Shown here piece after piece: positions 1 through 64,000 of a DNA stretch of 64,000 nt (positions within the stretch are counted from its first letter, which is position 1; each line of letters begins with the position of its first letter). The DNA comes from Antedon bifida (taxonomy: Eukaryota > Echinodermata > Crinoidea > Comatulida > Antedonidae), in assembly GCA_963402885.1 (NCBI GenBank), contig OY727093.1, positions 22,381,409 to 22,445,408 on the forward strand, given 5' to 3'. A program made the position numbers and the translations under genes. The notes beneath the pieces are model-generated. The model made no database searches. It was not told the origin of the DNA and saw only the letters and a list, made by a program, of their open reading frames with translations.

Positions 1-46
1 ATTTTCAATGTTTATTTTAAAACTACACTTTTTTTTATATTTAAAG

Positions 47-697
47 GAGACTTGGCACGCAAGAAATGGGCCAACATCAGGGATGCTTACAGCAGCAGTA
101 AACGAAAAGCTGCATCTAAAAGTGGAGATGCCAAAAAGTACATAAAGAAGTACAAATTCGAAGACATCTTGTCCTTTTTAAAACCATTTATCCAACACAG
201 AGAGTAAGTAAAATCTAATAATAATAATTAATTCAATTCTGTATAAATAGTAAACAACATAATATATTTACTAAACAAATGAACATTTTGCCTGTGGTTC
301 AAATGTATATATCACATCAAAGGTAATATAAGTCTGTAGACCATTAACAATTGTTTTTCATTTCAGGACTTCAAGTAACCTCAATAGTCCGAGTGAACAA
401 TTAAGTAAAAGCAATATTATTATTAGTGATGAGGACATTCCAGACTTGCCACACACATCAACACAAAAACCCACACCAAAAAAAAGAAAGTTACCAGATG
501 ACAGTGACAGTGTTGACATTGACAAATCAATTTTGAAGTATCTGGAAGATCAGAAAGAAAACAAGAAGGACGACATTCATTGTTTTTTTTTGTCAATGGC
601 TGAAATTTTAAGAAAACTGCCTGAAAGGGCCAGGGCTGACATCCGATTTAAAATTCACAAATTGGTTCATGAGGCTGAGATAGAGTATTTGTTTTAG
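47..697 (+). CDS. MADF-BESS protein of copy A, exons 2-3 (5' part outside window)
   Basis: Exons are 47-203 and 367-697; the 163-bp intron has a GTAAGT donor and a TTTCAG acceptor. Exon 2 gives the second half of a MADF domain (KKWANIRDAY, then a Lys-rich stretch). Exon 3 gives an acidic and Ser-rich linker, a basic PKKRK cluster that could be a nuclear signal, and a C-terminal BESS-like motif (FFLSMAEILRKLP), ending in TAG at 697. The first exon, seen in copies B and C, would lie to the left of the window. A possible AATAAA lies at 834-839. MADF-BESS proteins bind DNA through MADF and self-associate through BESS; in Harbinger elements a second, SANT/Myb/MADF-type protein typically helps the transposase reach the nucleus and the transposon ends. 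Confidence 0.85.
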
Positions 698-1314
698 GTT
701 TTGAATTTTATTGTTAAATTTTACTTTATTTTATAAAAATAATTGTATATAAATTGATTATTATTATTGTTCCACAACACTTTCGGGTTGTTGAAAAATG
801 TTGTTTTTGTACATTAACAACATTGACGAGAAAAATAAATTAACTTGTATTTTTCCGGGATGACACAATATCTTTAAAATTGCAGTATTTTAAATATTTT
901 AATTTAGCTGGCAATACTTCAAAGAAGGCAATTAAAATAACCGTTTTTTAATTTTGAATTAACCAGTGTTGAGTCTCCTTTGTTTGAGTATTTATTACTT
1001 AACTTTTATTTCATTTTTTAAAAAAAATAACAAAATAATCTCACAGCAATATTAATGCCGAAAATGTGGGGTTACTGATCAGTAGTAGTCTAGGCCTAGG
1101 TCTATAATAATTAGTTGTACAGTAACTCACCCTAGTCTTGTAGTAGTAGTACTACTATTAGGCTTACTGCTACTACTAGGCCTAGGCTGTTACTAAAGTA
1201 GGTACTACTGTACCCTAGACGCTAGAGAGGCCTGCTCTAGCTAGGGGCCTGTAGTACTAACTAATTATGATTAGTGCTCAATTAATTTATTATATTTAAG
1301 AATTATATACTTAC

Positions 1315-1616
1315 CTAAGACATATTGCTAGCCTTTCCTTTGCACTTACACTCTTTCTAAAGAAGGTGTCTTCCTTTTGTATTTTACCTCGTACCAAGTC
1401 TAAAATAGTATAGAACTGTTGCTCTGACATTCTGAAGTATTCATAAAATTTGTCTTCATGAGAAGACAATTCTCTGAACAATGTATGGAATTCCCCATAC
1501 ATTGGCCTAGATTCATTGATTGGGTGTACCCACAATCTACGTCTTTTTTGTCGACGTTTTTGTCTTCTTAATAACAAATACATCAGAAGTACTTCTTCGC
1601 TCTCGTCTGCCATCAT
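1315..1616 (-). CDS. Harbinger transposase of copy A, exon 1 only in window
   Basis: This is the 302-nt first coding exon, identical in protein to copies B and C. It starts at the ATG ending at 1616 and ends with a CTTAG|GTAAGT donor at 1315/1314. It encodes about 100 residues: an acidic start, a very basic stretch (RRQKRRQKRRR), and a helical region reaching LAICLR. That region joins the YLATGDSY of exon 2 in the other copies. Exon 2 lies outside the window. The reverse-frame open stretch here is a shadow. Confidence 0.85.
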
Positions 1617-1780
1617 GTAATTTTAACTTTAATTACGTACATACAACAACTTTTTCTAACCGTTGGGGGCGTCATCACAACGAAACGATTTCGGTTGAAG
1701 TGTGACCGCGATTGAGAACGATAAGTCACGACCGATATTTCACGTCCGATAGTTATCGGTTAGGTGTGACCGGGCCTTTA

Positions 1781-3220
1781 CACAACAAAGAGTTACAGGA
1801 CATAGAAACTGTCGACAAGTGGACACAAAGGGAAATCTTACCGGATTCCAATCTCTGGTAATACATGTCTCTGGTAAAAATATCTTGTCGAAGCATCAAA
1901 TTGCAGGGATGGGAGATGTTCTATCACTGGTCATTAAATGTTATATTTACACCGAAATTGTGTTCCTTTAGCTATTTTCCCTTCCTTTTTGACATTAACA
2001 GTGGCATCCATATACAGAAGAGCTATGAATTACGTTTGCCCGTTACTCATTCCCTGTGTTGACGTACTAAGAGAGCTGGAGTAACAGTTGGAGCGTACCA
2101 CTGACAGAACACGCCACAGAATGCTCAAACGTATAAAATCCGTACGTATAATTACTGTATTATTATTTACATTACAATTTATTCTAACTCCTAGTATTGC
2201 ATCTCGCATAACACTCAATCTCCTTATCATCACAATAATATATGCGTACAACATTTTAGCCAAATAATAAAGTCTAGAACTCTAGTAGTATGGTCAATGG
2301 TATATTATTAAGTACAGTACTAAACACCCTAACGCCATAATATTTTAAAATTGCCGAAGGATATTCTTCCGCCACAAGTACGTATATTCATTTTAACACC
2401 TAAATAAGTTCCTTAAATCTTAAAATATTTTCTTTTTATATCACTAACATACCCATTCCGTTTACATACATAGTTTCCTACTTGCATCACTCTTTTTACA
2501 TTTTACAAACATACTTGTATTTGTCTCTTTACACTTATTCTTTAACACTCATATATGTTTACATATAATATTTTCTACTTGTATTATTTCTTTATAAATA
2601 TTATCTCTTAACACAATGTTAGTTTTATTTTACACACTTATTTACATACATATTTTCTTTACATAGTTCATTAATATTATATATTTTTCCTATCAACCTT
2701 GTTTTTATATTCTGTTTACATACATTCACTTGTGTTCATTTCTTTCATATATTATCCCGTTTTCATATTATCCCTTAACACAAAATAACACATTTTTTTC
2801 CAATTTAACTTTATTTACACACCTACTTGTAATTTTTTTTCACAACACAATCATAATTTAACATTAAAAAAAAAACTATTCTTTTCCTTTTACAAACATT
2901 TTCTTGTTTAAATGTTTGCATGACGAATAAGTTTTGCAATACCAAAAGAAAATAAAGTATGGTTGACAACAGCTGTCCTCTGAGAATGCTTGGGCAATTA
3001 AAAATGAATCCAATATAATAGTAACTGTCAAGATTAGGTAATCACAATAGACTGACGTGGTGTGACCAAGTCGATGAGGGCGTGATCTGATCAAAACAAT
3101 GGCATGATTATTTCAGTTTAATAGAAATTAATAAATATGTAATGTAATGTAATGCGATATTTATATAGCGCTATTTCATGGACTTAGATGTTACACCTTT
3201 TCAACAACATTCTTCTCCCC
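1781..3220. other. Non-coding spacer between copies A and B
   Basis: This spacer is about 1.4 kb, AT-rich, with no open frame or domain I can support. Positions 2400-2860 are dominated by short TTACATAC/TTTTTAC-like runs. Near 3141-3155 there is a small ATGTA tandem just before a TTATATAGCGC motif that recurs elsewhere in the window (near 44,775), suggesting remnants of repeats. Confidence 0.6.
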
Positions 3221-3387
3221 TTAAGGCCCGGTCACACCTAACCGATAACTATCGGACGTGAAATATCGGTCGTGACTTATCGTTCTCAATCGCGGTCACA
3301 CTTCAACCGAAATCGTTTCGTTGTGATGACGCCCCCAACGGTTAGAAAAAGTTGTTGTTGTATGTACGTAATTAAAGTTAAAATTAC

Positions 3388-6090
3388 ATGATGGCAGACG
3401 AGAGCGAAGAAGTACTTCTGATGTATTTGTTATTAAGAAGACAAAAACGTCGACAAAAAAGACGTAGATTGTGGGTACACCCAATCAATGAATCTAGGCC
3501 AATGTATGGGGAATTCCATACATTGTTCAGAGAATTGTCTTCTCATGAAGACAAATTTTATGAATACTTCAGAATGTCAGAGCAACAGTTCTATACTATT
3601 TTAGACTTGGTACGAGGTAAAATACAAAAGGAAGACACCTTCTTTAGAAAGAGTGTAAGTGCAAAGGAAAGGCTAGCAATATGTCTTAGGTAAGTATATA
3701 ATTCTTAAATATAATAAATTAATTGAGCACTAATCATAATTAGTTAGTACTACAGGCCCCTAGCTAGAGCAGGCCTCTCTAGCGTCTAGGGTACAGTAGT
3801 ACCTACTTTAGTAACAGCCTAGGCCTAGTAGTAGCAGTAGGCCTAATAGTAGTACTACTACTACAAGACTAGGGTGAGTTACTGTACAACTAATTATTAT
3901 AGACCTAGGCCTAGACTACTACTGATCAGTAACCCCACATTTTCGGCATTAATATTGCTGTGAGATTATTTTGTTATTTTTTTTAAAAAATGAAATAAAA
4001 GTTAAGTAATAAATACTCAAACAAAGGAGACTCAACACTGGTTAATTCAAAATTAAAAAACGGTTTAATTGCCTTCTTTGAAGTATTGCCAGCTAAATTA
4101 AAATATTTAAAATACTGCAATTTTAAAGATATTGTGTCATCCCGGAAAAATACAAGTTAATTTATTTTTCTCGTCAATGTTGTTAATGTACAAAAACAAC
4201 ATTTTTCAACAACCCGAAAGTGTTGTGGAACAATAATAATAATCAATTTATATACAATTATTTTTATAAAATAAAGTAAAATTTAACAATAAAATTCAAA
4301 ACCTAAAACAAATACTCTATCTCAGCCTCATGAACCAATTTGTGAATTTTAAATCGGATGTCAGCCCTGGCCCTTTCAGGCAGTTTTCTTAAAATTTCAG
4401 CCATTGACAAAAAAAAACAATGAATGTCGTCCTTCTTGTTTTCTTTCTGATCTTCCAGATACTTCAAAATTGATTTGTCAATGTCAACACTGTCACTGTC
4501 ATCTGGTAACTTTCTTTTTTTTGGTGTGGGTTTTTGTGTTGATGTGTGTGGCAAGTCTGGAATGTCCTCATCACTAATAATAATATTGCTTTTACTTAAT
4601 TGTTCACTCGGACTATTGAGGTTACTTGAAGTCCTGAAATGAAAAACAATTGTTAATGGTCTACAGACTTATATTACCTTTGATGTGATATATACATTTG
4701 AACCACAGGCAAAATGTTCATTTGTTTAGTAAATATATTATGTTGTTTACTATTTATACAGAATTGAATTAATTATTATTATTAGATTTTACTTACTCTC
4801 TGTGTTGGATAAATGGTTTTAAAAAGGACAAGATGTCTTCGAATTTGTACTTCTTTATGTACTTTTTGGCATCTCCACTTTTAGATGCAGCTTTTCGTTT
4901 ACTGCTGCTGTAAGCATCCCTGATGTTGGCCCATTTCTTGCGTGCCAAGTCTCCTTTAAATATAAAAAAAAGTGTAGTTTTAAAATAAACATTGAAAATA
5001 TAAATATCATGTAAACAGCTACTGTAGTACAACTAATTAATAGTTACAATAAACATTATTTATCTATTTTTTTTTGTGTTGAAACGTTATACAAATCAAC
5101 TGTCAACACATTGCATACTGCACATTACATTTTAAAGTCAAGTAATAAATTAAAACCATTTATCTTTTTTTTTACAGATACTTGGCTACTGGAGACTCGT
5201 ACAAAACTATTTCTTTTAGTTACAGAGTCGGAAAATCAACCATTGTCAACATTGTGCCTGAGGTGTGTGATGCTATTTGGCAATGCATGCACCCTCAATA
5301 TATGCCTGTTCCAACAGAAAATGAATGGAAAGAAGTAGCAGCTGCATTCGAAACAAGGTGGCAGTTCCCAAACTGTGTTGGGGCAATAGATGGGAAACAT
5401 GTTGTTATTCAAGCCCCACCAAATACAGGATCAACCTTCTTCAATTACAAAGGTACTTTTTCTGTAGTACTGATGGCTCTGGTAGATGCCATGTACCGTT
5501 TCATACTGATTGATGTTGGAGCATATGGTTCCCAAAGTGACGCTGGAATATTTGCAAAAAGTGCAATGGGCAAAGCGATACAAGCCCATCAATTGGCTTT
5601 TCCAGCTGATAAAGCATTGCCAAATGCACCAGAGCTTGGTAAAGTTCCCTATGTCATTGTTGGGGATGAGGCATTTCCACTGAAATCAAATATTATGAGA
5701 CCTTATCCTGGCAGTGAACTTGATGACAGCAAACGAATATACAACTACAGACTTTCTAGAGCCCGGAGGATAGTGGAAAATGCATTTGGCATTTTGGCAG
5801 CAAGGTGGCGTGTCTACCAAAGGCGGATGCAATTACAGCAACACAATGTGGACAAAATAATCAAGGCTACATGTGTACTGCACAATTTTTTACAGAAGAC
5901 GGGTGATATCAATGCACAAGTAGATGCTCAAAGGTCTGCACATCATAAAGTCATACAGAACCTGCGTTTAACAGGAAATCATGCCTCAAATGACGCAATA
6001 GCAGTCAGGCACACATTCAAAGAGTACTTTATGTCACCAGCGGGTGAAGTGCCATGGCAAAGGGATGCTTGTTTTGGCAAAGCAGTTTAA
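3388..6090 (+). CDS. Harbinger DDE transposase, copy B
   Basis: Two exons, 3388-3689 and 5178-6090, give 404 residues in one frame. The 1,488-bp intron has an AG|GTAAGT donor and a T-rich TTTTTACAG acceptor. Exon 1 starts with MMADESEEV and a basic stretch. The catalytic domain (DDE_Tnp_4 type) follows in exon 2: RYLATGDSY across the splice, GAIDGKHV with D172, GAYGSQSDAGIF, VGDEAFPL with D264, and RRIVENAFGIL with E301. The last two are 36 residues apart, the spacing expected for this superfamily. CVLHNFL with N337 follows. Length is normal for a Harbinger transposase. An AATAAA lies at 6104-6109, 14 nt after the stop. No stop or frameshift is visible, so the enzyme may be functional. The intron contains two MADF exons on the other strand. 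Confidence 0.93.
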
Positions 6091-8122
6091 TTATTCATAA
6101 TGAAATAAAAGTAGATAAAATGAGAAACATTCAATATTATTAATTAATAATGTTATAATAATGCCTAACAAAAAATGGTTTACATATGAATCTCTTGGTG
6201 CAAATTTTGCAACCAAACAGTGATTTTTAATATGTACCTATTGAGCTGTTTATCTACTTATAGGTTCATACCAAGTTCATGCAACCCAAGTCTTGTCATC
6301 GTCCATTATATAGAAGGGGGGTCAACCATTATGACTACAACTAATTTCCACAATTATTGATTACATGTTTTAACCAAAGAAATTAAAATGACATAAACTA
6401 GTATAGTATGAACATTTCCAGACTTCGTAATAATTACCATCTATTAATTAAACAGGTCACAGCAAGATAAACATAACCATTACCCGAGTGATAAATGGTA
6501 GATCCCAGCTCGCTGGCATTCAAACATAGGTATCTTAATTTTGCAATTGTGAATATAAAAACGACATATAGAACTAAATAACACCTAATAATTGTTCCTT
6601 ATATATCAAACATTAGAATGATATAAAAATTAAAATGCTACTTACAAATTATATAATGAAAAATTAACCCCAAACTTAGCTACAATCCAACGGTCTGTCA
6701 AGTGAAGGCTTGATAACACAGGCAAACCCTATTTGAATTTTGCCGCGATTTTTTAGATTTTTTAGATTTTTTCAAAATAGATTTTGCTATTTTGACACAG
6801 TCTATTTTAAGCCAATGCTCATAAGAAAAGTATGTAAGGAATCTATGAATATTCAGCTTTCTTTTAAAAAACTAACCAAAATGATTGATGACATACAAGT
6901 GATCTTAAATTGCAAATAAAACACTGTGGTACTTTAGAAAATAGGTAAAAAATTGACCTCACACTGTCAGCGGGCAATGGATGGTGAGTTTTAAAACGTA
7001 AAATGACACATACTTTTTTTAACTTTACAATTTCAAACATATATAACAATGTTCAGTATTGTCTACAGTTTATTTTGAGCTACTAACCAAAAGAATCCGA
7101 TTTATAATAGCCGAGATATTTAGGTGGGAACATGAAAATCAAGTGTTTTGTAGAATATCACGGTGCGAAATCAGTGGTATTAATGTCCCAGTGGAGTGTG
7201 TTGAGGCAATTTAGCTATTTCGTTGCTCAAGAGATTCATATGTTTGCTGTAACATTGTGGGACGGTTGTAAAAAAGTTTTTTGTCATTAAATATGTTATG
7301 TTTAAAATAATTTCATATCATAGTAATATATTTTAGTTTTAAATTACATTTCAGAGTTGGGAAAAAACATCATTTTATTATTTTAATATATTTTAAATAA
7401 TGATATGGCTTTGGTAAACTTGAATATATTTGTTAATGTTGTTGTTGAATAAAATCTATTGTGAAGGTTATTATGCAATATTACTATAGTACTAGCCTAG
7501 GCCTAGTATTGATATTCTATTAATTATTCGAGAGTAATAATATATTTGTTAATGTTGTAAATTTAATAAAATCTATTGTGAAGATTATTATGCAATATTA
7601 CTATAGTACTAGGCCTAGCCTAGGCCTAGTAGTATTGATATTCTATTAATTATTCGAGAGGATTATAATATATTTGTTAATGTTGTAAATTTAATAAAAA
7701 TCTATTGTGAAGATTATTATGCAATATTACTACTAGTATTTTTATTATTTTTCATTTCATAAACCATATTCTGTGGCCTACGCTTACTAGTTAGGCCAAG
7801 TTGGTCCACCAAATGATAATTGGTTCACTGCCCGCCGTAGTCGTACACGTGCGCGCGTGCTGACTGACATCTGCAGACTACTGTCTACTCTACATCACTA
7901 GGCTAGACCTAGAAGAAATTACAGACGCGCGCCTAGCCTGGAATAATAGCTGTTAGTTAATCACTTACCAGTCATTCCAACCCTCTCGCCAATCTCGTTC
8001 CATATATCATTTTTTTTAATTTTGTTTTTGTATTCGGCGTGTCCCTTGTCATACAGAACTGTGTTTAGTTGAACGTTCAAAATCAGTGTTTCCAAAACAA
8101 CGTCTGATGTTGTGTCAGCCAT
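4303..8122 (-). CDS. MADF-BESS accessory protein, copy B
   Basis: Three exons on the - strand: 7969-8122 (ATG at 8122), 4797-4953 and 4303-4633 (TAG at 4303). They total 642 nt, or 213 residues, in one frame with GT-AG splices. Exon 1 carries the first half of a MADF domain (LYDKGHAEYKNKIKK, DIWNEIGERVGMTG). Exon 2 gives the second half (KKWANIRDAY). Exon 3 gives an acidic linker, a PKKRK cluster and a BESS-like C-terminus from about residue 170. MADF is a Myb/SANT-related DNA-binding fold; BESS mediates protein contacts. By analogy with other Harbinger elements it should be the second protein needed for transposition. The first exon is shorter than the usual gene-finding cutoff; I found it from its ATG, donor phase and fit to the MADF fold. 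Its 3.0-kb intron 1 encloses transposase exon 2 and the nested element. Confidence 0.9.
6183..7242. mobile_element. 1.06-kb non-autonomous DNA element nested in copy B
   Basis: This element is present in B and absent from C, where the flanks read GGTTTATTTGCTG without it. It has 15-bp perfect inverted ends, CATATGAATCTCTTG, or 16 bp if the bordering A and T are included. It has no coding potential I can support; the small open frame inside on the - strand has no recognisable content. No clean target duplication is visible: B reads TTTA before the element and TTTG after it. It lies in MADF intron 1 and so interrupts no exon. Confidence 0.85.
7415..7745. repeat. ~120-bp tandem repeat inside copy B
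   Basis: About 2.7 units of an AT-rich sequence, each with TATATTTGTTAATGTTGT, AATAAAATCTATTGTGAAG and TTATGCAATATTACTA, with CTAGGCCTAG palindromes between units. The same array occurs in copy C (about 11,506-11,825), so it belongs to the transposon. It lies in MADF intron 1, between transposase exon 2 and MADF exon 1. Confidence 0.8.
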
Positions 8123-8213
8123 CGCGCCACAGAGGAGGAGAGGAGAGGAGGAGTGGAGAAATTCACTGTTGATGACAGGTATGACGTACCATCATCTGAT
8201 TGGCTAAAAACAA

Positions 8214-8383
8214 AATTATCGGGCGATACAAAAAAAAAATCGCTATAGAAGCCATTCGACCGATTTGGCTCCCGATGACCGTCTCGATTATCGCTCTAGT
8301 GTGACCGCCCCCGCTGTTATGCACTATACCGATATTTTTGTATCGATATCGGTCTAAAATATCGGTAAGGTGTGACCGGGCCT
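8214..8383. promoter_or_regulatory. Sub-terminal TATCG/CGAT motif cluster at the right end of copy B
   Basis: The last ~170 bp of B (repeated in C at 12,301-12,469) hold many TATCG, CGATA and CGATATCGG motifs in both orientations: TTATCGGGCGATA, AATCGCTATAG, ATTATCGCT, GTATCGATATCGG, AATATCGGTAAGG. The left end has a matching set within 3240-3290 (CGATAACTATCGG, AATATCGGTCG, CTTATCG). I infer binding sites for the transposase and/or the MADF protein. They also lie upstream of MADF exon 1 and could act as its promoter region. Confidence 0.45.
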
Positions 8384-8529
8384 TTACCGATAACTATCGG
8401 ACGTGAAATATCGGTCGTGACTTATCGTTCTCAATCGCGGTCACACTTCAACCGAAATCGTTTCGTTGTGATGACGCCCCCAACGGTTAGAAAAAGTTGT
8501 TGTATGTACGTAATTAAAGTTAAAATTAC

Positions 8530-11236
8530 ATGATGGCAGACGAGAGCGAAGAAGTACTTCTGATGTATTTGTTATTAAGAAGACAAAAACGTCGACAAAA
8601 AAGACGTAGATTGTGGGTACACCCAATCAATGAATCTAGGCCAATGTATGGGGAATTCCATACATTGTTCAGAGAATTGTCTTCTCATGAAGACAAATTT
8701 TATGAATACTTCAGAATGTCAGAGCAACAGTTCTATACTATTTTAGACTTGGTACGAGGTAAAATACAAAAGGAAGACACCTTCTTTAGAAAGAGTGTAA
8801 GTGCAAAGGAAAGGCTAGCAATATGTCTTAGGTAAGTATATAATTCTTAAATATAATAAATTAATTGAGCACTAATCATAATTAGTTAGTACTACAGGCC
8901 CCTAGCTAGAGCAGGCCTCTCTAGCGTCTAGGGTACAGTAGTACCTACTTTAGTAACAGCCTAGGCCTAGTAGTAGCAGTAAGCCTAATAGTAGTACTAC
9001 TACTACAAGACTAGGGTGAGTTACTGTACAACTAATTATTATAGACCTAGGCCTAGACTACTACTGATCAGTAACCCCACATTTTCGGCATTAATATTGC
9101 TGTGAGATTATTTTGTTATTTTTTTTAAAAAATGAAATAAAAGTTAAGTAATAAATACTCAAACAAAGGAGACTCAACACTGGTTAATTCAAAATTAAAA
9201 AACGGTTATTTTAATTGCCTTCTTTGAAGTATTGCCAGCTAAATTAAAATATTTAAAATACTGCAATTTTAAAGATATTGTGTCATCCCGGAAAAATACA
9301 AGTTAATTTATTTTTCTCGTCAATGTTGTTAATGTACAAAAACAACATTTTTCAACAACCCGAAAGTGTTGTGGAACAATAATAATAATCAATTTATATA
9401 CAATTATTTTTATAAAATAAAGTAAAATTTAACAATAAAATTCAAAACCTAAAACAAATACTCTATCTCAGCCTCATGAACCAATTTGTGAATTTTAAAT
9501 CGGATGTCAGCCCTGGCCCTTTCAGGCAGTTTTCTTAAAATTTCAGCCATTGACAAAAAAAAACAATGAATGTCGTCCTTCTTGTTTTCTTTCTGATCTT
9601 CCAGATACTTCAAAATTGATTTGTCAATGTCAACACTGTCACTGTCATCTGGTAACTTTCTTTTTTTTGGTGTGGGTTTTTGTGTTGATGTGTGTGGCAA
9701 GTCTGGAATGTCCTCATCACTAATAATAATATTGCTTTTACTTAATTGTTCACTCGGACTATTGAGGTTACTTGAAGTCCTGAAATGAAAAACAATTGTT
9801 AATGGTCTACAGACTTATATTACCTTTGATGTGATATATACATTTGAACCACAGGCAAAATGTTCATTTGTTTAGTAAATATATTATGTTGTTTACTATT
9901 TATACAGAATTGAATTAATTATTATTATTAGATTTTACTTACTCTCTGTGTTGGATAAATGGTTTTAAAAAGGACAAGATGTCTTCGAATTTGTACTTCT
10001 TTATGTACTTTTTGGCATCTCCACTTTTAGATGCAGCTTTTCGTTTACTGCTGCTGTAAGCATCCCTGATGTTGGCCCATTTCTTGCGTGCCAAGTCTCC
10101 TTTAAATATAAAAAAAAGTGTAGTTTTAAAATAAACATTGAAAATATAAATATCATGTAAACAGCTACTGTAGTACAACTAATTAATAGTTACAATAAAC
10201 ATTATTTATCTATTTTTTTTTGTGTTGAAACGTTATACAAATCAACTGTCAACACATTGCATACTGCACATTACATTTTAAAGTCAAGTAATAAATTAAA
10301 ACCATTTATCTTTTTTTTTACAGATACTTGGCTACTGGAGACTCGTACAAAACTATTTCTTTTAGTTACAGAGTCGGAAAATCAACCATTGTCAACATTG
10401 TGCCTGAGGTGTGTGATGCTATTTGGCAATGCATGCACCCTCAATATATGCCTGTTCCAACAGAAAATGAATGGAAAGAAGTAGCAGCTGCATTCGAAAC
10501 AAGGTGGCAGTTCCCAAACTGTGTTGGGGCAATAGATGGGAAACATGTTGTTATTCAAGCCCCACCAAATACAGGATCAACCTTCTTCAATTACAAAGGT
10601 ACTTTTTCTGTAGTACTGATGGCTCTGGTAGATGCCATGTACCGTTTCATACTGATTGATGTTGGAGCATATGGTTCCCAAAGTGACGCTGGAATATTTG
10701 CAAAAAGTGCAATGGGCAAAGCGATACAAGCCCATCAATTGGCTTTTCCAGCTGATAAAGCATTGCCAAATGCACCAGAGCTTGGTAAAGTTCCCTATGT
10801 CATTGTTGGGGATGAGGCATTTCCACTGAAATCAAATATTATGAGACCTTATCCTGGCAGTGAACTTGATGACAGCAAACGAATATACAACTACAGACTT
10901 TCTAGAGCCCGGAGGATAGTGGAAAATGCATTTGGCATTTTGGCAGCAAGGTGGCGTGTCTACCAAAGGCGGATGCAATTACAGCAACACAATGTGGACA
11001 AAATAATCAAGGCTACATGTGTACTGCACAAATTTTTACAGAAGACGGGTGATATCAATGCACAAGTAGATGCTCAAAGGTCTGCACATCATAAAGTCAT
11101 ACAGAACCTGCGTTTAACAGGAAATCATGCCTCAAATGACGCAATAGCAGTCAGGCACACATTCAAAGAGTACTTTATGTCACCAGCGGGTGAAGTGCCA
11201 TGGCAAAGGGATGCTTGTTTTGGCAAAGCAGTTTAA
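8530..11236 (+). CDS. Harbinger DDE transposase, copy C
   Basis: Exons 8530-8831 and 10,324-11,236 give 404 residues, with splice sites identical to copy B. The catalytic motifs (GAIDGKHV, VGDEAFPL, VENAFGIL) are intact. The one protein difference from B that I see is N337K, turning CVLHNFL into CVLHKFL. That Asn sits in a motif that is well conserved in the superfamily, so copy C may have reduced activity. An AATAAA follows the stop closely, as in B. The intron again contains MADF exons 2 and 3 on the opposite strand. Confidence 0.92.
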
Positions 11237-12208
11237 TTATTCATAATGAAATAAAAGTAGATAAAATGAGAAACATTCAATATTATTAATTAATAATGTT
11301 ATAATAATGCCTAACAAAAAATGGTTTATTTGCTGTAACATTGTGGGACGGTTGTAAAAAAGTTTTTTGTCATTAAATATGTTATGTTTAAAATAATTTC
11401 ATATCATAGTAATATATTTTAGTTTTAAATTACATTTCAGAGTTGGGAAAAAACATCATTTTATTATTTTAATATATTTTAAATAATGATATGGCTTTGG
11501 TAAACTTGAATATATTTGTTAATGTTGTTGTTGAATAAAATCTATTGTGAAGGTTATTATGCAATATTACTATAGTACTAGCCTAGGCCTAGTATTGATA
11601 TTCTATTAATTATTCGAGAGTAATAATATATTTGTTAATGTTGTAAATTTAATAAAATCTATTGTGAAGATTATTATGCAATATTACTATAGTACTAGGC
11701 CTAGCCTAGGCCTAGTAGTATTGATATTCTATTAATTATTCGAGAGGATTATAATATATTTGTTAATGTTGTAAATTTAATAAAAATCTATTGTGAAGAT
11801 TATTATGCAATATTACTACTAGTATTTTTATTATTTTTCATTTCATAAACCATATTCTGTGGCCTACGCTTACTAGTTAGGCCAAGTTGGTCCACCAAAT
11901 GATAATTGGTTCACTGCCCGCCGTAGTCGTACACGTGCGCGCGTGCTGACTGACATCTGCAGACTACTGTCTACTCTACATCACTAGGCTAGACCTAGAA
12001 GAAATTACAGACGCGCGCCTAGCCTGGAATAATAGCTGTTAGTTAATCACTTACCAGTCATTCCAACCCTCTCGCCAATCTCGTTCCATATATCATTTTT
12101 TTTAATTTTGTTTTTGTATTCGGCGTGTCCCTTGTCATACAGAACTGTGTTTAGTTGAACGTTCAAAATCAGTGTTTCCAAAACAACGTCTGATGTTGTG
12201 TCAGCCAT
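9449..12208 (-). CDS. MADF-BESS accessory protein, copy C
   Basis: Exons 12,055-12,208 (ATG at 12,208), 9943-10,099 and 9449-9779 (TAG at 9449) make 642 nt and 213 residues, matching copy B. Donors are G|GTAAGT and GA|GTAAGT; acceptors are TTTAAAG|GA and TTTCAG|GA. Intron 1 is 1,955 bp and contains transposase exon 2 (10,324-11,236) on the other strand. A purine-rich GAGGAGGAGAGG tract lies just upstream of the ATG (12,217-12,242). Function as for copy B: MADF DNA-binding domain at about residues 13-100, basic cluster at about 140, BESS-like motif at about 170-210. Confidence 0.9.
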
Positions 12209-12472
12209 CGCGCCACAGAGGAGGAGAGGAGAGGAGGAGTGGAGAAATTCACTGTTGATGACAGGTATGACGTACCATCATCTGATTGGCTAAAAACAAA
12301 ATTATCGGGCGATACAAAAAAAAAATCGCTATAGAAGCCATTCGACCGATTTGGCTCCCGATGACCGTCTCGATTATCGCTCTAGTGTGACCGCCCCCGC
12401 TGTTATGCACTATACCGATATTTTTGTATCGATATCGGTCTAAAATATCGGTAAGGTGTGACCGGGCCTTAA

Positions 12473-14747
12473 ATGTGCTTAGTCGTCAGCAATAAGCTTA
12501 AACTCATCGGTGACTTTGCGCTTGCGTAGTTTTATTGTTTAGTCAAAATCAGTGATCCATGAAGAAAATTTGATAGAGAATCTCGTAAAATGCACCGATG
12601 AATGCACAGTACACATTGCTACAGAGGCGATGCGACGACAATAACGACAATCGTGAGGTGTTTTCTCGAATAATCGTATAACGATCAAAACGGTACTAGG
12701 ACCGGTACTTTTTTAACACAATTTACATATTTAACTAAAACTATAAGCTATATAAATGAACAAATATCATAATACGATAGATCTACAGTAGTTTACTTCA
12801 CAAAATAAGCATAATGAATCATATATTAGGAATTATACTTTTTGAATAAATTGTACATAAAAATAGTTATTATATCATACTAAAATTCATCAATAAAGTA
12901 GAAGGACTTAACTTACAAATACTGGGACACTACAGTACGCCGCTAGTCAATCTTCTACGAGTTAAGAAAATAATACCGTACTTTGGCATAATTCTAATAA
13001 ACTCGCATAATTGTAATATAAATCAAAGACTAAAATCTGATTATCGCGACGCGGTCAAGACAAACTGGATTCCAATCTCTGTTAATACATGTCTCTATAT
13101 TTACATTAACGGATTTAATTTAGTGTGTCGTCTGAAGCGATTCGTATCCGTAGCATTGCGTCGGGCACTATCATTCGAGTTCGATCGCTATATTTGTTGA
13201 CGTTTCAGTAAATTTAGACATTATTTCAAAATCATATTACCATATCTGGTAGATATTGCATGCTTTTGAGAAGAATACCCGATTCTCAATGTATCTGAAA
13301 TCACACTTAGGCCTACTATATAAGATTAACCATCTTTTAAAAACAAAATAATTATGTAAGATTTAACACAACCGATGCTACGATCTATTTACTAGTCATT
13401 GGCAACTGAGCACTCACCTTAATATTTCACAATGTTGTGATCAGTAATAATTTGACAACTAAACATGTTAGTACTGCCCCGCCAATAATTATTAATTCAA
13501 GTTCAAATGTATTTAGTCAAAGAAAAATCAGCATGGACCTTATACAGTAATACCATAATCTATATTTCTATATAAAATTCGGTAAATCGCGCGTTATTTC
13601 TAGAATGTTTACTCGATGGTATATAAAGTTGGTTAGAATCTCGGTACTGATTTAAACCACCAGATGTAACCCTGTTTACTAATTAAATTGAGTTAGATAA
13701 TTAGTTATTGACAATTAAAGCGAATTTAGGTTGAACGATTTGCCTCAAATAGGGGTGTTTTCCGACCGTAGTATACACTGTCTAATGGATGTCCACTTAA
13801 AAAATACCTGAAAACAATAATACGAGGATGCTTCGCATTTTCCTATCTCCTCCTACGATAATTGTTTTTAATAGCTGAAAACCGGTTTAACAGCTCGAGT
13901 ACAGTATCATAATGTTGAAGACAGGCCGATTTTCTTAAAACAATACTATTTTGATAGATTTAATATACGTTTATACAAATGTATTGATTTGCGATGAAAG
14001 GAACATTCCAATCTCTCAGACTCCCAGTTTGTAGGTAAATTTATGAGCCCTCCATGGTTTAACACAAGTAGGTAAATTTATGGGCCCTTTGAGAATAAAC
14101 GTAAAACTGAGATATAGCATTGTAATACTTTGACAATATTGTAAATACTGTACGTAATAACCATTTTTGGTCGCCATTTGAATTGAAATTTTCTTACTGT
14201 GAATGTGGTTACTGTTTATTGTATTAATTGGTAATTATAAAAAATATAAACGTCGTAGTGGTGTATCGTTACATGTACTTTACTATTTCAATCGACTATA
14301 ACAGGGACAGTTTTAGTTTTTTGGACTCATTTTAAGACAAGTTTCTCCTTCGGAAGTAGGCCTAATTCCCAGTGTGCTAATTTTAGTTGACATTAATCAT
14401 CGTGTCTATTTATTCGTTTCTGAAAACGACAATGCCCCCCCGGAAGGTAAAATTGAAGTTCTTCCAACGTTCTTAGTAATAATTTGGAAAGGAAAATATA
14501 CAATTCTTTGAACTGACTTTTATACATTTTTATTTAAATTGCACATTTTAAGTCGCCTTAATTTTCTGAATTATTAGTCTACGAACAAGAATCCAACGGA
14601 AAAATAATTTCAATCTAGAATAACATGCTATAAAAATTATAATAATATTATTGTAATTATGTTTAATAATGTTATGATTGTAACTGTTATATTATTGTTA
14701 GTGTTTATTTCTCAATATATCTTTAATGCAGACCTCATAAATCTTAT
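12473..14747. other. Non-coding stretch
   Basis: AT-rich with no supported gene. No open frame of useful length with a recognisable domain, no splice-paired exons and no tRNA-like boxes seen. A short near-duplicate, AGGTAAATTTATG, occurs at about 14,033 and 14,070. Confidence 0.55.
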
Positions 14748-15652
14748 AGGGCCTGTTTCTGCTGAGCAGAAATAATCGATTATTAACCGTTTATTTTTTT
14801 AATCGATTATTTTTGGGCAGCAGAAACGGCGCAAAATAAAATAACCGATTAAAAATAACCGATTAAAAACACTCAATCCATTGCGTGATTTAATCGATTA
14901 TTTCTTGTTTTAACCGATTATTGCGGAGCAGTTTTGAGCTGCAACACAAATAGCGATTATTGACCCCACTTTGACCTCTAGAGTATGACAAACTCATTCA
15001 CGTCACAAAGCATGCTGTTTTTGCGCGATATCGACGACGATCAGCAAAACAACGATCCCGATGTAGACCGAATAACAATCAAATGTTAAACATTTTATTT
15101 TTATTATTTTGTGGGTGAGAATTATACCGAGAGACTCCAGGATTCTGTGTTACAAGTATACCGTTACATCCCACCAGTCCAGCTAGGCTAACGATGTTTT
15201 ACTTGTCCGTTTTTAGGCCTGTTGTCTGTTGACTTGTTTCGGTAGAAATATAAAGCCTATAGGCCTAGCAGGCCGAAGGTAGAGCCAACAAACGGCTGAA
15301 CGAACTTTTCTCGCCGAAGTGTCTTTATTAATATAACATCATTATTCTGTTAGATGTGGTACGGTAGTAGGCCTAGATGTTTATTTTACAAATAATATAG
15401 CTTTACATAAGAGTAATTTTTAATCCTACATGTGAGAGTTTTAGGCAGCGATAGGATGTAAACAAACCAACTCTTATCGGCCTTTCATAACTTGAATGCG
15501 CTGTGGGGGAATGATGACGTGATTTTAAAAACCGATTACCTGAATAACCGATTAAAGTCGTAGCAATTTTGAATTGCAACGCGATTATTTTTGTGGTTTG
15601 CGGTGACTGGAAAAAATCGATTATTTTGTTTTTTTCAGCAGAAACAGACCCT
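14748..15652. mobile_element. 905-bp non-autonomous DNA element (MITE-like)
   Basis: The ends are inverted: AGGGCCTGTTTCTGCTGA on the left and its near-perfect complement (one Y position) on the right. The interior holds several AACCGATTA/TAATCGGTT/AATCGATTA motifs near both ends, like sub-terminal binding sites. No coding capacity. The target duplication is unclear (TTAT left, TAAA right). Confidence 0.75.
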
Positions 15653-15677
15653 TAAAGGAATCAATTTGTATTGTTAA

Positions 15678-16188
15678 AGATGTATTGTCCCTTGAGACAC
15701 AAAAAAATGAAGGTCAAAATATTCTAAATTTAAATTGGCCATATCAAAGTAATATTAAAGTTATTCACTTTAAGTCGAAAATTAACAGGTAATTTAATTT
15801 AATTACATTTCTTCTGGAAAATCGTCGCGAGCGAATGTAAACAAAGATTTCAAACCACGAGTATGCATTATGCATGATGCTAATTAGGATTGTTTACAAC
15901 TCGTCACAGTTGAGAAGGTGTTTTCATACAGATCTCGAGGAAATTTTATGATTATGCATACAGAGTAGCCAAACAAGCGCGTTGCATTATGAGATACGTT
16001 TTGATCGAAAACTTTGACTTCCAGTCAAAGTTATTTTTTGAACAAAAAAACGTCTGTATTTCAGTCTAATTGATTTTATTTTTGACAAGTTTTTGGTCAA
16101 AGTTAATAACTATTATGATACTTCAAAATGACACACTTTTTTTTAAATAAAATTTTTTTGGGGAATTAGTCAAAGGGACAATACATCT
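15678..16188. mobile_element. 511-bp TTAA-flanked MITE, copy 1
   Basis: Inverted ends AGATGTATTGTCCCTT, with TTAA immediately outside on both sides (15,674-15,677 and 16,189-16,192). A second copy lies at 56,682-57,204 with the same TTAA flanks. TTAA duplication is typical of piggyBac and Kolobok elements; which applies cannot be told from the ends alone. No coding capacity. Confidence 0.85.
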
Positions 16189-16585
16189 TTAAGCAGAACA
16201 GCACAATGGTTAGAGAGGGATGGAGTTTTATCATATAGATAATACTAGTTGTACTAGTTCCATTATGAATAGTTTTAGTCAAGTTCTTTATTCGTTTTTA
16301 CATGTCTTTAATTAATTAAAATTAAATAATTTTAGAACAATATTCAACATATAAACAATAAATATGTTTCCACAAGTTTATAAGGTCATAATTTAATTTA
16401 ATTCTATACATATTTTTCCAATCTAAATGTCCCATGTGTCTTTCTTTGTTTTGTTTTATTATTTATTGTTCACAATAAACATATTAATAATTACAGTTAT
16501 TCATATGATACACAATTATCAAAATCTTAAAAGATCTTTAGTAGATCAACGAAAAGGTATGTTCCGGTTAATAATATTCGGTGAT

Positions 16586-17408
16586 CAGGGGCGGACGCAG
16601 GGGTGTTGCCCCTTAATTTCATAGTAAATGTTTTTTTCTACCACTAAATTAAAATTTAAATTAGATCCCATTTTATCATAATATATATTAACCATTAACG
16701 TCGTTATAGAAGTCCAGGGTTGGAAGAGTCTATATTATGTAAACTGACTGACTGCAGAGTAAAATAACCGCGCACAATTTAACAGCGGTCAGTGGATTTA
16801 TTTTCATTTCTCTACGTCCGTAAAATTAGGCCGAATTTCCGTAGTAATTACGAACGTTCCGAACTTTGAAATAACAGTTGTACAGTATAGTGGATATATG
16901 AAAATGAATTTGGAAATTGTGGTTTTACTGACTTATTTAGCATTTATTTCAAAATAATACAATTCAACGTTTTGCTCAATATATTTATAGCAGCAGCTTC
17001 ACATATTTTGTCTAAGTTTTTAAAATTATTAATTGATAATAGGCCTAGTAATTAATTTGTATTAATTGATTATAATTGCTAGAATAATATTACCTTACCG
17101 GAAGTACCTTCGTCGGGGACTTCCTCTGACGTTCGTATTGAACGCAAAAAATGTTATCCTTAGTCGCGTTTGTTTTACCGGCGGAAGAAATAGGCGGGAT
17201 AAATACTGCTGATAGATATTAGAGTGTCATTTCCAGCGAACTAGAGGTGCCATTTTCTCGTGAATTTTACGTGCGAGTGTACCATTTCCGGCCACCTAGA
17301 GGTGTCATTTAACAAAATTCGCGTCGCCACAGGCCCCACCATGGGGGTTTCTATTATGGCCCTGGACTCTTCGGCAACCCCCTTAAAATAGTCCTGCGAC
17401 CGCCCCTG
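16586..17408. mobile_element. 823-bp non-autonomous element with 5-bp duplication
   Basis: Ends CAGGGGCGGACGCAGG (left) and inverted CAGGGGCGGTCGCAGG (right), flanked by GTGAT at 16,581-16,585 and 17,409-17,413. CAGGGGCGG-type ends are common among hAT-like elements; a 5-bp duplication fits the hAT5 group better than classical 8-bp hAT. An internal near-duplicate reads GAGGTGCCATTTTC and GAGGTGTCATTTAA. No transposase. Confidence 0.75.
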
Positions 17409-17413
17409 GTGAT

Positions 17414-19164
17414 ATTAACTAATATCTTCTTTAAAAGGTATATGCCTGGTAAGGTATGGTATCTATCCTCTTTTACATTTTAGAACTCTTCTTGTAAAAT
17501 TTCGTTGGATGCGCTCTATGCGGATTGACTGGGACTTGGTTTGAGGCAACCAAGCAGGAAGTCCATATTCAAGAATGGGTAAAATTAAAGATTTAAAAAG
17601 AGACAGTAAAGCAGATTAATAATCGTATTAAATACATAGCCACCAGTAACCTCTTTCTCAGATCTCGTTAAATTTGAAATTTTATTAATAATATCACAAT
17701 CACATCATTAAACTGTGAAAACATGATAGGTTCACATCAAGAATGTTTAAATATTCGTTGCACCCGTCAAAAACAACATCGCGCGATGAGAACAGATCGC
17801 CATTCCAGTAGAGTGTGATCGTGAAAAATTTCACATGATCGCACTCTCAATTGAGACCCTAACGGGGGAAAGTGTCTTTACGCAAAATTACGCAATGTAT
17901 ACTCAATAAAAATACCATAAAAAAGAAAGATCTGGAAAAATTAAATAAAAACATTTTAATTTTTTTAGGATTATTCAAATATACCTCCTTTTTTAATGTA
18001 AAAGAACAAAAAATTACAAGGTATCCCCCCAAATCACGAAAAGGCATTTTCAAGAAAATCGTACATATTGAAAACAATAAAACAAAAATGAAGTATGAGA
18101 GATGATATTTTAAAATAACAGTTAAAATGTATGAAAAATATATAATTTTCTGGGTGGAGCTCCTCTTTAAAAAACACGTCCAAGACCCTTTTACACCCCG
18201 CTCCATCTAATTCCCAAAAGGCCAAAATTGAAAACACTACTGGAAAAACCAACTGAATACGGCTTATGAATATTTATAATTTCAAACTCTAACTTGTTTT
18301 CAAAGGTAGCTATACAAATATTACAGTATTATTTTATTTCATTTTTTTGGAAACAAAGTGAAATCAAGAAAAAAGGTACTCATTAAAACCCTTTTATAAA
18401 TTTATTTCACACAAAATGAAACTTGATCTTGATTTTTGAATGATTGTAGATTTATTTATTTATTCCTTTCAGTGAAATATAAACATTAAAAGGGAGCACC
18501 GAGGAAAAACAAAAGCTGTAAAAACAACTATCGCCATTCCAAAAAGGAGAAAATCCTATTTTCACCAAGATAGTGATTTAACGTGGTAGTACAGTGAATA
18601 GAAATCAATGAGTTATGTTTCACTTTGTCAGAGCTGGTCACATATTGTCAGTATTTACAGTATAAAATACTATTATATAATACATTTGTTTTAATTCACA
18701 TAAGATAAGAGGTATATTTTAGATAGAAAAGTATTGGATAGACTAGAATTTATGTACAGTACTGTCGTATGTCGTCCTATGTGACAGTTAATCAATGGCT
18801 CATTAGCTGTCATACATTACTATTAAAATAACCTGATGGTTTACATTCTGTTACATATATTACATGAAATGTGATACATAAACCGTGAGCGAGTCCTGCC
18901 TCCTCTTCCCACGCTAAACAATTCAAATACCGCGCATAAAATATGTGGCCTTGTGATTGGTCCACTTGATTGCGATTGATTTGCATGCGGCACATACTGA
19001 TGTTATCATAGAAATAGAAATTCTCTACAACTAAAACGCCTACGCCTGTTTTCACAACAAACATAAAATGAAAGGCAGTATTATCTGACATTGCCAACAT
19101 TGCTGATGAAATGTTGTATCCACTTCGACTTGGACAATTTGAAACGTTGATGTGTAAGTCTTAT
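17414..19164. other. Non-coding stretch
   Basis: No supported gene. Several A/T-biased open frames here lack domains and splice context. An imperfect inverted repeat (GAGTGTGATCGTGA with its complement) lies at about 17,813-17,848. Confidence 0.5.
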
Positions 19165-19167
19165 TTA

Positions 19168-22100
19168 TAGTAGAGCAGTTAAGGCCATAAAAATAGCCAA
19201 GTTGTGCACTTTATTACCAAAGCATGAAACTTGCCACAAAGTTTCTTTGATGTATATAGATTCAAAATATCGGGGGGTGCCAAGTGTCCAACGTCCGGTA
19301 TGGCGGCCATCTTGATTTCAAAATGGCCACCATAAAAACAAAAAGTGTTCATATCTTGGCAACTATAAACAGTAGAGACTTGATTCTGGTGTTAAATTGT
19401 TCACAAACCACATATTTCTATTTGCTCTAATGAAAAGTTTCGTCAAAAAATGACCGGAAATGACGTTTCTTCCAGTTTGACCTTTGACCTCTTATCTGTA
19501 TATCTCAGTAACTACTGATCATTTTCAATCGATTTTGGTGTCATTTTGTTCAGAATAGAGACATTTATATTTGTAGTAATGAAACATTTTTACATAAAAT
19601 GACTGGAAATACAATTTATAACCTTTGACATATATTATTATGTGAACATACTGTACAGTATGTGGTTTACATTGATATAAATGCACCTAATTTTTTTTAC
19701 CGAAATAAATGACACTTAATGCAAAAATGACCAGGAATTATTATTCTGAATTTTTGACTTTTGATGTGATAGGATAGGCGTAAAGTATGACAGATCACTG
19801 AGAAACAGCAATCACTGAGCTCATCTATGCCGACTTGTTTGCTAAACTGTGATGTGTCAATCGTTAGATAAAAGTTTTGGTCCTCTCTCCTTCATCTTTT
19901 TTTTTTGTTTGTAATGTATTATATTATATGGAAAATTGTCTGAAATAAAAGTTGAATTGAATTGTTAGATGCCATTTGGAAATATTTTTTATGTAAAGTA
20001 GCATTCTTTCGTTGGCCTCTTTGATGTTACATATGAGACAAGTTCGGAAAGTTCTCATTTTCATGAGTTAAGAGAACACCGTCTTTCAAAGTACTTACTA
20101 CAGTAGACCTACTTTCATTAGTCAGAAACTCAGATAATTCTTGTTCATTTTCGTTGCATCTAAACAAATGTACTCAATTTTTATGGTAATGGGCCTTTAC
20201 TGTAAACCATCTGAATCCTTCCTCGATTTTCTCTAGTCATTGATTTTTTAGCAAAATCCGAACCAAATCAATTCGTAAAAGACATCTCAATATAATTATT
20301 CAAGTAATCCTCAAATTAGTGACATGGACCTACAATATACTGATGTAAGACCATCCACAGACAAAGAAGGGGGTATAAGACCATCCACAGACCAAGAAGG
20401 GGATATATTAAAGACCATCCACAGAGAAAGAAGGGGGTGTAAGACCATCCACAGACAAAGATGGGGTGTAAGACCATCCACACACAAAGAAAAAGGTGTA
20501 AGACGATCCACACACAAAAAAGGGGTGTAATACAATCCACAGACAAAGAAAAGGGTGTAATACCATCAACAGACAAAGAAAAGGGTGTAATACCATCAAC
20601 AGGCACAGAAGGGGTATAATACAGTCCACAGACAAAGAAAGGGGTGTAAGACCATCCACTGACAAAGAAAGGGTATAGGACTACTTACAGACAAAGAAGG
20701 GGGTATAAGACCATCCACGGACAAAGAAGGGGGTGTAGGACCGTCTAAGACAAAGAAGGGGGTGTAAGACCATCCACTGACAAAGAAAGGGTATAGGACT
20801 ACTTACAGACAAAGAAGGGGGTATAAGACCATCCACGGACAAAGAAGGGGGTGTAGGACCATCCACAGACAAAGAAGGGGGTGTAGGACCGTCCAAGACA
20901 AAGAAGGGGGTGTAAGACCATCCACTGACAAAGAAAGGGTATAGGACTACTTACAGACAAAGAAGGGGGTATAATACCATCCACGGACAAAGAAGGGGGT
21001 GTAGGACCATCCACAGACAAAGAAGGGGGTTTCGGACCATCCACAGACAAAGAAGGGGGTGTAAGACTATGCACACACAAAGAAGGGATTATAAGACCAT
21101 CTACAGACAAAGAAGTGGGTGTAGGACCATCCACAGACAAAGAAGGGGGTGTAGGACCATCCACAGACAAAGAAGGGATGTAAGACCATCTACAGACAAA
21201 GAAAGGGGTGTAAGACCATCCACACACAAAGAAAGGGGTGTAATACCATCAACAGACAAAGAAAGGGGTGTAATACCATCAACAGACAAAGAAGGGAGTA
21301 TAAGACCATCCACAGACACAGAAGGGTTAAAGACCGTCCACAGACAAAGAAAGGGGTTCAAGACCATCCACAGACAAAGAAGGAGGTATAAGACCATCTA
21401 CAGACAAAGAAGGAGGGGTAGGACCATATTAACCGAGGAAGCATACAAAAAGAAGATACAATCAAAATATAGGCCTACCACTTGGAAAACAATAAATTGT
21501 AGAATAACTGAGGCTTGATTGTTGAAATATAAAGGGTTCTTTGTAAGGTCATTATTAATATATTGATATAAACACGATCATCATACTATTCATTTGAAAT
21601 TCAAATACAGTCTATCTCGAAAAGAAGCTCATACTATCACCTTTTCGAGGTTTTACGGTATTCCATAACATGTATGTTATTTCCTCTCTGTCAAACTATT
21701 AAAACTTTTAGCGAATCAGAAGGTGCCAACATCATTGAACTAATGGTATCACCAAGCACAATGTTTACCAATTTTATGTACTATATACCATTTAAGTCCA
21801 TTAATCATTTAATATAATTACGCCTATCAGGTCAAAGTTCAAAGACCAACAAAAACCACATACAGTATATTCACGTAATTAAAAATCAATAAATAAATGT
21901 CAAAGGTCATAAATTGTATTTCCGGTCATTTTATGTGAAAATGTTTCATTACTACAAATATAAATGTATTTATTCTGAACAAAATGACACCAAAATTGAT
22001 TGAAAATGACCAGTAGTTACAGAGATATACAATTACGAGGTCAAAGGTCAAACTGAATGAAACGTCATTTCCGGTAATTTTTGGACGAAAATTTTCATTA

Positions 22101-22350
22101 GAGCAAACAGAAATATATAGTTTGTGAACAATTTGAGATCATAATTAAGTCTCTAATGTGTATAGTTGCCAAGATATGAACATTTTTTGTTTTTATGGTG
22201 GCCATTTTGAAATCAAGATGGCCGCCATACCGGACGTTGGACACTTGGCACCCCCCGATATTTTGAATATATATACATTAAAGAAATTTTGTGCCAAGTT
22301 TCATGCTTTGGTAATAAAATGCACAGCTCATGTCATTAACTGCTCTACTA
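19168..22350. mobile_element. 3.18-kb foldback-type DNA element with long inverted ends
   Basis: It begins TAGTAGAGCAGTTAA and ends with the complement, flanked by TTA at 19,165-19,167 and 22,351-22,353. The inverted arms run about 450 bp with good similarity (19,168-19,620 and 21,900-22,350) and continue more weakly, with indels, to about 19,790 and 21,820. The arms carry a TGGCGGCCATCTTGATTTC block. The middle is a ~1.1-kb minisatellite. There is no transposase. The TTA duplication suggests Harbinger-type mobilisation; the structure recalls long-inverted-repeat foldback elements known in sea urchins. Confidence 0.85.
20335..21425. repeat. ~30-bp minisatellite
   Basis: Roughly 36 head-to-tail units of about 29-31 bp, consensus near ACCATCCACAGACAAAGAAG followed by GGGGTRTAAG. 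A higher-order pattern is visible: blocks with CACTGACAAAGAAAGGGTAT and GGACTACTTACAGAC recur at about 90-150-bp spacing. Because the unit is close to 30 bp, several frames stay open on both strands; these are repeat artefacts. Confidence 0.95.
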
Positions 22351-22587
22351 TTAGCAATGTGTGAATTAGATTTGTGCTTATATATGACTATCGTAATTTA
22401 ATATTGAGCCTTCATTACAAGAATTTATTAAATCACCATCGATTTCAATTGAAAACTTTCATCATGTGATTTTAACTGAATCGTCATTTGCACTGTTGTC
22501 TGCAGGGTCCATTCAATATCACATATAAATACATTTTAAGGGGAAAATCCATTGCTACAAACTCTGAATACAAAACCTAACATAAAA

Positions 22588-23325
22588 CAAGGCCATATAG
22601 ATGGCTGCAGTCGCGTGCTCATTAGTGTTTACCGACCGACCGACCAACCTACCAACTGACCGAAATTACTGAACATGTTTAAAAATGTTGAAATGTTTAA
22701 AAACATTTATATTTTTTTAATTTCCACGTGCGTAGCCTGTCACTTTTGACGTGCTCGTATAACGTAATTTCGAGTTGAAAAGTAAGTCAAGAAAACAGAA
22801 ATCGGGCAAAAAGAGTGCGCAATAACATTTAACGGCACTCATGGCAATTTTGTAAACCTATAAAATTGCCTGAAACGTTCTCTTATTTCATCGAAAATAA
22901 ATTTTGAAAATTTTAAGCGCGCGTACGCATGCGTTACATGCGCTACGCACGTAATTGTATTGTCATATGATGATTTATGCCCTGAAATTTATGAGTAACA
23001 AATGTTATTTAATTGTGATTCATGGTTGTGAAGATATGATTACAAACGTGATTTCGTTACATCGTGCGTACACCGCGTAATTTTTTATTGCGCACCGTGA
23101 AAACATAATCACATCGATTCCTGGCCATAAGGAATATACTGTGAAAAATTGACTTAGCTAGATTAAACCGATATCAAGATAAGGTCAGAAAGCGATAAAA
23201 CGCATATTGATACCGGACCGACAGACAGACCGACAGACCGACAGACAGACCGACAGACCGACAGACCGACAGACCGACAGACCGACCGACATAGTGAACT
23301 ATAGAGTCGCGTCCACGCGACTAAA
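22588..23325. repeat. Dispersed GACC-rich repeat, copy 1
   Basis: Begins AACAAGGCCATATAGATGGC and GCAGTCGCGTG, passes a CCGACCGACC tract, and ends with a (GACAGACC)n tract followed by CATAGTGAACTATAGAGTCG and a hairpin GTCGCGT-CC-ACGCGAC. A shorter, internally deleted copy lies at 25,215-25,615 and a 5' fragment at 57,206-57,295. AGTCGCGTG near the start and the inverted form at the end suggest short inverted ends. Class not recognised. Confidence 0.7.
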
Positions 23326-23421
23326 AACATAAAACAATAAAACATATGAATGACCTGGTTGAATATTTTTAAAGTATATAATATGCATTATTTTTACAAA
23401 CGTCAAAAATGGTAGGGAATG

Positions 23422-23453
23422 GGTCTTTAAGTATTTTTAAATACTTAAAGACC
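23422..23453. repeat. 32-bp perfect palindrome
   Basis: Arms GGTCTTTAAGTATTT and its exact complement around a 2-nt centre. Too AT-rich to call a terminator in a eukaryote; possibly a remnant of a palindromic insertion. Confidence 0.7.
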
Positions 23454-23654
23454 TATTCTAATTATTATCCATATCTATTCGAATGTTACATTGCTAAACT
23501 TCAATTGAACCAGCATATTCCAAAATTATAAAGAAACAACATTCACTCTTTTAGTGTTGGTTTTTCACTCTTTTAAATTAAAAGAGTAAAGCAAGTGACA
23601 AGTATATTCTTTGTGATAAAAAAAATACATCTTTGTATATTTAAAGTACAAATT

Positions 23655-24862
23655 GGCATAGTTACCGTTAGACATTTTACTGTTGTTAGATAGGTTATTT
23701 TATTAGATGATTATGTTTTAATTATTAATGCTTAATAAAATTGAAACTCAGTAAACTAGAATGAGATGTTTTAAACGCTTTGTGTAATATTCATTAATTA
23801 CTAGTATGTATACATTTATTCGGCTTCGAAAATACAATTAAAATTCAATAAAATTATATGAGATGTGATAACAATGTAACTTAGTATAATGGGCAAAATA
23901 TAACAATAGTGATGTATAAATTAAAGACGTTCAAGATAAAACCCCTGGCTATTTCCCAGAAAAAAAACCAATAAGTTAGGTTACTTTTCGTGTACACTAC
24001 TTATGTAACGCGTTAATTTCTCAAGCACGCGCACTAACCAGACGAATATGCTATAACACATTCAACCAATCAATTGAAGAGGTAAGAATAATTTGGTAAA
24101 GTTGAGATTCCTTGGAACTATCCAAACGGAAATTTGAGTCAAGAGGATAAGACACCACAAGATTCACAAGAAGTTGGCATAGTTACCGTTAGACATTTTA
24201 CTGTTGTTAGATAGGTTATTTTATTAGATGATTATGTTTTAATTATTAATGCTTAATAAAATTGAAACTCAGTAAACTAGAATGAGATGTTTTAAACGCT
24301 TTGTGTAATATTCATTAATTACTAGTATGTATACATTTATTGTACTTCGATTCTTCATAAAATTCTTCACTAGAACAAAAATTGTATAACACACATGAAC
24401 ACCGGTACGCATATATTATTATTAGTAATTTCCGTTCCTAGTTCTGAAAATTTTTAATTCCCTGGGCATGCACAATTTCGTAGTTTTAATATATATTATT
24501 ATTTATTCGGCTTCGAAAATACAATTAAAATTCAATAAAATTATATGAGATGTGATAACAATGTAACTTAGTATAATGGGCAAAATATAACAATAGTGAT
24601 GTATAAATTAAAGACGTTCAAGATAAAACCCCTGGCTATTTCCCAGAAAAAAAACCAATAAGTTAGGTTACTTTTCGTGTACACTACTTATGTAACGCGT
24701 TAATTTCTCAAGCACGCGCACTAACCAGACGAATATGCTATAACACATTCAACCAATCAATTGAAGAGGTAAGAATAATTTGGTAAAGTTGAGATTCCTT
24801 GGAACTATCCAAACGGAAATTTGAGTCAAGAGGATAAGACACCACAAGATTCACAAGAAGTT
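23655..24862. repeat. Tandem duplication, 521 bp and 687 bp units
   Basis: Unit 1 (23,655-24,175) and unit 2 (24,176-24,862) both start GGCATAGTTACCGTTAGAC and end GATTCACAAGAAGTT, and are almost identical. Unit 2 has an extra ~166 bp (about 24,341-24,506). The extra segment is bounded by direct TTTATT copies, so unit 1 probably lost it by deletion between short repeats. The duplication is local and recent. Confidence 0.9.
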
Positions 24863-25131
24863 CAAAAAACCAAACAAGAAAAGGAAAAACAAAAGAAACA
24901 ACAACAAAAAAGTCGACAGTTGAACAAAAAGGAGAAAGAAGCTGCAATAAAACAGTGAAGGGAATGCGACCAATAACAGACTTTGCTACTACAGGAAAAG
25001 CTGATTTAGCCAGTGCAGACGCTGTGGTTGTAGCCAGACAAAACTTTGCAGCTAGTAAAAGAAAGAAACTCACAGAAAGTGGAGAGAAAAATGCAGAAAA
25101 AAAAAGAAAAAAGGTTAGATTCTGTAAATAA
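24838..25131 (+). CDS. Unassigned 98-codon open frame, possible exon or remnant
   Basis: The + frame is open from 24,838 to the TAA at 25,129-25,131, with its first ATG at 24,964 (55 residues from there). The product is Lys/Arg-rich with a segment RPITDFATTGKADL, which resembles a PIP-box-like I-x-D-F core only loosely, and a basic end KKRKKVRFCK. The start of this frame is contained in the preceding tandem duplication. I do not recognise a family. It could be the C-terminal exon of a decayed gene or transposon. The longer - strand frame over the same bases is a shadow of this A-rich sequence. Confidence 0.25.
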   Translation, partial: DTTRFTRSSKNQTRKGKTKETTTKKSTVEQKGERSCNKTVKGMRPITDFATTGKADLASADAVVVARQNFAASKRKKLTESGEKNAEKKRKKVRFCK

Positions 25132-25214
25132 GGTGTAAATTTTTTTTAAATTAACTGTATGAAAAAGAATATTTAAGGTAATAAATATGTGTATAAAATC
25201 AAGATGTAACTAAA

Positions 25215-25620
25215 ACAAGGCCAACAGCCATTAAGTCGCGTGCTACAATGCATAGTGATACCGGACCGACAGACAGACCGACTACGCACGTAATTGTATT
25301 GCCATATGATGATTTATGCCCTGAAATTTATGAGTACCAAATTTTATTTAATTGTGATTCATGGTTGTGAAGATATGATTACAAACGTGATTTCGTTAAA
25401 TCGTGCGTAGACCGCGTAATTTTTTATTGCGCACCGTGAAAACATAACCACATCGATTCCTGGCCATAAGAAATATACTGTGAAAAATTGCTAGATTAAA
25501 CTGATATCAAGATAAGGTCAGAAAGCGATAAAACGCATAGTGATACCGGACCGACCGACAGACAGACCGACAGACCGACCGACATAGTGAACTATAGAGT
25601 CGCGTCCACGCGACTAAAAA
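25215..25620. repeat. Dispersed GACC-rich repeat, copy 2 (internally deleted)
   Basis: Starts AACAAGGCC and AGTCGCGTGCT, jumps from a GACAGACCGAC tract directly to TACGCACGTAATTG, and then follows copy 1 to the GTCGCGTCCACGCGAC hairpin. A ~350-bp internal segment of copy 1 is missing, probably lost between short GAC/CGC-containing repeats. Confidence 0.75.
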
Positions 25621-25984
25621 CGATTTAAAAACGTTTTGAGAAAAAAACAGCATAAGTGACGTAGGCAATTATCGGCCAACATGTTACCTCCTGGAAGCTG
25701 TTGTTAAGCAAATCATGACATATCGAAGTTCATGCTTAAATACGGTACGCCACTTTTCTATTGTACGTACATATCCTTATCTTCTATACTAAAAGTCAGG
25801 TTTCAGGATCCATTCTATTGCCACAATCAGACTGACTTTGTCAGTATTCGATCAATCTCAATATGGTTTGATTCGCATGCATCAGTTATTTAGTATTGTG
25901 TAATGCTTTTAAACAATTGCTTTCAGTATTCGACGGATTGAACATTGTCGATTACCTGCATAGTTGGATTGTTCTTTGATAATA

Positions 25985-28900
25985 ATGGACTGTTGGAAAT
26001 TCGTCTGCATTTTTCTTTCAGCTTTGCTCCATATAAGTAAAGAAGGTAAGGTATATATACTATTGAAGCTTATTTTTTCTTACATAGTTGCTTTTGTTTT
26101 TTCATCTAGGCCTACATACATATTTATTTCATACAATTATAATACTTTTATGTTTAATAAATCCATCCTATGGGTTTGTCCCATTTTATTTTTCTTTGGA
26201 TTTATCTATGCAAACATATTTTCATTTAACAATGCATATTCTCTGTTATACTAATTACTTAGGGCCTACTAACTTGTTAATGTTAACATAATATTTTTCT
26301 CATCCTTTAACATTGATATTTTTGTTCTTTAATGTTTACAAAATTTATTTCTACAGATTATCCTTTTTTGCATCTATAACCTTCAAATTTTCATTTTTTT
26401 TTCTTGTGTAGGTTTATTCCACTTTTTTTTAAACTTATTTTCTTTAAAAAATATTTCCATATATTATTTTGTTTATACATACAATATCATTTAACCACGT
26501 TTATGTTTAATTTTCCATTAAAAATGTTCTTTTTAACAATTTTATCATTTTAAAATTCCACATGCAGTAAGAATGTGCATATTACATATATATACAAACA
26601 TGAAATCAATACACTTCACTTCTTATACATAAACCTTCTTATCCTTCATCATTGTTTTATTATCATCAATCTATAAAAAGCTTTTCACATTTTTATATTC
26701 AAATCATCAAGGTATAATACATATTTACAAAACATACAATATAGTAGCCAAAAAAAAACAAAAAAAAAACATAATAGATTCATCATTCATGGTATCTCAT
26801 TAACATATTCTCTTCCTTAATCTGATTGAGCATATATACCTGCAGATTTACATATTTCTTATCTTTTTTTCAGATTTAAACATTAAAGTAGGAGATTGAT
26901 TTTTTTTATTTTTCTATTAAACTTAATATCTTTACTTTATAAATACAGATTGCTCCTAAAGTGTATAATTTATTTACGTAACTGTTGTCAGTTTCGAATA
27001 AAAGCCTTTTGAAAGAAAAAACAGGAATATGTATGCTTACTGCTCTAATTATTCTGTTTATCTCTTTCCATTGACATTTTACTGTTATGCACTCTACTAA
27101 CATTATGTTTATCATTCTCAATAACATTGCATGTGTCACAATTTGGGGAATTTACAAGTCTCCACTTATGTAATCTTTCGTTTGTTGGCAATAATCTGTG
27201 TAACAATTTAAGCCATTTTTTTTTCTTTAAGACCAGAAACTTTCTTAACCCATATTTTGTTCCATGGCAGATTACCAAATATGGATTCCTACTTAACCCG
27301 TGCCGTTGGTATAATATATTGAGCATCTATTATGAGTCTATATAATTGTCTAGACGTCATATTTAAGGCCTTATTGTTTGTAATAGGTATATCAATTACA
27401 TTAATGTCACATGTTGATTTTAAAATACATTTCCATTCTTTTGGAATGGCTTTCAATATACAAGAATATTCACTGATCCAATTTTGTGTACATCTTAACC
27501 CTCTTTTTATCTCTATCGCAGGCTTAAACATATCATTATTTATTAAATCATTTATTTTTAAAAATCCTGATCTAATCCAGTTACAGTTATATAACGGCTT
27601 CTTTTTAATACATATAAACGCATTACGTCATAATGATTGATTAATAATATCATCATAGCTTATTGGTTCCTTATTTAATCTATTATTACAAGCATTAGCT
27701 ACTGCTATAGAATTAATAACTTGGAGATAAAATGGTGGTACGGATATATTAAACGGAACTTTTGATATATTTGAGGTTAATGATTTTAGGCTTTTTTTTT
27801 CTATATAAAATGTAGGTAAATATTTTCATTTGGCGTCATCGTTTTCATAAAGTAGCCTGTACCATTTAACTTGGAAAGATATTACCCGAGATCTGAAAGC
27901 TACCATTTTTAGACCACCTTGACTGTAATTGGCGCACATGTTTTTTCTTTTTATTTTCTCTTTCTTAGTTTCCCAAATGAATTTAAAAATTAATTTGTCC
28001 ACCTCTTTTATTACTTTTTCTGGTACTAGTAAAATGCTGGAATTGTATATAATTTTTGAGAGCGCTAATAGTAGTTCTTCGAAAAAAAGTGAGGTGTCTT
28101 TTCTCCCATGTTTTTAGGGTATTTTCTAATGCATCAACTTTTTCTTTCCAATTCTTGTGATAACAATATTCCTTATCATGTCCAACATAGATACCTAATA
28201 TCCGAATTGGTGTGGATGTCCAAGAAATGTTACCATGTGTGTCCTTACAGTCTCTTAAACTGCCAAGCCAAAAGCATTTGTTTTATTTTTATTTAATTTT
28301 AATCCAGAAAACTTTCCAAACTTTTCAATAATACTTATGCTGTTATCTATACTATTTATATCCTTTAGAAAAAGCACAGTGTCATCTGCTAGCTGTGCAA
28401 TCTTAATATCTTTAAATATACCATTGCTTGCAGGAACAATCGGGCATTTGACCATATCACATTTTCGTCTTATTTTCGTAGCTAGGACTTCAGCTACTAA
28501 AATAAACAGTAGAGCTACTTTGTAATTAGTGAAAAGTGGAGTTGTGGCTTAGTGTGGAGTGGAGTTGTGGCTTGGTGGTTATGATGCTTGGCTACCACTC
28601 CCAGGGTCCTGGGTTCTAGTCCCGTCAGGATTTTTTCTAAGGACAAAATTACAACTCCACTCCCAAAGACTTGTAATAAGACTTTTTATTTTTTGTTTAT
28701 GTAGAGCATCTTGTGTATATGTTTGTCTAGTGAACCTCTGAGGGTCCTTAATGATCAGCAATTGCTGGATGGATCACCCTCATTAAATATGGTCAAAAAA
28801 AAAAATAAGGATTTGATCAAAGTGATATTGAATGTAAATATACAGACGAAGAAGGTAGAATGCTTTTTCTTAAAGTAAGATATAATGAGAAGGTGTTTAA

Positions 28901-31900
28901 TTTTATTAATGTATATGCACCTAATAATTACAAAGAAAGGGCAAACTTCTTCAAAAAATTAGAAAAAAAAATTGAATTGATGTGTTTTAAAAAAGAAGAA
29001 TATACAATAATTGGAGGTGATATGAATTGCATTTTAGAAAGAAAATTAGATCAAAAAAATAGTGTAAATCAATACGACAAGTCACCATCTGTGTTAAAGA
29101 ATTGCATGACAAAAAATAAATTAATAGATATATGGAGACAATATCACAAAACAAAAACCCAATTTACTTGGAGACGAAAAAAGCACGTACAGGAGGTTAG
29201 ATCTGTGGTGCATCTCAAGTGCCCTTTATAAAAATGGTGATGTGATGTCTACCGACATTAGACCATCAATATGTTCTGACCATCAGGCTATCTCATTAAA
29301 AATATTAAATAATCAACAAAAAGCTGGTTCAGGAATATGGAAAATTAACTGTAGTATTCTTAAACATGAAGAATACAACATAAAAATAAAAAGAATTATT
29401 GAAAATGTAAAAAAAAATGAAAATAATCTTACTCCAGACTTGCTGTGGGAACTACTTAAAATAAAAATAAAAGAATTTTCTGCTAAATTCTGTGCAAGTA
29501 AAAAAAAGAGATGAATGTTAATAAGTTAAACCTAACTAAGGAAGTCAACGTATTAACGAACAAACTTAATATCGCATACGATCAAAATATAGAAGAAAAA
29601 AAAAAAAAAACTAATGACTTAGACAAGATTTATCATTGTGAAGCAAAAGGCGCCATAGTCAGATCAAGAGTTAAATGGTTTGAAACGGGAGAAAGAAATA
29701 ACAATTTTTTTTTAGGATTGGAGAAAAATAATGCAAAAAAAAAACATATTACCATGCTCTTAAAAAGGAATGGAAAACATACTACGGATGTTCACGAGAT
29801 ACTAGAGGAACAAATTAGATTATATGAACATCTGTATTCAAATAAAATTCTAACAGAAAATGAAATAAATAAATATTTACGAAATACTACAGTTAAAAAA
29901 CTATCGGAAAAAGATAAAATAGAATGTGAGGGAATATTAACAGAAGGAGAACTAACAAAAGCAATATCTAACATGAAGTTGAATAAAAGTCCGGGTTCTG
30001 ATGGGCTAAGTGTCGAATTCTATCGTCATTTTTGGGAATATCTAAAAGATATTTTGTGTAATTCTTTAAATTACAGTTACAACAATAATAGTTTAAGTAA
30101 CTCACAGAGGTTAGGTGTAATAAATCTTTTACTTAAGAGTGGAAAGAGAGAGTGTCTCGAAAACTGGAGACCAATTACATTGCTAAATGTAGATTACAAA
30201 ATAATGGCACATGCTCTTTCAAACAGACTAAAAAAAGTATTAGGGTCTATTATCAGTAATGATCTAAAAGGATATACTAATGGGAGATTTGGAGGAGAAA
30301 ATGTTAGACTAGTTGAAGATGTGTTGTCTTATACGAAAGAAAAGCAAATACCAGGAGCCATGATTTTTCTTGACTTTGCTAAAGCATTCGACTCAATAGA
30401 TAGAAAACTAATGTTAAATGTTTTAAGAAAATTTGGTTTTGGTTTATCTTTTGTACATTGGATAAATGTAATATACACATGCACTAGATGTATGGTTAAA
30501 AATAACGGATGGGTTTCAAACAGTTTTAATATGGAATGTGGAGTACGTCAAGGTTGCCCATTGTCTGCACTATTATTTACTGTTGTAGTCGAGGTAATGG
30601 CAATAAATATAAGAAATAATCCATTGTGTAAGGAAATTGAATTACCTGAGAATAAAGATATTGATAATATTGTGAAAATAGCTCAGCTCGCTGATGACAC
30701 TGTGATTTTTACAACAGGTGAAAATAGCTTAAAATATTTTTTCACTGAAATCAATGCAATTTGTAATATTTCAGGGTTGAAGCTAAATAAAGGAAAATGT
30801 AAAGGAACCTGGATTGGATCAATTCAGAATAACCTAGCAACCCCTTGTGGTATCACTTGGACGAAAGAGCCAGTGAAATTCCTCGGAATTTATGTAGGCT
30901 ATAAAAAAGGTATTTGTGAAAAAAAAACTGGGATGATAAAATTATGGATTTAGAACATACTTTAAGGCTATGGGAAAAACGACACCTTACCTTCTTTGGA
31001 AAAATGATAATAATTAAAAGTCTAGCAATTTCAAAATTAATATACAATGCTAGTATTATCAATGTACCAAAACATATATTTTTAATGGTAGAGAAGTTAT
31101 TGTATAGATTCCTATGGGGAAATAAAAAAGAAAAGATTAAGAGGAAAACACTTATAAATAAAATAGAAGAAGGAGGGGTTAATATGATTGATTTTTATGT
31201 AGTTGTGAACTCGTTAAAGCTAAACTGGGTTAAGAGACTACTTAGCCCAGACCCAGGCAAGCGGAAAGTCTTTATACTTCAAAGATTGGTTAAAGTCGGG
31301 CTATAAAACAATTGGTGACATTTTGGTCAATAACACAATTGTAAGTCTTAGAGATTTAATTCCCACGTTATTAGTAAAGCATAATGGGATAATAGAATAC
31401 TTCAATCTCATGAATGCTATTCCTATTGAATGGAAGAAAGTATTGGCACGACATAGAATAGAGAAAGAACAAGTTACTGTTGATATTAAAAATGAATTAT
31501 TCAAATCAAATGTTAAAACAGGTTTTTATGATAAGTTTTTAATTGAATTAAAGACAGTGCCAATCTCCCAAGTAAAATGGGAAACAGAGTTTTTAAATAA
31601 GACTATGGTATGGAACAAAATATGGAATAATAAAGTCAAAGATATGAAACATATGGTAAAAGTTGCGCAATTCAATTTTAAACTTTTACATCGCATACCT
31701 GTTTGTAATAAAAGATTACATATTTGGAAATTGTCTAAAACTAATATTTGCGATAGATGTAAGAATGTGATAGAAAACGAAGAACATAGGCCTATGTTAC
31801 TTAAGTGTAAAGTGATTAAGCCAGTTTGGAGGAAATTCAATAATCTTATTGTTGAATGCTTTCCTAATGAAACGCCAATACATTGGTTTGATATAGTTAC

Positions 31901-34900
31901 TGGTTCCAAAGATAAACTTGTAAATGAACTAACATCTATCTTTACGTTTTGTATCTACAAATCCCGCATAAGGCTTTGTTTATTAGATAACATGATGGGT
32001 AACGAATCAAAAAGTATCTTGAATATGTTTAAGTTTGAATTAAAAAATCTTATAGAAAATGATTACGCATGTAATCAGTATAAAGCAGTTATAAAATGGA
32101 ATGATGTTAAAATTAAATTATTAGAATTCATAAAATAAGAAAAATATAAAACTAGTACAAGCTGTAGTGTATATATTATATAAACATTCATATAATGGAA
32201 AATCAAAACTGTACTAGTAGTTAATATAAAGTTATGTAAGAATGTAATAAACCAATTGAATTAAGTTTAGGCAGAACACATAATTGTAACACATCTGCTA
32301 TGATAATATTCTATATATGAAATAATGCTAAACATAAGGTCATACCTATAATAAAGCAATACATTATAAAACTAACAAACACCTAGGCCTATACTAAAAC
32401 TAATACATGATAGAAATAAATGTATTAGGGTAAAACATAGACTGAAACACACGGTCAAACATATAAGTAAACAAACAATGTAAATGGCCAACATAGTAAG
32501 AACAGAACTTTAACGTTTAGAAATAGTGGAATGAAACAAATGTTATACAAGGCCAAAACATAAAAAGTAGCATATAATGTGTTTATAATAACTATGTTAA
32601 ACTGATTCGTAAATGTAAATAGGTTTATTAATGTGTGTATGGGTGTATATATTTGTAATGAATGTAATATAAGGTCAAAAGAAATAAAGAAACAAATTGT
32701 ACTACTGATTTAAGATATAATAAAAGAAACAGCTACTTTTTAATACATTTCTTAATATAAAGTAAATTTAAATGATAAATAGTCGTACTTTTACTATAAC
32801 TTGCAATAAACATAAAATGTACGTTTTTAAAGCATACTTTTACTCCATCGATTTTATGTACATGTATAGATATAGTGCCTTTTTAGCTACTATATTGAAT
32901 TTTATTGTTTTATATTTTTATAAAAATGTATGTATGTTATATAATATATATTTGTAAAAGGAATGAATAAATGTGGGTGACCCTCACGAGAGAGAGAGAA
33001 AAAAAAAGCTAATAATACAAATCACTTTTTATCTATTAATAAAGAGAGGATTACATTTTAACCATATTGTACAAAATGCTTTTTGTTTCTTGTAATAAGT
33101 GCTCATCGAGACTCATTTAAATGAAAATATACCCGATAATGGTCTGGCAGTACCAAATTACAATTAAATCTATTACGAGGAGATTCGTAGTGGAAAAACT
33201 TCGAGAAGTGGTTGTATGTGTATATTGTGAAAGACAAACGTAAAGAGACTAATAACAAAATTCAAGAAAGTAAAATTAAATTAAGGAAACAAATTTTTTA
33301 AGTTTTAAATAAAATAAACCACAAGAGGCATGGAAAGCACTTAAGAATCTAACACAATATGAGGTAAAGACAAATGTAGCAGATAAGACTATAGGCCCGT
33401 ATTCATGAAAGGGGACTCACTTTAGTCCTGGATTATCTCTGGATTTAGTCCTGGACTATCTCGAAATGGTATTCATGAATACCGGCCATAGAGTTCACAA
33501 ATGAGTTAAATGAATGTTATTGTCGTTACGAAAGGCATAACTTTAGCATTGAAATGACCAATATTGAAGCTGAAGCAAATAGAATGTGATGATATAATTG
33601 TAGACAAAGCTGATGTCAAGAAACTCTTCTGTAAGGTTAAATCAAATAAAGCTGCTGGTCCCGACATGATCTGTAACAGAGTAATTAAATTCTGTGCTGA
33701 TCAACTAGCCCCGGTATTTACCACGATTTTTCAGACATCGATCAACACACAGTTATGGAAAAGAGCTCACGTTATCCCTGTACCGAATAGTAAGACTATC
33801 AGTAACCTAAATGATTATAGATCGGTGAGGAATGAATGTTTATTATTTTATTTAATTATTTATTTTAATGTAAACTGGCCAGAAACTATGGCATGGTTTA
33901 CTGTCGATTAAGATTATTGTTGAATTAAGATAGCCAAATGTCGCTGATAACAAATCCAATATCTTGATGAACCGTGTTGTGCTTGTAGATTTCAATAGCT
34001 TCCCTGGTTCGTCTGGAATGCCAAGAAGGAACGGTAGCAATTAGTTCAGCATCTTTCCAATTAACTCGGTGTTGTTGTTTGTGAGAATGTATAACTATTG
34101 ATGAATTGTCTTGCTCTCCTCTTCTGGCATGGCCTTGATGTTCTTTGAGCCTGGATTGAAGGTCACGTCTAGCTTCCCCAATGTATACCTCTCCACATTC
34201 ACATGAAGTACAGTATACAGGTTGGTTGTGTTTAGATGGTTTGTCCTTGTGTGTTTGAAGACACTGTGACAACTTGTTGACTGCACTATAAAATACTTTT
34301 ATGTCGGCGTTTTGTAGTACTCGCTGGATGCTGTCCAAAACAATGGTAAACATACAGATTTTCTGAACTCTGCAGGATCGCTGTTGTCCTTCCTGTTGTA
34401 ACCCTTAAGTTCCAATGCTTTGTTGACATGTTGTATTTCTTCTTCTCTCAACATTAAAAAAAACAATTAAAGGAAATAATATTTAATTTTAGGCATCATC
34501 CTGAATACAGTAATATTAAGTGATAAGTTATTAGTAGGGTGACCGAATTTGTATCTATATATACATTTACGTAAGGACAATATCCATAATACTTTACACT
34601 AATTATTTTAATAATAATAATAATAATAATAATATAACAATAATAATAATAACAATAATAATAATAACAATAATAATAATAATGATATCAATAATAAGAT
34701 TTAAACAGTTTTAGTCGGTTTTACTCTTGATTTCAGAGATTAAACGATTTAGATCAAGTTCATTTGAAAAAAAGAATGACATTACTGTTGGCTTATAAAC
34801 TGAAACTGAAACTAAATCTCTACTTTCAGAGTCCTGCAATAATGATCTTGGAATTGAGGATGGTAGAATTCCTAATAGTCAAATGACGGCATCAAGTTTC

Positions 34901-37900
34901 TACATTAGCAGTCAACATATGTATCCGTATAATGGAAGACTTCACGCAAGTAATTTTTGGTCACCTGCAACAAAAGATAGCGCTGAATGGATCCAAGTTG
35001 ATCTTGGTAGCCTATCACAAGTATCTCAAGTGGCTACTCAAGGAGCAGGAGGATATAATGGAAACAGAGTAAAGGAGTACAAAGTAAAATACAGCACTGA
35101 TGGCAATAACTTTATTGAAATAACGGCTATAGGTGGCGGAGTAAGTATTTTAGGCATAAAATGTGTTATTATTAAATATTTGGCAAATAGGCCAAGAAGA
35201 AACTATAAGCGAATGACACAGAAGTTTTAATTGAACAATTATATTTAAGAAAAACTGAACAATAAACGGGACATCAAATTGAAAAGCAGTAAGTCATGTC
35301 ATATTATATAACTTGGATTATCTCGAGCAGGTATTTCTTAATATGATGAGATTAAACAATATCGAATTAATCATAATATTGTTTAACACTGCTATGCAGT
35401 TTAATTGTTGAAGTAATGAATTTCAAATTCTTGTAACAAAATTAAATCTAATATAGTAGTTAAACAACGAGAGCTGCCATCAGATTTCCTGTCTGTTGGC
35501 TCAACACGAAACATCAAAAGTAAAGTAGGGTACTACTCCTATGTATACTACTAGATACAGTGTATTGGCCGTCATACAAGAATTTAGATAGAATTTGAAC
35601 CAAAGACCCTTGCATCGATAAGCAAGTATGTCAACCACCATTTTGCAGTTTTAATAAAGTTATTAACTTCTGTAATAAATCAACAAAAATAATTATTTCA
35701 CTTATAAAATACAAAAGAAACAGTTTAACAAAAAAAAAGATTGTATGACAGTTAGGTATTTTGCTTTAAATTACATTTTGTTCAGGGAATTTTTTTCGAT
35801 TCAGTTTTTTGTCAAAGTGAATAACCATTATGTGGCATTAAATGGCATATTCAGCAAGAAAAATTAAAAAATTACTTTTTAGGGGGATAATATATCCATA
35901 TATTTAAATAAAATGATTTTTCAAATTTTAGAGGTTTCCAGGAAATACTGATAGAGATGGTGTTGTGACCAATTCTTTTTCTTCTCCTGTATATGCTCAA
36001 TATATTCGTATTTATCCATATGATTGGAGTAATTGGCCAAGTTTGAGAATGGAACTTTACGGCTGTGCAGGTAAATAGTTAACATTTTGATTTAAATTAT
36101 ATTGTCAAATCTGGAAAATTTTAAATAAACTGTTGTTAGGCCTACAGTTTCTAAAAAACATCAGTACCTGATGTTAATTTTGTTTCTACAAAAATGGTCT
36201 TATTGCCATAGCTGTAATTTGATTTTCACAACTTCTTCCTTCAAATCAACTATAATTAACTTAAAAAATTAAAATTTATGTCATAAACAATTCACATCAC
36301 ATATCATTGAAAATTTTATATTGTATTTTGCGTTTCGTTTTACCAAACTCCATTTCCAGTAAATATGGCTTTTGGTAATTTATTCTACTAATCAACAATT
36401 TCGAACCTCTATTTTGTTTTACTTAATATAAAAAATCACATATTGGGCGAAATCCACTAGCTTGTGTTGAACAGTTAACATCTGTGTATTTATATTTATA
36501 CATACGGTACATATGACCCACATATACGCCACTACCCCTACACAACATACAATTGCAATTATTCTTTTTGTGTGATAATTGGTATTTTTTTATTCCAGTT
36601 ATGGACGCTGATATGGATGCGGGTGCAAATGTCGAAGATTCGCCATCACATTATGGAGTTTTAGATGAAGTGAAGACAGATTTATTGGTAAACACTACTG
36701 GATTGATATCCGGAACAGGCTTTAACGTTACCCTTAAAGCTGAAAATATGCAGGTATTTGATCAGAAAAGAATATGAATAAGCATTACGGACAGAAGTAA
36801 TCTCGGATAAGTGGTATTCCACGAACTCCATAATCGTAAACGTCGCGTTGTGATATTCATGAATTATCAGCGTAATGAAGTAATTTGATTGGTCAGTTTT
36901 AACGATCGTATCGAAATCAATTATTGTAATCGTTGAATTGCTAGCGTATTATTTTTCTCCTCTAAAATCGTTGAATCTAGTTAATTTTACGCAATTCAAC
37001 CTCGACTAGAAAACAGGCTTTAGTGAGCGACGCAAGTGCACACTTTAGTACATATCATTTAGTGACACTGACTTTATTCACTATTTTGCTGTTATCGATT
37101 ATTTTCTAACTAATTAGGCGATCTAAGATCATCTATTTTTATTGCCTACATCTTTCTTTCTTTCTCCTGTACAGATTGTGTGTCGGTTATCTAAAAAATC
37201 ATTTCTCTCATATAGACCATATAACACCTAAATAAATTCCTGTGATTTGATTGGACGAATGTGAGTCACATGGCGTGCAATAGTACGCACTATTAAACGA
37301 TCGTTTAATAGTACTTTTTTGTGTACGAAAACAAAATATTTTCGCATTTGGAAAATATTTTGTTTTATACTATTGCTTTTGAAATATAACAGCGCCACCT
37401 AATTTGTACTTTCGTCGCGATTTTAATGTTATGACTGGTTTATCGCGATGGTTGTACATTTCTGGAGCGATATATGTACTAATTTAGATCAAAAAGGCAT
37501 TTAAATTAGCTTTAGATCGTTTGTAGGAGTTTGATTAATTAATGGGAACATCTTTACAAGACGTGGAATCGGGGGTTAACATAATTAGCATGAGTTCCAG
37601 TTGTCTGTCTGTTTTCTTATAATGTTTATATGAGGGCCCGTTGATTGTCAGCATATGTTGTTTAAGGTCACCCTCACTAAATAAGGTTTAATAAAAATAA
37701 AATAAAATAATATTATTAAAAACCAAATGTTATTGTTTTAATTAATGTGAATCAAATGTAGGCCTTGGCTAGTGCTACATTTTATTTAATTCAAATGAAA
37801 TGAATCTATTTAGATGTTATTTTAAACAAACAATTTTATAATGGCATTTGGTGAATGATGAAAGGTTAAATATCAACTCGGCTTTGCCTCGTTGACAACC

Positions 37901-40900
37901 TTTCATCATTCACCTCATGCCATTATTTGTACTATTACACTCATGAACATTCATTATTTGTAAAATATTCAACAGAGCACTTATCCGTTCTTACTCAAAC
38001 AATTATCTTTTTATCAACAAATCTTTTTTTTCTTCAAAATCATGTATGAGAATCATGGATCGCATACATGCACATTTACTGTATATTTGAATCTAATAAC
38101 TTCTCAGAATATTAGTCACATCGCATTAAAAAGAGACCGCATCTTGCTTCTACGCGTCCAATTTTCTTGCTCATAATTTGTCACTACATGTTTCATTTAG
38201 ATGATGTCATCATATAAAACAAATTAGAATATTTGTGGGTCCCGTAATTTCATCTATATTGCACTGTACAGTATGTACTATATAATCTAATAAGACAGAA
38301 ACAAGTCAGCACTAAACAATGCTTTCATATGCACATGTTGAAACTTACATTAATAGGCCTATTGCGTTTGCGTGGTTTTTTATTATTATTATTAAATGTC
38401 GGGTAAATTATCTTCTATCACAAAGATCAGTAGTTCGTTAACGTTACGAATTAAAATCTAGTTTAAATACTCATTTATTTTATTACCAAAAACATGTAAA
38501 GCTACTATTTAGAGGTGTGGTACTTTAGTGTTTTTCATTGAGACGCGTATAATTTTGTTTCCAAAGACTTTCTCTGAAAGTAGTCGAACTACTTCCTAAA
38601 TATAACTAAACCTAACCCTCTCAATATTCTCTCTCACTATAGAGTAAAAAGAAGTCGGTCATGGGATTCGAACCATAGTCTAATCCATTCGGCTACACAG
38701 ATGGCTCGACGGAAAGCGTATTAAAAAGTTAATTCAGAGTGCGAGCGCAAAGTACATGAAATGATGCATATTCATAATAATGATCCCCAGAGCCATATAT
38801 ATATATAGAATTACGACTTTGAAGATTAGAAGCCATTTTTGTGTCAAAGAATTCGCACGCTGTATAGCATTTTCCTGTCTATGAAATAACGCTTAGATTC
38901 CGTTTTTATCTTAGTACTTAATTTTAATAATGGTACTGATTTGGTAACATATATATATGTATATTTTATAATAACAAAAAAAGCTAGGCCCTACATGAAG
39001 TTAAGATACATCATAGCATGAACCAATACAAAAAAACACACAAATTCACCCCTCTTTTTGTCATGTACAGTATATGGCTGTCTGTGTGTTTTTTACACAA
39101 ACTGCGCGGCCAACGTTATTAAATTTTAGAGACTCGTTCATCATTTCATTTGTAATAAATTGCCATTATTATTTTAATATTGTTAATACCCTTTTCAGTA
39201 TATTAACAAACATATCCGCGACACTTAATTATTTTATTTAGTCATCAAAGCATGCATTATGAATTTAAAATATTACATAATTGTCATTAATAAGACGTAG
39301 TTATGGGATTCCAAAATCAATCAATCGAACTTTATAATGTATTAAGCGCACGCGCGCGCAATATTCTTTGCCGCAAGTACTTAATCTGTACTTCCACCGT
39401 CAAATATGCAATTACATTTTTAAAAATATAAGAAAAAGTTGAAAGTATTTTGTTGCTCCTATAATTTACATGCATTAATGGAGATAAGTTTGACACAATT
39501 TGATCTGCATATCACGTGACTTTAATTTAATGTCGTAACTCTTTATATATTTGGATTTTCGGAGAAAGTCTTTGGGAAAAATATTCTTGATTTTGATTTC
39601 AATTGTATACAAATAATGAATACATACATTAGTTGAATGAATGTTTTCAAGAAAAAATTGACTGTTTCTATATCAATGGAGATCATAAGTAGAGTTTTTT
39701 TCAGTTCAACTTGTCTGCAGATCCTTTTTTCGTGTGGAAACTAACAGGAAAAGAAGGAGAAATCAACCAAACCATGACGGTAAGATATTCTGGTGTTTTC
39801 TAAATATTGCTCTTTGCGTATGCAAAATAAATAATAATTTGGATTGGCACCAAAGTAAGAAGATGCAATAATATGATATGTTTGGCATCTCCAAATAAAG
39901 CGCTTCTTGTAGATTTCTCACTTTTACCATTTCACACTAACTTAATTTAAGCTTCCATTCGTTGCCTGTAGACTAACTGTATTTGTGCATACCTTAATAT
40001 TTAGATATAAATGTATGTAAATGTTTTTCTCTAGGACGACTTTCAAGTCAGCTTTGGCTCTCCTGAAGAACTTATTTTGTCTTTTAGCAACGATGAATAT
40101 TTTACGAGTGACATTGAATTCATAGGGAGCATCAATTCTACTGTTAATGGTATTTAAACTGTATATTATAACCCCAAAAAATACTAATTTTAACATGTGA
40201 CCTATTTAATAGATTGGTATTTTAGTCTACTATACGTTACAAAACTAAAATTATACTGTTTAAACGAATTTTGTTATCCAATCATATAATATTTAAAATG
40301 ATTTTTATACAGTATTACATACCTTACTACATAATATATCGAGCAAAGATTAGGCATACACCGCTTACATCAATTAGGGTATTAAACATACATCACATGG
40401 CAAAGTCTGATTCAATAATGGGAACATAATATTTTTCTGAATTTTTAAAAAACAAAATGTTTTGTTTTAAGTTGTTAAGTTTCTAAAATTGTTTTTTAAA
40501 GCTTATTTAAAACCTGGAGTTCTTTTACGAGTTACCATTAAGGCTGAAATCAATGACTCACTCAAAGGATTCATCAGAGCAGAAGGAGCTACTAAAGCAG
40601 TTTACAGTAAACTACCACGTTTTGTGATGAACGTTACTGAGCAGTCTGCAGATGGAAGAGTTTATGTTAATGTTGGTCAAAAAGTGCATATAAACCTTAT
40701 TTTTGAGTTTCCAAAAGGTACCGCTGATCCTACACTGGAAGTTTTGATGCCATACAACTTTTCAACAAATACAAGCAGCAAGCAGTGGAGTATTAACAAA
40801 GTGTCGGTTTCGTTTGTTAGTAACACTTTACTCTGTACATATTCGACAGAGTTCTGCTACTACGCTATTAAGACGCAGTACGTTGCTAATGATGATGACT

Positions 40901-43900
40901 ACGGCATCCTTAAGGACTGGTGGTCGGTGACACAGTTTGACGGGTTTATTGAGGTAACCGACCAAGACTCTTCAATTAACGTCTTAGCGTTAGAAGTAGA
41001 GGTTGTCCTTGACGATACAGACGCGGTGGTCAATGGTTCTGAGTACTGGTTAGGATTTGGAGTGCTGATTGGCGACGGAGCACACATCTGGGTTGGAGAA
41101 GTGCCAGTTCATACACTAATTCATGTAGTTCCAGCACCTAAGATGTCGTTCAAGATATCATACGAAACTAATTCATTTTATAAAAAGTAATTTTTTTAAT
41201 TTAATTTTATTGAATACAAGCATAGATTAAGGAATAGAAGGATATGCATCAGTTTGAGATTAAAGCTTCCATGACTCTAACCGACAGAGCGCGGACCGCC
41301 CACAATGTTACAAAATAAACACAGTTTAATCAACCACCGTCGTTAACAACGAAACGGTCGCGTGCCTAATATTGTTTACTGACATGCTCAACAACCTTTA
41401 ACCTTGTTTGCTATGCTTTCGCGCGCTCTTATCTTAATGGCATGATTAATATTTTATATTTTTAGCGCTAGCTGCTATGGCGACGAACAAAGCGACGAAT
41501 TTAATATAACTTTTCTGAATTCAAATTAAACGATCTCTCAGAAATATTACAAGATCATTACTAAATGTGATTACACGATTAAATACATTGTAGGCTTATC
41601 CTTTTGGTTTAAAAAAACATTAATTTGCCAATGTTCGAAATCTGCCGCGATTGATCTACGCTAATTTTAATTTTTATGACCTTAAAGTAGTATTTTATGA
41701 CCTGTAGTAGCCCTACATCTGAGACAATAACTATTTGTTGTCTCAGCCTACATGTAAAATTACAAAATCAGCAAGGATACTAGACCCAGGCCTTCGAGGC
41801 TTACTAGTAAACCCTATGATTTGCCAACATTGATATAGGCCTAGGTAGACCTCGGCTAATCTTAAGTGTAGTAGCTACAACGTGTAATCATGATCTATAT
41901 ACTCACCGTTGTCTACTTCTTGTGTGAATAATAATATAGGTAATAGACAAGGTACTTCGTTTGTTCATGGAGGTATAAAATAAATTATTTTATACCTCCA
42001 TGGTTTGTTCGTGTTGCGTCTACTTTTCAAAACGACCGCTAGGTAACGTATCGCAACTATGCATAGCCAGCCAATTCCGGATCAGGGATCGCAGTTTTCA
42101 TTCGATTACGCCCTGTGATTGGATGTTATGTGGATGACATAACCACTAGCCAATCACCAGGAACTACAATTTAAATATAATCACATCGATAATTGAGGAG
42201 ATTTATGAAGAAACCACTGCTTAGCCATATAATAAAAACACGTTTGTTGTACGTGAGGACACAGGACACGGTAACATCATACATGGTCAAATGCATAATT
42301 TAATATTCTATAGATTAACGCAATTTTTAATGACAGACGATGGCAGGGCCAATATGATAATTCAAATATAGAAATTGCATATTTTATTAATATTACTAAC
42401 TACTTAAAATTAACAGTCGTAAGAAAGTGAACTTGTCGTAGTCCGATTGTGATGAAACTAAAACAGAATTGTTCAGCGGTATATTGTTGTTGTCAATTAA
42501 TCATCGACGCAGACATGTCAATAGAACATTCAGACTGCGCATACGATTTCTACAGGGCTACGTTTTGTTCTCAAAAAATGTAACAGTTGATTCGCAGCGT
42601 TCTACAGAGGGCCGCGATTAGAGACACGGAGTTCAATGAGCGTGTTTGTTTCATTGGCAGCAGTGCTTTAGTATAGACAAATGCGTTGGAAAATCGTTTG
42701 ATGTCACCGTCGATGCATATCCTTCTATTCTTTAATCCATGATACAAGTAAGGTACATCAGAAGAATTAGAGACTGACACTGGTGAACAAAATTAGAAAA
42801 TATAAGTATGAGAAAGTGATCTAATTACTTTTTTCCCAATAAATTAATTAAGAAACAATGGTGTCTTTATAACGTCTAACTTAACATTTTGATGCATTAT
42901 TTAATCATTGACACATTGCAATAATCGTATTTATTGATCGTTGACGACTTTATGACTTCAGTTGCTATCAAACGTAGGCCTAACTACATACTGTACTAAA
43001 CATTTGAGCTACATAGTTGTTTTGTCCACTGAACGCACTATAAATCAAAGAATAATAATAATATTTTATTGATGTGCTACAGAATAGAATAATAGTGTAT
43101 GTTGGTCTATGTTCTAGTGATGATGTAATACTACTGATTACAATTTGGCATGATGATATTTCAACGGGAAAAGCAGTAGACACAACTTTCACATTGCTTA
43201 CGTCGAGGAACGTTAAATATATTAGCCTGGAATCAGAATACACCGAATTGTTTCAGCCGCCAGCGGTAAATGCAAATATGCCTGGCCCAACTCCTGTTCG
43301 ATTTGATGTAAGTTGTTCTCCTGATTGTTACAGTGACATCAGACATATCATGTCTCTGCCATTAATTATTATTAATAATTATTAATTTACGTAAAAGCAA
43401 AATTCAGTAAATCGACGTAACGTCTTGAGTTTTTACTCAATGGAATAAACAATTTGTATACTGTTCTTCATATGAAAAGTTGTCCCCATCTAAATTATAC
43501 ATCCCCATTAAAATTATACATCCCCATTAAAATGAATTTAGGTTACAACTGAATAGGAGTGTTTTTCAAATATGGTACACAAGAGTTATGGTTTATACCC
43601 GCACACTATAACACAAGAATTAATTTACTTTATCTATTTCTATCTACAATAATTGTATTTAATCACTGAAATTAGTTTTATCTCTCTCTCTCTCTCTCGA
43701 TATATGTATATATGCCTCTTTTGTTTTATTTCTTTTATTCCTGTCCACTCAGGCAGCGCTTGCCTGATATATATCTATCTATCTTGTCCAAGTATCTTCA
43801 CTTGCACTGATGAAGGGGTAGTGTTGCCCGAAAGCTCTGATAACTTTTCTGGCTGTTTTACTTTATCGTTTTGATTTAGCTTTTCGCTTTTTTTTTGTAT

Positions 43901-46900
43901 CTCCATTGAGATCCAGCCACTGATACCCACAGATTTATATAAATCCAAAAGCAAATTACTGAAAAAATGAGCAGAGCTTTCGGGCAACACTATACCCCTT
44001 CATCATTGCAAGTGAAGGAATTTGGATAAAGCCATAGCATAAGAACTGGCAAGTGCTGCCTGGGTGGACAGGAATAAAAGAAATATAACAAAAGAGACAG
44101 GGTGGTGATTGGTAGGTGGAGACTGAATAAGAGTAGAAAACACAACAGGCAAAGAACATTAATTCTAAACCGCCCGGTGATATACTGAAATTTAATTAAT
44201 TAATTTGAAACGATATATATATATGCTTATTCCCATTGGCGTAATGGAATAAAAAGTGGATATCAGATCTATATCAGATTGTTGGGTGGTTTATATTTCT
44301 GTAAAAGTCTTAAATGAATTATAATGTAAGTAGGCAGAGGTTTTCTAAAAAATAAAAGATAAACGTAAATAACAGTGTAGTAATATTTCATATGTATTTT
44401 GCAGCTTGGAACTATTCAGATTGCTGCAAAACCAACCTTCCGTGTACGTCTAGGAATAGACAAAAATGGAAACAGTGCTGCAGGCACTCATCGCTTTGCT
44501 GGGCTGGCTGATTTGCTGTGGTTCTCAACTATAAATAGTGCTAAAGTTTTAAGTTCCACAAGTCATTTTCAATTTAAGTATTCGGATAGGCCAGATGCTG
44601 GAGGTGGTAAGTTTATGTTGTACACATTATTAAGAGTTTGTATAGGTTAAACAAAATGTGGAAACCTCGTAAAAAAAATACGCCAGGCCGGCATGGAGAC
44701 TGGATGTGGTAACATTCTGCGGCACATTGATTGTAATAATAATAAATAATAATAATATAAAAAGAAAACTTGTATAGCGCCGTGTCCCACACCCATGTGG
44801 AGCTCATGGCGCTACGGTATCTAGTAAACAAATTATAGATACAGCGTCACATGTGTCTTATACACCCAGACATTAAGTTTTATTAGAGAAATTATCTGTG
44901 ATACTGAGTGGACTAACAACAACAACAAAATCATTGGATATTTACTCTAGTAATAATATAATACTTCTTATACTTCGACTTAGATTTATGTCGGTCAGGT
45001 TATACACCTTACATGAAAACGTGTTACCAAGTGTTCAACAGCACGCTAGAAACTTGGGATGCAGCAAAAACGGTGTGTGAAGAAGACTTTGCGCAATTAG
45101 TCATGATTGAAGATGCTTTTGAACAACAATTCCTTCGCGGTCTTGTTCCAATACTATCTCCTTACAAATACTGGATTGGCCTGAAAGACGTTGGAGTGAG
45201 TATGACATGGATATTGTGTTTTACTTTCATGCGTCATAGTGTTAGTCATAAACATGATTAAAGACTAATAAAGAAATAATTACCTTACAGAAATTAACTA
45301 AACTAACTGAATTAAGTACACATTGGTAAACACTGATATGGTAGTCGTTAAAAATATCCCACGGCAAAGTTATTGCCATATAATTTAAGATACCAGTAAC
45401 AATAATTTAAATATGATATTGTACAGTTTAACATAAGTCTGGTTTATTGATATGACTATGTACATTGTTTTAGAGTAATAATGTTTTTAAGTGGATAGAC
45501 GGTTCAACAGCGTCTTACACAAAATGGCTACCAAACAGACCCTGGAACAGCGTGACTGAAGACTGTGCAGCTGCGGCTTTTACAGAGGTATATGATGCAA
45601 GGGATGTCAGTACTGATCTAGGGGACTGGGACATTATGGATTGTGCCGCTATCCTACCAGCTATCTGCGAGTATCCTATTCAAGAAGGTAGTTTCATGGT
45701 TATTTAATTGTTCAACACAGAGAAGGCGCCAAATTGGGTCGTTTTAATGTTTCCACAATTGAATTGTTAAAACACTCATGTGAAAATCTACGACGTTTCT
45801 GAGTCACGCTTACCAAACCTTTATGTATTTCTTTCTTTTTGTGAGTACGTATTAAAACTTAGTGGCCAATTCTTAAGTAAAAGTGATACTTATACAACAT
45901 GCAAAAGAATAAAAACAATAATATAGAAAAAAAATATAGAACCCTGCCATTGTTTATAGGCCTACTAGCCTTCATGAACATTTTTCCAACAAAGTAGCTA
46001 CAACGCTCTACTATCGTAAACGACTGTGAATATGTCACACAATCAAGATTTCGGCAAAAAAAGGTTTTATTTATCACAATGGTATTTTTTCTTCAGATGA
46101 AAATGTATGCCCGCCAAATCCTGCGAAAGAACCCATGATGAGGTACAGCAAATGGGCGAACACTCAGACGTGTGTATGCCATTACGACTCGAGATCTAAT
46201 CAATGCGACTGTTGCGTAGCTGGCGCATATAAATGTGAAGACGGGAAACATAGTGTGTGTGTCCGTAATCCTACTAACTGTCCTGTTACAGGTAAGTTGG
46301 AATTTTAGAACGATCCGTCCCTTGGGTTAAATTACTCGTCAATGCTAAGTAAATACATTATTAAATGTTACAAATGTAACACATATTTAAATTAATTAAT
46401 TACAATTATTATTATTAGGCCTAATTAAACAATGTAAAAACACCCATGGGAAATAGTAAATCTTCCACACAAGAATTGCATATAATTCTGCAGATTATTA
46501 CGATCGAGGTTTTGTCATAACTAAGAAGTTGGACGATCCAATTAGTTACGTGATCTTTGCTTGCAATCCTTCAAGCGGACGTCTAGCAGACATTGTTATT
46601 CCGTCCTGCTATGTACAAGATGATCCACCAGATGGAAATTGGAAAGGTAAGGCAATGGATAATGGTACTTCAAACATCACTTCCCCTACATTAAAGCTCA
46701 CAGGGACACCTGACATGTGAATCGATATAATATAACACAAACGAATAATACAGGGTTAGTAGCTATGGTATAAATATAGATTTCTTTTTATTGTCAATAC
46801 ATTTTGGCCCGAACGCCTAGCGCGCTCTTACTGTATAACTACTTGTTTTGATTCTGTATTATTACTCATCTTCCTATGTTAAAGCACACATGTTTATTTT

Positions 46901-47387
46901 AACAGAGGATTGCAAGTTCTAAAAAGTGCTATGTTTCTATACATTTCCCAATACAATTATTACCATATACCGCAAGTATCAATATTCTTAATTAGCTCTG
47001 CCAATGTACCTGCACAATGTCCTTGGTTCCAACCAACCCACCGGACATATCTATGGCATTCACATGGACATGCGCAGTTACATGCGTAGTAAGGATTATG
47101 GTGCATCGTGGGAGTTTATCAGTAAAGATACGTGGGACTCGATCACAAAAAGTTTGCCGGACTTCAAGACTGTTGGAACTAGTGAGGACAACTGGCTGTG
47201 TGAGTTATTTGGGGGTTTTTTCACTAAAAATGTAGGTAGATCAGTCTACGACTGGGTAAGGAACTTATCAATTTCAATTGGTTCGGTACACAGTAGCCTA
47301 TTCGTAAGTAATTTGCCCAATCACAAGTACCGAATAGCGCTTGTAAACGTGTTTCCGACACTGCGTTTTATAAGTGACATGAGATAA
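25985..47387 (+). CDS. Secreted discoidin/C-type lectin protein, 14-exon model
   Basis: Exons: 25985-26045, 34830-35140, 35932-36070, 36599-36753, 39705-39779, 40035-40149, 40502-41186, 43088-43307, 44405-44606, 44984-45195, 45474-45687, 46097-46291, 46494-46646, 46996-47387. They sum to 3,129 nt (1,042 residues) with every junction in phase. Exon 1 is a signal peptide (MDCWKFVCIFLSALLHIS). Residues ~21-170 are a discoidin (F5/8 C) domain: WIQVDLG in exon 2, FPGNTDRDGVV and ELYGC in exon 3. Residues ~171-654 are beta-rich with many Asn glycosylation sites; family unknown. Residues ~655-796 are a C-type lectin domain: YWIGLKD, KWIDGS, WDIMDC and ICE. The usual EPN/QPD site is LPN and WND reads WDI, so classical calcium-sugar binding is doubtful. 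Cys-rich and unassigned exons follow. Role inferred: secreted adhesion or recognition protein. Joining exon 1 across 8.8 kb rests on phase only; the exon 7-8 junction and the last exon are the least certain. Confidence 0.75.
26890..28530 (-). mobile_element. L1/Tx1-like LINE, 5'-truncated and decayed
   Basis: Read on the - strand from 28,530 down: reverse-transcriptase C-terminal part (VALLFILVAEVLA, then IAQLADDTVLF with the catalytic Asp pair, SGLKLNKNKT), a middle region (ILGIYVGHD, TWEKRHLTF), then a zinc-finger-like tail (LHKWRLVNSPNCDTC). Frames are broken by stops and indels. It resembles the LINE at 28,805-33,005 segment by segment, so both are one family. It is truncated just inside the RT domain where the SINE begins. 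It lies in intron 1 of the lectin gene. Confidence 0.8.
28545..28807 (+). mobile_element. tRNA-derived SINE
   Basis: A-box-like TGGCTTGGTGGTTATGATGC and B-box-like GGGTTCTAGTCCC (28,611-28,623) are spaced as in a tRNA, followed by a ~170-bp body. The 3' end reads ATCACCCTCATTAAATATGG and then an A-rich tail. The body ending GAGGGTCC...ATCACCCTC recurs at 37,632-37,710. It sits between two divergent LINE fragments. Not a functional tRNA, as no acceptor stem pairs with the head. Confidence 0.75.
28805..33005 (+). mobile_element. L1/Tx1-like LINE, 5'-truncated with frameshifts
   Basis: Starts inside the AP endonuclease domain (INVYAPN, GGDMNC, then SDHQAIS in a shifted frame at about 29,242-29,514). 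The reverse transcriptase is 29,511-30,953: NKSPGSDG, ENWRPITLLNVDYKI, FLDFAKAFDSID, VRQGCPLSALLF and IAQLADDTVIF. It continues in another frame (30,944-31,306: LWEKRHLTFFGKM). The zinc-finger-like tail is in a third frame (31,323-32,138: CDRCKNVIENEEH). At least four frame breaks (about 29,225, 29,514, 30,950 and 31,305) make it non-functional. The 3' region to about 33,005 ends GGGTGACCCTCACGAG, then GA repeats and an A tract. ORF1 and the N-terminal endonuclease are missing. Confidence 0.9.
33230..33850 (+). mobile_element. Second LINE fragment (CR1/L2-like reverse transcriptase N-terminal part)
   Basis: Translated pieces include EAWKALKNLTQYEV, then (after a 94-bp insertion) EFTNELNECYCRYE, and NKAAGPDMICNRVIKFC, LAPVFTTIFQTSIN and HVIPVPNSKTISNLNDYRS. 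The KAAGPD...LNDYR series is typical of CR1/L2-type non-LTR reverse transcriptases and is clearly unlike the neighbouring Tx1-like element. The match stops after NDYRS at about 33,820. Frame and stop damage elsewhere indicate a dead fragment. Confidence 0.7.
33394..33487. mobile_element. 94-bp miniature inverted-repeat element inside a LINE fragment
   Basis: Ends GGCCCGTATTCATGAA and inverted GGCCGGTATTCATGAA, flanked by ATA at 33,391-33,393 and 33,488-33,490. Removing it with one ATA joins ADKT-I-EFTNEL in frame in the host LINE, which supports the boundaries. Internally TTTAGTCCTGGA is repeated twice. Confidence 0.85.
33925..34353 (-). mobile_element. Penelope-like element fragment, GIY-YIG endonuclease
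   Basis: The - strand frame encodes a Cys-containing start to a GIY-YIG nuclease: VYCTSCECGEVYIGEARRDL, RLKEHQGHARRG, then SSIVIHSHKQQH, a W-K-DAELIA segment and REAIEIYKH. The series C-x-C-G-x-VYIGE, R-L-x-EH, I-x-H-x-H and EA-x-E/I is the endonuclease signature of Penelope-like retroelements, at the C-terminus of their polyprotein. The reverse transcriptase part is not seen next to it, so this is a truncated copy. It lies in intron 1 of the lectin gene. Confidence 0.8.
34605..34690. repeat. AAT/AAC microsatellite
   Basis: A run of AAT trinucleotides interrupted by AACAAT units, just upstream of discoidin exon 2 of the lectin gene. Confidence 0.95.
37289..37367. repeat. Two adjacent perfect palindromes
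   Basis: ACTATTAAACGA followed by its exact complement makes a 24-bp palindrome at 37,289-37,312. A second stem at 37,329-37,367 has arms AAAACAAAATATTTTC and the complement around a 7-nt loop. Both lie in intron 4 of the lectin gene and look like part of a larger non-autonomous DNA element. Confidence 0.75.
37632..37710 (+). repeat. SINE 3' tail fragment
   Basis: GAGGGCCCGTTGATTGTCAGC, then GGTCACCCTCACTAAATAAGG and an A-rich end. It aligns with the tail of the SINE at 28,545-28,807. The tRNA-like head is missing or too decayed to see. Confidence 0.5.
37838..37926. repeat. Long hairpin (~85 nt)
   Basis: The arms ATAATGGCATTTGGTGAATG + ATGAAAGGTT and their near-exact complement pair over about 28 bp around a ~29-nt loop. 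It could be the palindromic end of a MITE; a small-RNA precursor is possible by shape only. Confidence 0.6.
38650..38715 (-). repeat. tRNA-like segment, probable SINE remnant
   Basis: On the - strand, GTAGCCGAATGGATTAGAC resembles an A box and GGTTCGAATCCCATGACC a B box. The spacing between them is too short for a normal tRNA and there is no pairing acceptor stem, so a decayed tRNA-derived sequence is likelier than a tRNA gene. Confidence 0.4.
41187..43087 (+). other. Intron 7 of the lectin gene, with a small palindromic insertion
   Basis: Non-coding. At 41,967-42,002 it holds a 36-bp near-perfect palindrome (arms ATGGAGGTATAAAATA) between direct GTTTGTTC copies at 41,959-41,966 and 42,003-42,010. 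I see no exon in the rest. The splice choice (donor GTAATT after 41,186, acceptor AATAG before 43,088) was made because it alone keeps the frame. Confidence 0.5.
43715..44100. repeat. ~385-bp foldback repeat in intron 8 of the lectin gene
   Basis: The left arm (TTATTCCTGTCCACTCAGGC, then CACTTGCACTGATGAAGGGG and TGTTGCCCGAAAGCTCTG) is repeated inverted on the right (about 43,975-44,095). Both arms contain GATGAAGGGG...GCCCGAAAGC, resembling the CTGATGA...GAAA core of hammerhead ribozymes found in Penelope-like element terminal repeats. The pairing needed for an active ribozyme is not convincing. A TC microsatellite precedes it at about 43,680. Confidence 0.6.
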
Positions 47388-47597
47388 TTGTTACTTTATA
47401 TTGCCGTGTTCAGTATGGAATTAAGGTTCCTGACAGTTTATTGCGTGGTATTTAGCTGCAAATACATTTTTATCCCGGTGTATTTTCATACAGTATCTTT
47501 TGATATTTTAATACAATTAATTTTAATTTATTGTTCGATATGTGTATCACGGGCAACACCTTCATAAAAAAGACACTTGGGGCAATAGACAAACAGC

Positions 47598-48086
47598 CCA
47601 GAGACATTTGGTTAGATGACCCATGGAGGTATTAAATTTCACCACCATGAGATGCCTATTGACATCCTCATACCAAAATCACATACGACAGACATTTTAT
47701 CCGCCGCAATAGGCCAGACCCCCATATACGGAGAGCCTAAAAAAGGGGTAGATGAGTGAGATCTATTGTATTGTATGAACTCAACTTTTTCATTTGGAAT
47801 TACTGTATTTGTATTTTTAGGCTATCCCTATAGGGCGGTCTGGTGGGCCTATTGCAGCGGATAAAATGTCTGTCGTTTGTGAATTTGGTATGAGGATGTC
47901 AATGGGCATCTCATGGTGGTGAAATTAGGTGGTATTTCTCTCATCTAACTGGTACCGATTTTTTAACACCTTTCAGGGGTCCCCCGCGTTTATACGCAGC
48001 GGGAGGTACCCCATTTTTATTGACTTTAGGTGACACTCTACATAGTTACATATTGCTACCTAGTTCATCTAACCAAATGTCTCTGG
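47598..48086. mobile_element. ~490-bp nested inverted-repeat element
   Basis: Outer ends CCAGAGACATTTGGTTAGAT (47,598 onward) and the complement ending at 48,086. Inside, ~100-bp arms (about 47,628-47,725 and 47,845-47,945; CACCACCATGAGATGCC, ACAGACATTTTATCCGC) form a second inverted repeat around a ~110-bp loop. No coding capacity. The target duplication is not evident. Confidence 0.65.
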
Positions 48087-50767
48087 TTTGCCGGTCTTGT
48101 GTACACTATGGATTTTGTTTTCTTATTGGTCATATGCGCAATTATCTACAAACATAATCATTATTAAAATAATAAGGTATGGTTTTATATCATTATATTA
48201 TAATTTCTATCTCTTCAACAGATGATGACAGTGGTCTAAAGTACAACAACGTTTTGAAAATGAAAAACGATTGCTGCTAAATTATGACATTTTAGTGGCC
48301 TCGCCCCTTCTAGGCATTATCATCTTTTTCAAATGTTAGATTGTTTTAAATCGATATTTATGGTAATTTCAATTACGTAATTTCTATTTTTCCAATAATA
48401 CATCTATTATCGACAAAGTTTGGAACTATTTATATTATTCTTAACAGCATTTTGACTTACCGTGCGCATCACGCTTCATTAGGCTACTTGTTAGGTCCGA
48501 AAAATGGCTTAAACGACCTAGGTTAATGATTTAATTTCAATTTTTGACATTTTGTAACAATAATGCATATACACCTTTAAAAACATTAAACCAGGCCATT
48601 CCTTGTCTTAAATGTACGTTTTATGGTTAAGTACGATTTTTAAAAACAATGCACTACCTATAATTAAACGATTCGGAACACTTAAATTTATCGGCTTTGA
48701 TATGCATTTTATAAGCGTAAAATAAGCTTTTTCCCCAAACGCCCTCTGTTGGCCGCTTGGCGAATGCACGACATAAACAAAGTAATAAATTGAATATAAA
48801 ATTACGTTTTTTAAGTAATTTATTTTATATATTATATCAACATTGTCAATATCAATAAAATACGGATTGTTAAACACCTTTCACAAAAATGAATATGAAT
48901 TTAGTCTAAAGTGAGACGTTTCGGGCCACAAAGTGGGAGTGGGCCGAATCGTCTCGGGCCGAATCGTCTTCGGGCCGAATCATCCCGGATTCGAATTTTC
49001 TCTCGTAGACGGTCTAGGCTTAGGCTTAGTTTTGTAGGCCTAGCTGAGCAGTAGTAGGCTACTAACATCGTACGCAAGCTAGGCCTAGCCTGACGTTGTC
49101 ATTGCTGAATTATTATCTTTTTTAGCAAAATCTGCTATATATAAATTGGAGAAATCGTCCTGGGGAAAAAAAATACGCGTGCCGTTGCAAATCTACTGCG
49201 GCCACCTTGAAATCCAAGATGGCGGCAAAAATGGCCGCCATTTTATAGTGATGCACTTTATTGTTCATAACTTAATAAATATTTTATGTATTTTGTTGAC
49301 ATTAATGTTGATTAATAGCTAATTACATTACATATTCAATAAAATATTTTTATTTTAACTTTACTGAAATTAAATTACTTTTTTTAAACAAAAGTGTAGA
49401 ATTTTAGCCAAAAAATCATCAAAATCTGTGATATACGATATTTATTGTGTTAATTAAGGCAAAAACTCATAATTGTTTTTTTTTCAGATATGCAAAAAAA
49501 CTGACTCAATATATATTAGAAATAATGTGTAAACTACATGTGCTTGTGAAAAGGCAAACATAAGTTATTAACGTATTACTTTTGGGTACTTGTAGCAGGG
49601 ATTTAATAATGTTTAGTAAAATTGTGAAGTTGAGGGCGCTATTTAAGTAATATACAGGTACTCTATTTTCGGTTGTAACTTATTAAATACTTAACCGATT
49701 TAATGAAAATGGATTTATTTTATAGATAATTAAACCTTCAGTCTTATTAATTAATTAAAAGTCATATTAGATAATAAATACCTCGGGACCATTCTATAGT
49801 CACCACCAGGTAGGCTTACTTCATTAAGGAATGAATGGATGACGAGTTGGGAGCAGGAACGCTAGTAGACCAAACCCAGTACCGTTTTGATTACGATCAT
49901 GCGGGAAATTACCTCACCACGACGTTATAAACAAACATTGTATAACGAACAGACATCCTAAGAGAGGAAAAGTGGGGCATTTAGAAAAAGTAGACTTTTT
50001 TTAGAAGGTTTATAGCACCAATGATTTTAGATACTTTACTTGCAATTTGTATTTATTAATAGGCCTAAAGCTTAAATTTTCAACTTTTTCAAGACTCTCA
50101 TTGGCACTACTGTAAGTAGCTCTTTGTGGTACCAAAAGACATGTGCAGCAGCATTACATCGGAATTGTTATATAATTTTATATGTAAAGGAAAATCAAAG
50201 AATATCAACCAGTGGAGGCGTTTCTACTTAATAAATAAAACGTTGATTTAATAAACCATGTTATATAACATAGTTATTTTGCGTACATCGCACCACTACA
50301 TTTCTCTAGTTCCTTAAACAACTCGATTTCATTATTCCATGCATGTGATTTTATAAGTATAATCAATAACTTGTTTTTGGATTGCGACCTTGACTTCCAA
50401 ACATACTGTACATCCTCGAAATGTAACCACCCCAGATGTTGTGGCGAGATTCAGATAAAACGTGTAGCCTGTAGGCGAATATTTAGGCTAAACTAGTATG
50501 TTGTAGATTGTGACCTTTACCAGCCTTTACGTAATATTTTGATCATAGATCATTGAGTTCGATTTTGTGAGATTCGGTTAATAACTGTGACTTGTATGTC
50601 TAACAAACCCACAAACATCGTAGTCCCCTCACATAAACAGAATTAAAATACTAACCATCATTTTTCCCAATCACTGGCCCTAACAGGTGTTTATGTTTAA
50701 CAAGGTTGGGTAAAAATCATTCTATTCACATTAAGTATACATACTCTTTCTTGAACATCGCAGCGTT

Positions 50768-53700
50768 TAGGCCATAAGCAGTAGCTCAAAAGATGCCTAG
50801 AACATGGATTTCGTTCCCACCTCTTGGATCTACATTTTGAAAGTTGATATTGTGAAATGAATATGTTACACATACTATATCAAAAGTTCTCCATGAAATA
50901 CTTGTACACTTTTGAGCAATGGCCTCTCAAAGGTACCCCACTACTGCAAAAAAGGCACTTTTTGAGGTCTGGAGGTACTTTTATGGGCCAATATCTTTAA
51001 AAGTCTTTGTCCAAATGCAATTGTCTTTTCTCTGTGAGTAGTCCAGTATATTGTGAACACTTTTCCAAAATTTAAAATTTTAAAAATAAGTATTTTGTAT
51101 GTGAGGAAAACTGAAAAATTACAATTATTTAGTTGTAATTGCACTTTTCAAGATTTTTAAGACACAATATCTTCGTAACTAATTGACATACCATATTTAT
51201 ATTTTTTTCCCAACTATTTGAGAGGGTTGTTAAACAAGATTCAAAGTTTCAACTTGTCAGCTTCAGGAAGTTTTTATTTATGAAGATGCAAAAACTGAGA
51301 TTTGGCCAATTTTAATATCTTTTAGTCGTTTTTTGAGCAGTTATATCTTAATAATCAACTCTCACTATGTATTTATATTCATGCAATGGGTATCCTAGTG
51401 AGTTAGTGACACACAAGTGAAGTTTCAACGCAAAAGAAATTATTATGCAATAATATGATTGTAACTTACATTGCATTTTTTTTGTTTTTAGTGCCAATTT
51501 TGTGTGAACTCGACTCAAACCATAAAAGGCGCCTGCATAAATACTATGCCTTTTCTGTACAACTACCCGAGAGGGTTGATAAACAACCTTTTCAAACCAG
51601 CTTGATGATTTTTTTTATATAGGAAGATGCACTGCACCAGCTGAGAATTTGCTAATTTTATAGATAATTTTGATGTTTTATTTGTTTTTGAGGAGTACGT
51701 CGTAAGCCTACATGATTTCTTAGAAAGTGACTTGCCATAATAATATGGGTATGCTAGTAGGTTAGTGACACCCGAGTAAATTTTCAACACAAACAATAAA
51801 TGATTATGCAATAACTTATTTATTGGAACTTAAATATTGCATTTTTTAGGAGTTTTTAGTGCCAATTTAGGCCAGGAGCTTCCATAAAAACAACCCATTT
51901 TTTTCTGAAACATCAGATAAGTAGGCCTGCCAGCCCATTTTTACTGTTGTTATATTGATAACATGAATGTAACTCTTGTGGAGAGAATTATTATTGTTGA
52001 TTATCAACAATAATAATATGAACTGGACATATACACACAATATACAACAAATACCTTGTGTACATGTACCTCATGGTACATGTATTTTCATTTATTTTTT
52101 TTTTGTTTCTTTTGGATTTGTGTTTTTTTACAACCCTACATGTTGCCCAATATACAATGTATATAATCCTACTCTTCTCTAGATACGTTGTACCAGCAAA
52201 ACTAGTAGTCAATTAGAAAAGTTGTCAATTTCAGGTGCGGCATGGCCAGTGTACAATGGAAATACCAAATATACTTTAACTAATTAATAAGTAATAATTA
52301 CTATGTGCAATATCCTTCATATACAGTATGTACATACTACGTTGTAGGTAGGTACAATTAAACAGAGATTCAGCAACATTTGCAGTAAGTATTTTACATT
52401 CAGCCAGTTGATGTTTGTGAAGTTTTTGAAAAATTCAAGATGACGACAATTGTTTTGAAGCTGGTATCATTTCTGTAACAAATAATCAAGAATAGATTAT
52501 CTAATTTATATCGATTACTTAATATTTTAGTTAAACTGAATATTATTAAATTACAATGAATCTTTTTGGTTTTATATTTAAAAACATTCTCAACTTTACT
52601 TACTCTACCACACACTTTACATTACTATATAGTGTTTATTGACAATGCAACCTGATATATAAAACATTTTTAAAGTAATGGATGTTTTTCAGCTATTTTT
52701 TGCATTCATTACTATTTTTAACTTTCATTACTAATTTTACTACTATTGTACATAATTATAACAAAACATAAATCATTTGGCATTTCTCATCTCTACATTA
52801 AAAAAGGATCCAAAACTTACCAGAATCAGTGAACGTGTTCAGCATTTTTGTGCCTCCTTTCCACCAGACAACCTAGACATAAATTGAAGATAAATTGAAT
52901 TGAAAAGATACAGTTGAAATGAAATAAATTATTTTAAATTAAAATTAAGAATTTATAAATAAAAATAATACCGGGCTGATGTATGAATACTAGGCCTAGG
53001 CCTAGTCCTCTGACCAGACCAGGCCATCAAAATGAATGCATAATACTAAATAGGATAGCCTATGCCTAGGTACAGTATAGGGAAAGTCTGCTTACTAGGC
53101 CAGACCAAATTAATTATTTCAAACAATTGATATATTAATTTGAATGTGTATTTATTGTATTTGCTCAAAATGTACTAAAATTATGCTATCCTCACCTGTG
53201 TCTTTGTATTCAGTTTGTCCTAACTATACTGTGCTGCTGCTGGACCTACCTAGCCTATGCTAGTATACACCTCCAAGACCTAGGCTAGTGTGCTACCTTA
53301 AGCCTTTAGGCTAGGCCTAGAGCCTAAAGACGTAGGTAGCTAGGCTAGCCTTTCTGTACGAATATTATTAATAGCACAGTGGTTTAAGTGGTAACATTCT
53401 AAAAATCCCATTTCCTATATATGAGCAGGAGACTATTTCAATACAATAGGATGATCATAAGATGCATCATTTCTTCGTTTACAGTAGAATTTGTTCGGTG
53501 GGGAAATCAAACAAATTTTCCTCCACGTCTAGTTACTCCATTTATGATTGAATATTTTTGTCCACGTGTGACGTTGCCGTGTGTGAGTTTTGGGGATTCC
53601 CCTCATCTGTAACCAGAGCATGATTGGTGAAATACGATCACGTGGTACAGTTTTTAAGACGTTGCGGATAATTTGAACGTGTAACGTTCGGCCCGACCAA

Positions 53701-53891
53701 ATCACTCATGCGGTGTATATTAAAATAAAGTACCAAAATAAAACAGTAATTTCTCAAAATTGTCTAACACGATTATGGAGAACTTTTGATATGTTGTTAT
53801 TTATAAAATTATTATTCTAAATATGTAAAGAAATTGTAGATCCATGACATCGGAACGAGATGAAACGTTAGAATTTACTGCTTATGGCCTA
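50768..53891. mobile_element. ~3.1-kb element with imperfect ~130-bp inverted ends
   Basis: TAGGCCATAAGCAGTA at the left matches the inverted end at 53,876-53,891. Similarity continues with gaps through GGATCTACA and ATATCAAAAGTTCTCCAT (about 50,768-50,895 and 53,770-53,891). GTT flanks both sides (50,765-50,767 and 53,892-53,894), possibly a duplication. No transposase is recognisable. Two diverged ~330-bp tandem units lie inside at about 51,210-51,500 and 51,557-51,870 (shared GAGAGGGTTG, GTGACAC, ATTATGCAATAA, TTTTTAGTGCCAATTT). Confidence 0.55.
51987..52017. repeat. 31-bp perfect palindrome
   Basis: ATTATTATTGTTGAT, one T, then the exact complement. A further 10-bp stem (TACATGTACC and complement) follows at about 52,061-52,084. 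Confidence 0.7.
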
Positions 53892-54167
53892 GTTGTATGC
53901 ACGGTTAATGCAACAATAACTAATTCAACACTTTATGATTTTTCACTTTATTATTTAACTTACATATCTATATTTTACAACGATTTAATATTATTTCATA
54001 ATACTTTTTAATTATCAAAATCACATTATTTACAGGTAACCTATAAGCATTGTATACATAAATTAGTATTATTTCAACGTTTCTTTTAAATACTGTCGTG
54101 ACCAATTATTATTAAACTGACTATTGAAAAAACTCTATAAACTCATTATAAAATAATAAGTTTGATC

Positions 54168-57100
54168 TTATATAGAATACTTTTTGTTGACTCTGATTGG
54201 AATTTTAGACTTCATCTCGACTTTGATTGATTGTTTCTGATCTTTTTTTGAATTTTCTAACTTCTCCAATGTAAAGGCTGATTCAGGTTCATTCGTGATG
54301 TTAAAATCTGATGATCTGGAATGCACTTCTTCAGTAGAATGACTTTTTAAGAATTCCTTGTTTTCATTTTTTTCTAGTTTCTTTCCAGATTGATCTTGTT
54401 TCTTTATAAATGGAATTGTTTCCAGATATTTTGATTCAAGTTCAATATTAGACTTGGCGGCATTGGTTTCCTTGTTATTTCCAGTAATTCTCACTTGTAA
54501 ATATTGGTCATCTATGTTTATTTTCTGTCCACTGACGTCATTTGCTAGATGGAGTTTATTTAGATTTACAACTTTTGTTTCTAGATAGTTTGAATCGCAT
54601 TCATCTTTTGGCTGTTCATTACGTGGTTGTGTATACACTTTATCAAGCGATGAACTATGACCAACGGAAATTTGTAAAGAATCGTATTCATTTTCACTTT
54701 CCGCTATTTCTCGACTATATGAACGCTTTGTTCTATCGACTTTGTTATAGCCTTTTGAATCGCTTTCATTTCCAGAAGTGTCGATGTTAAAAACAACGTC
54801 TAAAGTGTTGTCATATACCGTTGCAGGTTCTTCATCTGAACTCGTAGACAAATTTCCAGTGTTAACAGAAAGATAATTATGAACTGAGGTTCGTTTCCTT
54901 TTCCTTTTTCCTGGCTTACTCTCTATTTCCTCAGAACCACTGATATTCATCTCATCAAATTGATCACTTACATTGATACTTGGAACACTCCTAAACAAGT
55001 ATCCGTCTTGATCACTTGAAGAATCACTTCTTCCAACAAGTGATACACTACACGAAGATCCTTGTGAAACAGCTAATGGAATTTGTGAAATAACCGCAGT
55101 CAAATTTTCGATTGATCTTCTGAGTTCCATGTAATCTTCTGAAAGCAAAGCTCTTTCCAAATCACCATTGATATGATATTCAAAACTAGTAGAATCATCG
55201 TTTATGTTTCGCGGAATCTCACTACTGTTAAGTTTATGTGGTGACGCTTTCGTAGCTTTGGGCTCAGTGTGTATGTCAGCATTTGATCTCACAGAACCAT
55301 GTACTGCTTTTACGGACAAACTAATCGATCCTGAACTATTTAGAGGCTTTTCACATTGCCAATGTTCTACACGATCTAGTTCATTGTCGTCAACATTTTC
55401 AGATTGAACTTGACCTCCACTAACTCCTTCGTCTTCTTCTGGTATTCCAGGAAGCTCTCGTTCCTGCACTACTCGAGTTGGAAACATTTTATTACTAGAT
55501 GTTATTGAACCAACGTCAGTATCAATACTATTACGACCTGAAACAAATAATTCAAATCTATTCAGGTTCACAGATAATAGCTATTACAGTTTAAACTGCC
55601 GCTGATTAAGTAATTCATTAACCTACTGCATCTCTATATAATATATATTACAAGGTTATGTACTCTGGTCAGTTACAACTCACCAGATCCAAATTCATAA
55701 ATGATATCAAAATCGTTTAACGTGTCTTCAATATCTTCTTCTTCCCTGAAATAAAACAAAATATATGAAAGATTAAAAAGACTGGACACATTTGTTAATA
55801 TTATTATTTTTAATACATATATTCGTCGAAGTTGGACGCAATTAATTAATTAATGTAATTATAGTTCTAGTTAATTGTTCCTAAATTTATGATGATATAT
55901 GAAAGTCGATAATATGCTAGTTAATACATATTCAATAAGAGGTAAACACTTGATGTTTTTCGCCATTTACATGATGAATAAACCTCATTGAGCTTACTTA
56001 ACGAAGGCAACATTAGAACAAGAAATAAATATTGACGCGATCTGAGCTGACGAATGCCAAAGCAACTTTAACAGAATATATATAGAAAACATTAAATTAA
56101 ATGCTAATTTTCCCAACTAAATCGCAAACAATCTTCTCAATAAACTTTTACATTTAAACAAATTATGTATCAAACGAAACCATTAGACCATTACAAAAGC
56201 ACAAAACACATAAGCAAAAATATTTTTTTGAAAGGCCATAATACAATCAGGGAAGTAATTTGTTTATCTTCAGTTTACTACAAATTAACTGTTTTATATT
56301 CGTTTGGAAGGATAATGTTCAGGTCTACCTACACTTAATTTTATTTACTCGTTTTACAAGTTATTCATTAAATTATTGTTACTATAATACCTAGGTTTAA
56401 ATGTTCTGCATTTCTTCAAGAAATGTTTTTGATTCCATAAATTCCACATCAAAATAAGACATAATATTAATAAAATAATACCAAGAAGGACTCCAAGCGT
56501 AATAGCTGAAATTGTCGCAGCACCAACATTGTCTGAACCTATGTCAAAGAGAAAGGATTTATCATTAAATGAAAGTTAATACCTAAGTGACATTTAATGC
56601 AATCAACAAGGTAAACAGTAAGAAAATGTTGGTTGTCATCACTACTCGTCTTTTGGTTACGGCGTTAGCTTTGTTATTTAAAGATGTATTGTCCCTTGAA
56701 ACACAAAAAAATGAAGGTCAAAATATTCTAAATTTAAATTGACCATATCAAAGTAATATTAAAGTTATTCACTTTAAGTCGAAAATTCGAGTCAAAAACA
56801 ACAATTTTACGTAATTAAAAGCTAAATTAATTAATTACATTTCGTCTGGAAAATCGTCGCGAGCGAAAGTAAACAAAGATTTCAAACCACGAGTATATAT
56901 TATGCATGATGCTAATTAGGATTGTTTACAACTCTTCACGGTTGAGAAGGTGTTTTCACACAGATCGCGAGGAAGTTTTATGAGTATGCATACAGAGTAG
57001 CCAAATAAGCGCGTTGCATTATGAGGTATGTTTTGATTGAAAACTTTAACTGGAAGTCAAAGTTATTTTTTGAACCAAAAAACGTCTGTATTTCAGTTAA

Positions 57101-59767
57101 ATGATTTTTTTTTCGACTAATTTTTGGTGAAAGTTAATAACTATTTTACACTTTTTTTCGAAATCTTTTATTTTTTTGGAATTTGACGAAGGGACAATAC
57201 ATCTTTAACAAGGCCATATACTGGCTGCAGTCGCGTGGTCAAGTTAGTGTTTATCGACCAACCGACCAACCGACCGACATAGTGAGCTGTAGAGAAAATT
57301 AATTAACATCCCTTCATTAGCATTCCTCTAAGTTATGGTCTAGAAATTGCCATGTGTTTGTGGAAATTTGAGCTAATGTTAGAATAAATCCAACATGTAA
57401 AAGTGAAATTTCCTGGTATGTAAGAGTGCAATCAAACCGTTCAATTATACTACTGTTTAAATGAGTGCAATGATAATAGTTTTGGACAAATTAAAAACTT
57501 ATTATATATCTGTTAGTCAATTTGTTGGCATCATGCCAACATATTTAAATTGACCAAGTTGTCGTCTAAATTCTGACAAGATATTCAACTGGTATCTGAA
57601 CGAATTACTAATTAAAAAAATAACATGCGGATATTGTGTTTACCTTTTAAAATACAGTCACCAGTATCGGATTTACAAGATTCATCTCCACAAATACATG
57701 GAATTGAACATGATGGCCCATAGAGTCCATATTTACACTGAATACATGTAACGGTACTGCAAGCAAGTAAAAAACAACATAAATAGGTTATTTATAAATG
57801 TATGTGAGCTTAAACAAATTCTGTGACATTTAGGCCTATGTAAAACTCCCTTTTTTGCGTTTATATTATATTGGTTTATAGGTTAGACATGTTGTATGAT
57901 ATTCTTTTAATCATCATGAATGTAAATATTGTAATAATTGCTGCGATATCTTTTAATAAACTTGAATTAAAAGGCAATTTCCACCAACAAAAATCTACAG
58001 TACTATTATGTACGTTTGAATAGTATTAATATAGGTCTATAGCAAAAACTATTTTGGTGATTATGATTTTTCAGAATTAACTTAACACCAAAAAAGAAAT
58101 TAAGGTAGCTAACATGCCAACATGCTACAATACTTTAAAAGCTCCGAGACAGTTTAGCAAATTTGAAATATAGCATCGGCTTACCTGTTAGTTTTACATG
58201 TGCACTTTCCTGTGAAAACATCACACGATGCATTTTCACCACAAGTGCACAGGTTGATACATCCTATACCATACGTTCCGGTTAGACATTTTGAATTACA
58301 TGAATCGCCATTCCAACCCGCATAACATCTGCATTTTCCAGTATCCCAGTAACCTCGCCCAGAACAATATTCTTTAAAAAAACACACACACGCTTTGGTT
58401 TCTTTTCATGTGTGGCTATAATTTGTAGACTATGCATGATAACAACAATCCATAGATTTCTTAATGATTTTTTTTAAAGTGAGTATATTTTAATCTAGTT
58501 TTATTATACAGAAATGTTTTTAATAAGTTGACATGTGGGTAGTGTTGACAGTGGCAGATCCAAGTCCTAAACATTGCAAACATTAAGTGCTGAACTTGCT
58601 TTCTTGCATTGGTGGTAGTGGTGATGAAAGTGGTGCACGGTAGTAAATATTGTGTTAATTAATGCATGTTTTAGGGTAAAAAACTTAAAACATTAATTAT
58701 AAAAAAGCTAGACATGTTGTTTCCTTGGTAATGAGCACAGTGCATTTCATTATTAGCCACGTACGTACGTACTGTACTTATGTGGAATAACGTTATACTC
58801 CCTGATGATATTTCGACGCTGTGTTTATAAGGGAAAATATGGCCTGGATGGCAGTTTTATGCAATTTATATATAACACTACACCATATTCCATAATTGTT
58901 AATATTGACAAAATAAACTGCCTGTCTATTTATTTTAAACCAACAGAATGATGGAGCTATTTTTGCCATTGTAGTTTTTCATCCACGAAACGACCTATCT
59001 GTACTATAATAGCTATAGGTCATAATATATAGAAATACAATAAGAACTATTCATCACATTCAAAATGCATTTGTTTCAATACTTCCTGGTCAGAATGCCT
59101 TAATCTCGACATTTTGTTTTTGTTATCAAAAGTTTGATTATGGTACTGATCTTCCTCATACATAGTTACAGTATGCTTTCAGGCCGATTAACATTATTAG
59201 TGCCACTATCATTATCGTCATATTATTGCTTTGTCGTTATATATTTTTCCTCATATGTAGACAATATACTGTATTTATATCATCATCAACTTTGATAAAA
59301 CTCATAATTATGTTTGGTACATTATTATAAGGTTTCTTATTCGGTTTCAGTTAAATTATGTCGCTACGAATTCATGCCTACACTTATAAAAAGGTTACTA
59401 TTGACCTACCCTTATGGATTCAATTATCATTGTTCTAGGATTTTTTGTGTTAACATTCTCGGTGGGGAAGCAGATGTTTCCGCTGAAAATAATAGTAGGC
59501 CAGACCTACACAGTAATTGTAGCCTACTCTTCCCAATGAAAGTTGAATTTAACGGTCGTATATAATATAGTATATATAATCAATGACATGTTTAGGCATA
59601 TCAGGTTGTTCATAAACTTTAAACATAATTGACAATACACTTGGAAAATTACCTACCTTCATGTTTCGAATTTGACATATTCACATTTTCCAGAAAATGA
59701 CCACATACAGAGACCTGATGGCTTTCTTGTTTAAATATTTCAGGACGTCCTCCACGTGTAAAAGTTA
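54168..59767 (-). CDS. EGF-like single-pass receptor, 3' part (5' exons not found)
   Basis: Six - strand exons with matching phases: 59657-59767, 58185-58371, 57644-57756, 56391-56538, 55684-55745 and 54168-55537 (stop). The first has VCG in an unassigned segment. The next two are Cys-rich EGF/laminin-type (GRGYWDTGKCRCYAGWNG, then GTYGIGC...CTCGENASC, and YGLYGPSC...CICG), as in MEGF/scavenger-type receptors. The fourth carries the transmembrane helix (ITLGVLLGIILLILCLILM) followed by KKCR. The last two form a ~475-residue cytoplasmic tail: acidic EEEDIED, ELPGIPEEDEG, a GKRKRKR cluster and tyrosines in YMEL, YLET, YLQV and YLET contexts that could dock SH2 proteins. No kinase domain is present. 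I infer an engulfment or recognition receptor. Upstream exons (signal peptide, ligand-binding part) should lie beyond 59,767 but I cannot identify them. Confidence 0.75.
56682..57204. mobile_element. 523-bp TTAA-flanked MITE, copy 2
   Basis: Same ends (AGATGTATTGTCCCTT) and TTAA flanks (56,678-56,681 and 57,205-57,208) as the element at 15,678-16,188, with similar internal sequence throughout. It lies in the receptor intron between the second EGF-like exon (57,644) and the transmembrane exon (56,538). Confidence 0.85.
57206..57295. repeat. Dispersed GACC-rich repeat, 5' fragment
   Basis: AACAAGGCCATATACTGGCTGC, AGTCGCGTGG, then ACCGACC units and CATAGTGAGCTGTAGAG. It matches the start of copy 1 at 22,588 and then the region before its terminal hairpin, so most of the body is deleted. 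It directly abuts the TTAA-flanked MITE. Confidence 0.6.
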
Positions 59768-60654
59768 CTAAAATGTGAGATGTATATGCGTATCAAACAA
59801 AACCGCTATCACAGTTCAATGTGTCTGCAAGGTCGACGCATAACAATATAATACGCTCACACATATCACTGAACTATATAATAATCTCTGAGGTTCAATA
59901 TGGATGATGATGACGTGGTAAACGGGAAACCTACAACAAAACAGTATAACAAGGTCAATTGTCAGGTAAAATACAGGATTAACCAGTCTACCATCCGAAT
60001 CCGACTAGATATTTATTCAATCATTCCTTTTCATCGTAAAATGATAGTTTGTATCGCGAATTGTATTCGTTCATGTTTATGATCTGCTCTGATAAAGGCA
60101 TGTATTATGCCTTCTCAGACATATGTTTAAATGATTTATCACAACCATTCACATTCCATTCTAAATTCATGAGCCTGGAAAATGTGTTGACATCCCCCTC
60201 GGATGAAAAATAAAACTACACTATAGGCCTACAATAAATAGTAAAAAGCAATGTATGTATATGTATTCTCGGTCCGTTGGGGCGCATTTTCTCCAGTCTC
60301 AGATTCTGGAATACAGAATAACACTTGTTTCACATGTATCGCCTCTATCATGACCTTATCATGATCCGACCCTTAAACTAACCTTCCATGATACTAATAA
60401 CATATTACGTACTGGGATGCGGGTACTGAATTTACTAGTTAACAATTATATTTTATGTTGTATGCTACAGTATTATATTAGAATACTGAATTCGTCCATA
60501 AAATGTAATGATTTTCTTTCTAAATTGTAGATTTTATTGTTAATACCAGACCAGGATACGTTAACTCGAGCATTTTAATTTAATACTCTACCAAGGCCAT
60601 AATATCCATGTTGCATTTGAGATTACAAGTTGTTTTCATTAGGTTGGCTAAAGA

Positions 60655-61010
60655 TTACCAATAGTAAATTAATCACTGCCCTATCAGAGGTGGGAATCCC
60701 CCTGATATAGGGACCAGTGGACCAGTTCACTGGGGCAACCTTACTCGTCTCTATGGAGAATTTTTTTTTTCCGAAATAAAAGATGAATGAATGAATGAAT
60801 GAATAATGAACTAGGTTCTTTAAAATGCACACGGGTAAACTGGGTAGGCCTACTGTATACTAGGCCTACGGCGTATAGTCATTATCCGAGGAAACTTGTT
60901 CCGCCACCAGATCTAGGAGCGCGAATCGGCCTCGAACCCATGTCAACATTGTTGGCTCTTTTAATCGACGCCCCTGCCTTAATCACTCTGTCATTTGCCG
61001 GAAATTAGAC
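60655..61010 (-). mobile_element. tRNA-derived SINE, copy on - strand
   Basis: On the - strand it reads GGGTTCGAGGCCGATTCGCG (B box), then CTCGGATAATGACTATACGCC, TGCATTTTAAAGAACCTAG, GACGAGTAAGG and AACTGGTCCACTGG. These match in order the SINE at 63,641-63,940. An (ATGA)n microsatellite interrupts it at about 60,782-60,805. Confidence 0.75.
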
Positions 61011-63640
61011 AGATAATAATAATCATCATTAGTTTTAATTTGATTTAATTAATATTAAACAAGTTTACTCGGAATCTAATAATGTTGTACAGAGAAAGAA
61101 AAAACTGGACACTATAAAAAGAGGAAAAATACAAATACAATCAAGTCAGGACATTATTAATACGAAAACAATAAATGTGATTCATCCTAATAACCTTGTA
61201 AGTCATATATTAGTAAAACATTAATAAACATAAACATACCTTTTATATAACCTTTTAAAAACAATATCGAAAAACACTTTGTTCGTCTGTTAGTAGTGTA
61301 CGTACGTACCAACGTTATGAATTCATTTCCTTCCAAAGCATTAACTTTCTTTGTCCTGGCGTTTTATGTAGGACCTCAAACATGTGCTTCATTTCCGGTA
61401 CTGGAAATACTTAAATATCAATGGGAATTATTGTTAAACAGATGTTCATGAGACAACAATAATTAAAACTCCTTGGTAACGAATTGGACCACAATTTAAA
61501 TTTTAACTTGTGCTTACGAAGTATAATGGTTCAAGTAAATGTTTTTCTGGTCAACGTGTTTCTTTAATAATTTGATATTTGTGCAAGATAACTCCTCCAA
61601 TCAGTACAAAGCAAAGCAAATTAAGGTTTGACTATAGGTGTGAGATCTTCGGGAAGTGGCTGCTTACAAGAAGAGGTTCAGTTGAGTACGTGAAAGCGAC
61701 AGCGTCTTTATTTTCCAGCCATTGTAAATTATTTAATGTCATCTATTGGCTGATTACTGCGTTGGTATTCTGACAGATAGTTTTCATCTATCTATTTCTT
61801 CTTATGTCTGGGCGTTTCTGTTAATGTTGTATTTTGGTTTCCTCAATGTGTCCCCAATCCATTTTTATACTGTAGCAATAATAATTTTTTTTTATGATTT
61901 TTATTTTTTAAATATTTACATACCAGTGTGTGCCTACCTCTATACAGGTACCTGTAATTCATTAATATTTTGTCATCATCGGTAATTAATTTACCGCATC
62001 ATTCATCAGCAAATCTACTTTCACTCATTAAGTTGTGTGCTGGTTCTGATACCTCTCATCTACCGTAACTACTACAGCTTGGTTCTCTAATATTATAACA
62101 CTATTATTTTAAGGAGTTAAAATATTGGTTGTTCTGAGAGAAACATTAATTAGTTCATTTAAAACACATATATATACTGTTTATTTTGTGTGCATCTGAA
62201 TTGAAGTCCAGGCTTGGGTTTTTGTAGAGCAGAGATAGCGATACTACAGACTGATCACGCGCATTGCAATAGTATACAAACAATAAATGTTTATGAGTGT
62301 GATGGCACAAATAATTTAAAGAGGTGAAAGAAAAAAGGTTATATTTGTACCATAGCACGAATATAAAACATTGCTTATTTGTTTTAAATAACATGAGATT
62401 CTTCTCATTTCATTCAGATTGAATACAAGGAAGTAGGCCTACGACTAGATCTAGTGTGGGCTAGGCTACATTTGATTCAGATTGAAAAGGAAGGTATTTA
62501 CCGCTATCACCTATCGCATATTTGATTTGAGATCATGTAATTAAGTAATTTGTATTTCATCGTCACTCGCGACAGAGCAAAATTGTAAACAGAAATCGAA
62601 AGTTGTTGTTAAGGGAGGTGGCACGTAGTTCCGGTCTTCTACTGACAAATAGTATTTCACCGCGCCCTCGCTTAAACATGCGGCAAGCATTGTTCTTATG
62701 CTGTTTCTATGGGGTCGCGCTCTCCGGGCTTAAAAACATTTTTTTTTATTGTCTATATAGTATTTCCAGGAAAACTGAGATTATAACATCATCCTCTCTC
62801 TCACATATTTTATTTCCTATTGAATAATTTTACAATCTCTGGTTGCTCTCTGGAGAGTACATCATGTAAAAATGCAATTAGGTTGCCCACATTTCTCCAA
62901 GCAATTAGACCTACAAAACTAAATCATGGTGATATTAACATGCTGTCGAAATGAGAAGATAAAACAATTTCATAAATACATTGCGATCAGTCTCTTTAAA
63001 ATCGCTTCATATAGGCCTAGGCCTATATTTATGTTTTTTAGGAAACTGTATCACGCAGAAGCTTATACATACTACAGCTGAAAAATAGGTATTTGGAAAC
63101 TTGGACTCGGCATGCTTAAACTCTAAATCACGTCTGGGAGAAGAGAGCCTACGATATGTATGCAGAAAGTAGTCTGGATGTCAACGTAGGCATTTATCAT
63201 TGAATAAATCCTTTCTCTATGGTAAATAGTTTTTGCGAATGGTATACATCAGAGAAGCTTCCCTGGTGTGTATATATAAAGAATTGTTTAATTATTGTCT
63301 GCGGCTGTACGACGAAGGTTCTGCGAAAATAGAAATGTTGTTTACTGGAATTTTGGGGTATGTGGGTCCCCGGAATATTATGAGCAATACTATACAGTAG
63401 TTTACTTTAAGATTATATTTTTGTTCTGTGCATCAGTAGGCCACGGACTTTGTTATGAAATAAAAGTTGATGGTTTGATTGCGGATATAATTAATCGATT
63501 GATAACTAAATCAACTACTACAAAATACATCCTTTAAACAGTGTTTAATACCCGATAGGCCCTGCTTTGTGATTAAATCAGACTACATGTTACGTTACAC
63601 AAAATGTTTACGGTAGCCTACTACTGAGTGAGTGAGTAAG
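61011..63640. other. Non-coding stretch
   Basis: No supported gene on either strand. I looked for upstream exons of the - strand receptor (signal peptide, Cys-rich modules in phase 1) and found none I would defend. Confidence 0.5.
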
Positions 63641-63940
63641 TGAGTGGCCGAGCGGTCAAGACAGTGGAACCGTAATTACGTAGCCATAACATCGGCAGGG
63701 TTCGAGGCTCACTCACTCTATGGTTCTGGTGGTAGAACGAGTCTTCTCGGATAAGGACTATAAACCGTAGGTCCAATGTACACAACTAGCTCGTGTGCAC
63801 TTTAAAGAACCTAGTACATCTTTCGAGACGAGTAGGGGGTTACCCCGGTGTATTAGTACACTCAGCAACTGGACCAGTCTTTGACTGAAGAGGTCACCCA
63901 GTATAAAAAAAAATAAATAAAAAATAAACAAACAAACTAC
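63641..63940 (+). mobile_element. tRNA-derived SINE
   Basis: The head is tRNA-like: A box GTGGCCGAGCGGTCAAGACA and B box GGGTTCGAGGC (63,698-63,708). The body reads TTCTCGGATAAGGACTATAA and CACTTTAAAGAACCTAGTAC, and ends GTCACCCAGTAT plus an A-rich tail (AAATAAATAAA). Same family as the - strand copy at 60,655-61,010. Not a tRNA gene: the 3' half does not pair with the head. Confidence 0.85.
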
Positions 63941-64000
63941 ATAATTAAACTAAAATAATTAATCATTAATCACTATTTCTAAAATTATTAAATAGAATAT

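Follow-up and report, generated by a model that had tools for sequence, protein, structure and literature searches.

Animal genomes contain interleaved gene pairs, in which the introns of one gene house exons of an oppositely oriented partner. For DNA transposons of the PIF/Harbinger superfamily, the available portions of two reports describe a Harbinger-type transposase accompanied by a MADF/Myb-like partner, terminal inverted repeats (TIRs) of about 15 bp and a 3-bp target duplication (PMC9710019, PMC9179366), and the Myb-like protein of the superfamily is said in the same portions to aid nuclear entry of the transposase and to bind the TIRs (PMC9179366, PMC9710019). The PIF/Harbinger elements of Medicago have two genes, with introns in the transposase and a gene order that differs between lineages, as far as the accessible part of that report goes (PMC2213677). 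The maize element MuDR has, according to the part of its description at hand, two convergent genes whose transcription starts in the TIRs or next to them, and antisense transcripts arise from failed termination between the genes (PMC3440606).

The window analysed here, a stretch of 64,000 nucleotides from Antedon bifida (C1:22381409-22445408), contains copies of a PIF/Harbinger DNA transposon of about 4.1 kb with two genes on opposite strands, the transposase gene (T) and the MADF gene of the same element (M). The order from left to right is T exon 1 (+), M exons 3 and 2 (-), T exon 2 (+) and M exon 1 (-), so arranged in the window positions that follow.

3224..8383, plus strand: copy A, TIR to TIR, 5160 bp including a 1060-bp insertion
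3224..3238, plus strand: left TIR of copy A, AGGCCCGGTCACACC, with TTA directly before it
3391..3689, plus strand: T exon 1 of copy A, with an alternative in-frame ATG at 3388
3690..5177, plus strand: T intron, 1488 bp, GT..AG, with M exons 3 and 2 inside on the other strand
4303..4633, minus strand: M exon 3 of copy A, with the BESS motif and a minus-strand AATAAA at about 4166
4797..4953, minus strand: M exon 2 of copy A, MADF profile positions 45-84
4954..7968, minus strand: M intron 1, 3015 bp in copy A and 1955 bp in copy B
5178..6090, plus strand: T exon 2 of copy A, with the DDE_Tnp_4 domain, sitting inside M intron 1
6183..7242, no strand assigned: 1060-bp insertion with inverted ends CATATGAATCTCTTG, inside M intron 1 of copy A and missing from the other copies compared
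7969..8122, minus strand: M exon 1 of copy A, MADF profile positions 1-37, start codon at 8122
8369..8383, minus strand: right TIR of copy A
8386..12469, plus strand: copy B, 4084 bp, head-to-tail with copy A
8533..8831, plus strand: T exon 1 of copy B
9449..9779, minus strand: M exon 3 of copy B
9943..10099, minus strand: M exon 2 of copy B
10324..11236, plus strand: T exon 2 of copy B
12055..12208, minus strand: M exon 1 of copy B
1..1777, minus strand: in-window part of a third, inverted copy, with T exon 1 at 1613-1315 and M exons 2 and 3 on the plus strand at about 47-203 and about 367-697

The features that define the superfamily were found in the short TIRs (the 15-bp perfect repeat given above), in a second gene of the Myb/SANT-like type (MADF, PF10545, plus BESS) and in a 3-bp TWA target site duplication, a matching TTA or TAA being present in five of the seven copies with both ends readable and mismatching in L010 and in the old L015 copy. 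Two of the five copies with matching target duplications abut another copy on one side. The outermost 17 bp of the left end were absent from copy B. The motif CGGTCACAC occurred twice per end of copy A (at 3229 and 3293, and at 8299 and 8370), once in each TIR and again 64-71 bp further inward, and is a candidate binding site for the proteins of the element. In copy A the coding sequence of T starts 167 bp inside the left end and that of M 261 bp inside the right end; the two coding sequences have no bases in common, and their spans are antisense to each other over 1788 bp.

The two exons of T joined in a single frame, 403 residues long when begun at the 3391 ATG and 404 when begun at the one three bases earlier, across an intron with the donor GTAAGT and the acceptor ACAG, and an AATAAA was located on the plus strand behind the stop codon, at 6104. 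The product matched DDE_Tnp_4 (PF13359) over positions 1-158 of 158 (E 9.4e-36), and exon 1 alone gave just weak Pfam matches, to unrelated families. Among the matches listed, identity was about 50% over most of the length of T to many animal transposases, and many of the best 120 of 6097 homologues, from fish, insects, molluscs and other animals, covered 97-99% of T, spanning the exon junction. An Antedon mediterranea protein (P0006) joined the T exons of a separated sister family, L033/L034, at the matching residue, L034 being 96-98% identical to it.

The M exons at 8122-7969, 4953-4797 and 4633-4303 on the minus strand also joined in a single frame, of 213 residues. Both donors were GTAAGT, and the acceptors were AAAG (intron 1) and TCAG (intron 2), the TTTAAAG of intron 1 being weaker than the other acceptors. 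The predicted protein matched MADF over positions 1-84 of 84 (E 6e-17) and BESS over positions 1-35 of 35 (E 8.5e-5). Taken alone, exon 1 scored 33.9 bits and exon 2 scored 22.8 bits against the curated MADF cut-off of 22, so that the two exons correspond to complementary halves of one MADF domain and the long M splice is well supported; this split profile was the strongest sequence evidence for it. The nearest MADF protein among the matches listed was an A. mediterranea NCBI record (P0001, 89% identity over 65% of the query), which begins MTGDLARKKW, that is, with the end of M exon 1 spliced to exon 2, and then runs into exon 3, whereas the reading directly upstream of M exon 2 in the window is FIFKG. 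P0001, known here as a protein record alone, is frameshifted in its exon 3 part and lacks most of exon 1. A search for M relatives among viral contigs yielded no confirmed case. When the T intron was shuffled 2000 times, a frame as long as M exon 3 appeared in 23 cases, so the length of that frame is not strong evidence by itself. Judged on sequence, the interlock is beyond chance, and this rests on the two MADF halves and on the same layout in a diverged family.

An earlier sequence-only reading of this DNA had proposed one-frame models of 404 and 213 residues, and the joined frames and GTAAGT donors confirmed these together with their splice sites and coordinates. Its identification of a two-protein Harbinger element agreed with the DDE_Tnp_4, MADF and BESS matches, and the antisense overlap that it had put at about 1.8 kb came to the 1788 bp of coding span. 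That reading further proposed that duplex RNA might form in the nucleus, that the two genes might interfere with each other, or that neither could be lost alone, all of which are hypothetical. M intron 1 at 4954-7968 held in copy A, but its length of 3015 bp is particular to that copy, because the 1060-bp insertion lies inside it.

The genome searched comprised 315.6 Mb in 27 contigs, and the counts of loci obtained from this search are lower bounds. At least eight young loci on five contigs (three on C1, two on C8 and one each on C7, C10 and C15) keep the exon order. The loci outside copies A and B, with the older copies, were the following.

C1:22379085-22383168: third full copy, inverted, across the left edge of the window
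C15:11073819: young locus
C8:21483097: young locus
C8:4388145: young locus
C7:5043593: young locus, right end split off by an insertion
C10: young locus in pieces, M exon 1 broken by an insertion
C1:22374940: older copy, 94%
C14:9154478: older copy
C9:11186068: older copy, from search tables alone
C8:23306558: older copy, from search tables alone

All exons were intact at seven of the eight young loci, the exception being the one on C10, and T exon 2 was open across 313 aa in all of them. The exon order was also retained in two older, decayed copies (L015 and L032). The interlock first read in the window was thus recovered in copies A and B, in six more young loci and in the diverged family L029 described below. 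Two full copies had been reported, and A and B do read in that way, but the third, inverted copy is also full and copy B is without its outer 17 bp. The models had further been said to agree across copies; the exon order is indeed the same, but copies A and B are 99.7-100% identical, and their agreement is therefore no independent witness. The young copies were 99-100% alike, indicating recent spread and not conservation.

The older C1 and C14 copies, in both of which the frames are broken, were compared base by base with copy B. In the C1 copy 35 of 1854 aligned positions were changed in the coding exons and 74 of 1822 in the introns (Fisher p 0.0001), and in the C14 copy the respective figures were 33 of 1451 and 67 of 1798 (p 0.02). 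For the M exons alone, 11 of 642 bases were changed in the C1 copy, fewer than in the introns (p 0.004), and 17 of 642 in the C14 copy, which was not significant (p 0.26). Changes at codon positions 1, 2 and 3 of T numbered 10, 2 and 12 in the C1 copy and 4, 5 and 7 in the C14 copy, and those of M numbered 1, 3 and 7 and 4, 2 and 11, respectively, the third position being the most changed in both genes of both older copies. The lower number of changes in exons than in introns, together with the excess at third positions, suggested that both reading frames have been under constraint, as expected under the two-gene model.

The element L029 (C7:21279500-21286500) belongs to a diverged family and has the order T1, M3-M2, T2, M1, which is that of the focal element. 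Its exons were located in the fetched region as follows.

5769-5548, minus strand: T exon 1 of L029
about 3941-3040, minus strand: T exon 2 of L029
4003-4613, plus strand: M exons 2-3 of L029
1280-1435, plus strand: M exon 1 of L029

Identity to the focal element was 60% in T exon 2, 47% in T exon 1, and 42% and 28% in the M pieces, and the DNA alignment obtained with blastn was limited to a stretch of T exon 2. The introns of L029 lie at the same residues as those of the focal element, with the MADF domain split at the same residue, and the acceptors of T and M face each other in both, separated by 224 bp in the window and by 61 bp in L029. In L029, T exon 1 and M exon 3 are each interrupted by one stop codon, and a look for TIRs within the 7 kb retrieved found none. 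The second member of the family, L037, is a truncated copy, 94-95% identical to L029, that keeps just the M2-M3/T2 neighbourhood. As far as sequence comparison goes, L029/L037 is independent support for the focal interlock and for its splice points.

A different arrangement was observed in L017-L021, where T has three exons, M exons 1 and 2 lie beyond the end of T, and a minus-strand frame of 120 residues occupies most of T intron 2. In two of these five loci (L017 and L019) the frame could be spliced through GT-AG sites to the first two M exons, giving a predicted protein of 233 residues with a stop codon overlapping AATAAA; in L020 the frame of M exon 3 shifts close to its end, and L018 and L021 were not joined because one or two landmark words had no exact match there. 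In this group M exons 1-2 matched MADF strongly, over positions 1-84 of 84 (E 7.6e-22). M exon 3 had no Pfam BESS match and no match with an HMM of the last exons of the other families, and the L017 MADF protein had no homologues at E 0.001. In pairwise comparisons this exon gave z values of 5.3 against L029, 3.1 against L033 and 1.4 against L036, and showed no similarity to the exons of the focal element, L030 and L039, the last-exon pairs among the other six families (n=15) having z values from 3.8 to 17. A frame as long as this exon was present in 10 of 2000 intron shuffles. In this model T intron 2 would enclose M exon 3 and M intron 2 would enclose T exon 3; these loci probably represent a second interlock in another register, in which the last M exon is weakly supported.

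Eight families were counted, namely those whose fetched DNA held both a transposase and a MADF gene: the focal family, L029/L037 and provisionally L017-L021 as interlocked, and L030, L033/L034, L039, L035/L036 and L040 as separated. The count left out L038 (a relative of L030 with MADF pieces alone), L031 (transposase pieces alone) and L013, L014 and L022-L028 (9.5 kb retrieved, without a match to MADF), and the MADF matches outside it include C7:16479249, C11:21416502, C13:2658732, C16:521260, C9:1876888 and C9:11173373. The five separated families are convergent, T being followed tail to tail by M on the other strand, and no exon of one gene was found within the other gene in these five. In all eight families M exon 1 occupies the end remote from T and is oriented toward it. 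The MADF domain is split at nearly the same place in L030 and in L033/L034, the latter having a short intron there. The distance from the start of T to the start of M, taken from match boundaries, was about 3.5-4.5 kb in the interlocked families and about 2.5-5.0 kb in the separated ones; as the spans are similar, the layout saves no space, and compaction as a reason for the interlock was rejected.

The two genes face inward from opposite ends of the element, and transcription would proceed inward from both, presumably from promoters at the element ends. Each pre-mRNA would cross the 3' block of the other gene and would remove it by splicing. The polyadenylation signals behind the stop codons (plus strand, 6104; minus strand, about 4166) suggest that the T transcript would end inside M intron 1 and the M transcript inside the T intron. 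The layout could have been derived from the separated order T5' T3' M3' M5' by an exchange of the two 3' blocks, giving T5' M3' T3' M5' with no inversion and with every breakpoint intronic, and a head-to-tail dimer like A-B, followed by deletions ending in introns, would be a possible route. The separated relatives are the presumed starting layout, a direction that rests on their commonness, the transposase tree being unrooted. L029 was not firmly placed in this tree (p-AU 0.12 for the focal element and L029 as one clade, 0.239 for the focal element with L030, and 0.067 for all three), and the first register may have had one or two origins, a single origin of the focal element and L029 being neither supported nor rejected.

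We conclude with good confidence that the focal element is a recently mobile member of the PIF/Harbinger superfamily whose two interlocked genes encode a DDE transposase and a DNA-binding protein of the MADF-BESS type, and that this layout probably came from a block swap and is mainly tolerated. We think that it was tolerated because the breakpoints were intronic, antisense transcription and a shared fate being consequences, probably unselected. Tandem and inverted copies as alike as those of the window pose a difficulty for assembly, and an assembly error or chance reading frames might be suspected, but the exon order recurs at eight loci on five contigs, with differing flanks where these were read, and in a diverged family, so that this explanation was rejected for the exon order and has a negligible probability. 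It is also very improbable that the splice models are partly wrong and that M exon 1 is part of another transcript, with no interlock through M intron 1. This intron is long and its acceptor is weak, but M exons 1 and 2 complement each other in their matches to a single domain, P0001 joins them, and the domain is split at the same residue in L029 and nearly there in L030 and L033/L034; moreover, M exons 2 and 3 would remain within the T intron regardless.

The interlock might instead have been selected, either by coupling the genes against internal deletion of one of them or because opposed transcription and nuclear duplex RNA cap both at high copy number. The deeply diverged focal element and L029 (about 60% in T) have the layout in common, the probable second register in L017-L021 suggests that an interlock may have arisen more than once, the antisense overlap follows from the coordinates, and convergent genes with antisense transcripts are described for maize MuDR in the available part of that report (PMC3440606). 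However, five of the eight MADF-type families manage without an interlock, the overlap could invite silencing as readily as useful self-control, and a single old origin of the focal element and L029 was not rejected, so that recurrence rests on L017. We consider selection unlikely on this balance, and it is likewise doubtful that the Harbinger elements of one crinoid lineage acquired the interlock as an adaptation, on two or more occasions and in distinct intron registers, because it made the genes inseparable and let the opposed pre-mRNAs control each other.

The element shows that a DNA transposon can still spread when its two genes are interleaved in this way, and splicing alone would then have to separate two antisense genes within 4 kb. 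A single genome with both interlocked and separated relatives offers a comparison for silencing by convergent overlap, for copy-number limits and for protection from internal deletion. The layout is also a warning for annotation, since gene models built strand by strand could drop exons of either gene.

The interleaved pairs of animal genomes consist of host genes, whereas the pair described here comprises both genes of one mobile element. The element resembles insect PIF elements and fish Harbinger, as these are described in the portions available, in its transposase type, its MADF/Myb-like partner, its TIR size and its 3-bp duplication. No description of a mutual-intron layout was found in the literature searched, which was mostly open-access, and reports on single repeat families could well hold one. 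The domesticated insect PIF pairs are described as adjacent genes, with no mention of an exon in an intron of the partner in the accessible portions of those papers (PMC9710019, PMC9179366), in contrast to the interlocked genes of the focal element. In the Medicago elements, according to the part of that report at hand, orf1 is found on either side of the transposase, upstream or downstream (PMC2213677), whereas the focal genes are threaded. MuDR belongs to another superfamily and has, in the portion available, an intergenic region between genes that are not threaded (PMC3440606). Within the limits of these sources, a two-gene Harbinger element with a MADF/Myb-like partner was already known (PMC9710019, PMC9179366), and what appears new here is the threaded layout.

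The two plus-strand copies of the element, A and B, lie head-to-tail and share a junction at positions 8369-8402 of the window, where copy A ends in a full terminal inverted repeat followed by TTA, and where copy B is without its outer 17 bp. L010, a copy without a matching target duplication, and the A-B pair at its outer ends have TTAA on either side of GGCCC..GGGCC; this differs from the TWA duplications that flank the remaining young copies whose ends could be read.

Three further features were recorded in the window:

6183-7242, a 1060-bp insertion in copy A with perfect inverted ends CATATGAATCTCTTG
7423-7738 and 11509-11824, a tandem repeat in MADF intron 1 with a unit of about 116-128 bp
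29502-32138, two long open frames

No clear target duplication was found around the 1060-bp insertion. The tandem repeat contains CTAGGCCTAG-like words, which are also present in the transposase intron. Judged by eye, the two open frames look like the reverse transcriptase of a LINE-type element. Elsewhere in the genome, sixteen matches to DDE_Tnp_4, the Pfam domain of Harbinger-type transposases, were grouped inside about 0.7 Mb of a single contig (G000:C8:21522100-22203607), with L001-L004 and L006-L008 among them; their scores were nearly equal and each one had one internal TAA.

Around the left edge of the window, a near-symmetrical array of four element copies was observed (G000:C1:22374940-22393877, comprising window positions 1-12469 and the DNA leftward of them), in which two minus-strand copies are followed by a spacer of about 1.45 kb and by two plus-strand copies. 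Copy B and the inner minus-strand copy were listed with 100% identity over 4084 bp, so that the two form long inverted arms facing each other. Inverted duplicates can give rise to hairpin RNA, as proposed for maize Mu killer (PMC3440606).
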